Positions 1-64,000 of a DNA stretch of 64,000 bases are shown here, piece after piece. Within the stretch, counting starts at the first letter, position 1. Each line of letters opens with the position of its first letter. The position numbers were made by a program, and so were the translations under genes. Below the pieces are notes generated by a model. It saw nothing but the letters and a program-made list of their open reading frames with translations, did no database searches and had not been told where the DNA came from. The DNA is from Chloroflexota bacterium (lineage in GTDB: Bacteria > Chloroflexota > Anaerolineae > Aggregatilineales > Phototrophicaceae), in NCBI GenBank assembly GCA_011523515.1, contig WTGO01000049.1:1-64000 (forward strand). The letters are read 5' to 3'.

Positions 1-465
1 CGCATGGAAGGCGGCCAGCGCGTCGACCAGAGCTTCGCTCATGCGCCGCGGCGCACGGGCGTCGGCGGCAAAACGCGCCGGCAACCGGCCACGCGCGACA
101 ACGCCTCTGCAGCGCTCCATGATGAAAAACGGCGCGCCGACGACGTCCTCATCGTCGCAGTAGTGAAAAGCGCGCGGAACAAAGGGGAAAGCGCGATGCA
201 GCACCGAGAGCACGCGGAATTCGCGCCCCATGTCGTGGGCGCTGGGCGCATATTGTCCCAGTGGCGGGCGCCGCAAGACGTACTCTTGCCCGCCGCCGAA
301 TCGCAGCAAGTACGTTAAATTCGCCTTGCCGCCTCCGAATTGCCGTACATTTAGCGATTCGTCAACGCCGGCTAATCTGCCGCGCAAATAAGCCAGCAGT
401 CGCGCCTCGTCGAAGCGCTCATCGGGGCGGACGTCTATTAGCTCATCACTACTTTGCGCCGGCAT
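1..465 (-). CDS. APH-family phosphotransferase (ACAD10-like), partial
   Basis: This reading frame is open from an ATG at 465 to the left edge, so only the first 155 residues are present and the C-terminal catalytic part lies outside the window. The N-terminal lobe shows a QFGGGKANLTYLLRF stretch (a glycine-rich nucleotide loop), then VLRRPP, AHDMGREFRVL and PFFIMER, the pattern of the aminoglycoside-phosphotransferase-like family found fused or next to acyl-CoA dehydrogenases (ACAD10/11, COG3173). Members are kinases of small hydroxylated metabolites; the substrate cannot be told here. GGGAAG lies about 8 bases before the start. It is divergent from the amino-sugar operon on the right. The family call is good; the function is open. 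Confidence 0.8.
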   Translation of the reverse strand, partial: MPAQSSDELIDVRPDERFDEARLLAYLRGRLAGVDESLNVRQFGGGKANLTYLLRFGGGQEYVLRRPPLGQYAPSAHDMGREFRVLSVLHRAFPFVPRAFHYCDDEDVVGAPFFIMERCRGVVARGRLPARFAADARAPRRMSEALVDALAAFHA

Positions 466-597
466 CACTGGCTTCCCGCTATCGACTGATCTGCTTGTAC
501 GTGTTTCGCCCTAGTCTAGCACAAGGGACAAGGCCAAGGCCGCGCCGCAATGCCCCCCGACCGGCGCACGGCATACATCGGCGTGCTGACGTCACCA

Positions 598-625
598 TTG
601 CGCGCTCACGGCGAATGGGTATGAT
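598..625 (+). promoter_or_regulatory. candidate sigma-70 promoter of the amino-sugar operon
   Basis: TTGCGC at 598-603 and TATGAT at 620-625 are separated by 16 bases. This would start a transcript about 25 bases before the TTG start of the MFS gene. It is the only reasonable hexamer pair seen in the gap. It is pattern recognition only. Confidence 0.4.
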
Positions 626-657
626 GGTGCGGGTCATCCGCTACAAAGCGAGTCGCG

Positions 658-1848
658 TTGAAATCAGCCAACATTTTCCCTATTTTCATCGCCTGTGCGG
701 TCTTCGTCGTCATTGGCTTGGCCACTGGTTTGCTGAATATCGCCTGGACTTATATGCAAGTGACATTTGACGTCTCGCATAACGCGCTGGCGGCCCTGGC
801 GCCCGCCACCATGCTCGGCGGACTGATTGCCGCCTTCCTCAGCGGCACGCTGATAGGCAAGTTCTCGCTTGCGCCCGTGCTTGTCGGCGGCATGGCCTTC
901 GCCGGTTTCGGCCTGCTGGGTTACTCGATCGCCCCGATTTGGGTCATTCTGCTCGCCGTAGCCTTCGTCACCAGCATCGGCAAAGGCGCCATTGACGCGG
1001 CCTTAAACAACTTCGTCTCGGTCAACTATGGCGCCAGCGAGATGAATTGGCTGCACGCGTCCTGGGGCATTGGGCTGACCATCGCCCCGAGCGTTGTCAC
1101 CTTCTTTGTCGTGGACCAAGGCGTCGGCTGGCAATCCAGCTACGTACTAATCGGCACGCTGATCTTGCTGCTGGGTTTGGTCATTTTGCGGAGCCTGCCG
1201 CATTGGCAATTCAAGAGCGCGCGCGGCGAAAAGGAAAAGCCGAGCGAGCGCTCGACGATTACAGAGACGCTGCAACAGCCGATCGTCATCATCGGGCTGG
1301 TATTCTTCTTCCTTTACGGCGGCGTCGAGATCGGTACGGGGCAGCTGGCTAATACGCTGCTCATCGAAGCGCGCGGCCTGCCGCAGACCATCGCCAGCAA
1401 CTGGGTAAGCGCCTATTGGGGCAGCTTCACTGTAGGTCGTATCCTGATGGGTTTGCTAGCCCTGCGCCTGGGCGACCGCGCGCTGCTGAATATCTGCTTT
1501 GCTTCGGCCCTGCTCGGCGCAATCCTGCTCTTCGCCAATTTGCACGAGATCCTCAGCTTCGCCGGTTTGCTCGGCATCGGCTTTGGCATGTCCGCCATCT
1601 TCCCAATCTTGATATTGCAGACAAACGCGCGCGTTGGCCGGCGTCACGCTGCCAATGCCATCGGCTTTCAGGTCGGCTGCGCGGGCTTGGGCGGCGCCGT
1701 GCTCACCGGCCTGGGAGGGGTTTTCGCAGAGCATGTCGGGTCGGAATCGATCAGCGCCTTTGTCCTTGCCTGCGCTGCCCTGATGATCCTGCTTTATCAA
1801 TTCATGATCCGCTGGGAAGCGCGCCAGCTGTCGACCATCCTGCGCTAG
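658..1848 (+). CDS. MFS transporter, first gene of the cell-wall sugar operon
   Basis: A 396-residue, strongly hydrophobic protein of major facilitator type with about 12 membrane segments and a central charged loop near residues 185-200. The start is TTG: the next in-frame Met would remove the first membrane helix. It resembles sugar-type MFS carriers (YbjJ/FucP-like groups) more than drug pumps. It lies nine bases before a NagZ-type glucosidase and shares the strand with a kinase and MurQ, so import of a cell-wall amino sugar or muropeptide is a reasonable inference. Substrate specificity is not visible in the sequence. Confidence 0.8.
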   Translation: MKSANIFPIFIACAVFVVIGLATGLLNIAWTYMQVTFDVSHNALAALAPATMLGGLIAAFLSGTLIGKFSLAPVLVGGMAFAGFGLLGYSIAPIWVILLAVAFVTSIGKGAIDAALNNFVSVNYGASEMNWLHASWGIGLTIAPSVVTFFVVDQGVGWQSSYVLIGTLILLLGLVILRSLPHWQFKSARGEKEKPSERSTITETLQQPIVIIGLVFFFLYGGVEIGTGQLANTLLIEARGLPQTIASNWVSAYWGSFTVGRILMGLLALRLGDRALLNICFASALLGAILLFANLHEILSFAGLLGIGFGMSAIFPILILQTNARVGRRHAANAIGFQVGCAGLGGAVLTGLGGVFAEHVGSESISAFVLACAALMILLYQFMIRWEARQLSTILR

Positions 1849-1857
1849 AGCAACGTT

Positions 1858-3399
1858 ATGCTTTCGCTGGATGAAAAAGTCGGGCAAATGATGATGGTGG
1901 GCTTTGACGGCGCGCGCCCGCCGGCGCATATTCTCGCCTGGCTCGCCAGCGGACGAATCGGCGGCATCTATCTTTTCTCGCGCAACATCGAAACTCCTGC
2001 GCAGGTCAAAGACCTGGCGGATGAATGCCGCGCCGCCGCCAAGCATCCTATTCTGGTCGGCATCGACCAGGAAGGCGGCCTCGTCGCGCGCTTGCGCCAG
2101 GGCTTCAGCGAGAGCCCCGGCGCCATGGCCCTGGGCGCCTCCGGCGATGCTAAACTCGCTGAGGATGTCGCCTTCATGCTGGGGACGGAATTGGCGGCGC
2201 TGGGCATCAACTGGAACTTTGCGCCGGTCGCCGATATCGCGCATCAGCCCGATAATCCGTCGGTGAGCACGCGCTCGATCGGCAGCGAAGCGCGCTTGGT
2301 CAGCCGGATGGTCGCGGCGCAGATTAAGGGCTTGCAGCGCGCTGGCGTGGCCGCAACCGTCAAACACTTTCCCGGATTGGGCAACACGGTGATTGATACC
2401 CACGACGATCAGGCTGCGGTGACCGGGCCGCTCGACTATCTTTACCGGCATGATCTGGCGCCCTTTCGAGCTGCCATCCGCGCCGATGTGGCCTGTGTCA
2501 TGCTGACGCATGTCAAGTACGAAGCGCTGGACGCCGAGTTGCCGGCGACGCTTTCACCGCGGCTGGTCAACGGCTTGCTGCGGACGGAGCTCGGCTACCA
2601 GGGCGCGGTCTGTACGGACTGCATGGAGATGAAAGCGATCACACGCAGCTTTGGCGCCGGTGAATCTGCCGCGCTAGCGGTGCTGGCCGGTGTTGATATG
2701 CCGCTATTTTCGCATACGCGCCGGCAGCAGAAGGCAGCTTACGACGCGGTCCTGGCAGCCGCGCGCTCCGGCAGAATTCCCGAAGCTCGTATCGACCAGT
2801 CCGTCGCGCGCATTTGCCAGCTGAAGAATCGGTACCGCCTGGACAATCAACCCGCGCTCGGCGTTGTCGCCAGCGACGCGCATCAAGCGCTGGCATTGCG
2901 CGCCGCCCGTGCCGGCACGGTGATGGTCAAGCGCGGCGAGACATTGCCGCTTGACGGCAATAGCGGTCGAATCGTCTGCATTGAGTTCGCCGCGCGCCGC
3001 ATATCCGATGCCGTTGATGCCGCTAAACGCGGCCGCTTTTCGACCCTGCTGTCTGAGCGGCTGCCTCATGTGGACTGTCATACGATCAATCCGCGGTTGC
3101 CGCGCGTAGTGGCCCGGCCAAGGCTCCAGCAGCTGACGTCCAACGCCGACACGGTTATCCTGCTGACGCGCAACGCGCATACGCAACCGGCGCAGCTGAA
3201 GTTGGCGCGGCGCGTCATTGACCACGCCGAGCGCAGCATCCTGATCTGCGCGCGCAACCCCTATGACGCCGGCAAACTACCGGGCGCCGATACGGCAATC
3301 TGCAGCAATGGCGACAGCGAGCCATCTCTTGCCGCTGCGGTCGCCGCCGTCTGTGGCGACTTCGTGCCGACGGGCCAGTTGACGGTGGATATCGCATGA
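1858..3399 (+). CDS. nagZ: beta-N-acetylhexosaminidase, glycoside hydrolase family 3
   Basis: This enzyme removes terminal N-acetylglucosamine from muropeptides or GlcNAc-MurNAc. The 513-residue protein starts directly in the GH3 barrel. The NagZ signature loop KHFPGLGNTVIDTHDD is at 169-184, with the Asp-His pair (D180, H182) that serves as acid/base in NagZ enzymes. The probable nucleophile Asp is D254 in VCTDCMEM. Residues from about 340 to the end form a second domain, as in the two-domain Bacillus NagZ. No signal peptide is seen, so it probably acts in the cytoplasm on imported sugar. Its stop overlaps the next start (ATGA). Confidence 0.9.
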   Translation: MLSLDEKVGQMMMVGFDGARPPAHILAWLASGRIGGIYLFSRNIETPAQVKDLADECRAAAKHPILVGIDQEGGLVARLRQGFSESPGAMALGASGDAKLAEDVAFMLGTELAALGINWNFAPVADIAHQPDNPSVSTRSIGSEARLVSRMVAAQIKGLQRAGVAATVKHFPGLGNTVIDTHDDQAAVTGPLDYLYRHDLAPFRAAIRADVACVMLTHVKYEALDAELPATLSPRLVNGLLRTELGYQGAVCTDCMEMKAITRSFGAGESAALAVLAGVDMPLFSHTRRQQKAAYDAVLAAARSGRIPEARIDQSVARICQLKNRYRLDNQPALGVVASDAHQALALRAARAGTVMVKRGETLPLDGNSGRIVCIEFAARRISDAVDAAKRGRFSTLLSERLPHVDCHTINPRLPRVVARPRLQQLTSNADTVILLTRNAHTQPAQLKLARRVIDHAERSILICARNPYDAGKLPGADTAICSNGDSEPSLAAAVAAVCGDFVPTGQLTVDIA

Positions 3400-4592
3400 T
3401 CGCTGGTCGAAAGCGCGACAACCTGGAGCGGCTCATCGCGCCGCAGCTGCCCGCCACATTTCCCGCCCTGAGCATCTGCGTTATTCATCACGGCGACATC
3501 ATTCTGCGCGACGCCTGGGGCTGGATTGACCCGGCTGCCAAAGACACTGCGGTCACGACTGACTCGCGTTTTGACCTGGCCTCGGTAAGCAAGCTCATCA
3601 CGCACACGGCGTTTCTGGCGCTGGTCTCTGACGGTAAAATCGCGCTGGATAGCCGGCTGGTTGAGGTCGTGCCGGAATTCGGACGCATCAATCCTCGCGC
3701 CGTTAAAAGCGGCCAGGACCCAGATACGCGCAAGCTCCTGCCCATTGAAAGTCGCTTCCGCGGCCAGCAAGTCGACCCGACAGACGTAACTTTCCAGCAG
3801 CTGCTGACACACACATCGGGCTTACCGCCCTGGCGCTCGGTCTATCTGCACGCAGCGGCCGAGCCCCCGCCCCCGCCCGCTGAGGGCGATCCTTACGACG
3901 CCGAACGCTGGCGCCGGGGCCTGCAGGCGATGGTGAAATTTCCCTTCGCGGGAACGGTCGGCGATACCGTTCGCTACACGGATATCGGCATCATGCTGCT
4001 TGGTGAAGCAATCGCGCGCTTGCAGGGCTGCCCACTGGACCAGGCCCTTAGCGAATTGGTTACCCAGCCACTAGGGCTGTCTACCTTCACTCACAATCCC
4101 GTTGCACGCGGCATCCCGCGAAACCAAGTCGTTCCCACCGAGTTCGACGATCACTGGCGTATGCGGCGCGCCTGGGGAGAGGCGCACGACGAAAATGCCT
4201 GTGGCGTCGGCGGCGTTGCCGGGCACGCTGGCTTATTCGCGACAGCAATTGATGTGGCGCGCTTTGGACAGGCCTGGCTCTGCGGCGACAGCAGGCTGCT
4301 CATCAGCCCGGCTTTGCTACAGCTGGCCACGCGCCAACACGCGAACGGCCAATTTCGGCTCGGACTGGGCTGGATGCTAAAAGCGGAACAAGACTCCTCG
4401 GCGGGTGACCGCTACAGCGCTGGCTCGTATGGGCACACCGGATACACCGGCACATCGCTGTGGATCGATCCGGGGCGGCAGTTGGTCAGTGCCGTGCTGG
4501 CCAACCGCGTCTATCACGGCCGCGATCCGGATGGCATTCACGCCTTCCGACGCGCCCTGCACGATCTCATCGTCGAGGCGGTCGACGGCTGA
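3396..4592 (+). CDS. serine hydrolase of the beta-lactamase / class C fold
   Basis: A 398-residue penicillin-binding-fold hydrolase. The catalytic SVSK (SxxK) is at 63-66, a YTD (YxN/YxD equivalent) lies near 193, and HTG (the KTG equivalent) is near 349. No signal peptide is visible. It overlaps nagZ by four bases and the kinase gene by one, so translation is probably coupled. The Bacillus subtilis MurNAc operon also carries a gene of this family (ybbE) beside nagZ, which supports a role in muropeptide breakdown such as peptide or ester cleavage. The true substrate is unknown; classical beta-lactamase activity is less likely in this setting. Confidence 0.85.
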   Translation: MIAGRKRDNLERLIAPQLPATFPALSICVIHHGDIILRDAWGWIDPAAKDTAVTTDSRFDLASVSKLITHTAFLALVSDGKIALDSRLVEVVPEFGRINPRAVKSGQDPDTRKLLPIESRFRGQQVDPTDVTFQQLLTHTSGLPPWRSVYLHAAAEPPPPPAEGDPYDAERWRRGLQAMVKFPFAGTVGDTVRYTDIGIMLLGEAIARLQGCPLDQALSELVTQPLGLSTFTHNPVARGIPRNQVVPTEFDDHWRMRRAWGEAHDENACGVGGVAGHAGLFATAIDVARFGQAWLCGDSRLLISPALLQLATRQHANGQFRLGLGWMLKAEQDSSAGDRYSAGSYGHTGYTGTSLWIDPGRQLVSAVLANRVYHGRDPDGIHAFRRALHDLIVEAVDG

Positions 4593-5521
4593 TGAGCGGA
4601 CCGCTGTTCCTGGGCATTGATGGTGGCGGCAGTACCCTGCGCGTCGCGCTGGTCGACCAGGAACTGGTTTCGCTTTGCACGGTGACGGAATCATCCGCCA
4701 ATCCCAGCATAATCGGCCGTGACGCGGCGCAGGCGCTGATCCGACGCTGCACCCGCGAGGCGCTCACGCGGGCAAATGTACAGCCTGCGGACATTAGCGC
4801 CGCGGCGATCGGCGTCGCGGGCGCATCCAGCACACACAGCCGCGACTGGCTCTTGCAGACGCTTGAGCCGGCCCTGCCCGAATCCCTGCTGATTCCGAGC
4901 TCCGACCTGGAGATCGCGCTGATCGGCGCTCTGGCGCGGCGCGGCGGCATCTTGCTGCTGTCCGGCACCGGCAGCGCTGTCTACGGCATCGCGCCTTCAG
5001 GCGAGCGCTTGCAGATCGGCGGCTGGGGCTACCTGCTGGGCGACGACGGCAGCAGCTATTGGATCGGCCGGAAGCTGCTGCGCCACTTGATCGCCGTCTA
5101 CGATTCAGGGTCGCCCGTCCAGCCCGATCCGCTCAGCCGTCGCTGCCTTGAAGCGCTGATGTTGGAGCAGCCGCGCGAGTTGATCGCCTGGCTCTACCGC
5201 GCGGAAGAAGCGCCCGCCGCGCGCATCGCCAGCTTGGCCAGAGTCGTCATCGACGCCGCTAGCGATGGTAACCAGGCCGCGATTGACATTCTCGACAGTG
5301 CTGCCGGACTGCTGGCCGCTCAAGTGGCCATCATGCGGGAGCGGCTGGAATTCGCCGACGCGCCGATCGCCTTTGCCGGCGGCTTGCTCGACAACGAAAA
5401 CGGCTTGTCGAATCTCGTAACGATGCGGCTGGGACTGGTCGAGCGCCCAACTGCCAGACACTCGCCCGTTATCGGCGCGGCGCTGCTGGCGAAAATTGAA
5501 TGGAGCATTGACGCCTCATGA
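4592..5521 (+). CDS. BadF/BadG-type sugar kinase (N-acetylglucosamine / N-acetylmuramate kinase)
   Basis: A 309-residue kinase of the ASKHA fold. The phosphate-1 loop GIDGGGST is at the N-terminus, GVAGA follows, and the second phosphate loop LLSGTGSAVYG with GGWGYLLGDDGSS is typical of GlcNAc kinase and MurK. It would phosphorylate GlcNAc and/or MurNAc released by NagZ, giving MurNAc-6-phosphate for the MurQ enzyme downstream. The ATG overlaps the previous stop (TGATG); a longer frame upstream is not needed. Whether it is MurK-like, NagK-like or dual cannot be decided from sequence alone. Confidence 0.87.
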   Translation: MSGPLFLGIDGGGSTLRVALVDQELVSLCTVTESSANPSIIGRDAAQALIRRCTREALTRANVQPADISAAAIGVAGASSTHSRDWLLQTLEPALPESLLIPSSDLEIALIGALARRGGILLLSGTGSAVYGIAPSGERLQIGGWGYLLGDDGSSYWIGRKLLRHLIAVYDSGSPVQPDPLSRRCLEALMLEQPRELIAWLYRAEEAPAARIASLARVVIDAASDGNQAAIDILDSAAGLLAAQVAIMRERLEFADAPIAFAGGLLDNENGLSNLVTMRLGLVERPTARHSPVIGAALLAKIEWSIDAS

Positions 5522-6408
5522 CATTGAGGACGGAATCCGACAATCCCGCAAGCCGGCATATCGACAGGCTATCGACAAGCGAGATTGTCGCTTTAATCAA
5601 TGCTGAGGACGCTAGCGTGGCGTCATCTGTTCAAGCCGCGCTGCCGCAGGTGGCGCAGGCGGTTGACGCTATCGTTCAGGCGCTATCCGCCGGCGGGCGT
5701 CTCTTCTACGTCGGCGCCGGCACCAGCGGGCGGCTGGGCGTGCTGGACGCGGTCGAGTGCGTGCCGACATTCAGCGCGCCGCCTGAGCTGGTCCAGGGCA
5801 TCATCGCTGGCGGCGAAAGGGCGCTGACGCAAGCAGTCGAGGGCGCGGAAGATGATCCCCTGCAAGCAAGGCGCGACCTGCAGGCTCGCGGCGTGACCGC
5901 GGCCGATGTCATCTGCGGCATCGCTGCCAGCGGGCGCACGCCCTACGTCATCGGCGCGCTCGAATATGCGCGCGAGCTAGGCGCGGCGACCATCGCCATC
6001 GCCTGCAATCCGCAATCAGCCATTGGCGCGCTGGCGGCGTTCAGTATCAGCGTCGACCCGGGCCCGGAAATCATCAGCGGCTCGACGCGTCTGAAGGCGG
6101 GCAGCACCCAAAAGATGATCCTCAATATGTTAAGCACAGCCGCCATGATCCGCCTGGGCAAGGTCTACGGCAATCTGATGGTGGATGTGAAGGTTACCAA
6201 CCAGAAATTGGCCGAGCGCGCCAATCGGCTCTTACGGCAGATCACCGGTGTTGACGACGTGGAGGCCGCGCGGCTGCTGGCTGAGGCGGATAATGAAGTC
6301 AAAATTGCCGCCGTCATGCAGATTGAGCGCGTGGATGCGGCGAGGGCGCGGAAGCTTCTGGAGCAGGCGGACGGGCGACTGCGAGCGGTCATCGGCGACC
6401 TGGATTAA
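5518..6408 (+). CDS. murQ: N-acetylmuramic acid 6-phosphate etherase
   Basis: Converts MurNAc-6-phosphate to GlcNAc-6-phosphate and D-lactate in the cytoplasm. The 296-residue length is normal. Signatures seen are TESDNPASRHID at the N-terminus, the SIS-domain phosphosugar loop VGAGTSGRLGVLDAVEC with the expected catalytic Glu at 80, the second Glu in AVEGAEDD at 111, and ISGSTRLKAGSTQK. It ends the amino-sugar operon and overlaps the kinase by four bases (ATGA). The following gene is convergent and only 10 bases away, so transcripts probably collide here. Confidence 0.96.
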   Translation: MTLRTESDNPASRHIDRLSTSEIVALINAEDASVASSVQAALPQVAQAVDAIVQALSAGGRLFYVGAGTSGRLGVLDAVECVPTFSAPPELVQGIIAGGERALTQAVEGAEDDPLQARRDLQARGVTAADVICGIAASGRTPYVIGALEYARELGAATIAIACNPQSAIGALAAFSISVDPGPEIISGSTRLKAGSTQKMILNMLSTAAMIRLGKVYGNLMVDVKVTNQKLAERANRLLRQITGVDDVEAARLLAEADNEVKIAAVMQIERVDAARARKLLEQADGRLRAVIGDLD

Positions 6409-6418
6409 GCAGGTTGCC

Positions 6419-7219
6419 TTACTTGCCCTCCCAGTCGATCGGGTAGCTCTTGTCGAGCATCGCCGCCACCGCCCGCCGAAAGTCCGCGCTGCGGAATAGC
6501 TGCGCCTGCGCCCAGGCTTCAATTTGCAGACCGCGCGTATTGTCTACGATGTCATTGATGACGCGTTTGCCGTAGCTGACCGCCAGCGGCGCCGCCGCCG
6601 CCAATGACTCAACCCAGGCGTTGACCCCGGCCTCAAGCTCCGATTTAGGATAGACGGCGTTGACCAAACCCCAATCCAGCGCTTGCGGCAAATCGATGTT
6701 GCGGCCGGTCAGGATCAAGTCTTTGGCGCGCGCCGGACCGATTAGCTTGACCAGCCGCACCGTGCCGCCAACATCCGGGATAATGCCCAGTCGCGACTCG
6801 GGCAAGCCCAACTTCGCGCGCTCAGCCGCAATGCGGAAATCGCAAGCCAGCGCCAATTCCAGTGCCAGGCCGAGGCAGTAGCCCTGCAGCACGCAGATGA
6901 CCGGAAGCGAGCAGCGCTCAATCTTGTCGAAAATCGCTTGGTAACGCGCGGTAAAGGGGAAGAGATTGTCGTGCAGCTTCGCATCCGGCGCAGAAAACTG
7001 ACTCAGGTCGATACCAGCGGAGAATACGCGCCCGGCCGCGCGAATGACTGCCACGCGCGCGCCATTGGAAAACTCGCGTTCGGCGCGGTCAAAGGCAGCC
7101 GAGATGGCTTCCATCATGTCGTCATTGATGGCGTTGCGCTGTCGCGGACGATTCAGCGTGACTTCATAGGTCGCGCCTTCGCGGCGGCAGATTATCAGAT
7201 CAGACACTGGCTCGTCCAT
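6419..7219 (-). CDS. enoyl-CoA hydratase/isomerase family protein
   Basis: A 266-residue crotonase-fold enzyme. The oxyanion-hole region SAGIDLSQF, the Glu in GLALELALACD and the second Glu in LGLPESRLGIIPDVGGT match the two catalytic acids of true hydratases, so 2-enoyl-CoA hydration is likely; the physiological acyl-CoA is unknown. The ATG at 7219 was chosen because a longer frame begins with TTG inside the fabD coding end. It follows fabD by 13 bases on the same strand and is probably co-transcribed. The C-terminus has the usual helix with YPIDWEGK. Confidence 0.87.
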   Translation of the reverse strand: MDEPVSDLIICRREGATYEVTLNRPRQRNAINDDMMEAISAAFDRAEREFSNGARVAVIRAAGRVFSAGIDLSQFSAPDAKLHDNLFPFTARYQAIFDKIERCSLPVICVLQGYCLGLALELALACDFRIAAERAKLGLPESRLGIIPDVGGTVRLVKLIGPARAKDLILTGRNIDLPQALDWGLVNAVYPKSELEAGVNAWVESLAAAAPLAVSYGKRVINDIVDNTRGLQIEAWAQAQLFRSADFRRAVAAMLDKSYPIDWEGK

Positions 7220-7232
7220 AACCGGTGGCGCC

Positions 7233-8186
7233 TTACCTTGGCGAATCCAGAAATCGCTCAAAGGCCGCCACCGTATTCAGGTTGACACGCGTTTTGGCGC
7301 GATCGATTCGGCGCATTAGGCCAGTGAGTACAGCGCCTGCGCCGACCTCTACGAATGATTCCGCACCGGCCGCGATAATAGCGCGCATCGAATCCGTCCA
7401 GCGCACCGATTGCGTCAACTGCTGATCCAGTTCGTGCCGAATTTCATCGGGATGCGTCAAGGGCAAAGCCGTCACATTGCTGATGACCGGTACTGTCGGC
7501 GGCGAAAATGTCGTCTCGTGAACGGCCTGTCGAAATCCTGCCTGGGCCGCCGCCATCAGTGGCGAGTGCGCCGCGATGCTCACCGCCAATTTCACCGCGC
7601 GCCGCGCGCCGGCACCCGCCGCCAGTTCAATCAAGCGATCGACCGCCTCAACCTCGCCGGATACCACAGCTTGGCCCGGGCAATTGTCATTGGCCAGCAC
7701 CACCGTCCCGCCGGTCTCGCTTGTTATGGTCGCGCACAATGCTTCGACCCGTGACATATCCAGCGCCAATACGGCAGCCATCGCGCCGGGGATCTGCTCG
7801 CCAGCTTGCTGCATGAAGTGACCGCGCGCCTGAACCAGCCTTACGCCCGCATCGAAGCTGAGCGCGCCGGCTGCGGTCAGTGCAGTCAATTCGCCGAGGC
7901 TGTGCCCCGCCATCCAGGCCGGCTTCAACCCGGGCAGCGCCTCTTGCAGCACGCGCCATATCGCGATGCTGCTGACGTAGAGCGCCGGCTGCGTATGTTT
8001 CGTCTGGTTGAGCGTTTCCGCGGGGCCGGCCCAGCAGATTTCCGACAAGCTGTAACCCAGGATCTCGTCGGCTTGAGCAAATGTAGCGCGCGCCACAGCG
8101 TAGCGCTCGGCGAAATCCCCGCCCATGCCGACCACTTGCGAGCCTTGACCCGGAAACAGCGCCGCGGCCGTCTGCCAATTGATCAA
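7233..8186 (-). CDS. fabD: malonyl-CoA:ACP transacylase
   Basis: Moves malonyl groups from CoA to acyl carrier protein for fatty acid elongation in the cytoplasm. It has 317 residues, the normal length. FPGQGSQ is at 11-17, the nucleophile serine is S96 in GHSLGEL, and the partner His lies in the IAAHSPLM segment. The start is TTG with GAGGG about ten bases upstream. It follows rpmF on the minus strand, as in many bacteria where rpmF sits with fab genes, but a strong terminator hairpin lies between the two. Confidence 0.95.
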   Translation of the reverse strand: MINWQTAAALFPGQGSQVVGMGGDFAERYAVARATFAQADEILGYSLSEICWAGPAETLNQTKHTQPALYVSSIAIWRVLQEALPGLKPAWMAGHSLGELTALTAAGALSFDAGVRLVQARGHFMQQAGEQIPGAMAAVLALDMSRVEALCATITSETGGTVVLANDNCPGQAVVSGEVEAVDRLIELAAGAGARRAVKLAVSIAAHSPLMAAAQAGFRQAVHETTFSPPTVPVISNVTALPLTHPDEIRHELDQQLTQSVRWTDSMRAIIAAGAESFVEVGAGAVLTGLMRRIDRAKTRVNLNTVAAFERFLDSPR

Positions 8187-8246
8187 AATGTCAAACCCTC
8201 TTGCGTTAATTCAGCGCGATTGCTTGCGCCCGGGCAGCTGTTGCAA

Positions 8247-8273
8247 GAAAAAACCGCGCGGGCAGGCGCGGTT
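8247..8273 (-). terminator. intrinsic terminator between rpmF and fabD
   Basis: On the minus strand an AACCGCGC / GCGCGGTT stem of 8 bp with a 6-base loop (8252-8273) is followed by a T-rich run (TTTTTTC). It lies after the rpmF stop and before fabD, so it should end most rpmF transcripts or limit read-through into fabD. Confidence 0.75.
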
Positions 8274-8306
8274 GATTGGTCTCACTGCGAATCCGCGACA
8301 GGCGAC

Positions 8307-8492
8307 CTAGTCATCGCTTATTTCAATGACCTGTTCGCCGCGATAATTGCCGCAATTGGGGCAGACTCGATGCGCGATGTGGTACTCTCCACAGCTTTCG
8401 CATTCAACCAAATGATTGAGGGTCAGCGCGTGATGGGCGCGCCGGCGATCCCGCCTGGACTTGGAGATTTTTCGCTTTGGCAGAGGACCCAT
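8307..8492 (-). CDS. rpmF: 50S ribosomal protein L32
   Basis: A 61-residue basic protein with the bL32 start (MGPLPKRKISKSRRDRRRAHH) and a four-Cys zinc site formed by CESCGEYH and CPNCGNYRG. It is a structural component of the large ribosomal subunit. GGAG lies 8 bases before the ATG, and a near-consensus promoter lies about 40 bases upstream. The full zinc ligands indicate the Cys-containing L32 paralogue. Confidence 0.96.
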   Translation of the reverse strand: MGPLPKRKISKSRRDRRRAHHALTLNHLVECESCGEYHIAHRVCPNCGNYRGEQVIEISDD

Positions 8493-8529
8493 CTCTTTAC
8501 TCCTGATAGATTTCGAGCATAATCAGCCG

Positions 8530-8559
8530 ATTATACTGGTGGGGCGCAATTGCTGTCAA
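8530..8559 (-). promoter_or_regulatory. near-consensus sigma-70 promoter for rpmF
   Basis: Read on the minus strand, TTGACA (8559-8554) and TATAAT (8535-8530) are separated by 18 bases, a full match to both hexamers. It sits about 38 bases upstream of the rpmF ATG. Confidence 0.8.
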
Positions 8560-8615
8560 GCCGCGTGTTTCAAGCGCTGACGGCGAATTACCCATCGTAG
8601 CGAAAGCCAATTTTA

Positions 8616-9473
8616 ATGGCTGATTCCGGCCTTCAGCAGCGGATTAACGAAATCGCTCAGCGAGACCTGCGGCAGATGCGACCGCTGGCAGGCGGCAAGA
8701 TCAGCCATGTTCTGCGGGTCGACTTCGTCCGCGGAGAGCCGCTGGTGGCGAAGGTCGGCGACGGCAGCCACGACTTGCGGATTGAAGCCTATATGCTGCG
8801 CTACCTGCGCCGCCACTCGGCGCTGCCCATTCCCGATGTAATTCATGCCGAGCCGGATCTGCTATTGATGGATTATATCGCCGGCGAGGAACCGCTGGAG
8901 CAGGCGAGCCTGCGTCACTTGGGTCAACTGCTGGCCGCCTGCCACCAGGTCTGCGGCGCGTCCTACGGCCTCGAGCGCGACACCTTGATCGGCCCGCTGC
9001 ACCAGCCTAATCCGCCGCGGGACTCCTGGGTCGAATTCTTCCGCGACCAGCGCCTGCTCTATATGACCGGCGTAGCACGCGAGTCCGGCGAGCTGCCGTC
9101 CGCGTTGGACGACCGACTGCTGCGATTTGCCGCGTCTCTGGGCGACTGGCTGATCGAGCCGGGCTACCCCGCGCTCATTCACGGCGATATGTGGCGAACC
9201 AATATCATCGTCCGCGACGGCCGCGTCGCCGGCATCATTGACCCGGCGCTTTACTACGCGCACAACGAAATGGAGCTGGCATACATGGCGCTTTTCGACG
9301 GCCTGGGCGATGAGTTCTTCCGCGCCTATCATGAGCTGCTGCCGATCGACAGCCAGTTCTGGGAGTCGCGCCGTCACATCTACAACTTGTATCCGCTGCT
9401 GGTGCATTTAATCATTTTTGGACAAAAGTACATTCAACCGCTGGAAAACAGCCTTGCGCGCTTTGGATTTTAG
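8616..9473 (+). CDS. fructosamine-kinase family protein
   Basis: A 285-residue kinase of the APH fold. GGKISHVLRV in the N-lobe, LIHGDMWRTN (catalytic loop with Asp) and IIDPALYYAHNEMELAYMALF (metal-binding Asp plus the family's downstream motif) match fructosamine-3-kinase-related proteins. Such enzymes phosphorylate ketosamines formed by sugar attack on protein amines, leading to deglycation. It stands alone on the plus strand, divergent from rpmF. GTTCAFG-type eukaryotic features are not relevant here, and bacterial members may act on ribulosamines. The family call is firm; the substrate is inferred. Confidence 0.85.
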   Translation: MADSGLQQRINEIAQRDLRQMRPLAGGKISHVLRVDFVRGEPLVAKVGDGSHDLRIEAYMLRYLRRHSALPIPDVIHAEPDLLLMDYIAGEEPLEQASLRHLGQLLAACHQVCGASYGLERDTLIGPLHQPNPPRDSWVEFFRDQRLLYMTGVARESGELPSALDDRLLRFAASLGDWLIEPGYPALIHGDMWRTNIIVRDGRVAGIIDPALYYAHNEMELAYMALFDGLGDEFFRAYHELLPIDSQFWESRRHIYNLYPLLVHLIIFGQKYIQPLENSLARFGF

Positions 9474-9505
9474 TATTAGCATAGTTTCTCAGATTTGTTT
9501 TTTCG

Positions 9506-9511
9506 TACAAT
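9506..9511 (+). promoter_or_regulatory. possible -10 box for the lysine operon leader
   Basis: TACAAT lies 77 bases before the leader-peptide ATG in an AT-rich stretch. No convincing -35 hexamer is seen 16-18 bases upstream. It is listed because a leader transcript must start in this gap; treat it as weak. Confidence 0.25.
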
Positions 9512-9588
9512 CTGTTACTGGAGTGAAATCCGGAATAGCGATAAAGTACGCAGTTGATTTAAGCCAAGACGTGAATAAGTGATCAATC

Positions 9589-9636
9589 ATGTTAGTAAGC
9601 ACAAGCAAGAAGGCCAAGAAGACCTGCACCCACTAA
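9589..9636 (+). CDS. lysine-rich leader peptide of the lysW operon
   Basis: A 15-codon frame encodes MLVSTSKKAKKTCTH and a TAA stop at 9634-9636. Four of 15 codons are Lys (AAG), grouped at 9607-9621 as KKAKK. The frame lies in the leader just before a terminator hairpin and the lysine biosynthesis operon, as expected for a ribosome-sensing attenuator peptide like those of the trp, his and leu operons. The Shine-Dalgarno sequence is weak (AAGTGA upstream). It is too short for ordinary gene finding; support comes from codon content, position and the competing RNA helices. Confidence 0.7.
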   Translation: MLVSTSKKAKKTCTH

Positions 9637-9699
9637 GTATGGGCTTGTTTGTGCTGACAAAAATCTACACACGCACCCGCCCATACGGCGGGTTTTTTT
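9614..9699 (+). promoter_or_regulatory. transcription attenuator: protector, antiterminator and terminator helices
   Basis: Three alternative pairings can be drawn. The terminator pairs CCCGCC (9676-9681) with GGCGGG (9687-9692), before seven T residues. The antiterminator pairs GTATGGGC (9637-9644) with GCCCATAC (9679-9686), 8 bp, extended by GTGC (9651-9654) with GCAC (9673-9676); this uses up the left terminator arm. The weaker protector pairs CCCA (9629-9632) with TGGG (9640-9643), plus GCA (9626-9628) with TGC (9652-9654). A ribosome stalled on the Lys codons leaves 9637-9644 free to form the antiterminator; one that reaches the stop covers it. This predicts high lysine-operon expression when charged lysyl-tRNA is scarce. 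Confidence 0.7.
9676..9699 (+). terminator. intrinsic terminator in the lysW leader
   Basis: A CCCGCC / GGCGGG stem of 6 bp with loop CATAC is followed by T7. It lies 35 bases upstream of the lysW start, so it must be conditional for the operon to be expressed from the leader. Confidence 0.85.
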
Positions 9700-9733
9700 G
9701 TTGCGGGGATTCGAGCATTTAGGAGTAGACAAA

Positions 9734-9910
9734 ATGACTGACGGAACACCACTTTGCCCGGAGTGCGACGCCGATGTCGACATGCCGCTTGACGCTATGG
9801 AAAACGAGCTGATTTCCTGCGCAGAATGCGGCATCGAACTGGAGATCATGAGTCTCGATCCGATCGAGCTGGAATTGGCGCCGGAAGTCGAAGAGGATTG
9901 GGGAGAATAA
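9734..9910 (+). CDS. lysW: lysine biosynthesis carrier protein LysW
   Basis: A 58-residue acidic carrier protein. Its C-terminal Glu is joined to the amino group of alpha-aminoadipate, which protects it and carries it through the later lysine steps. The zinc site uses C8, C11, C29 and C32 (CPEC and CAEC), and the protein ends with the diagnostic EDWGE. The ATG at 9734 is preceded by AGGAG. It is the first structural gene after the attenuator and lies five bases before lysX. Confidence 0.95.
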   Translation: MTDGTPLCPECDADVDMPLDAMENELISCAECGIELEIMSLDPIELELAPEVEEDWGE

Positions 9911-9915
9911 GCCGC

Positions 9916-10794
9916 ATGCGCGTCGCCCTGCTGGTCACCCATATTCGCGCCGAAGAAAAGCTGATACTGGCCGCCTTCAATAAACGCGACATCAGCCCGG
10001 ATATCATCCTGGACCGGGAATTGAATTTCGATATATCGCAGGGAAGCGAGCAGTTGGCGCCATCAGGCAGCGCCTGGAGCGCCTACGACTTGATCTTTGA
10101 ACGCTGCGTCAGCACCTCGCGCGGCATGGTCGCGCTGGCCGTGCTCAACAGCTGGGGCGTCCGCAGCTTCAATTCCTTTGAGACAGCAGCCATTTGCGCC
10201 GATAAAGTGCGCACGAGCATCGCGCTGACGCAGAGCGGCATCCCGCAGCCGCATACGCGCGTCGCCTTCACGCCGGACAGCGCCATGCAAGCCATTGAAG
10301 ATGTGAAATACCCGGCAGTGCTCAAACCAGTTACCGGTTCCTGGGGACGGCTGCTGGCGCGCGTGCACAATCGTGACAGCGCCGAAGCCATACTGGAACA
10401 TCGGCAAACGCTGGGCGATTACAATCATCACATTTATTACGTTCAAGAATATGTTGATAAACCCGGGCGTGATATCCGCGCCTTCGTCGTGGGCGATCGC
10501 ACCATCGCCGCCATCTACCGGGCGTCCAATCATTGGATTACCAACACCGCGCGCGGTGGCCAGGCGACCAATTGTCCGGTGACCGAGCAGCTGGATGAAA
10601 TCTGCGTGAAAGCGGCCGAAGCGGTCGGCGGCGGCATCCTGGCCATCGACCTGCTGGAAGATGCGCAAGGCAATTTTGTGGTTAACGAAATCAACCACAC
10701 AATGGAATTCCGCAATAGCAGCGAACCGACAGGCGTCGATATCGCCCAGGAAACCATCGACTATGTTATCGAACAGATCGAGGTAATCGCGTGA
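9916..10794 (+). CDS. lysX: LysW-alpha-aminoadipate ligase
   Basis: A 292-residue ATP-grasp ligase of the RimK group that joins alpha-aminoadipate to the LysW C-terminus. The central PAVLKPVTGSWGRLL (phosphate loop), QEYVDKPGRDIRAFVVG and the metal-binding VVNEINHTMEFRN segment are seen in order. The ATG at 9916 lies just after lysW; longer upstream frames overlap lysW and were rejected. The gene overlaps lysY by four bases (GTGA). Some LysX homologues also accept glutamate for arginine synthesis; with only one ligase visible, dual use cannot be excluded. Confidence 0.92.
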   Translation: MRVALLVTHIRAEEKLILAAFNKRDISPDIILDRELNFDISQGSEQLAPSGSAWSAYDLIFERCVSTSRGMVALAVLNSWGVRSFNSFETAAICADKVRTSIALTQSGIPQPHTRVAFTPDSAMQAIEDVKYPAVLKPVTGSWGRLLARVHNRDSAEAILEHRQTLGDYNHHIYYVQEYVDKPGRDIRAFVVGDRTIAAIYRASNHWITNTARGGQATNCPVTEQLDEICVKAAEAVGGGILAIDLLEDAQGNFVVNEINHTMEFRNSSEPTGVDIAQETIDYVIEQIEVIA

Positions 10795-11816
10795 TACAGG
10801 CGGGCATTGTCGGCGGCAGCGGCTACACCGGCGGCGAATTGCTGCGCCTGCTGCATTTTCACCCCCAGGTGGAAGTGGCGCAGATCACCAGCCGCGAGCA
10901 CGCCGGACGCTATATCCACAGCGTGCATCCCAATTTGCGCGGGGTATCCACACTCAAGTTCATCCATCCCGACGCCTTGCAAACCTGTGACCTGCTCTTC
11001 CTGGCGCTGCCGCACGGCACGCCCGCGCGCAGCATTGAGCGCTACGCCGGGCTGGCGCCGAAGTTGATTGATCTATCCGCCGACTTCCGGCTCGATTCCG
11101 CTTCAGCCTATGAGCGCTGGTACGGCGAAGCGCATCCAGCACCGGACTGGCTCGAGCGCTTCGTCTACGGCTTGCCCGAGGCCAATCGCGAACGGCTCAG
11201 CGGCGCGGACTACATCAGCGGCGTGGGCTGCAACGCCACGGCTGTCAACCTCGCCCTCGGTCCCCTGGCGCGCGCGGGCCTTTTGCAGCGCGCCGTCATC
11301 GAAATCAAAGTGGGGTCGTCCGAGGGCGGCAATAAGAGCAATGCCAGCTCACATCATCCCGTGCGCAGCGGCGCCGTGCGCACCTACAAAGCGACCGGAC
11401 ACCGCCACTTGGCCGAAGTGCAGATGATCCTGGGCTGCGACCTGCCCATTCATTTTGCCGTGACCGCCATTGAGATGGTGCGGGGTGTCCACTTGCTGGC
11501 GCACTGCTATCTTGAGAAAAGCGTGGTCGAGCGCGACATCTGGCGCTTGTACCGCGGACAGTACCGCGACGAACCCTTCATCCGGCTGGTCAGCGGCAAA
11601 GTGGGCCTGCATCGCCTGCCCGAGCCGCGCGTGGTCGCCGGAACCAACTATTGCGATATCGGCTTCGAGCTGGACGACGATGGCGAACACCTGGTGGTGG
11701 TCGCCGCGCTGGACAATCTGGGCAAAGGCGCGGCCGGCAGCGCAGTACAGGCAATGAATCTGATGGTCGAATTCGACGAAACGACCGGGCTGGAATTCCC
11801 GGGTATCTATCCCTGA
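10791..11816 (+). CDS. lysY: LysW-aminoadipyl phosphate reductase (ArgC family)
   Basis: A 341-residue NADPH-dependent reductase that converts LysW-aminoadipyl-6-phosphate to the semialdehyde. GIVGGSGYTGGELLRLL is the nucleotide-binding loop at the N-terminus. The catalytic Cys lies in GVGCNATAVN; the GCNA form is usual for LysY, while ArgC proteins have GCYPT-like motifs. HHPVRSGAVRTYKATGHRH follows. The start is GTG overlapping the lysX stop. Its position, motif and neighbours favour lysine over arginine synthesis. Confidence 0.92.
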   Translation: MIQAGIVGGSGYTGGELLRLLHFHPQVEVAQITSREHAGRYIHSVHPNLRGVSTLKFIHPDALQTCDLLFLALPHGTPARSIERYAGLAPKLIDLSADFRLDSASAYERWYGEAHPAPDWLERFVYGLPEANRERLSGADYISGVGCNATAVNLALGPLARAGLLQRAVIEIKVGSSEGGNKSNASSHHPVRSGAVRTYKATGHRHLAEVQMILGCDLPIHFAVTAIEMVRGVHLLAHCYLEKSVVERDIWRLYRGQYRDEPFIRLVSGKVGLHRLPEPRVVAGTNYCDIGFELDDDGEHLVVVAALDNLGKGAAGSAVQAMNLMVEFDETTGLEFPGIYP

Positions 11817-11829
11817 GGCGCGGTTTCTG

Positions 11830-12639
11830 ATGTCGAGCACGGATCTTTTGGTAGTCAAATTGGGCGGCGGCGCCGGGCTGGATCTGGCGGCCGCCTGCGA
11901 TGACCTGGCGAATGTCTCAAGGCAGCGTCCGTTGGTCGTCGTCCACGGCGTCAGCGACGCCATGAATCAGCTCTGCGCCCAACTGGGCATTGAAGTGCAG
12001 ACGCTGACATCGCCTTCCGGGCATAGTTCGCGCTACACGCCGCCGGCGATCCGCGATGTCTACGTCCGCGCGGCTGAGCACACCAACACGGAATTGGTCA
12101 CTCAGCTGCGCCGGCGCGATGTCTCGGCTATCGGCTTCGTCAGCGACAGTGTCGTCGTGCGCGGCAGCCGCAAGCAAGCCATCCGCGCCGTCATGAACGG
12201 CAGAATCCGCATGGTGCGCGACGACCACAGCGGCGCCATAAAGAGCATTGAAACGGCAGCCTTGCGCGAGGCGCTGGCGCAAAGCCAGGTTCCAGTGCTA
12301 CCACCGATGGCAATCAGCGAGGACGGCCTGCTAAATGTCGACGGCGACCGAGCGGGCGCGGCAGTGGCCGGCGGGCTGGGCGCCAGCGCGCTCGTGATTT
12401 TGAGCAATGTGCGCGGGCTGTACCGCGACTTCCCCGCCGAAGACAGTTTCGTTGAGCAGGTCGCTTTACCACAGATTGACAGCGCGCTGGACTGGGCGCA
12501 GGGCCGCATGAAACGCAAGGTGCTGGCGGCGCAGGAAGCGCTTGCTCAAGACGTGGCGACCGTCATCATCGGCGACGGTCGCGTCAGCGATCCGGTGTCG
12601 AACGCGCTGCGCGGAGAGGGCACGAGGTTTACAGCATGA
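11830..12639 (+). CDS. lysZ: LysW-aminoadipate kinase (ArgB family)
   Basis: A 269-residue amino-acid kinase that phosphorylates the side-chain carboxylate of LysW-bound aminoadipate. The N-terminal VVKLGGGAG and VVVHGVSD motifs bind ATP phosphates, and NVDGDRAGAAVAGGLGA with ILSNVRGLYRDF lies in the nucleotide domain. The order X-Y-Z-J-K with lysW is the standard gene order. The stop overlaps the lysJ start (ATGA), consistent with coupled translation. Confidence 0.92.
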   Translation: MSSTDLLVVKLGGGAGLDLAAACDDLANVSRQRPLVVVHGVSDAMNQLCAQLGIEVQTLTSPSGHSSRYTPPAIRDVYVRAAEHTNTELVTQLRRRDVSAIGFVSDSVVVRGSRKQAIRAVMNGRIRMVRDDHSGAIKSIETAALREALAQSQVPVLPPMAISEDGLLNVDGDRAGAAVAGGLGASALVILSNVRGLYRDFPAEDSFVEQVALPQIDSALDWAQGRMKRKVLAAQEALAQDVATVIIGDGRVSDPVSNALRGEGTRFTA

Positions 12640-13802
12640 TTGAAACAGCGACCGTTTACGAAATCGAAGACCGCTATGGTTCCGGCGCTTACGGCAAACG
12701 GCCGACGGCTTTGGTCCGCGGGCAAGGCGTTTACGTCTGGGACATTGACGGCAATCGCTACCTGGACGCGACCAGCGGCCAGGGCGTCGCCGCGCTGGGA
12801 CACTGCCACCCGGCGGTAGTGGCCGCGGTCAACGCTCAAGCGAGTACGCTGGTATCGATTCACGAGTCATTCTATAACGACCGCCGCGCCGAGCTGTATA
12901 CGCTGCTGGACAGCATCACGCCCGCGGATCTCAGCCGCTTCTTCTTGTGCAACAGCGGCGCGGAAGCGATCGAGGGCGCGCTCAAGGTCGCCAAATTGCT
13001 CACAGGCCGCGTAGGCATCGTCGCCGCCAAACGCGCCTTTCACGGCCGCACGACCGGCGCCCTGTCCATGACCTGGACGCCGAAATACCGCAAGCCTTTC
13101 CAGGCTTGGCTGCCAGCTGTCGAGCACGTCGCCTTTAACGATATCGCCGCCGCTGTCGAGGCGATCACGCCGGAAACCGCCGCAGTCGTCGTGGAGTCAG
13201 TTCAGGGCGAAGGCGGCGTACACCCGGCCGCGAACGAGTATTTGCAGGCTCTGCGCGAACGTTGCGACCAGACCGGCGCCATGCTGATTATGGATGAAAT
13301 TCAGACCGGCTTCGGTCGCACGGGCAAGTGGTTCGGCTTCGAGCACGCCGACATCCTGCCTGACATCGTCGCGCTGGCCAAGGCCATCGGCGGCGGACTG
13401 CCCATGGGCGCAGTCTGCTGGCGCGCCGCTCACGGTCCGATCGACCGCGCCAGCCATGGCAGCACCTTCGGCGGGAATCCGCTGGCCTGCGCCGCGGCCA
13501 TCGCTACCCTGACAACCATCCGCGACCAGGGAATTGTGGAGCGCGCCCGCAGCCATGGCGAATGGCTAATGGACGAGCTGGCTGCGCTAAACCTGCGCGG
13601 CGTGCGCAGTGTGCGTGGGCGCGGGCTGATGATCGGCCTGGAGTTACGCGGGAGAGTTACGCCGGTGTTGAAGGCGCTTCAGGAGCAGGGCGTACTGGCG
13701 CTTCCCGCCGGCCTGAACACTTTGCGCTTGCTGCCGCCGCTGAACATCAGCCGAGACGAACTGCGCGCTGTCATGGACGCGATCCACGAGGTATTGGACT
13801 GA
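12636..13802 (+). CDS. lysJ: LysW-gamma-lysine aminotransferase (ArgD family)
   Basis: A 388-residue class III pyridoxal-phosphate aminotransferase that converts the LysW-bound semialdehyde to LysW-lysine using glutamate. NSGAEAIEGALKVAK, VVVESVQGEGGV and the cofactor lysine K249 in VALAKAIGGGLPMGA are present, with GSTFGGNPLACAA behind. It overlaps lysZ by four bases and ends three bases before lysK. Without context it could be read as acetylornithine aminotransferase; the LysW setting decides the name. Confidence 0.92.
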   Translation: MIETATVYEIEDRYGSGAYGKRPTALVRGQGVYVWDIDGNRYLDATSGQGVAALGHCHPAVVAAVNAQASTLVSIHESFYNDRRAELYTLLDSITPADLSRFFLCNSGAEAIEGALKVAKLLTGRVGIVAAKRAFHGRTTGALSMTWTPKYRKPFQAWLPAVEHVAFNDIAAAVEAITPETAAVVVESVQGEGGVHPAANEYLQALRERCDQTGAMLIMDEIQTGFGRTGKWFGFEHADILPDIVALAKAIGGGLPMGAVCWRAAHGPIDRASHGSTFGGNPLACAAAIATLTTIRDQGIVERARSHGEWLMDELAALNLRGVRSVRGRGLMIGLELRGRVTPVLKALQEQGVLALPAGLNTLRLLPPLNISRDELRAVMDAIHEVLD

Positions 13803-13805
13803 GCC

Positions 13806-14849
13806 ATGACCGCTATCCGCGCCGAGCAACTGCTGCGCGACCTTGTCAGCATCGCCAGCCCCTCCTGTCACGAGGCAGAAGCGTCCGCCTGTCTGGCGGA
13901 TTGGATGCGCGCCAACGACTATGACCGGGCCTATGTGGACGAGGTCGGCAACGCCGTCGGCATCATCGGCGACGGCCCGCGCGAAGTCGCGCTACTCGGG
14001 CATATCGACACCTTTCCCGGATTTCCGACGGTACGCCGTGAGGGGCGGCTCTTGTACGGCCGGGGCGCGGTGGACGCCAAAGGCCCGCTGTGTACCTTCG
14101 CCGTCGCGGCGCGTCAGGCTACCCTGCCTGACGACATCCGAGTCGTCGTCATCGGCGCAGTGGAAGAAGAAGCGGCCACCAGCCGCGGCGCGCGTCATGT
14201 GCTCGACCGCTTACAGCCCGACTTCTGCGTGATCGGCGAGCCATCGCATTGGGATCGCATCACGCTGGGCTACAAGGGTCGGCTGCTGCTCGACTGGCGC
14301 TGGGAAGGCGGCCTTGCGCACAGCGCCGGCGATGCGCCCAGCCCAGCCGAACGCGCCCTGGACTACTGGGGGCTCGTAAAAGCGCAGAGCGATCAACATA
14401 ACCAGGGGATCGACTCGATATTCGCCCGCCTGGATGCATCGCTGCGGGATATCAATACCTGGCAGGTTGGCGTGAACGGCGTGGCGGAAATGACGATCGG
14501 GCTGAGACTGCCGCCGGGCGTCAGCCCCGCGTGTCTGGAAGAGCAGCTACCACCGGCGGACGGCGCGTCGCTCACTGCTCGCGGGGCTGAACGGGCCTAT
14601 ACTGGCGACCGCAACAGCGAGCTCAGCCGTCAGTTTCGCCGCGCGATACGGGCGGCCGGCGGCGTCCCGCGCTTCCTGTACAAAACCGGCACATCCGATA
14701 TGAATGTGGTCGGCCCACATTGGAATTGTCCAATCCTGGCCTACGGACCGGGCGATTCCGCCCTGGACCATACGCCAAATGAGCATATTGATCTCGATGA
14801 GTATTTGCAGGCGATAGACGTGCTGTCTGCCGTGCTCGAATCACTTTAA
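13806..14849 (+). CDS. lysK: LysW-lysine hydrolase (M20 peptidase family)
   Basis: A 347-residue zinc hydrolase that releases free lysine and regenerates Lys[11 protein letters not shown] supplies a metal His and catalytic Asp, [11 protein letters not shown] the bridging Asp, [15 protein letters not shown] the catalytic Glu pair, and FCVIGEPS the next ligand. It is the last of the five carrier-protein enzymes and is followed after 18 bases by homocitrate synthase on the same strand. Confidence 0.92.
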
Positions 14850-14867
14850 GTGAGAAGTGGCAACCCC

Positions 14868-16019
14868 ATGCACAACCGAAACATTCCTGTCCAAGGCTTC
14901 AACTTCATCGACTCGACTTTGCGCGAAGGCGAGCAATTTCGCGGTACGCATTTCACAATTGACGACAAGCGCGAAATCGCCCAGCTGCTCGATCGCTTTG
15001 GCGTCGAATACATGGAGCTTTCGACGCCGGTCGCCAGCCCGCAGAGCGCCGATGCCATCAGGTCGCTGGCCGACATGAAGCGCAACTTTCGGCTATTGAC
15101 GCATATCCGCGCCAATATCGACGACGCCAAGCTGGCCGTCGATTGCGGCGTCGACGGGGTTGATGTCTACGTCGGCACCTCCGATTACATGCGCCAGTTC
15201 AGCCACGGCAAGAGCTTGAAGCAAGTCATCGAAATCGGCCAGGAAGTCATCGCCTACCTCAGGAACAGCCGGGTCGAAACGCGCTTCAGCACGGAAGATA
15301 CCTTCCGCAGCAACTTCGCCGATGTGATGACGGTTTACCGCGCTATGGATTTGGCGGGCGTGGATCGCGTTGGCGTGGCCGATACAGTCGGTGTGGCCGA
15401 TCCGCTGCAGACCTACAATCTCATCTCCAATCTGCGCGATGTCGTCGCCTGCGATATCGAGTTCCACGGCCACAACGACAGCAGTTGCGCTGTGGCCAAT
15501 GCCTTTGCCGCCTTGCAAGCCGGCGCAACGCATATCGACACCACAGTGCTGGGCATCGGCGAACGCAACGGGATTACGCCCATGGGCGCCTTGATCGGCC
15601 GACTCTACACCTGTGACAAGTCGCTGGTATCGAAATACGACCTGCCGCTATTGGCGGAAATCGAAAGGGTCGTCGCCGCCAAAGTCGGCATTGACATACC
15701 CTTCAATACGCCGATCACCGGCGATGTCGCCTTCCATCACAAAGCCGGCGTGCATACAAACGCCGTTCTGCAGAATCCGACTACTTACGAGGCAGTCGAC
15801 CCGGAAGACTTCGGTATGTCGCGCATTATCGACGTAGCGCACCGGCTTGTCGGACGCAACGCCATTCGCGATCGCGCCGCCTGCCTGGGCATCGACTTGC
15901 CCGACGATACACTGCGTTCGGTGACGGACCAGGTCAAATCGTTGGCCGATGAGCGGCAAATCACGCTGGACGATGTTGATCGTATGCTCAGCGACCTGGC
16001 CCTGCCGGTTGAGGATTAG
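14868..16019 (+). CDS. lysS: homocitrate synthase
   Basis: Condenses 2-oxoglutarate with acetyl-CoA, the first step of the alpha-aminoadipate route. The 383-residue protein has the family start FIDSTLREGEQF (metal and substrate binding), the HGHNDSSCAVANAF metal His motif and GIGERNGITPMGAL, which is typical of homocitrate rather than isopropylmalate synthases. The ATG at 14868, with GAGAAG about ten bases upstream, is preferred over a GTG directly after the lysK stop. The first enzyme of the pathway is thus last in this transcript block. Confidence 0.9.
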   Translation: MHNRNIPVQGFNFIDSTLREGEQFRGTHFTIDDKREIAQLLDRFGVEYMELSTPVASPQSADAIRSLADMKRNFRLLTHIRANIDDAKLAVDCGVDGVDVYVGTSDYMRQFSHGKSLKQVIEIGQEVIAYLRNSRVETRFSTEDTFRSNFADVMTVYRAMDLAGVDRVGVADTVGVADPLQTYNLISNLRDVVACDIEFHGHNDSSCAVANAFAALQAGATHIDTTVLGIGERNGITPMGALIGRLYTCDKSLVSKYDLPLLAEIERVVAAKVGIDIPFNTPITGDVAFHHKAGVHTNAVLQNPTTYEAVDPEDFGMSRIIDVAHRLVGRNAIRDRAACLGIDLPDDTLRSVTDQVKSLADERQITLDDVDRMLSDLALPVED

Positions 16020-16027
16020 TCAGCGGC

Positions 16028-17287
16028 TCAAACGGCGAGCCCATTACTTGGGTCATGCATGGGGACAACAAAGACCAAGACGGACAGCAAGCCCGCCAGC
16101 GCGAATATGCCGAAGGACAGCTCGAAGCTGACGGCATCCACCAGCCAGCCCCCGATAATCGGCGCAAAAACGGTCACCGGCGCGATGAGGCTGTTGGCCA
16201 TGCCAATATAGAAGGGCCGGTCGGCAACCGAACAAAATTGCACCGTAATCGTCATGATGGTCGACCACTGGGTCGAATTCACCATGCCAGTCAGGGCGAA
16301 TACGAGATAGAACCAGCGCGGGTCCTCGGCTGCCAAGGCAATTGCGATCGCCAGTACAGTCAAGAAGTTGGCCAGTATCAGCACGCGCCGCAGACCCCAG
16401 CGCTCGCCGATCCAGCCGATCACCGAGCTGGTGAGCATATTCATTAGCAGCAGTACGCTGGTCAAGCCGCCGACAAACTCCGGCGACAAGTCAAAGCGGC
16501 GTATCCCAAAAATCGTGTAGAAAGAGATGGCGGTCAAACTAAGGGAAGTCAGGCCGCGCGCGACCAGAAACCAGCGAAAGTTGCGATCGGCCCGCAGGAT
16601 CCGCCGAAGCTTGCTGCCAAACGCTCGCCATCTTAACCCTTCTACGACATCTCGTTTAGCGCTCTTGGGTTCAAAGGTAAGCGCCAGGAATACATAAGAC
16701 GCCATCATGCTGATTCCCGCAATGGCAAAGAGCCAGGCAAAACTCTCGGGGTAAGCCAGCCGCTCCAAAATCACGCTGGCGAGCAAGGCGCCGCCCGCGC
16801 CAAACAGATTCACTGCGGCCGATTGAATGCCAAAAAATGTGCCCAGATAATGCGCCGGCATGATTTTGCTAATCATGCTTTGCCAGGCGGTTCCGGTAAA
16901 GCCGCCGCCCAGCGACTGAATGCCGAGCAAGACCAAGGTCAGGAGTAGCGCTGCGTCGGCGCCTATCGCGGGTAGCGCCAGGGCCACGAGCGCCAGGCCA
17001 AAGAATGGCACGCGCTCAAACAGCGTCGTCACCAACACTGTCGGCTTAAAGCGAGTCAAACCGGCGACGTAACCCGAGGTCAGCAGTTGCGGAACTTGCC
17101 AACCGATATGGAATAGGGCCGCCACAAAGCCGATCAGCGCCGTTGATTCGGTCAGGTAGGACAGGAAAAGCGGGATTATGGTAACATACGACGCCAAACC
17201 CATGACGCCGAAGCCGAACAGCGCGCCATCCATTATGTTGACGAATGAATTATGACGGAGTTTGCCTTGCAGATCGCTTGATAACAT
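16028..17287 (-). CDS. MFS transporter between lysine genes
   Basis: A 419-residue major facilitator protein with about 12 hydrophobic segments. It starts at MLSSDLQGKLRHNSFVNIMDG, just before the first helix; a 65-residue upstream extension lacks membrane character and runs towards leuC. It points against the lysine genes and separates homocitrate synthase (9 bases from its stop) from homoaconitase (divergent). The substrate is unknown. Export or uptake of an amino acid is only suggested by location. Confidence 0.75.
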   Translation of the reverse strand: MLSSDLQGKLRHNSFVNIMDGALFGFGVMGLASYVTIIPLFLSYLTESTALIGFVAALFHIGWQVPQLLTSGYVAGLTRFKPTVLVTTLFERVPFFGLALVALALPAIGADAALLLTLVLLGIQSLGGGFTGTAWQSMISKIMPAHYLGTFFGIQSAAVNLFGAGGALLASVILERLAYPESFAWLFAIAGISMMASYVFLALTFEPKSAKRDVVEGLRWRAFGSKLRRILRADRNFRWFLVARGLTSLSLTAISFYTIFGIRRFDLSPEFVGGLTSVLLLMNMLTSSVIGWIGERWGLRRVLILANFLTVLAIAIALAAEDPRWFYLVFALTGMVNSTQWSTIMTITVQFCSVADRPFYIGMANSLIAPVTVFAPIIGGWLVDAVSFELSFGIFALAGLLSVLVFVVPMHDPSNGLAV

Positions 17288-17434
17288 GGCGCCAATTAAA
17301 TCGGATATTGCCAGGCGAAGGCGCAATTCTAACAGACTATTCTTGAGACAGAATGCGCAATGCATTGGCAAGCGCGGCCTGCAATTTGGTTCCACGCGGG
17401 ATGAAAAAGCGGTTTTACCATGAGTACCTGATTC

Positions 17435-18733
17435 ATGACTATGACCTTGACCGAGAAACTGCTGACGCGCGCGAGTGGGCACTCAAGCGTCAAGCCGGGC
17501 GATATTGTCGTTGTCGAGCCTGACGTCGTGCTCAGCCACGACAATTCCGCGGCCATCTGGGAGATATTCCAGCAACTGCCGCAGGGCCAGATAAAGCACC
17601 CCGACCGGCTCGCGATCACGCTGGATCACGCCGTGCCGCCGCCCACAGCCAAGCACGCGCAGAATCACGCGCAGATCCGGCAGTTGGTTCAAGCACAGGG
17701 CATCAGCAACTTTTACGAAGTGGGCCGCGGCATCTGCCACCAGGTTCTGTGCGAGGAAGGTGTGGTCGGGCCCGGACTGTGCCTGCTGGGCGCAGACAGC
17801 CATAGCCCGCATTGTGGCTGGCTGGGCGCATTTGGCGCCGGCATAGGTCGCAGCGAAGTGGCGGCGCTCTGGGCCACCGGCGAGCTTTGGCTGCGCGTGC
17901 CGGACACCATACGCATCCTGCTTACTGGCAAGCTCAGGCAGGGCGTGACGACCAAAGACCTAACCATTCAGTTGATCGGTCAGCTCTCATCCGATGGCGC
18001 GACGTATATGGCGGTCGAATTTGCCGGCGCCGGCATCAGCAGCTTGTCGCCGGATGCGCGCGCCGTGCTGACCAATATGATGGCTGAGATGGGCGCCAAG
18101 AATGCTTGCATGGTGCCCGATGCGGTCACCTGGGATTGGCTGGATCAGAGCCTTGCCCGCACTCGACCGCAGGATTCGGAGGAACGCCTTGCGTACTTCC
18201 GTGAAAGCGCGCTTTATCCCGACGCGGACGCGGCTTACGCGCTGGAACATCACATTCAACTCAATGAAATCGAGCCGATGGTGTCGTGCCCGCACACGGT
18301 CGACAATGTCAAAGCGCTGTCGTCGATCGAGCACACGCGGGTTGACGTCGGCTTCATCGGCACTTGCACCAACGGACGCCTGGAAGATATCGCCAGCGCG
18401 GCCGAAATCGTGCGCGGCAAACGGCTGCAGCGACGCCTTGTGGTCATTCCGGCCTCCTCGATGGTGCTGCGCGACGCGGTAGAGGCGGGCCATGTAGCGA
18501 CTCTGCTCGATGCCGGCGCCACGATCGGCACACCGGGCTGCGGCCCTTGCATGGGCAATCACATGGGTGTGCTGGCGCCGGGCGAGGTCTGCATCAGCAG
18601 CGCCAACCGCAATTTCCGCGGCCGCATGGGCCAGCGCGATGCCGAAATCTACCTGGCGAATCCAGCCGTGGTGGCGGCCAGCTGCGTCGCCGGCTACCTG
18701 GTACACCCGTCGGAAGTGACCGGTGGCGAGTAA
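17435..18733 (+). CDS. homoaconitase / 3-isopropylmalate dehydratase large subunit
   Basis: A 432-residue aconitase-family large subunit with three iron-sulfur Cys, one in [13 protein letters not shown] and two in [14 protein letters not shown]. It also has [20 protein letters not shown] and [12 protein letters not shown] near the end. The family covers isopropylmalate (LeuC) and homocitrate/homoaconitate (LysT/HacA) substrates. Next to homocitrate synthase and the LysW genes, with no other leu gene in view, homoaconitase is preferred; dual use is possible. The small-subunit gene follows after two bases. Confidence 0.85.
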
Positions 18734-18735
18734 AC

Positions 18736-19242
18736 ATGACCAAGACAAGCCATCGCGTCTGGAAATACGGCGACAAGGTTAATACTGACGTCATCTTCCC
18801 CGGCAAGTACACCTACACGATCAGCCAGGACCCGGCAGCGCTGGCGCGCCATGCCCTCGAGGATCTGGACCCGAGTTTCGCCGCAAACGCGCGCCCCGGC
18901 GATGTGATTCTTGCCGGGCGCAATTGGGGCAACGGCAGCAGCCGAGAGCAGGCCGTCACCTGTTTGCTGGCGGCGGGCGTGCATGCCGTGATCGCCGCGA
19001 GTTTCGCCCGCATCTATTATCGCAACGCCATCAACAGCGGCCTGCTGGTCATTGAATGCCCGCCGGTCGTTGAATCGGTCGAAACGGGCGACTTGATCGA
19101 GATTGACCTGGAGACGACGCAGATTTACCACGCCGGGCAAACCTATGAATTCCCGCCGCTGCCGCAGCAGGTGCTCGACATTCTCGACGCCGGCGGGATC
19201 ATCCCTTACCTGCAGGCGAATAGTATACGCGACGGCGAATAA
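18736..19242 (+). CDS. homoaconitase / 3-isopropylmalate dehydratase small subunit
   Basis: A 168-residue LeuD-type swivel domain. [13 protein letters not shown] near the N-terminus contains the flexible substrate-recognition loop, [14 protein letters not shown] is the conserved serine/arginine motif, and [14 protein letters not shown] follows. It pairs with the large subunit upstream. The loop sequence between the start and residue 25 determines substrate choice in this family, but I cannot assign it to one acid with certainty. The short length is normal for bacterial and archaeal small subunits. Confidence 0.86.
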
Positions 19243-19393
19243 GCAATACGCAAACTCGCCGCTAGATCCCAGCGAACAGCGGTCAGAAACATTCTGCCAG
19301 TTTCGGCGCAGTAACGGCGCGATTCGAGCATGTTATTCTTTTGGTTTGAATGTAGTATTGGCGCGGCGCAATCCGGCGAGTAAGAGAAGCCAT

Positions 19394-20929
19394 ATGCTAG
19401 CGATCGTCAACACCTGCGCGGTCATCGGCCTGGACGGGCACATCGTCGAGGTGCAGACCGACTTCAACCCGCGCGCCCATCTGCCCAGCTTCAATCTGGT
19501 CGGCTTGCCCGGCGTGGCCGTGCGCGAGAGTAAAGATCGCGCCCGCTCCGCCATCCGCAACAGCGGCCTGCGCTTTCCCAACAAAGCCTACGTGGTCAAC
19601 CTTTCGCCCGCTGATATCCAGAAACACGGCCCGTCCTACGACTTGGCGATCGCCATCGGCATCCTGGCGGCAACGGATCAGATTCCGCTGCACACGCTGG
19701 ATAACGCGCTCTTCATCGGCGAGCTCTCGCTGGACGGCGGCATTCGCCATGTCAAAGGTGTGCTGCCGATGGTGTACACCGCCATGCAGGAGCGCATAGA
19801 AACGGTTTTCGTGCCGGAAGAAGACGCCGCCGAGGCCGCCCTCATCGAGGGTGTCACGATCATTCCGGTCCGTTCTATTGGACAGCTCGTCGAGCATCTT
19901 TATCAGCTGAACCCCATCACTCCTTACCGCGACGAACTTGAGTCGGAACCAGCTGAGCCGGCGCTGGCGGACGGATTGGTCGACTTTGCCGACATACGTG
20001 GGCAGGAGCACGTCAAGCGCGCGCTGGAGGTGGCGGCCGCCGGCAACCACAACATCTTGATGTCGGGACCGCCCGGCGCCGGCAAGAGCCTGCAAGCGCG
20101 CGCCCTGGCCGGCATCCTGCCACCACTGGTGACTCAGGAGGCGCTTGAGGTGACGCGGATTTATTCGATCGTCGACATGCTTTCGCAGGATGAACCGCTC
20201 GTCAGGCAGCGTCCCTTCCGCGCGCCCCACCACACAATTTCGCAAGTTGGATTGGTCGGCGGCGGCTCAATTCCCAAGCCTGGCGAAATCAGCCTGGCGC
20301 ACCGCGGGGTGCTCTTCCTCGATGAAATTAACGAGCATTCGAGCAAAGTGCTGGAAGTACTGCGCCAGCCGATCGAAGACAAGATCGTGACCATCAGCCG
20401 GGCCAAGGGCAGCATCACCTTCCCGGCCAACTTCCTGCTGGTCGGCGCGCGCAACCCCTGCCCCTGCGGTTTCTACGGCGATCTGCAGCAGACTTGCAAT
20501 TGCACGCCCAATCAGATTCAACGCTATCAATCGCGCATTTCAGGTCCCATACTCGACCGCATCGACATTCACGTGGACGTGCCGCGGGTCGATTTTGACA
20601 AGCTCTTGGGGGACCAGCGCGCGGAAAGCTCGCTGGATATCCGCCGGCGCGTCGAAGCGGCGCGCAACCGCCAGGTCCAGCGCTTCAAGGAGCACCCCGG
20701 GCTCTTCGCCAATGCCGACATGACGGTCAGCGAAATTGACGATTTCTGCGCGCTGAGCGAGGAGGCGCGGCAGATCCTGACGCTTTCCGTGCGCAAGCTG
20801 CAACTCAGCGCGCGCAGCTATCACCGCGTGCTCAAGCTCAGCCGGACCATCGCCGATCTGAACTGCGCCGATGACATTCAGATCGCGCATATCGCCGAGG
20901 CGCTGCAGTATCGCCCAAAAGCCGAGTAG
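19394..20929 (+). CDS. YifB/ComM family Mg-chelatase-like AAA+ ATPase
   Basis: A 511-residue protein with an N-terminal Lon-protease-like S5 fold (MLAIVNTCAVIGLDGHIVEV to about residue 165). An AAA+ core follows with Walker A GPPGAGKS and Walker B VLFLDEI, then a C-terminal domain with Cys-rich NPCPCGFYGD...CNCT. ComM in other bacteria is a hexameric helicase that promotes branch migration during natural transformation. GAGAAG precedes the ATG at 19394. A comF-family gene occurs 19 kb away, but no other competence genes are visible. Confidence 0.93.
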   Translation: MLAIVNTCAVIGLDGHIVEVQTDFNPRAHLPSFNLVGLPGVAVRESKDRARSAIRNSGLRFPNKAYVVNLSPADIQKHGPSYDLAIAIGILAATDQIPLHTLDNALFIGELSLDGGIRHVKGVLPMVYTAMQERIETVFVPEEDAAEAALIEGVTIIPVRSIGQLVEHLYQLNPITPYRDELESEPAEPALADGLVDFADIRGQEHVKRALEVAAAGNHNILMSGPPGAGKSLQARALAGILPPLVTQEALEVTRIYSIVDMLSQDEPLVRQRPFRAPHHTISQVGLVGGGSIPKPGEISLAHRGVLFLDEINEHSSKVLEVLRQPIEDKIVTISRAKGSITFPANFLLVGARNPCPCGFYGDLQQTCNCTPNQIQRYQSRISGPILDRIDIHVDVPRVDFDKLLGDQRAESSLDIRRRVEAARNRQVQRFKEHPGLFANADMTVSEIDDFCALSEEARQILTLSVRKLQLSARSYHRVLKLSRTIADLNCADDIQIAHIAEALQYRPKAE

Positions 20930-20966
20930 ACCGACCGTGAGCGCGCTCTCCTGGCTGGGTTTCCGG

Positions 20967-21863
20967 CTACTCGATCCGCGCCAACTGCGTTTCCAGGATT
21001 CGCGCCGGCGAGTAATTCTCGACGCGGAGTCGCTCGGCTGCGGACTCGCCAAGCGCGTCGCCCGGGATCAAGCCGATAATCTGCGAGCTGGCGATGTCGA
21101 CGCCGAGACGCTGCGCTTCCTCATCAATCGCCGTCACGACTCTCGCAATCGACGTCACGCGGTAATTGGTGAGATTCATCGATACCTGCGCCTGGCCGCG
21201 CGCCAGCAAGCCCAAGGCCTTGACATGCGGCAGGCCGCCGGATGAGGCTCTGATGTGGCGGGCGATACGCTGGGCGACCGCGACATCGTTTGTCTCCAGG
21301 AAGACGTTAAAGGCGATTAACAGGTCGCGCGCGCCGATGACACAGCCGCCGGCCTTGTCTATCTTGCGCGGCCCGAAGTCCGGCTGCGGCGGAGCGCCCG
21401 TCAAGATATTGCGCTTCAAACCTTCATAACCGCCGCGTCTGATATCCGCAAGGTTTCGATTCGCCGCCTGCAGCGCCGCCTGCTCATAGAGAAATACCGG
21501 CAGACGCAGTTCGGCGCCGACGCGCGCGCCCAGTCTGCGCGCCAGTTGAATACAATCGCGCATATTCGCGCCGCGCAAGGGAACGAAGGGAATGACATCA
21601 GCCGCGCCAATTCGCGGGTGCTGGCCACTGTGCTGCTCCAGGTCGATCAGTTCCGCCGCCCGAGCAATCGCGGCGAAGGCGGCCTCAGCGACCGAGTCCG
21701 GCGCGCCAACGAAGGTGACGACCGCGCGATTATGATCGACATCGCTTTCGTATCCCAGCACTGATGCGCCGGGCGACCTGACTATCGCATTGACAATGCG
21801 CTCGACAACAGCGCCGCGCCTCCCCTCGGAAAAGTTGGCGACGCATTCGATCAGCGGTCCCAA
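20967..21863 (-). CDS. ftcD: glutamate formimidoyltransferase
   Basis: Transfers a formimino group from formiminoglutamate to tetrahydrofolate in histidine breakdown, or works in the reverse folate direction. The 298 residues correspond to the free-standing transferase domain only, without the cyclodeaminase half. LIECVANFSEGR opens the protein and HPRIGAADVIPFVPL carries the catalytic His. The start is TTG with GAGG eight bases upstream. No hut genes lie nearby; it is divergent from ppc. Confidence 0.9.
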   Translation of the reverse strand: MGPLIECVANFSEGRRGAVVERIVNAIVRSPGASVLGYESDVDHNRAVVTFVGAPDSVAEAAFAAIARAAELIDLEQHSGQHPRIGAADVIPFVPLRGANMRDCIQLARRLGARVGAELRLPVFLYEQAALQAANRNLADIRRGGYEGLKRNILTGAPPQPDFGPRKIDKAGGCVIGARDLLIAFNVFLETNDVAVAQRIARHIRASSGGLPHVKALGLLARGQAQVSMNLTNYRVTSIARVVTAIDEEAQRLGVDIASSQIIGLIPGDALGESAAERLRVENYSPARILETQLARIE

Positions 21864-21987
21864 AGCTTTGCCTCGCTTGCGATGAAAGCATCTTGTACTG
21901 GAATCGAGTAATAAGATGGACTATAGTGCCTTGCCATAGGCCCTGGTCGTGGCGATTGGGGCGGCTCAACTCAAACGGGAGTATGGC

Positions 21988-24684
21988 ATGAGCGACGGGA
22001 GAACGGCAAGCAATTCTGCCCTCAGCCAGGATATTCATACCCTCGGCAATTGGCTGGGCGTCATCATCCAAGAGCAGAATGGCATAGAGGCCTACGATCT
22101 CGTCGAAGAGATCCGCGCCATGTCCAAGGCTCGCCGCGATGGCGATGCTGCCGCGGCCTTTAAGCTGGCTGATCGCCTGGAAAACCTGCCGCTGGATTCC
22201 AAGAATGTACTGATCAAAGCCTTTTCCAATTATTTCCAGCTGATCAACATTGCCGAGGACTTGCAGCGCATCCGCGTCATCCGCCAGCGCGAAGCCCGCG
22301 GCACGCTAAAAGAATCTATACGCCATGCCATCAGCACCTTGCAGGGCAATGGCATGTCCGCAAGCGATATGCGATCGCTGCTGGAAAATACGCGCCTGCG
22401 GCTGGTGCTGACCGCGCATCCCTCGGAAGCCAAGCGCCAGGAAATCTTGATCAAGCTGCGCCACATTGCGCAGATGATGGAAAGGCGCGACCGGCAAGAT
22501 CTGCTGCCGCGCGAATTGCGCAAGCTGGAGCGCGCGCTGGCGGAAAAGGTCGAGGAACTCTGGCAGACGCGCCAGGTGCGCGCTTCGAAAAAGCAGGTCG
22601 CCGACGAAGTCGATATGGGCATTTATTTCTTGCGCTCGGTAATCGTCGATGTGGTGATCGACATCTATGAAGACCTGCAGCTGGCGCTGGAGCGCTACTA
22701 CCCCGACAGCGACTGGACGGAGCTGCCGCCGGTGCTGCGCTATGCCTCCTGGATCGGCGGCGACCGCGACGGCAATCCCAATGTCACGACCGATGTCACG
22801 CTGCAGACCCTCACCACGCTGCGCAGTACGGCGCGGCAAATGTACCTGGAAGAAGTCGGCGAGCTGGCGAAGCACTTGACGCAGGACACCAGCACGTTCG
22901 GCGCATCGGCCCAAATCGAGGCGGCGAGCCGCGCGGAAAACGAAGGCGGCGGCGCGTTCCCCGGCGAGCTCTATCGAGCGCGGCTGACGCGCATCGGCCG
23001 GAAACTGGAAGCGGATGAGTACAGGTCGAGCCGCGATTTCCTCAGAGACTTGCTGCAGGTGCAGAACAGTCTGAAGGCGCACCGCGGCGTACGAGTCGCT
23101 CTAGGCGCAGTCCAGCGTCTGATCCGCAAGCTGCGCTTGTTCGGCTTGCATTTGGTACCCTTGGAAATTCGTGAAGACGCGAATCTCCACCGCGCCGCCC
23201 TGGATGAGGTATTTGACTATTACGGAATCGCCGCCAATTACGGCTCGCTGTCGGAGCGAGAGAAGCAGGCGCTGTTGAGCAAGGAGATTCGCGGCCGACG
23301 CCCGCTCTTCCCCAACGAGATCGGCGTATTCTCGGAAACAACGCAGAGCGTTATCCGCACCTGGCAGATGATCGCCGAAGCCCACGCCAGATACGACAGC
23401 ATTGTCATTGATACCGTCATCGCCAGCATGTCGCGCCATCCCAGCGATGTGCTAGCCATGCTGCTCTTCGCGCGCGAGGTGGGCATCGACAACGATGTCT
23501 ACATCGTGCCTCTTTTCGAAACGATCGATGATCTTTACCGCGCGCCCTCGATCATGGACGAGCTCTTCGACAATCGCGAGTACCGCAAGCATCTGGTTGC
23601 CCGCGCCGGAAAACGCGGCCTGCGCCAGCAAGTAATGATCGGCTATTCCGACAGCAGCAAAGACGGCGGCTACCTGGCCTCCAACTGGAATCTGTACAAT
23701 GCCCAGCGCATCCTGACCGAGAAGTGCGTGGCAAAGGGCGTGTCGCTGGAGCTTTTTCACGGGCGCGGCGGCAGCATCGGCCGCGGCGGCGGACCGACCA
23801 ATCGGGCGATTCTGTCGCAGCCGCCGGAGTCGCTGCACGGCGGCGTAAAGATCACCGAGCAGGGCGAGGTCATCGCCTACCGCTATAGCAACAAGGGCAT
23901 CGGCCAGCGGCACCTCAACCAGGTGATGAATGCGGTTCTGATTGGCATGGGCCTGCAAGAAGAGCGTCATGTGCCCTCACACTACTTTGAAACGATGGCG
24001 GCATTGTCCGAGACAAGCGCCGAGCGCTATCGCAATTTCGTTTATGAAAGCGACGGTTTTATCGATTACTGGCAGCAGGCGACGCCGATCCAGGAATTGA
24101 GCAGGCTGCAGATCAGTTCGCGGCCGGCCAAACGCCAGTCGAAAGGCGGCTTCTCGGCCATGCGAGCCATTCCCTGGATGTTCAGTTGGATGCAGAGCCG
24201 CGCGATCGTGCCCAGTTGGTTCGGGCTGGGCAGCGCCTTCCGAACCTACGCCGACGAGCACGACGGCGGTATGGGCCGCTTGCAGGAAATGTACCGCAGC
24301 TGGGCTTTTTTCAAGGCGCTTATCGACAATGCCCAACTGGACGTGGCCAAAGCCGATATGGGCATCGCCGAGCTCTACGCCTCCTTGGTTGAGCCGCCGG
24401 AATTGCGCGAGCAATTCTTCAGCTGGATCATAAAAGAACACGCGCTAAGCAGCGAAATGATCATGGTTGTGACCGGGCAGGATGAACTGCTGGCCAATAT
24501 GGCGGCCATCAAAACCTCGATTCAGCGACGCAATCCCTATGTCGATCCCCTGAATTTCATGCAGGTGGCGCTGCTGCGCGAATTGCGCCAGCTGGACGAG
24601 GCGGACGACCGCCGCCGCCAGGTGCTAGACGCCACGCTGGCGACCATCAATGGCATCGCCGCCGGCATGAAGACAACAGGCTGA
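21988..24684 (+). CDS. ppc: phosphoenolpyruvate carboxylase
   Basis: Makes oxaloacetate from PEP and bicarbonate to refill the TCA cycle. It has 898 residues. The catalytic His lies in VLTAHPSEAKRQ, WIGGDRDGNPNVT is the substrate-binding motif, MIGYSDSSKDGGYLASNW and FHGRGGSIGRGGGPTNRA form the active site, and the C-terminus ends in NGIAAGMKTTG. The usual HPTE is HPSE here, a conservative change. The ATG at 21988 has GGGAG at good spacing; an upstream GTG is less likely. Confidence 0.95.
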   Translation: MSDGRTASNSALSQDIHTLGNWLGVIIQEQNGIEAYDLVEEIRAMSKARRDGDAAAAFKLADRLENLPLDSKNVLIKAFSNYFQLINIAEDLQRIRVIRQREARGTLKESIRHAISTLQGNGMSASDMRSLLENTRLRLVLTAHPSEAKRQEILIKLRHIAQMMERRDRQDLLPRELRKLERALAEKVEELWQTRQVRASKKQVADEVDMGIYFLRSVIVDVVIDIYEDLQLALERYYPDSDWTELPPVLRYASWIGGDRDGNPNVTTDVTLQTLTTLRSTARQMYLEEVGELAKHLTQDTSTFGASAQIEAASRAENEGGGAFPGELYRARLTRIGRKLEADEYRSSRDFLRDLLQVQNSLKAHRGVRVALGAVQRLIRKLRLFGLHLVPLEIREDANLHRAALDEVFDYYGIAANYGSLSEREKQALLSKEIRGRRPLFPNEIGVFSETTQSVIRTWQMIAEAHARYDSIVIDTVIASMSRHPSDVLAMLLFAREVGIDNDVYIVPLFETIDDLYRAPSIMDELFDNREYRKHLVARAGKRGLRQQVMIGYSDSSKDGGYLASNWNLYNAQRILTEKCVAKGVSLELFHGRGGSIGRGGGPTNRAILSQPPESLHGGVKITEQGEVIAYRYSNKGIGQRHLNQVMNAVLIGMGLQEERHVPSHYFETMAALSETSAERYRNFVYESDGFIDYWQQATPIQELSRLQISSRPAKRQSKGGFSAMRAIPWMFSWMQSRAIVPSWFGLGSAFRTYADEHDGGMGRLQEMYRSWAFFKALIDNAQLDVAKADMGIAELYASLVEPPELREQFFSWIIKEHALSSEMIMVVTGQDELLANMAAIKTSIQRRNPYVDPLNFMQVALLRELRQLDEADDRRRQVLDATLATINGIAAGMKTTG

Positions 24685-24688
24685 GGAC

Positions 24689-25078
24689 TCAGCCGGACTG
24701 ATCCCAGTCGGCTTGAGGAAAGCGCTGGATCTCTATCCGGTAGCCCGCCGGATCGCGCACGAAGAAGTGATAAATGTCGTAGACATCGTTGTAGCGCGGC
24801 GCATGTTCGCATTCCCAGCCCTGCCCAGTGATGCGCTCGTACCAGCCGTCAACTTCCCGCGTCACCAGCGTGAATATGATGCCGGCTGGCTCGACTGGCG
24901 CGTCCGCAGCTTGGCAGACGCCGATATAAGCCCCGCTACCGGTCACGCGATAGATGCGGCAGCCGCCTTGGTCGAGCGCCAGCTTCAGTCCAAGCGCGCC
25001 CTCATAGAAACTGGCTGAGCGCGCCAGGTCAGCTGTGTAGAGAAACGTAATCTGGCAATCCACTGGTAGCGCTGGCAT
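24689..25078 (-). CDS. glyoxalase/VOC superfamily protein
   Basis: A 129-residue protein of two beta-alpha-beta-beta-beta units. The first has FLYTADLARSASFYEGALGLKL and the second ends in FFVRDPAGYRIEIQRF, which contains the usual metal-ligand Glu. Members include glyoxalase I, dioxygenases and antibiotic-binding proteins; the reaction cannot be named. It is convergent with ppc, with a 4-base gap. Confidence 0.8.
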   Translation of the reverse strand: MPALPVDCQITFLYTADLARSASFYEGALGLKLALDQGGCRIYRVTGSGAYIGVCQAADAPVEPAGIIFTLVTREVDGWYERITGQGWECEHAPRYNDVYDIYHFFVRDPAGYRIEIQRFPQADWDQSG

Positions 25079-25113
25079 TTTATTCCGCCCTTCGGCTCGC
25101 GGGAATCCGCTGC

Positions 25114-26694
25114 TTACTCTTGCTCCACAAATACGGCTGGGTCGGCCAGGAATTCATTACGGGTCGCCGCGGTCAAGCGCTGCTGATCCGGCGCCAGCTG
25201 CCCCCAGAAAAGCGCAGAATCGGCGATCGTCCCGTCACCCGCCATACGATATGAGCGCAGCAATTGGAAAAAATTCTCGTCGCCGATATCTTCACGAAGA
25301 TTCTGCAGCATCTGCGCGCCGCGCAAATAGACGGCGTTAATGTACTCGCGCGGCGTATTGAATTCGTAAACCGCGCTATCGACGCCGCCCTCCGGCAAAT
25401 AGACTGCCACACGGAAATACCACCACCAATTCTTCTCGGCCGGATAATACTCTTCAATGTATAGGTATTCGCTATAAGTCGCCAGCGCCTCATCCAGCCA
25501 GGGGCTTAGCGCCGCGTCATTGCCGACCCGCGCATACCACCACTGATGCGCGATTTCGTGCACGGAGATCAGAGTCAGGTAGTTTTTCTCCGTGCCGTCG
25601 AAACCGTAGAACCAGGCGCTGCCGACAAAGACCAGACCCGTGAACTCCATGCCGTCGGGAAAATCGCCTTGAACGATCACCAGCCGATCATAGGGATATC
25701 TACCGAAGCGGCGCTCGAAGAGTTCCAGCGCCTTGGCACCTTCGCGCGCGGTATGGGCGGCGCCGTCCATGACCAGCCCGCGGTCATTCACTTGGGCGTC
25801 GGCGAAGCTGTAGACTGCCAGCGACCGGCCATCCGCCAATGGCTGCTCGGCGACGACAAACTCCTCGCTCAAGCTCAGGGCCAAGTCGCGCGATTGCGGC
25901 AGGCGAATCGTCCAGGCGCGGTCGCCGATTTTGGTTACAGCGCCGGGCGCGGCCAATTGCAAGGACTCGGCAGCGTTCTCGACGGTCAAGTCGACCGCCC
26001 AGTCCGCCACGTCATTGACGATTTGCTCGCCGATGCCTGCAGGCGCGTGAATGCGCCAGTCGCCACGCAAACGCGCGGCCACCGTCGGCAGGAAGTGCCC
26101 CAGATTCAGCTGGCGCCGGCTATAGCCGAAGAAACCGCGGTAGGAGCGCAGGCCGTCACGTATCTCGTCCGCACGCAGCTGGAAGCGCAGACTGATTTCG
26201 AGCCAGCAGCCGGATTCCAGTGGCTCAGCCAGGTCGATCCGCAGCCGATTCAGATTGATTTCGTAAGGCGTAGATTGTCCATTGACCGCCAGCTTCTGAA
26301 GTAAAAAGCTGTCCTGCCATTGATTTGCCTGCACATCCAGGACGATATGGTCGAGAGCGGCGTCCTCCCGATTCAGAAACTCGATGCGCTGAGCGACCGC
26401 CGCCGTTTTGGCCTGGTAATTCACAGTCACAGCGGCGCTTGTCCGACGCGTCGGCCGCTCAGGCTCAGTGATGCAGCGATCGATCGCGGGCGCGGGCTCG
26501 GTTGCGGCCATAGTTTGCTGGGCGGTAGGTGAGGCAGCGGCAACTGTTGTAGCCGCTACCGTCACTGTCGCCGTGCTGTCAGCGTCAGCCAAGGCGGGCG
26601 ACTCAACCGGAGTCGCGCGCTTTAGATTACAGGCCGCCAAGAGCCAGGCGCAGATGGCGAAGACTATGAATAACCGCAACATGGGCGGAATCAT
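25114..26694 (-). CDS. M1-type zinc metallopeptidase, probable lipoprotein
   Basis: A 526-residue exported protein. The N-terminal signal peptide ends in a lipobox (LLAAC), so it is probably membrane-anchored outside the cell. A Thr/Ala-rich linker of about 45 residues follows. The catalytic HEIAHQWW (HExxH) with the third ligand in WLDEALATYSEYLY matches gluzincin aminopeptidases of family M1, though the N-terminal beta domain is divergent. The ATG at 26694 was chosen; one 12 bases downstream is equally possible. The peptide substrate is unknown. Confidence 0.85.
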   Translation of the reverse strand: MIPPMLRLFIVFAICAWLLAACNLKRATPVESPALADADSTATVTVAATTVAAASPTAQQTMAATEPAPAIDRCITEPERPTRRTSAAVTVNYQAKTAAVAQRIEFLNREDAALDHIVLDVQANQWQDSFLLQKLAVNGQSTPYEINLNRLRIDLAEPLESGCWLEISLRFQLRADEIRDGLRSYRGFFGYSRRQLNLGHFLPTVAARLRGDWRIHAPAGIGEQIVNDVADWAVDLTVENAAESLQLAAPGAVTKIGDRAWTIRLPQSRDLALSLSEEFVVAEQPLADGRSLAVYSFADAQVNDRGLVMDGAAHTAREGAKALELFERRFGRYPYDRLVIVQGDFPDGMEFTGLVFVGSAWFYGFDGTEKNYLTLISVHEIAHQWWYARVGNDAALSPWLDEALATYSEYLYIEEYYPAEKNWWWYFRVAVYLPEGGVDSAVYEFNTPREYINAVYLRGAQMLQNLREDIGDENFFQLLRSYRMAGDGTIADSALFWGQLAPDQQRLTAATRNEFLADPAVFVEQE

Positions 26695-26816
26695 ACTAGG
26701 CGACGCCCTGCCATACAATGCAGCCTTGGGGCGCCTACGCTATACCCTATCGCATCACCTATGATATGCTTGGTTGCGCTGATGAACGTCCGCTCTGGAT
26801 TGGTCTGTTTTGAAGA

Positions 26817-27734
26817 ATGCAAAGCGCCCATGACATGCCTCGCTCTGGCAAGCTCACTGCGCTGCTGCGCCTGACACGCTGGCGCGAGCACGTACCCTTT
26901 ACCATTCCCTTGACCATCGTTGGCGGCTTGCTGGCGGCCGAGCCCGCCGGAGTCATGCTCGACGCCCGGCTGCTGGCGGTTTTGGCGGGCAATATTCTCG
27001 CCATGTCCTTCGCCTTTATGCTCAACGATGTCGAAGACGCGCCGGATGACGCGCTCGATCCCGCCAAAAGAGCGCGCAACGTCATTAGCAGCGGGCTGCT
27101 GAGCCGGCGCGAGGGCCAGGTCGCCAGCGCAGCGACCTGCCTGCTGGCCTTTCTGCTCTTCGCCGCGGCCGGCGCGCATACGCTGCTCCTGGGCGTGATC
27201 ATGCTCGGGCTCTGCTACCTGTATTCGGCGCACCCTTTTCGCTTCAAGGCGCGTCCGCTGACGGACGTGGTTTCGCACGCGCTGATGCTCAGCGGTTTGA
27301 TCATCGCCACCGGCTACTTTGCCTATGACCGGGAGCCGGGCGCGGTCTGGCTCGTCATCGCCGCGGCCGGCCTGTTTTCCGCTTACGGACAGTTCTATAA
27401 TCAAGTGGCTGATTTCGCCGTTGATCAGGCAGCTGGCTTGAACAATACAGCCGCCTTGCTGGGCAAGAGCCTAACATCCATTGTGGGACATGCATCCATT
27501 GCCCTGGCGCTGATTTTTATGGTCGCCGCCATCTTAAAAGGGCTGTTTCCGGTCTGGCTGGGTACGGTATTGCTGCTGAGTGCGTTCACATGCCTGCTGT
27601 TTCCCTGGGAAATGGACATGCGCGGCAATCTGGCGCAGGACGGCGGCAATATGCAACGCCCCGGTCTTATCGTAGCCAATTTGGCGGCGCTGACCTGGCT
27701 GGCGTCCAATCTGGAGTGGCTGGCAATCATGTGA
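26817..27734 (+). CDS. UbiA-family prenyltransferase
   Basis: A 305-residue integral membrane protein with about nine hydrophobic segments. The first Asp-rich motif is NDVEDAPDDALD and the second is the related NQVADFAVDQ segment; both bind prenyl diphosphate through magnesium. Members attach isoprenoid chains to quinone, chlorophyll, heme or lipid acceptors. No quinone or heme genes lie nearby, so the acceptor is unknown. It is divergent from the M1-type lipoprotein gene. Confidence 0.8.
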   Translation: MQSAHDMPRSGKLTALLRLTRWREHVPFTIPLTIVGGLLAAEPAGVMLDARLLAVLAGNILAMSFAFMLNDVEDAPDDALDPAKRARNVISSGLLSRREGQVASAATCLLAFLLFAAAGAHTLLLGVIMLGLCYLYSAHPFRFKARPLTDVVSHALMLSGLIIATGYFAYDREPGAVWLVIAAAGLFSAYGQFYNQVADFAVDQAAGLNNTAALLGKSLTSIVGHASIALALIFMVAAILKGLFPVWLGTVLLLSAFTCLLFPWEMDMRGNLAQDGGNMQRPGLIVANLAALTWLASNLEWLAIM

Positions 27735-27782
27735 AGCGCCAAGCCGCGCTATACTGAATACAGACGTTTACTGGTCGGTCTC

Positions 27783-28175
27783 ATGGCGGAAATCCATCAA
27801 ATCCTCTTCAATATGCACATCTTGTACTCGCTGGCGCTGGGCGTGTGGGCTTGCGTCAGCGCCGCGCGCAATGAGCCAATCTCGGGCCACTATTTGGGCG
27901 CTGTCCTGACCTACGCGCTGCTCGCCGGCGTCACGCTGCTGGTCGGCATCGGCCTGTTGCTGACCGGGTTTCAGCCCAGCTCGGAACGCATCATCGTATA
28001 TGTGCTCTATATGCTGTGGCTGGCGATCATCATGCCCGGCCTGTTCAGCCTGATGAGCGGACGCGATGACCGTCAAGCCGCCTTTGCCTTCGCCCTGCTG
28101 GCCTTCTTCAATTTCACCACGTCGCTGAGCATGATTGAGCGGCAATTGGTCGGGCCCTGGGCGCCTGTGCCCTAA
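27783..28175 (+). CDS. small integral membrane protein, unknown function
   Basis: A 130-residue protein made almost wholly of four hydrophobic segments (about 9-28, 40-62, 70-90 and 97-116) with short loops and no catalytic motifs recognised. TATACT about 30 bases upstream may be a -10 box. It lies between the UbiA-type gene and the nucleotidyltransferase gene on the same strand, 48 bases after the former. I do not recognise the family. Confidence 0.6.
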   Translation: MAEIHQILFNMHILYSLALGVWACVSAARNEPISGHYLGAVLTYALLAGVTLLVGIGLLLTGFQPSSERIIVYVLYMLWLAIIMPGLFSLMSGRDDRQAAFAFALLAFFNFTTSLSMIERQLVGPWAPVP

Positions 28176-28194
28176 GCCGGGATTGAGCGAAGCC

Positions 28195-29535
28195 ATGTCC
28201 GGTGCGCAGGAGACTCATGGCCCGCCGCAACTCGACAACGGCGCCATCAGCGTGATTCTGGGCGAAGCGACAGCCCGGCTCATTGACATAATCGCTCGGC
28301 GAGCGCAAGTCGAAGAGCTTGCGCTTTTTCTCGTCGGCGGCGTCGTGCGCGATCTACTGCTCCGGCGGCCAAAGCTCGATCTCGACTTCGTCCTCGAATC
28401 CGATGCCATCGGATTTGCCGAAGCCCTGGCCGCGGATTTCGGCGGCGCGCTGCAAAGACATAAACCCTTTGTTACAGCGACCTGGGCGCTGGACGCAAGC
28501 GTTGCCGAGAAGCTGTCGCTGCCATCCGCCGGCCTTCCCGATCATATTGATTTTGCCCGCGCGCGTTCCGAGACCTATGCCTACCCGACTGCGCTGCCCG
28601 AGGTGGCGCCAAGCAGCATTGAGCGCGACCTTTGGCGCCGCGATTTCTCGCTAAACACCCTGGCGCTGCAACTGAGCCCGGCCCAGGCCGCCGGGACGCT
28701 GCTTGATGTCTGCGGCGGGCTCAAGGACCTGGAGCAGCGGCGGATTCGCGTCTTACACGAGCGGAGCTTCGTCGACGACCCCACGCGCATATTGCGGGCC
28801 TTGCGCTTCGCCCGGCGTTACGGATTCGAGATTGAGCCCGAGACCGCTGAATGGATACGCGAGGCTTTGCCGATGCTCGGGCGCATCACCGGGATACGGC
28901 TAGGCAGCGAGTTCGAACTGATCCTGCAAGAAGATAAAGCCGCCGACATCATTCTCGGCCTGCAGGACATGGGCGCCCTGGAGCGCATCCATTCGGCATT
29001 TCGCGTCAGCCCCGAACTGGAGCAGCGCTTGAGCATGACGCTGGACGGGATGCCGCGTTGGGCGGAGATTGCAACGGCTGATCTGGCGCTGCGCTGGAGC
29101 CTGCTGCTGGCGGACATCAGCGAGCGCGATGCGCATGCCGTCTGCCGGCGTCTCGACATGACGCAAGCTTTAACCCGCTCCGTCGCCGCCGGCGCGAAGC
29201 TCGTTGCTGACGCGGGCAGGCTCAGCGAAACAGGTTCTCGTCCAAGCGAGATTGCGCGCTTGCTCGATGGCGCGCCCGAAGTTTCATTGCTGGCCGCCTG
29301 GATTGCGCTGTCGCACCGCCCGGAGGCACGGCGAAACATCGACGACTACTGCGGCATTTGGCGGCATCAACGCCCCAGCATCAATGGCGTCGACTTGAAA
29401 CGAATGGGCATCCCGCCCGGCCCCCGCTACAAGTATCTTTTGGAAAGGCTGAGGTCGGCCCGGATCGATGGCGACATCGACACGCCGGAGGAGGAAGCGC
29501 GATTCTTGCAGGCGCTGATCACCGAATGCAATTGA
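28195..29535 (+). CDS. CCA tRNA nucleotidyltransferase / poly(A) polymerase family protein
   Basis: A 446-residue class II nucleotidyltransferase. The head domain shows LFLVGGVVRDLLLRRPKLDLDFVLE (GG motif with the catalytic DxD), RRDFSLNTLAL and RILRALRFARRYGF in the neck, the pattern of CCA-adding enzymes. It would add or repair the 3' CCA of tRNA. No HD or CBS domain is evident at the C-terminus. A split A-adding or CC-adding version cannot be excluded. The ATG at 28195 lies 19 bases after the previous stop. Confidence 0.85.
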   Translation: MSGAQETHGPPQLDNGAISVILGEATARLIDIIARRAQVEELALFLVGGVVRDLLLRRPKLDLDFVLESDAIGFAEALAADFGGALQRHKPFVTATWALDASVAEKLSLPSAGLPDHIDFARARSETYAYPTALPEVAPSSIERDLWRRDFSLNTLALQLSPAQAAGTLLDVCGGLKDLEQRRIRVLHERSFVDDPTRILRALRFARRYGFEIEPETAEWIREALPMLGRITGIRLGSEFELILQEDKAADIILGLQDMGALERIHSAFRVSPELEQRLSMTLDGMPRWAEIATADLALRWSLLLADISERDAHAVCRRLDMTQALTRSVAAGAKLVADAGRLSETGSRPSEIARLLDGAPEVSLLAAWIALSHRPEARRNIDDYCGIWRHQRPSINGVDLKRMGIPPGPRYKYLLERLRSARIDGDIDTPEEEARFLQALITECN

Positions 29536-29672
29536 CGCAGTGGCCTAACAGAATCTTTGAAACAGATTATTTAGCCTTGAGCAAGCTTCTCGTAATCATA
29601 TTCTGCCACCTTAAGAGAAATCGATTCCGAGACGACTCATCACGCGCAGCGGATTGAGCCGGAGGGGTGCAA

Positions 29673-31622
29673 ATGGAAAACGTAACGATTGGATTGGCGC
29701 TGGTCGCTGGCGTCTTGTCATTCATATCGCCTTGCGTACTGCCGCTGGTGCCGGCCTACATCGGCTATATGAGCGGGCGGCTGACGCACAACATCAGCCG
29801 ACAGACTACAGGCGGCGCGGCCGCGCCAGTCGGGCTGGCATTCCGTCTGCAAATGCTGCTGCACGGCATCGCCTTTGTCCTGGGCTTTACCGCCGTTTTT
29901 GTCCTGATCGGCCTTCTGACCACAGCGCTCGCCAGCGTCGCCGGCCAGCACGTCAGCACTTTCACGCAGATCATCGGGCGCATCGGCGGGCTGGTCATCA
30001 TCTTCTTCGGCTTCCAATTCATGGGGCTGGCGCCACGCTTCTTCGCCTGGCTGCGCAAGAAGGGACAGGCCGGCATTCTGGACAACGTTCTGTTGAGCAT
30101 CGCCTTGGCCCTGCTGAGCGGCGGCATCTTGTATTGGGGCTTCCTGGAACAGGCGATAATCGCGCTGCCGCTGACGGTCGCGCTGGCGCTGGCGATGTTC
30201 GCCAAGGGCGCCTTCACGCAGCCGGCGGTGTTTTGGAATAGTCTGCTGGAATGGCTGGAGGTTCTGCTCTACTCGGACACGCGCGGCGAAATCGGCTCGA
30301 GCGGGCGCGAAGGCTTGTTAGGCTCCGCCTTTATGGGCATGGTGTTCTCGGCCGGCTGGTCACCCTGCATCGGTCCCCTGCTGGGCACCATTTTGACGGT
30401 GGCCGCGACCGCTGGCGCCAGCAGCGGCGATATCGCCCAAGGCATGCTGCTCTTGACCGCCTACTCCTTCGGGCTGGGCATTCCCTTCGTCATCACGGCG
30501 CTGCTCTTGAATAGCGCGCAAGGCGTGCTGCGCCGCCTTCAGCGCCAAATGGGCAAGATCAAACTCGCCAGCGGCTCGCTGCTGGTGCTCATAGGCCTGC
30601 TGGTTTCCAGCGGCCAGCTGCAAAGCCTGAGCCAGACCTTTTCGCGGGGCGAATTCGCTGATTTCACCCTGCGCGTGGAAGAATGCGGCGTGGGCTTTTT
30701 TGAAGGCGGCCTCGGCCTCAGCCATGTCGGATCCTGCTTGAATGGCACGTTGCTGCCCGTCTCGATCAACCAGAGCGCCAGCGGCAAATTCTCAGCCGAA
30801 TCAACGACGCAAGAGTATCTCTTTCACGCCGATGCCGGCGACGTCATTGATGTAGAAGTGCGCAGCGTCAGCGAGACCATCCCTGACTTTGAGTTGACCC
30901 TGTTCGGCCCGGGCGATGGCGAGCTTGCGCGCGGTAGCAAAGTCGATAGCCTCATGGCGGACAACAACTTGTATCCGCTGATTGGGATTCCGCTGGAAGA
31001 TGAGGGCTTGTACCGAGTCTTGCTGCGCAACGCGTCCGCAACCGATGTGGCGCGCTTCCGCGTCAAAGTGCGCGATGCGCAGGCGATCGCCGGCATTGAG
31101 ATCGACGCGGATCCGGCGGAAGCCGAGACAGGCTCACTGGCGGTCGCGGCCCTGACCAGCCTGTCCGAAGTCGCCGACGATTTGGGACCGGCTGTAGGGC
31201 TGGCCGAGGGCAATCGGGCGCCCGCCTTCACCATCGACACGCTGGACGCAACCAGCTTGTCACTGTCGGACTTGAGCGACAAGGTTGTGCTCTTGAACTT
31301 CTGGGGCACCTGGTGCGGGCCTTGCCGCCGCGAAATGCCCGAATTTCAGAAGGCTTACGATGAATGGGGACCGCGCGGTTTCGAGATTGTGGCGATCGCC
31401 TACAATGACACCGAGGCGGCCATGGCGGACTTCCGCGACGAATTCGGTCTGACATTTACGCTGGCGCTGGATAGCAGCGGCGATATTAACGACGCTTACG
31501 CGATTCAGACGCGGCCCAGTTCCTACCTGCTGGGCAAAGACGGGGTTATCCTGGCGCGTCACTTTGGTATCATGACAGAGACGCAGCTCAACCAATTGCT
31601 CAGCGATGCCTTTGCCGCCTAA
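29673..31622 (+). CDS. CcdA-PPC-TlpA fusion thiol-redox protein
   Basis: A 649-residue multidomain membrane protein. Residues 1 to about 320 form a CcdA/DsbD-type electron carrier with the paired redox motifs FISPCVLPLVPAY and GWSPCIGPLLG. Residues about 350-470 look like a PPC (pre-peptidase C-terminal) beta domain (TTQEYLFHADAGDVIDVEV). Residues about 510-649 are a TlpA/ResA-type thioredoxin with WCGPCRREMP. Electrons would pass from cytoplasmic thioredoxin through CcdA to the exported thioredoxin domain. GGAGGGG lies five bases before the ATG. A second TlpA gene follows. Confidence 0.88.
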   Translation: MENVTIGLALVAGVLSFISPCVLPLVPAYIGYMSGRLTHNISRQTTGGAAAPVGLAFRLQMLLHGIAFVLGFTAVFVLIGLLTTALASVAGQHVSTFTQIIGRIGGLVIIFFGFQFMGLAPRFFAWLRKKGQAGILDNVLLSIALALLSGGILYWGFLEQAIIALPLTVALALAMFAKGAFTQPAVFWNSLLEWLEVLLYSDTRGEIGSSGREGLLGSAFMGMVFSAGWSPCIGPLLGTILTVAATAGASSGDIAQGMLLLTAYSFGLGIPFVITALLLNSAQGVLRRLQRQMGKIKLASGSLLVLIGLLVSSGQLQSLSQTFSRGEFADFTLRVEECGVGFFEGGLGLSHVGSCLNGTLLPVSINQSASGKFSAESTTQEYLFHADAGDVIDVEVRSVSETIPDFELTLFGPGDGELARGSKVDSLMADNNLYPLIGIPLEDEGLYRVLLRNASATDVARFRVKVRDAQAIAGIEIDADPAEAETGSLAVAALTSLSEVADDLGPAVGLAEGNRAPAFTIDTLDATSLSLSDLSDKVVLLNFWGTWCGPCRREMPEFQKAYDEWGPRGFEIVAIAYNDTEAAMADFRDEFGLTFTLALDSSGDINDAYAIQTRPSSYLLGKDGVILARHFGIMTETQLNQLLSDAFAA

Positions 31623-31643
31623 TCGGGTGTCGCCCGCCGCCAG

Positions 31644-32207
31644 ATGATCAGACTCACAGCCGTCATTCGCACCTTTGCCGCGCTCATCTGTTTGGGCGCG
31701 GCATTTGCGCTTCTGGCTCGCTCTGGATTGCCAAGCCGGACTGAACTCAAGACACGCGCCGGGACAAGCGCGCCAGGCGGGGCGCTATCAATTGGCGCGC
31801 CGGCGCCGCCATTTCAGCTATTGAATCTGTCCGGCGATAACGTGGCGCTCGACAGCGCGCCGGGAATGGCCACCATCATCAACTTCTGGGCGACCTGGTG
31901 CGCGCCCTGCCGCCAGGAGATGCGGGACCTGCAAGAACTCCAGGCCGGCCGGCCCGATTCGATTCGCGTGCTGGCCATCAACATGGGCGAACCCGCGGAA
32001 TCAGTGGCCGAGTGGCAGGCCGCGCTTGGCCTAAGCTACGACCTGCTGCTGGATGAGACGCTTGCCCTGTCGAAGCAGTACCTGGTGCGTGGCCTGCCGA
32101 TGACCTACCTGCTTGACAGCAGTCAACATATTCATCAGGTCTACTACGGGCCGGTGACGCGCCGTCAACTGGACAGCGATATTCAGCGCCTGTCGGAGCG
32201 CGTTTAA
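31644..32207 (+). CDS. TlpA/ResA-like membrane-anchored thioredoxin
   Basis: A 187-residue exported redoxin. An N-terminal hydrophobic segment (about 7-26) anchors or exports it, and the thioredoxin fold carries WATWCAPCRQEM with the active CxxC and a cis-Pro in GLPMTYLL. It lies 21 bases after the CcdA-PPC-TlpA gene and is likely its redox client, for example in cytochrome c maturation or disulfide reduction. No cytochrome c maturation genes are in view. Confidence 0.88.
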   Translation: MIRLTAVIRTFAALICLGAAFALLARSGLPSRTELKTRAGTSAPGGALSIGAPAPPFQLLNLSGDNVALDSAPGMATIINFWATWCAPCRQEMRDLQELQAGRPDSIRVLAINMGEPAESVAEWQAALGLSYDLLLDETLALSKQYLVRGLPMTYLLDSSQHIHQVYYGPVTRRQLDSDIQRLSERV

Positions 32208-32221
32208 GCGCAGACCGGACG

Positions 32222-33001
32222 ATGCGAGCGCTCAAATCCGCCGGACGACGAGTGAAGCGGCTGATGCTACGGACAGCCTGCAATTGGCTGCGCATTGTAC
32301 TGACGCTGCTGGCGCTGTACATCACACTGCCCTGGGTCGCGCCTGTTTTGGCCAAAGCCGGCTGGCACGGCGCCGCTGATGTCATCTACACGCTCTACAG
32401 CCCCTTCTGCCATCAATTCGCCTTCCGTTCGGTATTTGTCTTTGGCGCGCAGCCCTTTTATCCGCGCGGCGCGGCGGACAGCGCCTACGCGCCCTTCGAG
32501 CAATACGCGGCGCAATCCCAAGCCTTCCAGGCGCAGTATCGCCATTGGTCGGCTGTATACGCCGGCCGGGTTTCGTCGCCGCCGGGCAGCGCCGACGGGC
32601 TGCAGCAATTCAGCGTGGCGCAGCAAATCGCCGCCCGCCACTTTGTCGGCGACGAGACTTTTGGCTATAAGACCGGCTTGTGCGCGCGCGACCTGGCTAT
32701 CTATACGATGATATTTGTTGGCGGACTCATTTATCGACGCTACCGCTGGCGCATACGGCCCATGCCATTCTGGATCTTTGTAGTCGCCGGCTTGGGACCG
32801 GTTGGCATTGACGGCCTAAGTCAACTATTGAGCTATCCGCCCTTTGAGTTTTGGCCAGTGCGCGAGACGACGCCGATTTTCCGCATCGTAACCGGTGGCG
32901 TATTTGGGCTGATGAGCGCCTGGCTGGGCTTTCCCTATTTCGAGCGCTCTATGCAGGACCTCATCGTGGCGCTTCAAGCGCGCCCGGGCGAAGAACGCTA
33001 A
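32222..33001 (+). CDS. DUF2085 family membrane protein
   Basis: A 259-residue membrane protein. After a first helix (about 20-42) it has SPFCHQFAFRSV, then the GYKTGLCARDLAIYT motif and two or three further helices. The conserved Cys-His-Gln and Cys-Ala-Arg-Asp pattern is the hallmark of the uncharacterised DUF2085 family. It follows the thioredoxin gene by 14 bases and could belong to the same redox operon. No biochemical role is known to me. Confidence 0.75.
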   Translation: MRALKSAGRRVKRLMLRTACNWLRIVLTLLALYITLPWVAPVLAKAGWHGAADVIYTLYSPFCHQFAFRSVFVFGAQPFYPRGAADSAYAPFEQYAAQSQAFQAQYRHWSAVYAGRVSSPPGSADGLQQFSVAQQIAARHFVGDETFGYKTGLCARDLAIYTMIFVGGLIYRRYRWRIRPMPFWIFVVAGLGPVGIDGLSQLLSYPPFEFWPVRETTPIFRIVTGGVFGLMSAWLGFPYFERSMQDLIVALQARPGEER

Positions 33002-33021
33002 GCGGATCAGCGGCTTGGCGC

Positions 33022-33771
33022 TCAGTCTTCGTCTTGCGGCTTGCTCAAACGCGAAAGCCTGCGGTTCATATCGCCGGCATCGCTTTTGCGCGCTTTGGGT
33101 TGGCGCGGGTCGGGCTCTTCATCGACAATGATGAATCTGTTGCTGCGCGGCGCCGATCTTGGCGGCACAGGCTGAGGCTGTTCCCGGTTGATCAGGCTCT
33201 CCAGTCCGTCGCGCGCCTCGTTCAGCCTATCCGAAACGGCGCCTACAATGGGCTGCTCCCCGACCCGGGCGCGCAAACTGGCGCCGTCAACTGGAATGCG
33301 CGTTCGCCGCTGTGATGGTTGATGCGCAGCCGGTGGCCCTTGCATCTGACGGTCGCGTTCATCAAGAGCCGCTTCCAGGTTACGCATCTCTTGCATCAGG
33401 TGCCTGGTCAGGGCGCGGTGATCGCGCAATTCCGACTCGGCGATTGCCAATTGCTGCTGCTTGATATTGAGCTGACCCTGCAGCCGCCGCGCGCCAAATT
33501 CATCACCTTGGCGTACGCTGACGTCAATCTGCGCGTCCAGATCCGCCGCCTCCCCCATAAGCGCGTGGATCTTCGCCTGCAAGACATCCTCGAAGTCAAC
33601 CGCTTCGTCCAGGCGCCGGCGCAACGCACCCGCTGAATCGCGCGGGTTTTTCTCGGCATCATCGGCGTTCAAGCGAATCCGCGCCAGCGGGGAAGTCGGA
33701 TTCTTGCCCAGAAGCTCATTCACTTGCGCGTTTACCAGGGTAGCGATCTTGTCAAACAAACTGGACATCAT
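33022..33771 (-). CDS. PspA/IM30-like coiled-coil protein
   Basis: A 249-residue soluble protein. The start MMSSLFDKIATLVNAQVNELLGK matches the amphipathic N-terminal helix of PspA/Vipp1 proteins, and residues 50-150 are long charged helices. The C-terminal third is Pro/Arg-rich and disordered (about 150-249), unlike standard PspA. Such proteins assemble on membranes during envelope stress. TATAAT is found 36 bases upstream. It is convergent with the DUF2085 gene. The resemblance is clear only in the first 60 residues. Confidence 0.6.
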   Translation of the reverse strand: MMSSLFDKIATLVNAQVNELLGKNPTSPLARIRLNADDAEKNPRDSAGALRRRLDEAVDFEDVLQAKIHALMGEAADLDAQIDVSVRQGDEFGARRLQGQLNIKQQQLAIAESELRDHRALTRHLMQEMRNLEAALDERDRQMQGPPAAHQPSQRRTRIPVDGASLRARVGEQPIVGAVSDRLNEARDGLESLINREQPQPVPPRSAPRSNRFIIVDEEPDPRQPKARKSDAGDMNRRLSRLSKPQDED

Positions 33772-33806
33772 CGGTTCCTTGAAGTTCTTGCCGGGCAGGC
33801 GCTTTC

Positions 33807-33812
33807 ATTATA
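33807..33812 (-). promoter_or_regulatory. -10 box upstream of the PspA-like gene
   Basis: A perfect TATAAT on the minus strand lies 36 bases before the start. The -35 region is poor (CCAATT at 16-base spacing), which could mean an activator-dependent or alternative promoter. Confidence 0.45.
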
Positions 33813-33847
33813 GTGCAGATTCTCGGGAAATTGGTTCTGAAGGGGGC

Positions 33848-34396
33848 TCACTGCGCGGCGTCATTCAATATGTCTGTCAAGTCCTGCGCGGCGCGTTTCA
33901 GACGCCTGTCGCTCGCGCGCGACCAATTGCGCAACAACGCTTGCGGGTCGCCGGCGGCGATTCCGCGCCGGACCAGTTCTGCGCCCAGTTCGCCCGACGT
34001 CAGCCAGCGCCGCAGCGCCCGGCAGGCCTGAAAAGCCGCCTCCCCCTCCAGCTGATCGCCACATGCTTTTAGCAGTTGCAAGACCGGTTCCCAGCCCGCC
34101 CCTGGCGCGGCTTCGCCCAAGGCCCAGAAGGCGCTGGCGCGGCTCTCGCGGCGGCTGACCACCAGCTGGATTAAGCGGTCGACGATTTGCCCCTGTTCAT
34201 CCCGAGTTAGCCTTATGCGCGCTAATTCGCGTGGCAAGTCGGCTGCGCTCAACGGGTCATCACCGCCGGGCTGATGATTCGCTCTCCGCAGCAAAATGGC
34301 CAGCACAAACAGCGCATTCTCCCGCCGGTCGAAATCGGACGATTCCAGGCGACCAAATAGCTCGTTCAGGGCTTGATCACGGTGTCGCTTCTTCAA
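33848..34396 (-). CDS. alpha-helical repeat-like protein, unknown function
   Basis: A 182-residue, Leu/Ala/Arg-rich soluble protein. Paired helices such as ESSDFDRRENALFVLAILL and SRRESRASAFWALGEAAP look like degenerate HEAT-type repeats, which serve protein-protein binding. No catalytic motif is seen. Its start overlaps the stop of the upstream membrane gene (ATGA), so the two are translated together. Confidence 0.5.
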   Translation of the reverse strand: MKKRHRDQALNELFGRLESSDFDRRENALFVLAILLRRANHQPGGDDPLSAADLPRELARIRLTRDEQGQIVDRLIQLVVSRRESRASAFWALGEAAPGAGWEPVLQLLKACGDQLEGEAAFQACRALRRWLTSGELGAELVRRGIAAGDPQALLRNWSRASDRRLKRAAQDLTDILNDAAQ

Positions 34397-35874
34397 AGAT
34401 CAGTACTTTCGCTTGGCAGCCGCTGGCGTAAATAGACGCTCGCGACCGCGTCCCGATAGGCGAGACGCCAATCGTCCGCCGCCTCGAGCCGGGCCGATAG
34501 CGGACTTTCGCTCTCAATCAGCGCGATGCCGATATCGTGGCGCGAAAACACGTCCCGCCAGTCAGGCCCGCCAAATGCAGCGCTGGTATACTCGCCCAGA
34601 AAGTCGCGGTATAAATCGGTGCGGCCGTCGATGAATACCGGCAGCTCAGGCGCATGATATATCAGATACCCGCCCCAATTGTAGCTGTTGAACAGTTTTC
34701 CCTCGGGGGATACGGTCGCGAGAAATTGCAGCGCGCCCTGCGGATAATTCAGTTTGAGCGCCCGCTCAACCCCGCTCGCGCTTGAATGGTGGCGAAGCTG
34801 CGCCAGTGTACCGCCCGCCACCAGACAAATTAAAGTCAGATTCAGCGCGGCGCGGCCGGGCGATTCCAGCAATCGCCGCGGCAGCGTCCAGCCTTTTCGC
34901 TTCAGAAAGATGTCCAGGTGCGTCGACACCACTGGGACGGCTGTCAGCGCAAACAAAGATAGATGCCGTCCAGAGTAAAGCGCCATGAGTGCGGTACCAC
35001 CTACCAGAATCGCGACAGTCAGGTCGAGCCTGCGCCTGCTCGCCACGACGGACAGCGCCAGGACCGCAAGCAGCGCGACAAACGACCAGGTGATTGGCTG
35101 CGCGAAGTCCGGCGGTTTCCATTCCTGAATGAAGCTGCGCAGGCCGGGTATCGCCAGGGTCTCAAAGGGCGCCGAGTAAATCGACAAACCCAGCGGATTG
35201 ACCGGCAGCAGCAGGAGCGACAAGAGCGTGAGCGCGCACAGGCGGCACAGTACCGGCGTGGACAAGCCGCCGTCTCCGACGCCAACTACACGCTTCAGCC
35301 ACTCGCCCAGCACAAATCCGGCGATGAACAAATAAGCGACGATGAAGCCGCCGTGCAGATTGCTCCAGAGCCACAAGAGTACCGGCAGCGGCCAAAGCAC
35401 TGCGTCTCCGTGCTGTTGCAGGCGCCGCAGCAAGTACAGGAGCAACGCCGCGCCCACAAAGGTGAACATCTGTGGCCGCGGCGACCAGAACGTGGACGCG
35501 CAGGCCGCCCCCAAGACCAGTACGAAACCCTGCATATAGATGCTGCCGCGACCCGCTCGATAGGCGCAGTGCATACCCGCCAGCGCCAATGCGGCAGTGA
35601 AGAGCGTCATGCTCAGATGGCCGCCCGCGCGCCAGCTGACGAACATCAGTACCTGCGCCAGCCCGCCGTGATACTTGTGCAGCTTGCCAGTCTGCGTGTG
35701 AGAAAAGCTGTCGGCATAGATGAAGTCTCCGGTTTCGACAATCTGTTCCCCCATCCGCAGCTGCCACCACATGTCGGGATCAATCGCGACGCGACTGGCC
35801 AGCGCAAATAGCAGCAGATGGACGATGACAATCGCCGCCCGTTCGGTTGTCAATCGGCGTATCATGCGTGCCAT
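34393..35874 (-). CDS. polytopic membrane protein, GT-C-like
   Basis: A 493-residue protein with about ten hydrophobic segments. The first extracellular loop contains IDPDMWWQLRMGEQIVETGDF, a pattern typical of large bacterial membrane proteins annotated as putative GT-C-type glycosyltransferases with a DPD-type acidic motif. The C-terminal 110 residues form a soluble domain with GGYLIYHAPELPVFIDGRTD. I infer transfer of a lipid-linked sugar as a possibility only. It is coupled to the following helical-repeat gene by a four-base overlap. Confidence 0.55.
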   Translation of the reverse strand: MARMIRRLTTERAAIVIVHLLLFALASRVAIDPDMWWQLRMGEQIVETGDFIYADSFSHTQTGKLHKYHGGLAQVLMFVSWRAGGHLSMTLFTAALALAGMHCAYRAGRGSIYMQGFVLVLGAACASTFWSPRPQMFTFVGAALLLYLLRRLQQHGDAVLWPLPVLLWLWSNLHGGFIVAYLFIAGFVLGEWLKRVVGVGDGGLSTPVLCRLCALTLLSLLLLPVNPLGLSIYSAPFETLAIPGLRSFIQEWKPPDFAQPITWSFVALLAVLALSVVASRRRLDLTVAILVGGTALMALYSGRHLSLFALTAVPVVSTHLDIFLKRKGWTLPRRLLESPGRAALNLTLICLVAGGTLAQLRHHSSASGVERALKLNYPQGALQFLATVSPEGKLFNSYNWGGYLIYHAPELPVFIDGRTDLYRDFLGEYTSAAFGGPDWRDVFSRHDIGIALIESESPLSARLEAADDWRLAYRDAVASVYLRQRLPSESTDL

Positions 35875-36008
35875 GCGATCCTCACCAAGACTGACGCGAT
35901 TTGGCTTTCAGACCCTCCCGGCCCCGGCCCGGCGCGCGACCCAAATCCCGTCGCAAGACGGTAATTCTCTCAAACCGTAGTTTACATCTTGCGCTTTTTT
36001 TTGGGCGC

Positions 36009-36039
36009 TATAATATGAACTGACCGACTTCAAGAGGTG
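36009..36039 (+). promoter_or_regulatory. -10 box and strong ribosome site for the zinc-ribbon coiled-coil gene
   Basis: TATAAT at 36009-36014 is a full match; the best -35 (TCTTGC, 16-base spacing) is weak. AGAGGTGG at 36032-36039 lies seven bases before the ATG and fixes the start. Confidence 0.55.
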
Positions 36040-36046
36040 GACGACA

Positions 36047-36748
36047 ATGTCTGATGTTCTCGCGCTATACCGCATTCAACAGCTTGAATTGGAAATCATC
36101 GCTCAAACCAAACGTATCAAGGCGATTGACTTGCTGCTGAAAGACAATGCCGGGCTGCACGAAGCGGAAGCGGCTTTCGAGAGCGCCAAAGTCGCCTTTG
36201 ACGAAGCGATTAAGCGCGCCAACGAAATGAATCTGGAAATTGCGACGCTCATCGACAAGAAACAGAACAGTGAGACGCGCTTGTACAGCGGTGAAGTCAC
36301 CAATCCCAAAGAAATGCAAGACCTGCAAATGGAAATCGAGTCGCTGACGCGGCGCAACGAAGTGCTGGACGACGAGCTGCTGCGGATCATCAGCGATCGC
36401 GATGCTTGCCAGGCGACGCTGAATGAATGCGAGACCGCGCTGAACGAAATCGGTGAGGAGCGCAAAGAGGAAAACAAGAACCTGCTCAATGAGAAGAAGA
36501 GCTTGAATTCGACAGTAAAGACGCAACTAGCTCAGCGCAAAACCGCGGTAAAGGAATTACCAGTCGAGCTATTCAAAACCTACAATGTCTTGCGAACGAA
36601 GAAGTCGAACCGAGCCGTATCCGTGCTGAAGGACGATGCCTGCACCATCTGCGGGATCGAACAGAACAGCACGGTGATCACGGCCATCAATCGCAGCAGC
36701 GGCCTTGTCAACTGCCAGAGCTGCGGCAGGATCTTGATCAAACTATAG
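36047..36748 (+). CDS. coiled-coil zinc-ribbon protein (CT398/CdsZ-like)
   Basis: A 233-residue protein. Residues about 5-170 form a long, charged antiparallel coiled coil; the end carries a four-Cys zinc ribbon (CTICGIEQN and CQSCGRILI). This matches a widespread family (zf-RING_7/COG1579) proposed to act as nucleic-acid or protein chaperone. In many bacteria it neighbours YqfO/Nif3 or RNase H genes; here it stands with no clear partner. GC content is lower than its neighbours (many AA codons), as expected for its Lys/Glu-rich composition. Confidence 0.85.
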   Translation: MSDVLALYRIQQLELEIIAQTKRIKAIDLLLKDNAGLHEAEAAFESAKVAFDEAIKRANEMNLEIATLIDKKQNSETRLYSGEVTNPKEMQDLQMEIESLTRRNEVLDDELLRIISDRDACQATLNECETALNEIGEERKEENKNLLNEKKSLNSTVKTQLAQRKTAVKELPVELFKTYNVLRTKKSNRAVSVLKDDACTICGIEQNSTVITAINRSSGLVNCQSCGRILIKL

Positions 36749-36769
36749 GCGCCAGCCGCGCGCGAAGCG

Positions 36770-37015
36770 CTATATCACCAATTGAATGATTACGCTTATG
36801 CCCAGGAATACAACCAGCGGGCTTAAGTCGATACCACCCATGGGCGGCAACGCGCTGCGAATCGGCGCCAGCACGGGCTCAGTCGCCTGGTACAAGAAAC
36901 GCGCTATCGGGTTGTTCTGATCCAGATTAGGGATCCAGCTCATCAATACGCGAGCCAGCAATATCAGCTGATAGACGTGCAATACCCAGTACAGTACCAA
37001 AAACACTGAAGACAT
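36770..37015 (-). CDS. YggT family membrane protein
   Basis: An 81-residue protein with two membrane helices. The family motif LLARVLMSWIPNLDQNNPIARFLYQATEPVLAPIR is recognisable across residues 20-54. YggT/YlmG proteins occur with cell-division or osmotic functions, often in a cluster with yggS and pgeF, as here. The exact role is unsettled. Confidence 0.9.
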   Translation of the reverse strand: MSSVFLVLYWVLHVYQLILLARVLMSWIPNLDQNNPIARFLYQATEPVLAPIRSALPPMGGIDLSPLVVFLGISVIIQLVI

Positions 37016-37049
37016 TCTCTTGCCTCTCTTTGCGCTCTAAGCCTTCGGA

Positions 37050-37772
37050 TTAACTCCTGCTTCCAAATAGGGCGCGCCCGACCCGGATCATGGTCGAGCC
37101 CTCCGCTATCGCCCACTCAAAGTCGTCGGTCATGCCCATACTCAATTCCGGCAGGCTCACACCAAGTGAATCCTGAAGCTCTTCACGCAAGGCGGCCAGG
37201 TCGGCGAATACGCGCCGGATCATACCTTCTTCGGCTTCAAAGGGCGCCATGGTCATCAAACCGCGGATATCCAGACGCGGCAATTCGAATAGTTCGCCAA
37301 GTTCGCGCAACAAACGATCCTTCACGGCGTTATCTTGATACCAATTGTAACCCGCAAATCCGTGTTTCGATGCTTCTCCGGAAACATTTATCTCCAGAAA
37401 TGCTGCGAGCATCTGATCGCTATCGCCCGCCAGCCGTGAAAATCGCCTGGCCAAGCGCAAACTGTCCAGGGACTGCACAATGTCGAAGTGCTGAATCACC
37501 CGCTTGGCCTTGCGGCTCTGCACGTGGCCCACCATGTGCCAAGTCAGTGGGCCGGGCGCCGCTGCCTGGACCGGCGCGATCTTGCCGATACACTCTTCTA
37601 CGCGATTTTCGCCGATATGTTGTATGCCCGCTTCAGCCGCGCTCACAATGTCCGCGACGGTCTTCTGTTTGCTGACCGCCACCAGCGTGATCTCGGATGG
37701 CGCGCGCTTGGCTTTGGCGCAGGCGGCGTCAATGCGATCATGCACGCGCTTAACGTTGTCGGCGATGCTCAT
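37050..37772 (-). CDS. yggS: pyridoxal-phosphate homeostasis protein
   Basis: A 240-residue PLP-binding protein of the alanine-racemase barrel type that balances vitamin B6 and amino acid pools; no enzymatic reaction is established. VAVSKQKTV contains the cofactor lysine, GENRVEE and WHMVGHVQSRKAK follow, and the C-terminus has LSMGMTDDFEWAIAEGSTMIRVGRALFG. It overlaps pgeF by four bases (ATGA), and the YggT gene lies 34 bases after it. Confidence 0.94.
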   Translation of the reverse strand: MSIADNVKRVHDRIDAACAKAKRAPSEITLVAVSKQKTVADIVSAAEAGIQHIGENRVEECIGKIAPVQAAAPGPLTWHMVGHVQSRKAKRVIQHFDIVQSLDSLRLARRFSRLAGDSDQMLAAFLEINVSGEASKHGFAGYNWYQDNAVKDRLLRELGELFELPRLDIRGLMTMAPFEAEEGMIRRVFADLAALREELQDSLGVSLPELSMGMTDDFEWAIAEGSTMIRVGRALFGSRS

Positions 37773-38545
37773 AGCGAAATCACCACGCCGAAACGGCCCG
37801 TCTTCCCTTTCTCCGCGCGATGAGAGTAAAACTCGTCAGTATTATCATATGTGCAGATGTCCAGTACGGTGATATTGCTGACGCCCTGCCGCTCCAGATC
37901 CAGGCGATTGGCACGCCAGAGATCCAGGCAAGCGCTGCCGTCGTCAGCATCATAACTCGCGACGCCGGCGTCCTCGCCGAAGTAGGCCCTTGCTAGAGCA
38001 GCAACCTCTTCGCCGACCGGATAATTGCGCCGCGAGATGGCGGGCCCGATAACCGCCTGCACATCTTCCGGGCGACAGCCGAAGGCTGATTCCAGCGCGC
38101 GAACCGCCAAGCCCGCCATACCCTTGACGGCGCCGCGCCAGCCGGCGTGCGCCAAACCGATCGCATGTTTTGCGGGATCGTAGAGCAGCACGGGCACACA
38201 GTCCGCGAATCGCATGACCAGCGGCGTATCCGGCTGATTGGTGACGATGGCGTCCGCCTTTTCCAAATTGCCCTTAAGCTTGTCCTCGTCATCGACAACC
38301 TTGACGTTAACGCTATGTACAAGCCAACTGCTGACAGCGCGCCCGGCATTGACATCCAGCGCGCGATACATACGCCGGTGATTCTCGCGCACTGCCTCGG
38401 GATCATCGCCAATCGACGCGCCCACGTTCAGCGAATTCCAGCAAGATTGGCTGACGCCGCCATGGCGCGAAAATATGCCATGCCGGAGGTCGTTCCAGCC
38501 GTCGTTGCGATAAAAGCTCGTGCCCGCCTCGCTGACCCGCTGCAA
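37769..38545 (-). CDS. pgeF: YfiH/PgeF family multicopper-oxidoreductase-fold protein
   Basis: A 258-residue protein with the family core RFADCVPVLLYDP and GLAHAGWRGAVKGM, which supply Cys and His zinc ligands, and CTYDNTDEFYSHRAEKG near the end. In E. coli it removes a misincorporated serine from a peptidoglycan precursor; homologues show purine nucleoside phosphorylase and adenosine deaminase activity. The start is TTG with AAGGGA upstream. It heads the pgeF-yggS-yggT group; sepF, often present in such groups, is absent. Confidence 0.9.
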   Translation of the reverse strand: MQRVSEAGTSFYRNDGWNDLRHGIFSRHGGVSQSCWNSLNVGASIGDDPEAVRENHRRMYRALDVNAGRAVSSWLVHSVNVKVVDDEDKLKGNLEKADAIVTNQPDTPLVMRFADCVPVLLYDPAKHAIGLAHAGWRGAVKGMAGLAVRALESAFGCRPEDVQAVIGPAISRRNYPVGEEVAALARAYFGEDAGVASYDADDGSACLDLWRANRLDLERQGVSNITVLDICTYDNTDEFYSHRAEKGKTGRFGVVISL

Positions 38546-38769
38546 TTCAAACTATCCCTTCGCTGATTGCTGTCTGATGGAGGCGCTTTCAAGATATAAC
38601 TATATCACGATTCGCGCGGGCTGACTGGGCTAAGCAGCGCCTGGCGCGACAGCGGAAAGGCAGATGAGGAGCGCAATGTCACTCCTCAGGCAGTCGAGCG
38701 AGAGGGCCGCTTGCTGTGTTACAATTATGTTAGATTCATGCTTGCGCTTCACATGCGAAAGCGTCGCCG

Positions 38770-39483
38770 ATGACTCCGGATGCGGCATCGAATCCTTCCA
38801 TTTTCAGTGATCTTGAGCTGGCGGCGGAAAAGGCGACCGACTGGCTGACGGATCTGGTCTTTCCGCCAGTCTGCGGCAACTGCGGTCGGGTCGACGCGCG
38901 CTTCTGCGCCGCCTGCCGCGCTGAACTTGCGCGCCACCCCTTGGAAATCGCTCACCGCTCCATGATGCCTCTTGACGTTTTATTTTCGACTGGCGAACAC
39001 AAGGGCGTACTTGCCAGCGCCGTCCAAGCCTTCAAATATGAGGACGCCAAGGACCTGTGCGATATCCTGGCGGAGCGATTGGTCCAGGCCCTCGGCGCGC
39101 AAGACTGGAAGTTCGACACCGTGCTGCCGGTGCCGCTCTATGCTGACCGGCTGCTGGAAAGAGGGTATAATCAGTCGGCGTTGCTGGCTAAGCGGCTGGC
39201 GCAGACGCTGGAAGTCAAAGTTGAGACCGCCTGGCTGCGGCGAATTCGCAATACAGGCCAGCAAGCGCGTCTTGCCGGCAGCGAACGACTGCAAAATGTC
39301 GCAGGCGCGTTTGAAGCGGACCCGGCAGTCAAGGATTTGTCAATTCTGCTGGTTGATGACGTCGTTACAACAGGCGCGACTCTGCGCGAATGCGCCGCGG
39401 CGCTGCGAAAGCGAAATGCAGCGGCCGTCTTCGGTATCGCGGTCAGTCACCCTTCTTATTCATCTGACAGTGCCAGGAGGTAA
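38770..39483 (+). CDS. comF: ComF family amidophosphoribosyltransferase-like protein
   Basis: A 237-residue protein. An N-terminal zinc ribbon (VCGNCGRVDARFCAACR) precedes a type I phosphoribosyltransferase domain with the PRPP-binding ILLVDDVVTTGATL. ComF is needed for DNA uptake in naturally competent bacteria, possibly through helicase partners. It is followed after three bases by hpf. YifB/ComM is also in this window, but no uptake machinery is present. Confidence 0.9.
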   Translation: MTPDAASNPSIFSDLELAAEKATDWLTDLVFPPVCGNCGRVDARFCAACRAELARHPLEIAHRSMMPLDVLFSTGEHKGVLASAVQAFKYEDAKDLCDILAERLVQALGAQDWKFDTVLPVPLYADRLLERGYNQSALLAKRLAQTLEVKVETAWLRRIRNTGQQARLAGSERLQNVAGAFEADPAVKDLSILLVDDVVTTGATLRECAAALRKRNAAAVFGIAVSHPSYSSDSARR

Positions 39484-39486
39484 ATC

Positions 39487-40086
39487 GTGGACATTACGAT
39501 ACACGGAGATGGAATCAGGATCTCCGAGGGACTCGATCAATATACGCGCTCCCGCGTCGACAGGCTCGATCGCTACTTGCCGAATATCGCCCATGTCGGG
39601 GTCGAGCTGGCTATCATTCGCACGCATCGCGGCGCGGACATTGCCATCGCCCAAATCACGGTTCAACACGCGCGTGGCGCGATTCTGCGCGCGGAAGAGA
39701 AAATGGATATCGAGAATCGTGATACGATCCGCTTCGCGATCAACAAAGCTGTGGACAAGCTGCACCGGCAGATCGACCGATTCAAGAGCAAACGCAAATC
39801 AAAGAACCAGAAGGTCCGCGACAAGTACCGGGCGACCGTCGCCGAGCTCGACGCCGCTGAGGACATCCCGGAATCGGCCCTGGTTGTCGAGGACGACGCG
39901 GCGGCGCAGACCGAAATTCTGCGGCGCAAGCAGGTCGAGCTAATCCCCATGAACGAAGAGGAAGCCATAGAGCAGCTAGAATTGCTGGATCACAACTTCT
40001 ACATGTTCATGAATGCCGATTCTACCCAGGTGAATGTGCTCTATCGGCGCGACAACGGCGGCTACGGAATCCTCGTACCGCAGTAA
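39487..40086 (+). CDS. hpf: long-form ribosome hibernation promoting factor
   Basis: A 199-residue protein. The N-terminal HPF/YfiA domain (1 to about 110) binds the 30S decoding site. The C-terminal dimerisation domain (about 140-199) holds NEEEAIEQLELLDHNFYMFMNADS and YRRDNGGYGILVPQ, which identifies the long form that makes 100S dimers in resting cells. The start is GTG with GGAGGT at ideal spacing. It is downstream of comF and likely shares its transcript. Confidence 0.95.
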   Translation: MDITIHGDGIRISEGLDQYTRSRVDRLDRYLPNIAHVGVELAIIRTHRGADIAIAQITVQHARGAILRAEEKMDIENRDTIRFAINKAVDKLHRQIDRFKSKRKSKNQKVRDKYRATVAELDAAEDIPESALVVEDDAAAQTEILRRKQVELIPMNEEEAIEQLELLDHNFYMFMNADSTQVNVLYRRDNGGYGILVPQ

Positions 40087-40108
40087 GTCGCCCTAGCAAT
40101 AACGACGC

Positions 40109-40864
40109 TCATTGTTTCTGCCACAGCGCCGCCAGAAGCTGATACTTGCGATTCTCGTAGCGCGCCATCAACAACGACAGTCGCAAGCCGTGCCAACCGT
40201 CGCGGTAGCCGCCAAGCGTGACAAAGCGCCAATAGAACTGGCGCAGCGGCTGCAGAATAAACGTTTGATGGCGCGGTACGACACCCTGGGCGTACAGGCT
40301 TTGGGCGTCAATGCGAGCGTAATTCTCCTGCTTGTCCATAAACTGGTCAATGTCGGCATAGTTGTAGTGGATGATCGGGTTGCGCAGGGTGCCTTCTTCG
40401 CCATAGAGCTTGACTACCTCGTGCACCGCGCGCCGGCGATCGTATGTGGCTTGCCCCACCCGCAGCAGCCGCGTCTGATAATCGGGATACCAACCCGCTC
40501 CTTTTGTCAACACGCCGAAGATATAATTGTGCCGCGGGGCGCGCCAGCCGGCGAAATCGGGATAAGCGATTTTTTCGCGAATCTCTTTCGCCAGCGCATC
40601 GGAAATGCGCTCATCGGCATCTACGAAGAGCACCCAGTCGGTCATCTCATCCGCGGCATCCAGCGCGGCATTGCGCTGCTCGGCGTAATTCTCGAATTCA
40701 TGCTGGAATATGTCCGCGCCGCAACTCTGCGCGATGGACACGGTATCGTCCGTGCTGAAGGAGTCAAAAACGATGATGCGGTCGGCGAAGCGCAGCGTCT
40801 TGATGCAATCCGCTATTTGCGCCGATTCGTTGTGCGTCAGCACGATGGCGGTCAGATGCGTCAT
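40109..40864 (-). CDS. family 2 glycosyltransferase (WaaE/KdtX-like)
   Basis: A 251-residue cytoplasmic GT-A enzyme. It shows AIVLTHNESAQIADCI at the start, the nucleotide-binding DSFSTDDT, NYAEQRNAAL and the metal-binding VLFVDADERIS (DxD). RRAVHEVV follows. These match the group that transfers a sugar onto a surface glycan core. The ATG at 40864 overlaps the upstream gene stop (ATGA). The sugar donor is unknown. Confidence 0.88.
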   Translation of the reverse strand: MTHLTAIVLTHNESAQIADCIKTLRFADRIIVFDSFSTDDTVSIAQSCGADIFQHEFENYAEQRNAALDAADEMTDWVLFVDADERISDALAKEIREKIAYPDFAGWRAPRHNYIFGVLTKGAGWYPDYQTRLLRVGQATYDRRRAVHEVVKLYGEEGTLRNPIIHYNYADIDQFMDKQENYARIDAQSLYAQGVVPRHQTFILQPLRQFYWRFVTLGGYRDGWHGLRLSLLMARYENRKYQLLAALWQKQ

Positions 40865-41793
40865 GCCTTGGCCATCTCGATTACCGCGCGGTACGCCTGC
40901 GCAAGTTCGGGCTCGGCAGCGCTGACTGCGCGCAGCTTGCGATGCAAGCCCCAAATCATCAACAGTCGCGCAGCAGTCCGCTTCCAGCGCGGATAATAGG
41001 TATCGTACAATAATAACCTACTTTTCCATAAATCTATTTGGCTGCGCGGGCGCGCCTGTGATGTGCTGCTGCCGCCCAGATGAGTCACCTGCGCCCGCGG
41101 CACACATAATATGCGCCAGCCGGCTCGCTTTATGCGCCAGGCCCAGTCGATTTCCTCGCAGTACAAAAAGTAGTCCGTGTTGAAGCCAGTCGTCTGCTGT
41201 ACGACTTCGCGCTTTAGCATCATGGTCGCGCCCAGGGTAAAGTCCACCTCAAAGGGATGCGCTGAATCGTACTGGGCGCGCGAATAGCGCCCGTTAAAGG
41301 GACCGTCTGTCAGGCGGCCCGGCGTGGGAAAAAACTCGGTCCAGATTTGACGCAAGTCGGGAAAGCGAAAGGCGCTGTGCTGAAAGGCGCCGTCGGCGTA
41401 GGTCAAGCGCGCGCCAACAACGCCGACTTCAGTCTGCGCCATTAGCGTATCGAATAGCCGCCGGGTGGCGCCCGCGTGAGTAATCGTGTCCGGATTCAGC
41501 AGGTAAACGGCCGCCGGCAGCTGAGACGCCGCGCCATCCTGGTTGAATCCGATTGCCTGCAGCGCTAAATTGTTGCCGGCGCCGAAGCCGATATTTTGCT
41601 CGCAGGCAATGAGTCCAACCGACGGGAAGCGCTCGCGAACGACCCTGACCGTTTCGTCCGCGGATGCCGAGTCGACCAGCCAGACCTGGCTGCGTAGATT
41701 GCTGCCATTCAGGTCGTCCAGCAAGCTTTGCAGCGCGTCTACGATGACATCGGCGTTGTTCCAGGTGACGACAATCACCGCCAGGTCAACCAT
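40861..41793 (-). CDS. family 2 glycosyltransferase (rhamnosyltransferase-like)
   Basis: A 310-residue GT-A enzyme. It begins VDLAVIVVTWNNADVI, with VDSASADETV, NIGFGAGNNLAL, YLLNPDT (DxD equivalent) and FFLYCEEIDWAWRIKRAGW in the acceptor region, typical of rhamnosyl-type surface-polysaccharide transferases. A start at 41814 overlapping the upstream gene is also possible; 41793 has GAAGG about ten bases upstream. It forms an overlapping pair with the next glycosyltransferase gene. Confidence 0.88.
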   Translation of the reverse strand: MVDLAVIVVTWNNADVIVDALQSLLDDLNGSNLRSQVWLVDSASADETVRVVRERFPSVGLIACEQNIGFGAGNNLALQAIGFNQDGAASQLPAAVYLLNPDTITHAGATRRLFDTLMAQTEVGVVGARLTYADGAFQHSAFRFPDLRQIWTEFFPTPGRLTDGPFNGRYSRAQYDSAHPFEVDFTLGATMMLKREVVQQTTGFNTDYFLYCEEIDWAWRIKRAGWRILCVPRAQVTHLGGSSTSQARPRSQIDLWKSRLLLYDTYYPRWKRTAARLLMIWGLHRKLRAVSAAEPELAQAYRAVIEMAKA

Positions 41794-41806
41794 ACTTGGA
41801 GCGCCT

Positions 41807-43213
41807 TCATCCATTTTGGTCGGCGCCGGCCGGGTTGACAATCATGATCGAGCGCAAGCCAACATGATTGTTGCGCAAGCTGATGGCGACATCTTCATGG
41901 ATCAGCCCGGCCCAGCAATTCTGCGGGTTGCGCGCTTTGGCTTCGGTGAATTGAATGCCACCCCAAACCTGCGCCCGCGTCTGCGGCGGCAGGTAATGGT
42001 AGGTGTTGCCACTGGCTTCGTCCTCGACCGCCAGCAGATCTTCGTCCGCAGCGATCGCCCAGCGATAAGGAAAACTGCCCATGGAGGTTTCGCATTGGAT
42101 GCCGACGCGCCAGGCGCCGGATTCGTCGAACATGCCCAGGCTGCCGGCCAGCTGATCTTGTCGATAAACTGTGCCGGGCGGCGGACCGCTGGTGCGTATG
42201 GGCACATCGCCATAATTGTCGACCGTCAAACGAAAGACCAACATGTGATCCAGGGGCACGGTGATCTGCTGCGAATCAGCCAACGCCGCCGAGTCAACAG
42301 GCAGCGGCAGCAAATCGCCCAGCCCGGCCGCAGTCGAGAGATAGCGCTCGGCAAAGGGCTGCACGGCGAAAGCCACATCGACGCCGATGGCTTGCGGCTT
42401 GATTTCGGCATAGGGTTTGCCGCCGACCTCAATGGTCAACTGCCCTTCCCGGCGCATGCGCTGGCCGACACTGTCCTGCGCTTGCCCAACCACGCGATAG
42501 CTGCCATCGGGCGGCGGATCGACGCCCAGGTCAATGCCGCCTTCGTAATCAAAACGGTGCCGTCCCGCCTGGCCGTATTGCCGCTCTTCCACCCGGGCCG
42601 AAATGGGAATCCGCGAACCGTCCGGACCCTCCAGATATACATCCAGGCGCTCGACATCCTTTTCCAGATACACATTAATGCTGACGCGATCGGCGACGCC
42701 GTCCTGATTGGGCGAAAACACATCGGGCGCAATCTGAAATTCCGAAATGATTGGCAGCGGCGTATCCCCCGCTTTCACCAGCAGCTCTCCGCTGGCCGCG
42801 GCCGGCTCGCCGGCGTCCGGCTTGGCTTCAAGACGCCAGGCATAAGTTCCGTTCGGTATCAGACGGCGCTCAATTTCACCGTAGACTGCTTCGCCTTCTT
42901 GCAAAAAACCATCCACTACACCGCTGAAAAGCACTGTGTAGTCGTCATCGGCGCGCGGCTGATCCTGTCGGAAATAGAACGTCCTGCCTGCGTCGCTTGT
43001 CAGCGACAGGCTGATGACTGCCGGCCGCGAGAGCGAATAGCTGAAGACTGCGATATCGTCTTCGCCGTCGGCGTTGGGGCTGATGGCCGCGCGGTCGAAG
43101 CCCGCCGCCAGGATCAGGGGTAGAGGCGGCCGCACGATCAACCCGCCCACGATGAAAACCAGAATGACGCCGGCTGCTGCGGCGGCCAGGGTGACGGCGA
43201 CAGGAATACGCAT
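41807..43213 (-). CDS. membrane-anchored protein with FlgD-Ig-like repeats
   Basis: A 468-residue protein with a single N-terminal membrane anchor (about 5-26) and a large outer region. Two calcium-site-like repeats, ISPNADGEDDIAVFSYSL and FSPNQDGVADRVSINVYL, match the SPN-DG--D pattern of FlgD-like immunoglobulin domains used in secreted surface proteins. The C-terminal 200 residues are unrecognised. It probably shares a transcript with the two glycosyltransferases. A start 51 bases upstream cannot be excluded. Confidence 0.6.
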   Translation of the reverse strand: MRIPVAVTLAAAAAGVILVFIVGGLIVRPPLPLILAAGFDRAAISPNADGEDDIAVFSYSLSRPAVISLSLTSDAGRTFYFRQDQPRADDDYTVLFSGVVDGFLQEGEAVYGEIERRLIPNGTYAWRLEAKPDAGEPAAASGELLVKAGDTPLPIISEFQIAPDVFSPNQDGVADRVSINVYLEKDVERLDVYLEGPDGSRIPISARVEERQYGQAGRHRFDYEGGIDLGVDPPPDGSYRVVGQAQDSVGQRMRREGQLTIEVGGKPYAEIKPQAIGVDVAFAVQPFAERYLSTAAGLGDLLPLPVDSAALADSQQITVPLDHMLVFRLTVDNYGDVPIRTSGPPPGTVYRQDQLAGSLGMFDESGAWRVGIQCETSMGSFPYRWAIAADEDLLAVEDEASGNTYHYLPPQTRAQVWGGIQFTEAKARNPQNCWAGLIHEDVAISLRNNHVGLRSIMIVNPAGADQNG

Positions 43214-43302
43214 CGTGAGTTCGTTGCCTCTGCCCAAATGAGCCCGCGAATCTACCTTTGACATTTTACACCAACAACAGAGGCTGGGCGCGGCTGGCGG
43301 TC

Positions 43303-43332
43303 TTTACATATTTGCCACTACTAAGCTACACT
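43303..43332 (+). promoter_or_regulatory. candidate promoter for lon
   Basis: TTTACA at 43303-43308 and TACACT at 43327-43332 are 18 bases apart, matching five and four of six consensus bases. The transcript would start about 30 bases before the TTG start. No CIRCE heat-shock operator is seen. Confidence 0.4.
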
Positions 43333-43369
43333 TCGAGGTCAAGACGCTAAGTACACATGGCGGAAGCCT

Positions 43370-45814
43370 TTGACAACCGAGCTAAATGAGCGTCTCACAA
43401 GCATCCAAAACGCCGAGTTGAAGCATGACGGCGTTTTTGAGCTTCCCCTGCTGATCCTCGATGATCGCGTACTCTTCCCACAGGTGTTGAGCCTGATTCC
43501 GCTGACCGATGACACGCAAGCCAACGCAGCTGCTTATGCCGATGAGCGCGGACAAACGCTGATCGCCTGCAAGCTGCGGCCGGAGCGCAATGGCAGCGCC
43601 CCAATCGACAAGATTCATCTTATCGGCACGGAAATCGCGCCGGGCCGATACGCGGAATTGGCGGACAATTCCAAACAGCTGCTGGCGCAAGGCCGGCGGC
43701 GGGTGGAGATTCTGGCAGTCGATCAGCAAGGGGCCTACCCGGTGGCCACAGCGCGACCGATGGTTGAGGACGCCATCGAACCCAAGGCGCTCGAATCGCT
43801 GGCGACGGCATTGATCGACATCTTCAAGCACAGCAGCCAGTACAACGAAGCCATGCCCGAAAGCGTCATAAAATACATCTTGTCTCTGGACGATCCGGGC
43901 TTGTTGTGCGACTCGCTCTCGGCGATTCTGCCTCTGGCGCCGGAGGACTTGCAGCAACTGCTTGAGCTGAACGATGTAGAGAAGCGCCTCGAACTGCTGG
44001 CGGCGCTGCTGACTAACGAATTGCAAGACAGCGAAATACACGACGAGGTCCACACCAGACTGCAAGATGAGATCGCGGCCAATCAGCGCGAAATGTACCT
44101 GCGCGAGCAAGTCCGCATCATCCAGCAGGAATTGGGCGATGGCGATGTTTTTCAGCAAGAGATCCACGAGCTGACCGAGCGCATCCGCAGCGCCGGCTTG
44201 CCGAGCGAAGTTCACGAAAAAGCCATGAAGGAGATGTCGCGCCTGGGCGTCATCCCGCCGATGTCGCCGGAGTCGGGTGTGATCCACACCTATCTCGATC
44301 GGCTGCTGGCCCTGCCCTGGAATGAGCTCAGCCAGGAAAATCTGGACCTGCAGCACGCCGAAGATATCCTGGAGCGCGCGCATTACGGGCTCAAGAAAGT
44401 CAAGGCGCGCATCGTCGAACATATCGCCGTGCGCAAGCTGGCGGGCGACAAGATGAAGAGCCCGATCTTGTGTTTTGTGGGACCGCCAGGCGTCGGCAAG
44501 ACCTCGCTGGGCAAGAGCATCGCCGAGGCGCTGGGCTGCGCATTCTTGCGCATTAGCCTGGGCGGCGTACGCGACGAAGCCGAGATTCGCGGCCATCGCC
44601 GAACATACATCGGCTCTATGCCCGGGCGCATCTTGCAGCAAATGGAACGCTCGCAGACGGTCAATCCGGTGTTTATGCTGGACGAGGTCGACAAGATGAG
44701 CGCGGACTTCCGTGGCGACCCGGCCTCGGCCATGCTGGAAGTATTGGATCCCGAGCAGAATCACAACTTCGTCGACCACTACCTGGAAGTGCCTTATGAC
44801 TTGTCCAAAGTGACCTTCATCACCACCGCCAATGACTTGTATTCGATACCTGAGGCGCTGGAAGACCGCCTGGAAGTCATCGAGTTCAAGGGTTATTCCG
44901 AAGAAGAGAAGATCCAGATCGCGCGCCGGTTCCTCATTCCCAAGCAGATCGACGCCAGCGGACTCGCGGCTTTAGGCATCCGTTTCACCACGGGAGCGCT
45001 GCAGCACGTGATTCGGCACTACACCTACGAAAGCGGCGTGCGCAACCTGGAGCGCGAGATCGCCAATATCTGCCGCAAGCTCGCCCGGCAGGTCGCATCG
45101 GAGCGCAAGGTCCCGCGGCGCATCACGTCTGCAATTGCCGAGCGCTTCCTGGGACCGCCGCAAATGCTGGCCTCAAAGGTCAACCGCCAGGACACGGTCG
45201 GTATTGCGAGCGGCTTGGTGTGGACGCCCAATGGCGGAGAAATCCAAACGGTCGAGGTCACCTTGGCGTCGGGCAAAGGCAACTTGATGCTGACCGGTCA
45301 GCTGGGTGATATTTTGCAGGAATCGGCGCATATTGCGCTGAGTTACCTGCGTGGGCGAGCGCATGAATTTGATGTGCCCGCCGATGACTTCGAGAACTTC
45401 GACATACATATCCACATGCCGGAGGGCGCCGTGCCCAAAGACGGTCCCTCAGCCGGCATCACCCTGGCCACGGCGCTAATCTCGGCCTTCACCGAGCGGA
45501 AGACCTCGGCGCAATACGCCATGACCGGCGAGATTACGCTGCGCGGCCAGGTGCTGCCGGTGGGCGGCGTGGTGGAAAAGGTGCTGGCGGCGCGCCGGCG
45601 CGAGATTACCCGAATCATCTTGCCCAACGACAACCGCAAAGATGTGCGCGACATACCCAAGGCGGTGCTGCGCGATGTCTCCATCGCATATGTCTCGGAT
45701 TTGCAGAGTGTGCTGGATCTGGTCTTGAAGGAGCCACCGGCCAAGAGACAGCGCGATAGCGATTCGGAGCAGCGGCAGAGCGCCGCCGAAGCGCCGGCGG
45801 ACGCGGCAGATTGA
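43370..45814 (+). CDS. lon: ATP-dependent protease Lon
   Basis: An 814-residue cytoplasmic protease of normal length. An N-terminal substrate domain (to about 300) precedes the AAA+ module with Walker A GPPGVGKTS (371-379), SLGGVRDEAEIRGHRRTYIG, and the protease domain with catalytic S694 in PKDGPSAG and K737 in GGVVEKVLAA. It degrades damaged and regulatory proteins. The start is TTG with GGAAG just upstream; an ATG 13 bases upstream is out of frame. It overlaps the next gene by four bases. Confidence 0.96.
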   Translation: MTTELNERLTSIQNAELKHDGVFELPLLILDDRVLFPQVLSLIPLTDDTQANAAAYADERGQTLIACKLRPERNGSAPIDKIHLIGTEIAPGRYAELADNSKQLLAQGRRRVEILAVDQQGAYPVATARPMVEDAIEPKALESLATALIDIFKHSSQYNEAMPESVIKYILSLDDPGLLCDSLSAILPLAPEDLQQLLELNDVEKRLELLAALLTNELQDSEIHDEVHTRLQDEIAANQREMYLREQVRIIQQELGDGDVFQQEIHELTERIRSAGLPSEVHEKAMKEMSRLGVIPPMSPESGVIHTYLDRLLALPWNELSQENLDLQHAEDILERAHYGLKKVKARIVEHIAVRKLAGDKMKSPILCFVGPPGVGKTSLGKSIAEALGCAFLRISLGGVRDEAEIRGHRRTYIGSMPGRILQQMERSQTVNPVFMLDEVDKMSADFRGDPASAMLEVLDPEQNHNFVDHYLEVPYDLSKVTFITTANDLYSIPEALEDRLEVIEFKGYSEEEKIQIARRFLIPKQIDASGLAALGIRFTTGALQHVIRHYTYESGVRNLEREIANICRKLARQVASERKVPRRITSAIAERFLGPPQMLASKVNRQDTVGIASGLVWTPNGGEIQTVEVTLASGKGNLMLTGQLGDILQESAHIALSYLRGRAHEFDVPADDFENFDIHIHMPEGAVPKDGPSAGITLATALISAFTERKTSAQYAMTGEITLRGQVLPVGGVVEKVLAARRREITRIILPNDNRKDVRDIPKAVLRDVSIAYVSDLQSVLDLVLKEPPAKRQRDSDSEQRQSAAEAPADAAD

Positions 45815-47415
45815 AAGCGGGGCGCCGCTTGAAACCTTGCGATTCCAACACGAGCCAGCGACTGAGCCCCCGGATCACCGCCCGCTGGCGCGCGAGGCCG
45901 GGTTTGCTGCTGGCCCTGCTGTTTCTTTGCGGCTGCAGCGCGCTCGGCCAGTTCGCGCCCAGCGCCACGCCAACGGCAACGGCTTCAGCGACCTTCACCG
46001 ATACGCCGACGGCGACAACTGTCGCCAGCGCAACGGCCAGCCCGACCATCACCAGCACCGCCACGTCCACGGCGACTGCTGAGCCTAGCTTGACGCCAAG
46101 CATTACGCCGCTGCCGCTGACCGGATTCGTATTCGACAACTGGGATGTGGTCGCTGTGCCGGCGGAAATCAAGGACGGCATCCAGAACCAGATGATCGCG
46201 TATATCAGCGCCAACCGGCAGGTGTCGATCGCCAATATCGCCACTGCCCAACCGGCCACCGGCGTACAGACGCTGTACTTCGCCTCGCCGACCCGTTTGC
46301 GCGGTCGCATCCCGGTACTGGAGGTCAACTCGACTACCGGACTTGAGGTCTTTGTGTCCCGGCCCGGCAATGCGCTGGCCTTCGTCAGAACCGACGGCGA
46401 CATACGCAGCAACGGCCTGTATATACTCGACTTTGCGACTGGTTTCAGCGCGCGTGTTCTGGCCGGCGACAGTCCGCTGGTGCAGCGCGGGTATTATATG
46501 AAGCCGTCGTGGTCTCCGGACGGCTCGCAGCTGGCGATGGCGGTCGCCACCGGCTACGATATCGACATTTATCTGTACGCTACCGATGGCTCGGGCCGGA
46601 CGAATATCACCGAACACGGGTCGTACGATATGTGGCCCAGTTGGTCGCCCGACGGCAGGCGCATCGCCTTTGTATCCGACCGCGAAGACTGCCCCAGCTG
46701 GATACCGGGCGAGCCGGATTTCTGCGACGCCCTGAGCGTTGCGCCGCCGAGGGGTGGCCAAGTCTATCTATATGAGCTCGCGAGCGGCAAAATCAGCCGC
46801 GTTTCTGATGTCGCCGCGTCCGAGGCGCCCTACTGGATCAACGCGTCTATGCTGGCCTTCGCCAGTGGCGACCCCTTCGACTTGCTCAATCCGCAGCGGC
46901 GCATTTGGCGGGCCGATATCCGCAGCGGCGATGTGCGCGAAATTCGACTGCCGGACAGCCCGGCCACGGCCAGCTATCTGTCGGAACATTGGTCGCCCAG
47001 CGGCGCCGCGGTCCTGACGCAGATTGCCGAGGGGGAAAACCGGCTGGTGCTGCTGAGCGCGGAGGGCGCGCTGCTCGGCGACGATGACGCCCTGGATATT
47101 CCGCGTTTCAGCATGAGCGCCGACTGGTCGCCCGATGGCGAGCGAATCGCCGTCGGCGGAACCGCCGGCCAATGCCCCTTCGGCGTGCGCGTGCGCGACC
47201 GGCGTTTTCGCAGCGTGGCCAACGCCGGGCCGCCGCCGACCATGTGCGACCCGCGCTATTCCTTTGACGGCGAATTCCTGGCATTCACGGGCGTTAATCC
47301 GCGCGTGGACGGGCGCAATGACATCTATGTCGCCAGCGCCAACGGCTTCGGCGCGACCAGCTTGACCAGCGACCTGCGCGGTCAAGTCGAATTGATCGGC
47401 TGGGTGGGTGGGTGA
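45811..47415 (+). CDS. TolB-like beta-propeller lipoprotein
   Basis: A 534-residue exported protein. Its signal peptide ends near LLFLCGCS, a plausible lipobox, and is followed by a Thr/Ala/Pro-rich linker of about 50 residues. Then come PD40/WD40-like repeats with the motif PSWSPDGSQLAMA, PSWSPDGRRIAFVSD and ADWSPDGERIAVG, which build a beta-propeller. Ligand and partner are unknown. The TTG start overlaps the lon stop; another TTG 18 bases on is possible. Such linkers are common in Anaerolineae exported proteins. Confidence 0.8.
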   Translation: MKAGRRLKPCDSNTSQRLSPRITARWRARPGLLLALLFLCGCSALGQFAPSATPTATASATFTDTPTATTVASATASPTITSTATSTATAEPSLTPSITPLPLTGFVFDNWDVVAVPAEIKDGIQNQMIAYISANRQVSIANIATAQPATGVQTLYFASPTRLRGRIPVLEVNSTTGLEVFVSRPGNALAFVRTDGDIRSNGLYILDFATGFSARVLAGDSPLVQRGYYMKPSWSPDGSQLAMAVATGYDIDIYLYATDGSGRTNITEHGSYDMWPSWSPDGRRIAFVSDREDCPSWIPGEPDFCDALSVAPPRGGQVYLYELASGKISRVSDVAASEAPYWINASMLAFASGDPFDLLNPQRRIWRADIRSGDVREIRLPDSPATASYLSEHWSPSGAAVLTQIAEGENRLVLLSAEGALLGDDDALDIPRFSMSADWSPDGERIAVGGTAGQCPFGVRVRDRRFRSVANAGPPPTMCDPRYSFDGEFLAFTGVNPRVDGRNDIYVASANGFGATSLTSDLRGQVELIGWVGG

Positions 47416-47485
47416 CTATAGTCGTCGCCAAAAGCCAAGGTTATAGTGGAACGACACTTTTCCAACTCGCTGTGAGGAAAACCAG

Positions 47486-48232
47486 ATGACGGATCTTGCT
47501 GGCAAAACGGCTTTAGTCACGGGCGGCAGCCGCGGCATCGGCCGCGCGATCAGCCTGGAGCTGGCGGCGCGGGGCGCGGCAGTATTCGTGAATTACCGGC
47601 AGAGCGCGAAGGCAGCCGACATCGTCGTGGCCGAAATCACGGGCGCCGGCGGCACAGCAGCAGCCGTGCAGGCCGATGTCCAGAGCGCGGACGACGTGAC
47701 CGCCCTCTTTAAACAGATTACATCAGAAGCCGGCACGCTCGATATCCTGGTGAATAACGCGGGCATGACGCGCGACAACGTCATCATGATGATGAAGCCG
47801 GAAGACTTCGATCAAGTGCTGGCGACCAACCTGCGCAGCTGCTGGCTTTGCTGCAAATCAGCCGCCCGCATCATGATGCGCAAACGCACAGGCGCCATCA
47901 TTAATATCACCAGCGTCGTCGGCATCGCCGGCAATGGCGGCCAGACCAATTACGCCGCCAGCAAAGCCGGCATCATCGGGCTGACCAAATCGCTGGCCAA
48001 GGAGCTGGCGGTTCGTGGCGTGCGCGTCAACGCGGTGGCGCCGGGTTTCGTCGAGACGGATATGACCGCTGATTTGTCCGACGAGCTGAAAGGCGCGGCT
48101 ATCGACGCCATCCCCTTGGGCAGAATGGGCGCGCCGGACGATATCGCCAAAGCGGTCGCTTTCCTCGCTTCCACCGATGCGTCGTACATCACCGGCCAAA
48201 CCCTGGTTGTCGACGGCGGTATGGTTATGTAG
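47486..48232 (+). CDS. fabG: 3-oxoacyl-ACP reductase
   Basis: A 248-residue short-chain dehydrogenase that reduces 3-oxoacyl-ACP with NADPH in fatty acid synthesis. TGGSRGIGRAI binds the cofactor, NNAGMTRDN follows, and the catalytic Ser-Tyr-Lys is in NITSVVGIAGNGGQTNYAASKAG. The C-terminus ITGQTLVVDGGMVM is typical of FabG. GAGGAAAA lies upstream of the ATG. It is unlinked to fabD in this window. A dedicated polyhydroxyalkanoate reductase is a less likely alternative. Confidence 0.9.
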   Translation: MTDLAGKTALVTGGSRGIGRAISLELAARGAAVFVNYRQSAKAADIVVAEITGAGGTAAAVQADVQSADDVTALFKQITSEAGTLDILVNNAGMTRDNVIMMMKPEDFDQVLATNLRSCWLCCKSAARIMMRKRTGAIINITSVVGIAGNGGQTNYAASKAGIIGLTKSLAKELAVRGVRVNAVAPGFVETDMTADLSDELKGAAIDAIPLGRMGAPDDIAKAVAFLASTDASYITGQTLVVDGGMVM

Positions 48233-48305
48233 CCGGCAGGACCAACAATGAGTGCGCCAGACGGCGTCCGGCTACGGGCGCTCAATTGATTCGAGGAGGC
48301 GGCAA

Positions 48306-48653
48306 ATGAGTACGGTGTTTTCCAAGATAATCGCGCGTGAAATCCCGGCTGACATCGTTTATGAGGACGAGTTGGTGCTGGCATTTCGCGATATCGCGCC
48401 CTCAGCCCCTACCCATATACTCATCATTCCCAAACATGAAATCGCTACCGCCAACGATGTGACCATTGAAGACGAGGCCGCGCTGGGCCGGCTTTTCACC
48501 GCAGCGGCGAAGATCGCGGCGGAGGAAGGCATCGCGGCGGACGGCTACCGCCTGATCGTCAATTGCAACGCTCACGGCGGCCAGGAAGTCTTCCACCTGC
48601 ACATGCATCTTGTGGGCGGTCGCCCGCTGGGACCCATGCTGGCGCGCAAGTAG
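48306..48653 (+). CDS. HIT family nucleotide hydrolase
   Basis: A 115-residue histidine-triad protein of the HINT type. CxxC is absent; [19 protein letters not shown] opens the fold and the catalytic [13 protein letters not shown] holds the His triad. These enzymes hydrolyse adenosine phosphoramidates such as aminoacyl-AMP by-products. GAGGAGG lies directly upstream of the ATG at 48306, which fixes the start. Confidence 0.92.
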
Positions 48654-48700
48654 TCCCTAACGGCTAGGTCGCGGCGTAGATCAGCCCGGGCTAGGCGCTG

Positions 48701-49705
48701 TCAGCCGCCGGACCCTTCGCCCTCATTCGCATCGGATTCTTCCGCATCAGCGGCGGATTCGGATTCGTCCTCTTCAGCCACATCAGCCGGCGCTTCAGCT
48801 GTTACAACATCCGCACTGGTCTCAGTCGCTTCGGATTCCAGCGCTTCAGCCGGCTCAGCAGCTGCGACAGTCGGTTCTTCTTCCGGCTCGGGCTCCGGCA
48901 TGGGCTCGTCTTGCGCCTCTGCTTCCGCGTCCCTCACTGCGGCGGGCTCGGCCGCTACTTCCTCGATCGGTATGCCCCAACCAGCCGGCGTGGCATCGTC
49001 AATGGCTTGCAGGATCGCCGCAGTCGACGGGATGGTCGCGCCCTGCTCCAGCGTGACGCCGTTGACGCGGATGGTTGGTGTGGTGGAAACCTCTTCGCTT
49101 TGCGCGGCGTCCAGCGTGGCCGAGGTCGCCGCTGAATTGAAGCAATCGGTGAAAGCGTTTGCAATCAAGCCCAGCTTTTCCACACCGGCCAGCAGCCGAT
49201 TCTGCGAAAACGCCGTATTGCCGTAGCGCGTCTGCCAGTCGAAGAGGACATCGTGCATCTCCCAAAACATGGTCTGCTGGCCGGCGCAGAGGGCCGCGCG
49301 CGACGCGCCCGGCGCATTAGGCACGGAACCTGTCTGCAAGGGCACATAGGTAAACAGCACCTGCCCCTCACGAACGCGCTCCAACACAGCATCAAAGCTG
49401 TCGCTGTGGAAGGCTTCACAGCCCGGGCAAGCAAAGCTGGCGTATTCCTCGACGGTCACCGGCGCCTGGCTGTCGCCCAAGCGCGGGTAACCCTCGGGCG
49501 AATACGAGCGTTCAATGCCTTCATAACGGGCGGATAGGTCAGCCGGGATGTGAGCCTCGACCGGCTGATTGGACACAACGACCACGGCAATCGCGACCAC
49601 CGCCACAACGACGATGCCCATGAGCGCCAATACGCGTTTGTTCTGTCGGCGCTGCTTTTGCCGCCGCTGCCTGGCTTCGCGCGTGCGACTGCTCTTCTTT
49701 GCCAT
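48701..49705 (-). CDS. membrane-anchored DsbA-family thioredoxin with acidic tail
   Basis: A 334-residue protein. A very basic N-terminus (residues 1-24) precedes one membrane helix (about 25-43). A DsbA-like domain follows with the redox CPGC in YASFACPGCEAFHSDSF and cis-Pro in STTPTIRVNG. From about residue 245 the chain is almost only Glu, Ala, Asp, Pro and Ser, an acidic disordered tail of some 90 residues. The oxidase or isomerase direction is unclear. A start 54 bases upstream is less likely. Confidence 0.82.
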   Translation of the reverse strand: MAKKSSRTREARQRRQKQRRQNKRVLALMGIVVVAVVAIAVVVVSNQPVEAHIPADLSARYEGIERSYSPEGYPRLGDSQAPVTVEEYASFACPGCEAFHSDSFDAVLERVREGQVLFTYVPLQTGSVPNAPGASRAALCAGQQTMFWEMHDVLFDWQTRYGNTAFSQNRLLAGVEKLGLIANAFTDCFNSAATSATLDAAQSEEVSTTPTIRVNGVTLEQGATIPSTAAILQAIDDATPAGWGIPIEEVAAEPAAVRDAEAEAQDEPMPEPEPEEEPTVAAAEPAEALESEATETSADVVTAEAPADVAEEDESESAADAEESDANEGEGSGG

Positions 49706-49826
49706 GGCTTGGATGACCTCGTATGAGAAGTGTGAATAGCTGGCTGTTTGGTGTGGCAAGTCTACTTGAGCGAGGCTTGTTTGTAAAACGACAAGTTGCT
49801 TGGTGGAGGAGTCACAAGCCGGACGG

Positions 49827-49970
49827 TCAAAGAGCGGAAGCCAGGGGAAGAGCCGGGGAGAACCAATCGGGAGCGACGACGGCCTTGGCGTTCGGAAGCA
49901 ATTGGATCAATTCGCCGCTGAACTCCCCGTCGAGATTCCAGTCAATTGCTATTGTCCATGTTGTTGCCAT
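49827..49970 (-). pseudogene. 47-codon remnant, possibly the start of a phage-tail-type gene
   Basis: An ATG at 49970 opens MATTWTIAIDWNLDGEFSGE, and the frame stops after 47 codons. The Trp/Asp-rich opening resembles the first residues of phage tail-related proteins, which are far longer, so this is likely a decayed 5' end. It lies 21 bases after the end of the larger remnant on the same strand. The likeness to tail genes is recalled, not searched. It could be an ordinary short chance frame. Confidence 0.3.
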
Positions 49971-49991
49971 TTGTGTTCGCCGCCTTAAAAT

Positions 49992-50491
49992 TCATGGGCT
50001 CTTTAGTCTGTATGGAATGTCCTCGAACAGAAGCAGCCTATCTTCCGTCCAGAATGGATCTTGCAAGAGCGGCAACTCACCGTCGTGGCGAATCAAGACG
50101 TCCCTTTCCGGATTGTCGAGAAACTACGCTGCGCTGTACTTGGTTGTCCTTATCAGGCCGATCAAACCAGTGAGAATGACATCCCGCAGCGGCGGAATAT
50201 CCCATTCTCCATTGTTCTTGATCCATACCGCTTTGCTCCTGCTATAGAATATCGGCATCAAGAGGTTTGGAACGAAACCAAATTTTCCATCCTCCAGCGC
50301 CTCATACGTTCTGATGCGCCATTAGGAAACGCATCAATTGAGAATGGGCGCTTATTTACTGTTGTTTGTCTGTTACCGATGGTCCCAACTACTTGTAAAA
50401 TGAAGTCGTCAAAGGCATGATGGGAAAAGCTTGCCATTATCTCCGGTCCCTCACGTGTTGACTTGATGTAAATCGCATCGCAAAATGACAT
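49992..50491 (-). pseudogene. decayed gene with a frameshift and an in-frame TAG
   Basis: An ATG at 50491 with GGAG five bases upstream opens MSFCDAIYIKSTREGPEIMA. The frame continues plausibly to about 50300, where a one-base shift is needed to reach TYEALEDGKFGFVPNLLM. That second frame runs through an in-frame TAG at 50124-50126 into NPERDVLIRHDGELPLLQDP and ends at 49992. The 500-base span is not a multiple of three. GC content and AT-rich codon use differ from the neighbours, which suggests acquired DNA. I do not recognise the protein family. Confidence 0.5.
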
Positions 50492-50730
50492 TTTCGCTCC
50501 ACAAAGTGCTGGCGTAGCGCATCGTTTAGAGGGACTAGCTTGTCCGGCTTGCAGATTCACAAATACATTTGCTCCAGCCGGCGAGTCCTGTGACAAGCCC
50601 ACTGCCACAGTGACGACTGCACACAATCTCTGATAGAATACATATTCGCTATCATACTGGCAGCTGGCGTGAATCCAAGAGTCTCCAACATCACTTGTAG
50701 CTGAGACCACGCCGAGAAAAGGAAGCGTAT
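50492..50730 (+). promoter_or_regulatory. low-GC intergenic region with a possible acnA promoter
   Basis: No convincing gene is seen here. TGACGA (50610-50615) and TAGAAT (50633-50638) at 17-base spacing form a weak promoter for aconitase. AAGGAAG lies five bases before the acnA ATG and sets its start. Confidence 0.35.
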
Positions 50731-53436
50731 ATGAATCATTGTTTTGGAGCCCGAGGCACAATCGAAACCGGCGATGGCAAGGCCGCCGTGTACCGCCTGA
50801 ACAAGCTCGCCCAAGACGGCATCGGTCATATCGACCACTTGCCATTCAGCATCAAGATCTTGCTCGAAAACGCCCTGCGCAACCAGGATGGACGCCATTT
50901 CCAGCCGGAAGACGTGGTGAATCTGGCCGCCTGGGACGCGGCCGATCCCACTCCGGTCGAGATTCCATTCAGCCCGGCGCGCGTGATCCTGCAGGATTTC
51001 ACCGGCGTGCCCTCGCTGGTCGACCTGGCGGCGCTGCGCAGCGCCATGGCGCGCATGGGCGGCGATCCGCAGAAGATCAATCCCCAGGTGCCGGTCGATT
51101 TGGTCATCGATCACTCGGTGCAAGTCGATGTCTTCGGCAGCCCGGACGCCATCGTCCGCAACGCCGAGATGGAGTTTGTGCGCAACCGCGAGCGTTACGA
51201 ATTCTTGCATTGGGGACAGAAAGCCTTTGAGAATCTCAAGGTTGTTCCGCCGGCGACGGGCATCGTGCACCAAGTTAACCTGGAGTTTCTGGCCAATGTG
51301 GTACAGCTCTATGACGACCCGCAGGGAGACGGCGTGGTCGCCCTGCCCGATTCGCTGGTCGGCACGGACAGCCATACCACCATGATCAACGGCCTGGGTG
51401 TGCTCGGCTGGGGCGTGGGCGGCATCGAAGCGGAAGCTGCTATGCTCGGCCAGCCGATTTACATGCTGATGCCGGAGGTGGTCGGCTTCAAGCTGCTGGG
51501 GCAACTGCCGGAAGGCGCCACCGCCACCGACCTGGTGCTGGTCGTCACGCAGATGCTGCGCGCCAAAGGCGTCGTGGGCAAGTTCGTCGAATTCTACGGG
51601 CCCGGCTTGAGCAGCATGACCCTGCCCGACCGCGCCACCATTGCCAATATGGCGCCGGAATATGGCGCGACCATGGGCTTCTTCCCGGTCGATGACGAAG
51701 TGCTGAGCTATCTGCGCCGCACCGGCCGTAGTGACGATTTGGTGAACCTGGTTGAAGCCTACTGCAAAGAGCAAGGCCTTTTCCGCAGCGACGGCATGGA
51801 CGACTCGCTCTACAACGACACGCTCGAGCTGGACTTGAGCACGGTGGAGCCGAGCGTGGCCGGCCCGCTGCGTCCGCAAGATCGCATCCTGATCAAAGAG
51901 CTCAAGCCTACCTTCAATCAGGTGCTGACCGCGCCGCTGGGTCCGCAAGGATTCGCCCTTTCGGACGAGCAGTTGGCCGCTACCGGAGAGGTCCGCGCCA
52001 ATGGCGACAGCGCCACCTTGCAGCATGGCTCGGTCGTCATCGCCGCCATCACCTCCTGCACGAATACCAGCAACCCCTCGGTCATGGTCGCGGCCGGCCT
52101 GCTGGCGAAGAAAGCCAACGAGCGCGGCTTGAAGCGCAAATCCTACGTCAAGACCAGCCTGGCGCCCGGCTCCAAAGTCGTGACCGAGTACCTGGACAAG
52201 GCCGGACTGACGCCGCATCTGGAAGCGCTGGGCTTCCACACAGTCGGCTACGGCTGCACCACTTGCATCGGCAATAGCGGTCCCCTGCCGGAGCCCGTGC
52301 GTGAGGCCATTCACGAAGCCGACATCGTGGCCGCCTCGGTCCTCAGCGGCAACCGCAATTTCGGCGGCCGCATCGGCCCCGATGTGCGCGCCAACTTCCT
52401 GGCTTCGCCGCCGCTGGTGGTCGCCTATGCGCTGGCCGGCACGGTCGATGTCGACTTGAACAGCGAGCCCATCGGCGTAGATCGCGCCGGCGCTGATGTC
52501 TACTTGCGCGATATCTGGCCTAGCCAGCAAGAAGTCGTCGAGACGGTACAGAATTGCCTCGATGCCGGCATGTTCCTAGAGCAATACGGCAACGTCTACG
52601 ATGGCAATCAGCAGTGGAACGAGATCCCCAGCACTGACGAGCCGGTCTACCAATGGAGCGCCGAAAGCACCTATATTCAGGAGCCGCCCTTCTTCGTCGA
52701 CCTGCCGCCGATGGCGCCGCCGATTGAATCGATCGTGGGCGCGCGCGTCATGGTCAAAGGCGGCGATTCTGTCACCACCGATCATATCTCGCCCGCCGGC
52801 GCCATCGCCATCAGCGGTCCCGCCGGGCAGTATCTGCTCGAGCGCGATGTCAGCCCGCAGTACTTCAACAGCTTCGGCTCGCGGCGCGGCAACGACCGGG
52901 TGATGACGCGCGGCACCTTCGCCAATGTGCGCCTGCGCAATCTGCTGGCGCCCGGCAGCGAAGGCGGCGTCACTTACTACCTGCCGACGATGGAAGAAAT
53001 GCCCATTTATGACGCGGCGCAGAAGTATCAAGACGATGGCACGCCGCTGCTGGTGCTGGGCGGCAAAGATTACGGCATGGGTTCATCGCGCGATTGGGCG
53101 GCCAAGGGCACGCTGCTGCTCGGCATCAAAGCCGTCATCGCCGAGAGCATCGAGCGCATTCACCGCAGCAATCTGGTCATGATGGGTGTTCTGCCCTTGA
53201 CCTTCGCTGCAGGCGAGTCCTACAAATCGCTCGGGCTGACCGGTCACGAAACCTACGACATCCCCGTGACGGACGATGTCAAACCGATGGACCGGCTGAC
53301 GGTAACGGCGACAGATGATGCCGGGCGCGAGACTCAGTTTGAAGTCACCGCGCGCCTCGATACGCCGGTCGAAGTCGACTATTATCGCAATGGCGGCATC
53401 TTGCACACCGTCCTGCGCAACTTCCTGACGGAATGA
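50731..53436 (+). CDS. acnA: aconitate hydratase
   Basis: Converts citrate to isocitrate in the TCA cycle. It is 901 residues long, normal for the AcnA/IRP1 group. The three [4Fe-4S] Cys lie in [15 protein letters not shown] and [40 protein letters not shown] and the swivel-domain [17 protein letters not shown] complete the active site. It supplies isocitrate and thus 2-oxoglutarate for homocitrate synthase. A terminator hairpin follows it. Confidence 0.96.
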
Positions 53437-53461
53437 CGCTTGCTTTCGCTACCGGGGGCGG

Positions 53462-53492
53462 GCGCGTCTTTCGGAGACGCGTCTATTCTTTT
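53462..53492 (+). terminator. intrinsic terminator after acnA
   Basis: A CGCGTCT / AGACGCG 7-bp stem with a TTCGG loop (53463-53481) is followed by a T-rich stretch (TCTATTCTTTT). It lies 26 bases after the acnA stop. Confidence 0.75.
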
Positions 53493-53561
53493 GAAGTAGA
53501 ATGACAGCTTGACCCACCCGCCCGCGCTGAGCCTCACCGGCTCAGGTCTGGAGCAGCCTTG

Positions 53562-54869
53562 ATGTATCCTCTGCGCGTCAGCCACCGGCTACTACTCACC
53601 CTCTTCGTATCGCAGAGCCTGTTCTCGGCGGCGCAAATCTCAATCATTACCTTGCATGCCATCGCTGCCGGCATCTTGGGCGGGTCGGACGCGGCGGCGG
53701 GCATGCCCACCACTGTCGTAACCTTCTCGCAATCCATGATGGCCTACGCCATGGGCATCATCATGGGGCGCTACGGCCGCCGCATGGGCCTGTGCGCCGC
53801 GTACGGTTTCGCCTTCCTGGGCGCCGTTCTAGGACTCATCTCGGTGCTGCACGGCATCTTTCCGCTGCTGCTGATCAGCTCCGCCGGGATGGGCATCGCG
53901 CGCTCGGGCTCGCAAATGAGCCGGTTCGTGGTCGGCGAGATGTTCCCAGCCGCCCAACGCGCGCAGATGATCGGGCGTATCGTTTTCGCCGGCACAATCG
54001 GCGCGATCTTCGGTCCCGCGCTGGTCGAGCCCAGCAGCCGGCTGGCCCGGTTTCTATCGCTTGAACTTACGCCCGAACCCTTTCTCGCTCATACCGATCT
54101 GGCGTCGGTCGTCATGCCCGGCACAGAATTCAGCCAGCAATTGACGACCGGTCCCTGGGTGATGGCCAGTTTCCTGATTGGCATTTCCTTTTTGATCACA
54201 TTCTTTCTGCTGCGTCCCGAGCCCGCTTTGGTCGCGGAACAGTATTCTGAATTGCCCCATCATGACCTCGGCGGCAAGAGCAAACACACGCTGAGGGAAT
54301 TGCTGCGGCTGCCGAACGTTCAATTGGCGATACTCTCAATGCTGATCAGCCAGACCGTCATGAGCACGCTGATGACCATCACGCCCTGGCATATGCACCT
54401 GGCAGACCATTCCAACGCGCAGGTATCGCTGGTGATCGCCGCCCATGTCCTGGGCATGTTTGGGCTTTCGCCGCTGACCGGCTATCTCATTGACCGCTAC
54501 GGCCGCGTGACCATGATGGTGGTGGCCGCGCTGATTCTAATCGCGTCGACCATTATTTCGCCCCTGTCCGCGCAGATGCCTTATCTGGTGGCGGGGCTGT
54601 TCTTGCTCGGCTTGGGCTGGAACTTCGGCTACGTGGCCGGCTCGTCGATGCTGGCGGATGCGCTTCGCGGGGCCGAGCGGACGCGCGTGGCCGGCTTTAA
54701 CGACATGCTGGTGGCATTCTGCGCCGGGCTGGGCACCTTGAGCTCCGGCTTCCTGTTTGGCCTGGGCGGTTTCCTCTTCGTCAGCGCCGGCGGCGGCGCG
54801 CTGGCATTGCTGCTGCTGGCGCTGATACGCGCGCTTTCCGTCAAGCAACTGGCGCTAAAACAGGCTTAG
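53562..54869 (+). CDS. MFS transporter
   Basis: A 435-residue major facilitator protein with about 12 helices, a short cytoplasmic loop near residues 225-245, and GRYGRRMGLCAAYGF and DRYGRVTMMVV in the helix 2-3 loops of each half (the A-motif position). The ATG at 53562 has GGAG eight bases upstream. The neighbours (aconitase on the left, a small membrane gene convergent on the right) give no substrate clue. Confidence 0.82.
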   Translation: MYPLRVSHRLLLTLFVSQSLFSAAQISIITLHAIAAGILGGSDAAAGMPTTVVTFSQSMMAYAMGIIMGRYGRRMGLCAAYGFAFLGAVLGLISVLHGIFPLLLISSAGMGIARSGSQMSRFVVGEMFPAAQRAQMIGRIVFAGTIGAIFGPALVEPSSRLARFLSLELTPEPFLAHTDLASVVMPGTEFSQQLTTGPWVMASFLIGISFLITFFLLRPEPALVAEQYSELPHHDLGGKSKHTLRELLRLPNVQLAILSMLISQTVMSTLMTITPWHMHLADHSNAQVSLVIAAHVLGMFGLSPLTGYLIDRYGRVTMMVVAALILIASTIISPLSAQMPYLVAGLFLLGLGWNFGYVAGSSMLADALRGAERTRVAGFNDMLVAFCAGLGTLSSGFLFGLGGFLFVSAGGGALALLLLALIRALSVKQLALKQA

Positions 54870-55300
54870 GATTCATCGATATTCTGCTGGAAGAAGCTCT
54901 GCTCCACGATCGACAGCCAAGCCAGGCCGATAATCAAGGTCGAGCTGCCGAATGCGATGCCGGTGATCAGCGAATTGGCGATGGGCAACTGGTCCAGAAT
55001 CTCGCTCAGAACGGCCTGCGCCAGGCGGATGCCCACATATCCAGCCAACCCGCCGCCCAAAATGACCACTCCCGACAGCTGTAGCATTTTGCTTAGCTCC
55101 TGCTTCGACAAATCCTTTTCGAAATAGGTCTTGTAGATATCGAAGCACATCCAGGCATCGGCGATCGAAATTCCCAGCTGCTTGGCCAGCTCCAGCGTCG
55201 GCGTCGGCACCGCGCCGGAAAGCGCCGCCCCGCCCATCGCGCGCGTGATCTTGATCAGCGAGTCGTAACGCATCTTCTGCAGGTCGAGTTCCTCAGCCAT
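54866..55300 (-). CDS. small two-helix membrane protein, unknown function
   Basis: A 144-residue protein. The first 75 residues are soluble and helical (ISIADAWMCFDIYKTYFEKDLSKQE), then come two hydrophobic segments (about 76-98 and 106-130). The layout resembles DUF697-type proteins, but the match is not secure. It is convergent with the MFS gene, with four bases shared at their ends. No function is proposed. Confidence 0.5.
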   Translation of the reverse strand: MAEELDLQKMRYDSLIKITRAMGGAALSGAVPTPTLELAKQLGISIADAWMCFDIYKTYFEKDLSKQELSKMLQLSGVVILGGGLAGYVGIRLAQAVLSEILDQLPIANSLITGIAFGSSTLIIGLAWLSIVEQSFFQQNIDES

Positions 55301-55374
55301 GCTGCAATACCCTGTCTTTCCAACAATCGACTATGCTAGACTTCGCCCTAATCATATTGCACTTGGAAGGCGAG

Positions 55375-56250
55375 ATGCAAATCAGCCTATATACTGACGG
55401 CGCCTGTGATATTCACGCCGAGAACAAACCGGGCGGTTGGGCGGCCATACTTCAGGCGACCAACGAGATCGGCGAACTGGTCAAAGAAGTCGTGGCTAGC
55501 GGCGGCGCGGAGCGGACAACAAACAATCAGATGGAGTTGACCGCAGTCGTCGAAGGACTGAAGCTGCTGACAAGTCCTGCCACGCTTACCGTCTATAGCG
55601 ACTCGCGTTATGTCATCGACATCGGCCGCGGCGCCAAGAAGCCCGCAAAAAATCGAAAATTGTGGCAAGCGTACTTCGAGTTGGCCGGCCGGCATATGAT
55701 TGACTGGAAGTACGTGGCCGGTCATTCCGGCGATGCGCTGAACGAGCGCTGCGACCGGCTGGCGGTCGCCGAACGCCGCAAATTCGCCAAACCGGCGCCA
55801 CAATCCGCCGCGCCGGCTGACAGCGCCATTCAAGTCTATCTGTCGACGCAATTGAACCGAAAAAGCAAGTCGACTGCCTGGGCGGCGGTTATCGTAGAAG
55901 GTGGCGTCGAGCGGGAAGCAAGTGGCCGACTGGAGCGCGTCAGCGAACTGGAGTGCACACTGATCGGCGCCATCCGCAGCCTGGAGAGCTTGCCGCCGGC
56001 CGAGAGCGCGACCCTGTTCACGGCGCAAGAATACCTGTCCAAGGGTATGAGCTTTTGGCTGGCCGGCTGGGAAGCCAGGGGCTGGAAAACACGCGGCGGC
56101 GAACCGGTGAAATATCAACAGCACTGGCGGGCGCTGCAAAGTCTGGCGCGTGGCCGGCGGCTTGACTTCCATTTCGTCAAACAGCGTGACCGCGATCCAT
56201 ACTTTCAGCGCGGCAAAGAGCTGGCGGCTGAGTGTTTGCAGCACACTTGA
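55375..56250 (+). CDS. rnhA: ribonuclease HI with a duplicated, degenerate second domain
   Basis: A 291-residue protein. Residues 1-135 are a complete RNase HI domain: D8 in YTDGAC, E54 in NQMELTAV, D76 in VYSDSRY, H117 and D127 in GHSGDALNERCDRLA. It would cut the RNA strand of RNA-DNA hybrids. Residues about 151-288 repeat the same fold pattern, but the aligned acids are largely replaced (D8 by Ser or Thr, D76 by Ala, D127 by Lys; only the Glu is kept at E193). The second copy is therefore probably non-catalytic and may bind nucleic acid. GGAAGG lies upstream of the ATG at 55375. Confidence 0.85.
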   Translation: MQISLYTDGACDIHAENKPGGWAAILQATNEIGELVKEVVASGGAERTTNNQMELTAVVEGLKLLTSPATLTVYSDSRYVIDIGRGAKKPAKNRKLWQAYFELAGRHMIDWKYVAGHSGDALNERCDRLAVAERRKFAKPAPQSAAPADSAIQVYLSTQLNRKSKSTAWAAVIVEGGVEREASGRLERVSELECTLIGAIRSLESLPPAESATLFTAQEYLSKGMSFWLAGWEARGWKTRGGEPVKYQQHWRALQSLARGRRLDFHFVKQRDRDPYFQRGKELAAECLQHT

Positions 56251-56316
56251 CGCCGGCGCCTGTGGTATATTTGGCGGACTACAATCTGATGCAATGCAGG
56301 AGGCAGGAAGCCAAAC

Positions 56317-57483
56317 ATGCCATCATACGCGAATCGAGTCGCGCCCTTCGGCACGACCATATTCACCGAAATCAATCTACTGGCGGCGCAGCACAACGCG
56401 GTCAATTTGGGCCAGGGCCGGCCCGACTTTGACGGTCCGCAAGAAATCATCGATGCCGCGATTGCGGCGCTAAAGAGCGACAGCGCCAACCAATACGCGC
56501 CCAGCCCCGGTCTGCCCTCCCTGCGCGAAGGCGTGGCGCAACATGCCGGCGTCTTCTACGACATGGATGTCGATCCCGAACAGGGCGTTATCGTCACCGC
56601 CGGCGCCACGCAGGGCGTCTACAGCGCCATCATGGGCCTGGTAGACTCCGGCGACGAGGTCATCATCATCGAACCCTATTACGACAGTTATGTGCCCGGC
56701 GTGCAGATGGCCGGCGGTGTACCGGTCTATGTGCCTATGCACCCGCCCAACTGGACCTTCGAAGAAGACGAATTGCGCGCCGCCTTTAACGATAATACCC
56801 GCGCCGTCCTGCTCAACACGCCCAATAACCCCTCCGGCCGCGTCTATACCCGCGCCGAGTTGCAGCTCTTCGCCGAGCTCTGCCTCCAGCACGATGTCAT
56901 CGTGATTTCCGACGAAGTCTACGAACACCTCTATTTCGAGGGGCACCAGCATGTCGCCATCGCCTCCCTGCCCGGCATGTTCGAGCGCACCGTCACCATC
57001 GGCAGCGCCGGCAAAACCTTCGGCATGACCGGCTGGAAGATCGGCTGGGTTTACGGCCCGCCGGAATTGATCACCGGCGTCTGGCGCTCGCATCAATTCA
57101 TCACCTTCGCCACCAACCACCCCAGCCAAGCGGCGGTCGCCTACGCCTTCTCGCTGGGCAGCAGCTATTATGAAGAATACCAAGCGCTCTACTCGCACAA
57201 ACGCGACCTGGTCATGCAGGTCATTGACGCCGCCGGCATGTCCGCGATTCAACCGGAAGGCACCTATTTCATCATGGGCGACTTCTCGCGGATATACGAC
57301 GGCGACGATGTCGCATTCTGCCGTCACGTGATCGAGGAGATCGGCGTGGCCACCATCCCGCCTTCCGCTTTTTTCAGCGCCAAACACCGGCATCATGCCG
57401 AGAATCACGTGCGCTTCGCCTTTTGCAAGAGCGATGAAACACTGGAGCGAGCCGCTGAACGAATGCGCGCGCTGCGCGGCTGA
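56317..57483 (+). CDS. class I/II pyridoxal-phosphate aminotransferase
   Basis: A 388-residue fold-type I enzyme. NLGQGRPDFDGP opens the substrate site, GATQGVYSAIMGL and LLNTPNNPSGRVYTRAEL bind the cofactor region, ISDEVYEHLYFEG gives the Asp-Tyr pair, and the PLP lysine is in SAGKTFGMTGWKIGWV. These motifs fit the kynurenine/glutamine transaminase and methionine aminotransferase group (YbdL-like). Transfer from methionine or aromatic amino acids to 2-oxoacids is likely. AGGAGG lies upstream. Confidence 0.9.
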   Translation: MPSYANRVAPFGTTIFTEINLLAAQHNAVNLGQGRPDFDGPQEIIDAAIAALKSDSANQYAPSPGLPSLREGVAQHAGVFYDMDVDPEQGVIVTAGATQGVYSAIMGLVDSGDEVIIIEPYYDSYVPGVQMAGGVPVYVPMHPPNWTFEEDELRAAFNDNTRAVLLNTPNNPSGRVYTRAELQLFAELCLQHDVIVISDEVYEHLYFEGHQHVAIASLPGMFERTVTIGSAGKTFGMTGWKIGWVYGPPELITGVWRSHQFITFATNHPSQAAVAYAFSLGSSYYEEYQALYSHKRDLVMQVIDAAGMSAIQPEGTYFIMGDFSRIYDGDDVAFCRHVIEEIGVATIPPSAFFSAKHRHHAENHVRFAFCKSDETLERAAERMRALRG

Positions 57484-57633
57484 TTCACATTTCAAACTTC
57501 TTTCAGCGCCGTATCACGAGCGACTAAGTGACTACGCCGCTGTGGTCTCTGTGGTTCAATTTTAGTTTGTAATTCTCGCCACTCACCATGGACGCTTTCA
57601 CGCGATTGCCCCGTATAATCTTCCAAAATAGCC

Positions 57634-57663
57634 TTGACATATTCAGCCGTTCAACAATATAAT
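57634..57663 (+). promoter_or_regulatory. consensus sigma-70 promoter of the GntR-korAB unit
   Basis: TTGACA at 57634-57639 and TATAAT at 57658-57663, with an 18-base spacer, match both hexamers fully. The transcript would begin near 57670, about 30 bases before the regulator ATG. Confidence 0.85.
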
Positions 57664-57688
57664 TGATAGCAACGATACATTGATAGCA
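57662..57688 (+). repeat. two 10-bp direct repeats over the -10 box and start point (candidate operator)
   Basis: ATTGATAGCA occurs at 57662-57671 and again at 57679-57688, a 17-base period. The first copy overlaps the -10 box and the predicted start point. Such placement suggests repression, possibly by the GntR-type protein encoded directly downstream. Confidence 0.5.
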
Positions 57689-57700
57689 TTCATCTGACGA

Positions 57701-58399
57701 ATGAGCGATATCAACCTCGGGTCCGACTTCCTCAACTTCATCATCCGGCAAGGTTTCCAGCCCGGCGACCGCTTGCCGTCGATCCAGGAGCTCACCGGCG
57801 ACGCCCATTTGGATATGAGCGCCAATAAAGTGCGCGAGCAGTTGGAAGTGGCGCGCATGATGGGCTGGGTGGAAGTGCGCTCAAAACGCGGGACGCGCAT
57901 CAAAGAGTATGCCTTCACGCCGGCGGTGCGCTTGAGCGCGCTCTATGCACTGGCCTGTGGCGAGCGCTTTGAATCCTTTGCGTCATTGCGCAATCATGTC
58001 GAAGCGGCCTACTGGAACGAAGCCTGCGCGCTGCTCAATGGCGCAGACCTCGACTCCATGCAGGATTGCATTGACAGCGCCAACCAGAAGCTGGATTCCC
58101 CGCCGATTCATATTCCCAATCCCGAGCATCGCCAATTTCACTTGCTTGTCTTTAGACATCTGGAGAACCCTTTCGTGCTGGGCATTCTCGAAGCCTATTG
58201 GGATCTCTACGAAGAAGTCGGCGTCAACCGCTACATGGATTACAGCTATTTGCGCCAAGTATGGGATTACCATTCGCGCATCCTGCAACTCATCCGCAGC
58301 GGCGATTTTGAGCAGGCGCGCGGGGCTTTCATAGAGCACACCAGCCTGCTGCGATACGAACCCAACAACGCCTCCTGGGCAATGGAACGAGGCATCTGA
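57701..58399 (+). CDS. GntR/FadR-family transcriptional regulator
   Basis: A 232-residue DNA-binding protein. The N-terminal winged helix-turn-helix spans about 1-70 (PGDRLPSIQELTGDAHLDMSANKVREQLEVA and GWVEVRSKRGTRI), and an all-helical FCD-type effector domain covers about 85-225 with His and Asp residues that may hold a metal. The gene precedes korAB on the same strand and its own promoter carries repeat operators, so it probably controls itself and korAB in response to an organic acid. The ligand is unknown. Confidence 0.85.
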   Translation: MSDINLGSDFLNFIIRQGFQPGDRLPSIQELTGDAHLDMSANKVREQLEVARMMGWVEVRSKRGTRIKEYAFTPAVRLSALYALACGERFESFASLRNHVEAAYWNEACALLNGADLDSMQDCIDSANQKLDSPPIHIPNPEHRQFHLLVFRHLENPFVLGILEAYWDLYEEVGVNRYMDYSYLRQVWDYHSRILQLIRSGDFEQARGAFIEHTSLLRYEPNNASWAMERGI

Positions 58400-58432
58400 G
58401 AAGCGAGCGAAGGAACTTATCCGATCTCTGTG

Positions 58433-58467
58433 AAAGGAGCGGTACGCAAGCAACTGCGTAAAAACCC
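58433..58467 (+). promoter_or_regulatory. ribosome-binding site of korA spaced by a hairpin
   Basis: AAAGGAG at 58433-58439 lies 28 bases before the korA ATG, too far for normal use. A hairpin TACGCA (58443-58448) / TGCGTA (58455-58460) with loop AGCAAC spans 18 of these bases, and folding it out leaves a spacing of 10. No closer ribosome site is visible and an in-frame TAA directly upstream fixes the start. Confidence 0.5.
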
Positions 58468-60300
58468 ATGGCGATTAATACACAAACTCAAAGCAAGATC
58501 AGAACCCGAGAACCGGTCATCAATGATTTCGCCTTTTCGGTGGCGACCAAGAATGGTTCCGGCAGCCAGACTTCAAACAACGTGCTTGTAAAGTCATTGT
58601 TTCGTATGGGCATACCGGTAAACGGCAAGAACTTGTTCCCGTCCAATATCAAAGGGCTGCCCACCTGGTACACCATTCGCGCCAGCAAGGACGGCTACAC
58701 GGCGCGCAAGGCGATTACGGAAATCGTCGTCGCTTATAACGACGGCACCGCCACAGAAGATGTGGCCAATTTGCCGCCCGGCGGCGTCTGCGTCACCACC
58801 GACAAGATCGCCAGGGTCATCCGCCAGCGCGACGATATCTCCTACTACCAGATTCCGGTCGCCAAGCTGATGCGGCAGACCAAGGTGCCCTCGGCTTTTC
58901 GCAAGCTGGTCGAGAATATGACCTACGTCGGCGCGGTGGCGCAGCTTTTCGACATCCCGCTTGACCTCATCTACCAGGTGCTGTTGGACAACTTCAAAGG
59001 CCGCGAGAAACCGGCGCGCATGAATCACGAAATTGTTGAGCTAGCCTATCACTGGACGGCCGAGAACATCGAGAAGACGGACCCCTACCGCTTCGAGCCG
59101 ATGGATGGCACTCGCGGCAAAATCATGATGACGGGCAATGACGCCGGCGCGCTGGGCGCGATCTTCGGCGGCGTCAACGTGGTCGCCTGGTACCCGATTA
59201 CGCCCTCGACCAGCTTCGTAGACGGCGTCATCAGTTTCCGCCACTTGCGCCAGACCGAGGACAAGCAGAACACAGTCGCCATCGTGCAGGCGGAAGATGA
59301 ATTGGCGGCGGCCGGCATCATCGTCGGCGCCGGTTGGGCCGGGGCACGCTCGCTGACCTCGACCAGCGGGCCCGGCATCAGCCTGATGTCGGAATTCGCC
59401 GGGCTGGCCTATTTCGCCGAGGTGCCCGCCGTCTTCTGGAATATCACGCGCATGGGGCCCAGTACCGGCTTGCCCACCCGCACCAGCCAGGGCGACCTGC
59501 TCTTCACGCATTTTCTGGGCCACGGCGACGGACGGCAAATCTGCTTGATGCCCGGCAATCTCAAAGAAGCCTTCGAATTCGGCTGGAAGTCCTTTGATAT
59601 CGCCGAAGCCTTGCAGACGCCGGTATTCGTCATCAGCGACCTGGACTTGGGTATGAACAACTGGCTCTCGGATCCATTCGACTATCCCGACCAGCCCATC
59701 AACCGCGGCAAAGTTTTAGACGCCGACGAGCTGCAATCCTTCATTGACGAGCACGGCAAATGGGGCCGCTATATGGATGTGGACGGCGACGGCATCGCCT
59801 ACCGCACGGTGCCAGGCACGGAGCATCGCTTCGCCGGCTATTTCACACGCGGCACCGGCCGCGACGAGATGGCCGTTTACAGCGAGCGCAGCGACGACTG
59901 GATCGCGACGATGTCCCGCCTGCGTCTGAAGATGAACACGGCGCGCGGCATGCTGCCCCAGCCCGTCATCGACGCCGGCAGGGACGCCGATATCGGCATC
60001 ATCACCTTCGGCACCAACGACGACGCCATACGCGAAGCGCGTGACTGGCTGGCCAGCGATGGCATCAAGACCAATTACCTGCGCGCGCGCGCGCTGCCGC
60101 TGGCATCCTCGGTCAGTGATTTTATCGACGCGCACAGGAGCGTTTTCGTCATTGAGAACAACTTTGACGGACAGCTGACCCAGCTGATCCGCCTGGAGCA
60201 CCCGGAGAATATTTCGCACGTGAGACCGCTGGCGCTGGGAGACGGCTTGCCGATGACGCCCAGCTGGATCTATGAAAACCTGAAAGAACAGGAGGGTTAA
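58468..60300 (+). CDS. korA: 2-oxoacid:ferredoxin oxidoreductase, alpha subunit (gamma-alpha fusion)
   Basis: A 610-residue protein. The gamma domain comes first (about 20-200; NGSGSQTSNNVLV and FPSNIKGLPTWYTIRASKDG), then the alpha (pyrimidine-binding) domain with GNDAGALGAIFGGVNVVAWYPITPSTSF. It works with KorB to oxidise 2-oxoglutarate (or another 2-oxoacid) to the acyl-CoA, reducing ferredoxin. The two-subunit layout without a ferredoxin subunit is the type common in aerobic bacteria. The regulator upstream and KorB two bases downstream support one operon. Confidence 0.92.
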   Translation: MAINTQTQSKIRTREPVINDFAFSVATKNGSGSQTSNNVLVKSLFRMGIPVNGKNLFPSNIKGLPTWYTIRASKDGYTARKAITEIVVAYNDGTATEDVANLPPGGVCVTTDKIARVIRQRDDISYYQIPVAKLMRQTKVPSAFRKLVENMTYVGAVAQLFDIPLDLIYQVLLDNFKGREKPARMNHEIVELAYHWTAENIEKTDPYRFEPMDGTRGKIMMTGNDAGALGAIFGGVNVVAWYPITPSTSFVDGVISFRHLRQTEDKQNTVAIVQAEDELAAAGIIVGAGWAGARSLTSTSGPGISLMSEFAGLAYFAEVPAVFWNITRMGPSTGLPTRTSQGDLLFTHFLGHGDGRQICLMPGNLKEAFEFGWKSFDIAEALQTPVFVISDLDLGMNNWLSDPFDYPDQPINRGKVLDADELQSFIDEHGKWGRYMDVDGDGIAYRTVPGTEHRFAGYFTRGTGRDEMAVYSERSDDWIATMSRLRLKMNTARGMLPQPVIDAGRDADIGIITFGTNDDAIREARDWLASDGIKTNYLRARALPLASSVSDFIDAHRSVFVIENNFDGQLTQLIRLEHPENISHVRPLALGDGLPMTPSWIYENLKEQEG

Positions 60301-60302
60301 TC

Positions 60303-61346
60303 ATGCCACCCCGGACCAATCACCTCGGCCTGGCGCGCAACGAATACAAAGGCCGTCCCAGCACGCTCTGCCCCGGCTGCGGGCATGACTCGATCTCCAA
60401 CCAGCTCATCAGCATCGCTTACGAATTGGGCCTGGAGCAGCACAAAATCATCAAAGTCAGCGGCATCGGCTGCTCCAGCAAGACACCCGCCTATTTCCTG
60501 GGCGGCTCGCATGGTTTCAACGCCTTGCATGGGCGTATGCCCTCGGTCGTCACCGGCGCGTTGTTGGCCAATACTGACCTGTCCTGCATTGCGGTCAGCG
60601 GCGATGGCGACACCGGCTCCATCGGCATGGGTCAATTCAAGCATGTCATCCGCCGCAATGTGCCCTTCGTGTACATCATCGAGAACAATGGGGTCTACGG
60701 GCTGACCAAAGGGCAATTCTCCGCCACCGCCGACGAAGGCCAATTTCTGAAGTATTACGGCACCAATCACATGCCGGCCATCGACCTGGCGCTGGAAGCC
60801 GTGATCGCCGGCGCTACATTCGTCGCGCGCAGCTTCAGCGGCGACGCCAAACAGGTGCAAGCGCTGTTGCAAGCGGCAGTGCGGCATCCGGGCACATCCG
60901 TGCTTGATATCATCAGCCCTTGCGTCACCTTCAATAACGCCGAGACCTCGACCAAGAGCTACCCCTACGGACGCGATCACGAAATCCCGCTGCACGAGAT
61001 TCAGATTCTGGCGCCGGATTACGTCGACGCCAAAGAAGAAATCACCATCGACGACTATGACGAAGGCGATATCATCGATGTCGAGATGCATGATGGCAGC
61101 TTCATCCGCCTCAAGAAGCTGGACAACGACCACGATCCGCGCAATCGGCGCCAAGCTATGGACGTGCTGGAGCGCTCCATGCGCGAGCAGATCTTCTCAA
61201 CCGGCTTGATCTACTACGAAGAGCCGCGCCCAACGCTGGCCGACACCGAGGAACTGGTGGAGACGCCGCTTGCTCGCCTGGACGCTGCCGGCTTGCGGCC
61301 GTCGGAGGCGGCGCTGGATGGCGTCATGCAGGGCCTGATGGTTTAG
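60303..61346 (+). CDS. korB: 2-oxoacid:ferredoxin oxidoreductase, beta subunit
   Basis: A 347-residue thiamine-diphosphate subunit. TLCPGCGHDSI and GIGCSSKTPAYF contain Cys ligands of a [4Fe-4S] cluster; the cofactor motif GDGDTGSIGMGQFKHVIRRN ends in IENNGVYGLTKGQ. It pairs with KorA. Substrate range (2-oxoglutarate versus pyruvate) is not certain from sequence, but the lack of a pyruvate oxidoreductase-type delta domain favours 2-oxoglutarate. Confidence 0.93.
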   Translation: MPPRTNHLGLARNEYKGRPSTLCPGCGHDSISNQLISIAYELGLEQHKIIKVSGIGCSSKTPAYFLGGSHGFNALHGRMPSVVTGALLANTDLSCIAVSGDGDTGSIGMGQFKHVIRRNVPFVYIIENNGVYGLTKGQFSATADEGQFLKYYGTNHMPAIDLALEAVIAGATFVARSFSGDAKQVQALLQAAVRHPGTSVLDIISPCVTFNNAETSTKSYPYGRDHEIPLHEIQILAPDYVDAKEEITIDDYDEGDIIDVEMHDGSFIRLKKLDNDHDPRNRRQAMDVLERSMREQIFSTGLIYYEEPRPTLADTEELVETPLARLDAAGLRPSEAALDGVMQGLMV

Positions 61347-61365
61347 CGAAATTCTAGATTAGGAC

Positions 61366-61388
61366 AGGGCGACTCACCGAGTCGCCCT
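61366..61388. repeat. perfect inverted repeat between convergent korB and moeZ
   Basis: AGGGCGACTC (61366-61375) pairs with GAGTCGCCCT (61379-61388) around a 3-base loop. It sits between two convergent genes, 20 bases past the korB stop. It could be a bidirectional terminator or one copy of a dispersed palindromic element; the T runs are short on both sides. Confidence 0.55.
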
Positions 61389-61426
61389 TACAATTTCCAG
61401 GTGAGGCAGCGGCGACGGCTTCCGCG

Positions 61427-62671
61427 TCAATACTTGGGCATCTCGGGGTCAATCTCATCCGCCCAGGCCAGGATGCCACCCTCGACATTGTACATCTTGT
61501 CCAGGTCGTAACCGATTTCGGACAGGAAGCCGATACTGTCGGCGCTGCGCACGCCGGAGCGGCAATGCACGTAGAGTGTCTTGTCCTTGGGAATCTCCTG
61601 TAGGACCGTCTCTTCCCATAACTTGCGCCCGGCCTGAATGCCATTCTTGGCCAGCTGGATATCCGGTTTGGGAATACGCAGCGTGCCTTTGATGGCGCTG
61701 ATATCCCATTCATGCGGGTCGCGTACATCAATGACCAAGATGTCATCGCCGTTTTCCAGCGCCGACTTGACATCGTGCACGGTCACGGTTTGCACGTCAA
61801 GCTCGTCCGCAGCGCCGACTGAGCTGAACTCGCTGTGATCATGCGCCGGCATGCCGCAGAATTGTTCGTAATCGAGCAGCACGACAGCTTCCTTGTCGAC
61901 GCTGCAAACCGGGCAAGCGGGATCTTTGCGAATTTTGATGGTATGGAAGCTCATTTCCAGCGCGTCGTAGAGCATCATGCGCCCGATCATGGGGTCGCCG
62001 GCGCCCAGCAGCAGCTTGATGGCTTCGGTGGCTTGCATGGTGCCGATCGTGCCCGGCAGAATCCCCAGCACGCCGCCTTCAGCGCAGCTCGGGACTAACC
62101 CGGGCGGCGGCGGCTCCGGGAACATGCAGCGGTAGCAGGGACCTTGCTCGGCGTAGAAGACGCTGAGCTGGCCTTCGAAGCGGAAAATGCTGCCATAGAC
62201 GTTGGGAATGCCCAGCTTCACGCAGGCGTCATTGACGAGATAGCGCGTGGGAAAATTGTCCGTGCCGTCGATCACGACATCCCAGTCTTCGCCGAAGATG
62301 CGCAAGGCGTTCTCGGACGTCAGCGGCACGTTATACTTGACCACCTCAATATCGGGATTGAGGTCGAGCATGCGCGCCGCTGCGCTGTCAAGCTTGGAGA
62401 CGCCCACCGTGCTGACGCCGTGGATGACCTGGCGCTGCAAGTTGGTAAAATCGACCACGTCGTAGTCGACCAGACCGATGCGGCCGATGCCGGCCGCCGC
62501 GAGATAGAGCGCCAGCGGGCTGCCCAGCCCTCCCGTACCGATCAGCAGCACAGAGGAGGCCTTGAGGCGGCGCTGGCCCTCCATGCCGACTTCCGGCATG
62601 ATGACGTGCCGGCTGTAGCGCTTGACCTCGTCGTTGGATAGGTCTGCCAGCCGCGAATGTAATGCTTCCAT
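61427..62671 (-). CDS. moeZ: MoeZ-like adenylyltransferase/sulfurtransferase
   Basis: A 414-residue protein. The N-terminal ThiF/E1-like domain has VLLIGTGGLGSPLALYLAAAG for ATP binding, zinc Cys pairs (CYRCMF and CPVC), and ends near residue 270. The C-terminal rhodanese domain carries the active Cys in LYVHCRSGVRSAD. It adenylates the C-terminal Gly of a small ubiquitin-like carrier and then makes the thiocarboxylate. It follows the carrier gene by two bases; its ribosome site lies inside that gene's tail codons. Confidence 0.93.
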   Translation of the reverse strand: MEALHSRLADLSNDEVKRYSRHVIMPEVGMEGQRRLKASSVLLIGTGGLGSPLALYLAAAGIGRIGLVDYDVVDFTNLQRQVIHGVSTVGVSKLDSAAARMLDLNPDIEVVKYNVPLTSENALRIFGEDWDVVIDGTDNFPTRYLVNDACVKLGIPNVYGSIFRFEGQLSVFYAEQGPCYRCMFPEPPPPGLVPSCAEGGVLGILPGTIGTMQATEAIKLLLGAGDPMIGRMMLYDALEMSFHTIKIRKDPACPVCSVDKEAVVLLDYEQFCGMPAHDHSEFSSVGAADELDVQTVTVHDVKSALENGDDILVIDVRDPHEWDISAIKGTLRIPKPDIQLAKNGIQAGRKLWEETVLQEIPKDKTLYVHCRSGVRSADSIGFLSEIGYDLDKMYNVEGGILAWADEIDPEMPKY

Positions 62672-62673
62672 AC

Positions 62674-62964
62674 CTAATTCTCCACTCCTAAACTGCGCCC
62701 GCCGGCAATGCTGGGGATGATGCGCAGGCTTTCGTTCGCTTCAATTTCCGTATCCAGGCCTTGCAAGAAGCGGATATCTTCGTCGCCGATAAAGATATTG
62801 ACAAAGCTGCGCAATTCGTCTTGGTTGAAGAGGTGCGCGCGCAATTCCGGATGCTGGTCAACCAGATTGTTCAGCGCTTCGCCGACGGTGCCGCCGGCCA
62901 CCTCAATATCCGCCGCCCCATCAGTGAAGGCGCGCAAGGGCGTCGGAATCCGAATCTTCGCCAT
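62674..62964 (-). CDS. MoaD/ThiS-type ubiquitin-like sulfur carrier with C-terminal tail
   Basis: A 96-residue beta-grasp protein. The active Gly-Gly is at 88-89 (PSIAGG), but the chain does not stop there: seven more residues (RSLGVEN) follow. Carriers of this type work only with a free terminal Gly, so the tail must be removed, which fits the JAMM protease gene upstream. The closest known systems are CysO in mycobacteria, QbsE in pseudomonads and the Wolinella carrier. AGGAG precedes the ATG. The pathway (cysteine, methionine or another thiol) is inferred. Confidence 0.9.
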   Translation of the reverse strand: MAKIRIPTPLRAFTDGAADIEVAGGTVGEALNNLVDQHPELRAHLFNQDELRSFVNIFIGDEDIRFLQGLDTEIEANESLRIIPSIAGGRSLGVEN

Positions 62965-63048
62965 TAGTTTCTCCTCTGGTATTCCCGGTTTCTCATATAC
63001 ATAGTAACGCCGGCAAGCGCCGAAATCTTACCTGTGGCCCCTACAACT

Positions 63049-63474
63049 TCAGTCAATCTGCAATTGCAGCTGATCAAAGCGGCTGCGATCGGCCTGAAGC
63101 CGCCAGACACGCATTTCAGACGCCCGCGCCATCATGACCGAAGTGATGATGTAGACGAAGTTGGGCAGCGCGTGCTCGCGATCGTACTCCGAAGGCACAG
63201 CCGGCGAATCGGGATGGCTGTGATAATAGCCAATCAGGCTCAGTCCGCGTTCGTCCGCCTGATCTTCAAGGCGCATCCAATCCTGCGGCCTCATGGCGTA
63301 ACGATGGTGCTGCTCTTCAAGAGCGAAGACGTTCTCCACCTGCATAATGTCGCGCACGGTCAGGGTGTCCGGCTCTGCGTCACCGAGGATGAAGCCGCCG
63401 CCTTCATTGGGATAAGTGGCTTCCATTTGGTCAAATATGCGCTGCTGCAGCTCGCCGCTGATTACAACCCGCAT
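63049..63474 (-). CDS. JAMM/MPN+ metalloprotease (Mec/QbsD-like)
   Basis: A 141-residue zinc protease of the Mov34/JAB1 family. The full JAMM signature is present: Glu24 in NEGGGFILG, then H85-S-H87-P with S95 and D98 in HSHPDSPAVPSEYD. Mec-type members trim the ubiquitin-like carrier or release its amino-acid adduct. It is encoded 84 bases before the tailed carrier on the same strand. The ATG at 63474 was chosen; a TTG 39 bases upstream overlaps a hairpin and is unlikely. Confidence 0.92.
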   Translation of the reverse strand: MRVVISGELQQRIFDQMEATYPNEGGGFILGDAEPDTLTVRDIMQVENVFALEEQHHRYAMRPQDWMRLEDQADERGLSLIGYYHSHPDSPAVPSEYDREHALPNFVYIITSVMMARASEMRVWRLQADRSRFDQLQLQID

Positions 63475-63504
63475 CGCCGGCCCACCGCCTTTCTTCACAA
63501 ACAA

Positions 63505-63531
63505 AAGAGCCAACCGCTTGGGCTGGCTCTT
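63505..63531 (-). terminator. hairpin with T-rich tail upstream of the JAMM gene
   Basis: On the minus strand AAGAGCCA pairs with TGGCTCTT (8 bp; 63531-63524 with 63512-63505), followed by TTTTGTTTG. It lies 30 bases before the JAMM start. It could end a short upstream transcript or act as a leader element of the JAMM-carrier-moeZ operon. Confidence 0.5.
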
Positions 63532-63564
63532 GTCTGTGTCCGCTTCGCTGGTTCAGCCTCCGCT

Positions 63565-63783
63565 TCAGACAGCCTCCATCCCGACGCGGCCATACGCGCG
63601 TTCATCGCTACAGGGACAACAACTGGCCTGCCGAATCAATGTCACTTGCTGAGCGTCATCAAACATGCCGCGCAGATTAGCATAAGCTAGCGCGAGCTGC
63701 AACGGCAGTTTTTCGTCGGTCGCGGACTTACAGCGCACACGGCGATGCATCCACAGCCGGTACGCGACCAAACAGTCGCCCAT
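63565..63783 (-). CDS. possible small protein of 72 residues
   Basis: An ATG at 63783 opens MGDCLVAYRLWMHRRVRCKS and the frame ends 34 bases before a terminator-like hairpin, so it may be a real short transcript unit. The middle (KLPLQLALAYANLRGMF) is helical, and ASCCPCSD has a Cys cluster. No family is recognised and no ribosome site is visible. The frame could be chance in a repeat-rich region. Confidence 0.3.
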   Translation of the reverse strand: MGDCLVAYRLWMHRRVRCKSATDEKLPLQLALAYANLRGMFDDAQQVTLIRQASCCPCSDERAYGRVGMEAV

Positions 63784-63810
63784 GATTGCATTCTGGTCGT
63801 ATAATCACCT

Positions 63811-63881
63811 GCGGCGCAAGCGACAGTGGCGCAGGCCTGCGGCATGAAGCGCGGGCCGCAGGGGCTGATACCCCTGCGGCC
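63811..63881. repeat. cluster of GCCGCAGG-type repeats and perfect hairpins
   Basis: GGCCGCAGGGG (63854-63864) pairs perfectly with CCCCTGCGGCC (63871-63881) around a 6-base loop; CGCAGGCCTGCG (63830-63841) is a 12-base palindrome; and CCTGCGGC occurs three times in 73 bases. Alternative pairings between copies are possible. It holds no convincing gene and may be a structured RNA or recombination-prone repeat. From here to the right edge (63882-64000) no gene is seen. Confidence 0.5.
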
Positions 63882-63963
63882 GAAGTCAACCATGTGGCGC
63901 GGTCACGCCGGGCTAGTGTCCTGCACAATCCAGCCTGACTGCGCAATCGTCGATTTATCCGTA

Positions 63964-63992
63964 TTGAAGCGCGCAGAGCCGAGTGCTATACT
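63964..63992 (+). promoter_or_regulatory. candidate promoter reading out of the right edge
   Basis: TTGAAG at 63964-63969 and TATACT at 63987-63992 have a 17-base spacer and an extended -10 TG. The gene it would serve lies beyond the window. Confidence 0.45.
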
Positions 63993-64000
63993 GGCGCGCG

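Follow-up and report, generated by a model that had tools for sequence, protein, structure and literature searches.

A predicted lysine-codon attenuator before the carrier-protein lysine operon of a Chloroflexota bacterium, frequently doubled across its order

In a 64,000-nucleotide stretch of a Chloroflexota genome (contig WTGO01000049.1 of assembly GCA_011523515.1; hereafter the window), we identified a short lysine-rich open reading frame, an intrinsic terminator and a competing antiterminator helix directly before lysW. By far the best explanation of this arrangement, and one that we hold with high confidence from sequence comparison and fold modeling, is ribosome-mediated lysine attenuation of the lysW-lysX-lysY-lysZ-lysJ-lysK-homocitrate synthase operon, with charged lysyl-tRNA as the sensed signal. 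Leader-peptide attenuation is a known kind of control, familiar above all from Proteobacteria; here, in Chloroflexota, it very probably acts on the carrier-protein lysine pathway. Below we describe the anatomy of the attenuator, its conservation, the coevolution of its arms and its predicted fold states; the comparative support for a lysine attenuator in Chloroflexota is unusually strong. The genes that follow form a nearly complete carrier-protein lysine operon:

9734–9910, + strand: lysW, amino-group carrier protein with C-terminal EDWGE (TIGR01206, 56.2 bits; cut-off 53.2)
9916–10794, + strand: lysX (TIGR02144, 323.5 bits; cut-off 275.6)
10791–11816, + strand: lysY, ArgC-like reductase (TIGR01850; the LysY role is inferred from context)
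11830–12639, + strand: lysZ, [LysW]-aminoadipate kinase (NF010659, over cut-off)
12636–13802, + strand: lysJ, aminotransferase (best match NF042418 LysJ, below its cut-off; TIGR00707, over cut-off)
13806–14849, + strand: lysK, [LysW]-lysine hydrolase (NF003367, over cut-off)
14850–16019, + strand: homocitrate synthase (TIGR02146, over cut-off)
17435–18733, + strand: homoaconitase-type large subunit (NF001614 and TIGR01343, over cut-off)

A gene on the opposite strand lies between the operon and the homoaconitase-type gene, upstream of which no Lys leader was seen. The elements before lysW are as follows:

9589–9636, + strand: leader ORF encoding MLVSTSKKAKKTCTH, with ATG at 9589 and TAA at 9634–9636
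9598–9609, + strand: arm 1 of the outer protector helix, AGCACAAGCAAG, which includes the first Lys codon and pairs with 9644–9655 (12 bp, one G–U)
9607–9621, + strand: Lys-Lys-Ala-Lys-Lys codons, the proposed lysine sensor (Lys codons at 9607–9612 and 9616–9621)
9629–9632, + strand: inner protector arm CCCA in the codons before the stop, pairing with TGGG at 9640–9643 in the consensus fold
9637–9644, + strand: antiterminator 5′ arm GTATGGGC, directly 3′ of the stop codon
9644–9655, + strand: arm 2 of the outer protector helix, CTTGTTTGTGCT, partner of 9598–9609
9676–9699, + strand: intrinsic terminator between the leader ORF and lysW, with a 6-bp GC stem, loop CATAC and seven Ts
9679–9686, + strand: antiterminator 3′ arm GCCCATAC, overlapping the left arm and loop of the terminator

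The terminator stem pairs CCCGCC (9676–9681) with GGCGGG (9687–9692) and is followed by the T-run (9693–9699); a consensus scan of the window recovered it as one of two sites, against 0.2 expected. The two antiterminator arms are perfectly complementary over their 8 bp. An earlier sequence-only reading of this DNA had described the leader peptide with its four Lys codons and the intrinsic terminator behind it, and we found all of these at the positions it gave. Taken as a single sequence, the region as a whole had an unremarkable fold energy (z = −0.98); the role of chance was therefore assessed by comparison, and the evidence for the element is comparative. We found no clear Shine–Dalgarno sequence before the leader ATG, and a consensus promoter search upstream of the leader identified none. 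When a sequence model of the leader was run across the bacterium's own genome, the leader before lysW was the sole convincing match. Weak second matches to the model, on contig C103 of the same genome and in eight other genomes (G052, G057, G046, G034, G049, G043, G005 and G027), lay within or beside unrelated genes and were taken as chance.

Within the genus, the element stood directly before lysW in all 34 genomes sampled. The Lys codons at leader positions 7, 8, 10 and 11 were kept in 135 of 136 cases, with AAG and AAA exchanged, and Arg was found at none of the 136. Residue 9 was Ala or Val, and most other leader residues varied. The spacing between Lys codons and stop was constant and the stop position identical in all 34 leaders, but the stop codon itself was TGA in 14, TAA in 13 and TAG in 7; a fixed stop position that uses three different codons argues for selection on translation. 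The terminator was invariant. In the antiterminator, 93.6% of cells paired, with changes on both sides: double-changed cells numbered 16, in comparison with 6.0 ± 1.8 in shuffles, and the pairing scored 0.210, slid versions reaching no more than 0.047. RNAalifold did not report this long-range helix in the genus alignment, as it chose the terminator and the inner protector, and we therefore scored the named structure directly. Complementarity, overlap and covariation thus bear out the earlier proposal of an 8-bp antiterminator (9637–9644 with 9679–9686) that excludes the terminator; the alignment of homologous leaders that had been suggested as a check found the Lys codons and the terminator kept and the antiterminator changed on both sides.

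We extended the comparison to the regions upstream of lysW in other genera and families of the order, giving 122 loci including those of the genus. At this level the sequences have been largely replaced and differ widely between families. We counted Lys-clustered ORFs followed by a terminator and found them in 34 of 34 loci of the genus, 48 of 51 in the other genera of the family (31 with two), 10 of 12 in family f3 (9 with two), 7 of 7 in f8 (7 with two), 4 of 11 in f7, 3 of 5 in f2 and 0 of 2 in f6. Lys clusters (at least four Lys in eight codons) were present in 80% of the 122 loci and in 0% on the reverse strand. Lys was the sole strongly clustered amino acid, the figure for Arg being 7%, and the order-level motif contained 11 Arg and 620 Lys codons, a count biased by the picking of ORFs. 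Across representative loci, which gave 61 units, the stop-codon arm and the terminator of the same unit paired at a mean of −17.8 kcal/mol, in comparison with −12.1 ± 0.4 kcal/mol for permuted partners (0 of 5,000 permutations), the permutation tests taking loci as exchangeable and not fully removing relatedness. In promoter-proximal units the antiterminator arm begins at about the stop codon; among lysW-proximal units, the arm of many overlaps the stop together with the two codons before it (Ser-Gly-stop, TCTGGATAG).

The leader also contains two nested protector helices. The inner one, a weak hairpin of 9629–9632 with 9640–9643, lies inside the 12-bp helix formed by 9598–9609 and 9644–9655, for which we computed −16.4 kcal/mol as a duplex and −20.4 kcal/mol as a whole hairpin. 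The weak protector near the stop codon, as noted in the sequence-only reading, is real and conserved, but the main protector is the longer helix reaching into the Lys codons, which that reading did not mention. The inner helix was kept in the consensus fold of the genus, and its order-level counterpart was matched by none of 5,000 permutations (31 units, with loci treated as exchangeable and relatedness not fully removed). The order-level pairing of the Lys codon region with the segment after the stop had an energy of −20.5 kcal/mol, against −17.7 ± 0.42 kcal/mol when permuted (0 of 5,000). In the genus the register of the 12-bp helix drifts and 73% of cells pair; no compensatory changes were seen in it among the 34 genomes. 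The 1:2 hairpin of trp leaders acts as a pause hairpin, and by analogy the outer protector may also be one.

To relate ribosome position to folding, we deleted the stretch of RNA that a ribosome would cover and folded what remained of each of the 34 leaders. Without a ribosome the terminator formed with a mean probability of 0.58; this and the following values are equilibrium probabilities of nested folds and take in neither pseudoknots nor kinetics. When the A site held the first Lys codon, the mean fell to 0.10, and 29 of the 34 leaders were below 0.2; at the last Lys codon it was 0.56, and with the ribosome at the stop codon it rose to 0.99, all 34 exceeding 0.8. Shuffling the spacer raised the probability at the first Lys codon to 0.93. 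The window's own leader gave 0.00 when stalled and 0.98 at the stop, and only 24 of the 61 order-level units switched by more than 0.3. In the model, then, the position of the ribosome decides between the two folds, in agreement with the earlier suggestion that stalling frees the antiterminator arm and a ribosome at the TAA covers it. A pseudoknot combining the outer protector with the antiterminator would be sterically possible.

We infer that the leader is translated, that its translation is coupled to transcription, that ribosomes stall on its Lys codons and that the operon responds to lysine. When charged Lys-tRNA is scarce, the leader ribosome would stall at the Lys codons (9607–9621) and cover arm 1, so that the protector helix would stay open. 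The freed arm after the stop codon (9637–9644) would then pair with 9679–9686 and sequester the terminator's left arm, so that RNA polymerase would continue into lysW. With ample lysine, the ribosome would reach the stop codon and mask the antiterminator arm, allowing the terminator to form.

Among other readings of the region, the leader could encode an arrest peptide or cause a charge-dependent stall, the basic nascent SKKAKKT slowing the ribosome independently of lysine supply, perhaps together with another signal. The well-kept KKxKK spacing and the conserved codons near the stop are in line with this; the conserved end codons, however, pair with the antiterminator arm and are thus explained by the RNA. 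We regard this reading as improbable, as the equally charged Arg is absent from the Lys positions in the genus and rare in the order, the flanking residues vary, and lysine is the product of the operon.

Less probable still is that a constitutive terminator serves the upstream phosphotransferase-like gene, the ORF being meaningless and lysW having a promoter after the terminator. This would account for the strength of the terminator and for the lack of a consensus promoter upstream of the leader, but 34 nt between the T-run and lysW leave scant room for a promoter, and the Lys codons, the stop position and the antiterminator coevolve with the terminator both in the 34 genomes and across families. 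We give hardly any credence to a tRNA- or ligand-binding RNA, that is, a T-box or a lysine riboswitch in place of a translated leader. T-boxes do precede lysW in other Chloroflexota families and served as a positive control, yet in the window we obtained no Rfam match to the T-box (RF00230; stem I with specifier loop, UGGNACC) and none at the gathering threshold to the lysine riboswitch (L box), nor did any other Rfam family score above its threshold at any place in the window. Here, moreover, a short leader carries an ORF selected as a coding frame.

Two Lys leader peptides in tandem, each with its own terminator, were present at 47 of the 122 order-level loci within 620 nt before lysW; examples are L042 (G054), L169 (G364), L181 (G394), L202 (G397) and L048 (G051), among others. 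In the window's genus, one genome (G033, locus L010) shows a second Lys leader by eye, and nearly all of the genus is without one. In other Chloroflexota we found Rfam T-boxes before lysW, two of them well above threshold and several slightly short of it, at L137, L140, L142, L145, L147 and L148 of family f35 and at L054 and L113. Those of f35 are mostly two in tandem, and the specifier position of the lysW T-boxes, as read from alignments, is AAG or AAA. We consider it likely that the lysine operon of the order is often under two serial leader-peptide attenuators, each made up of a separate Lys-rich peptide, antiterminator and terminator, which would be two independent readings of one signal, and that another family has converged on the same solution through tandem Lys T-boxes. 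To our knowledge, leader-peptide attenuators for the same signal in series have not been described. In family f61 (L055, L064 and L076), a conserved strong hairpin, CGGCGGTGAGCCC..GCTCACCGCCG, lies upstream of lysW and has no Rfam match; it is possibly another type of attenuator.

Like the present element, the trp, his, leu, thr and ilv attenuators of Proteobacteria have a short ORF in which codons for the operon's product are clustered, an antiterminator and a terminator as alternative helices, and a stop codon positioned so that the ribosome, on completing the leader, blocks the antiterminator. They differ in that here lysine would be sensed and the host is a member of Chloroflexota, and in that here the antiterminator arm directly follows the stop codon and lies beside, not inside, the outer protector arm, with one base shared. 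Tsubouchi et al. (J Biol Chem, 2005) reportedly described leader-peptide attenuation of the lysine biosynthetic cluster of Thermus thermophilus, a case from a different phylum with the same carrier-protein aminoadipate pathway and, by that account, the same principle; given that case, the earlier view that the carrier-protein lysine pathway offered no precedent is probably wrong. The riboswitch or repressor control that had been expected in Chloroflexota was not what other families showed, T-boxes being found before the operon instead. These T-boxes share with the leaders the operon and the expected signal, and are often in tandem, but in them the tRNA is sensed by RNA without translation. The doubled attenuators and doubled T-boxes together form a natural experiment, both on why one amino-acid signal should be read twice in succession and on the exchange between leader-peptide and T-box control of a single operon. 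Salmonella mgtCBR resembles the window's relatives in that two leader ORFs, with their attenuators, follow one another; its tandem attenuators sense different signals, ATP and proline, and have been termed a singular example (PMC3641672), whereas in the window's relatives both leaders carry Lys codons. Comparative prediction of leader-peptide attenuators outside Proteobacteria has also yielded proposed His leaders in Firmicutes, there before histidine operons (PMC9413887).

A search for other amino-acid attenuators in the same genome covered four amino-acid genes. A Leu/Ile/Val-rich leader, RNRLHNSLLILVLVIVLGIVCGL, precedes ilvE-ilvB on contig C28, upstream of 29001 on the minus strand (L310, L327). 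Its layout is that found before lysW, with a terminator and an antiterminator arm after the stop codon, and similar LVLVLVIISGL leaders occur in genomes of the same genus; it is a probable branched-chain amino acid attenuator. The trpE gene is preceded by a T-box of 118 bits on contig C107 (L318:3038–3287, minus strand), and the genome thus seems to use T-boxes as well as leader peptides. One record titled Pleurocapsa minor, a cyanobacterium (L248/L186), has its lysW placed as in genome G361 of the window's family and is probably a mislabelled bin.
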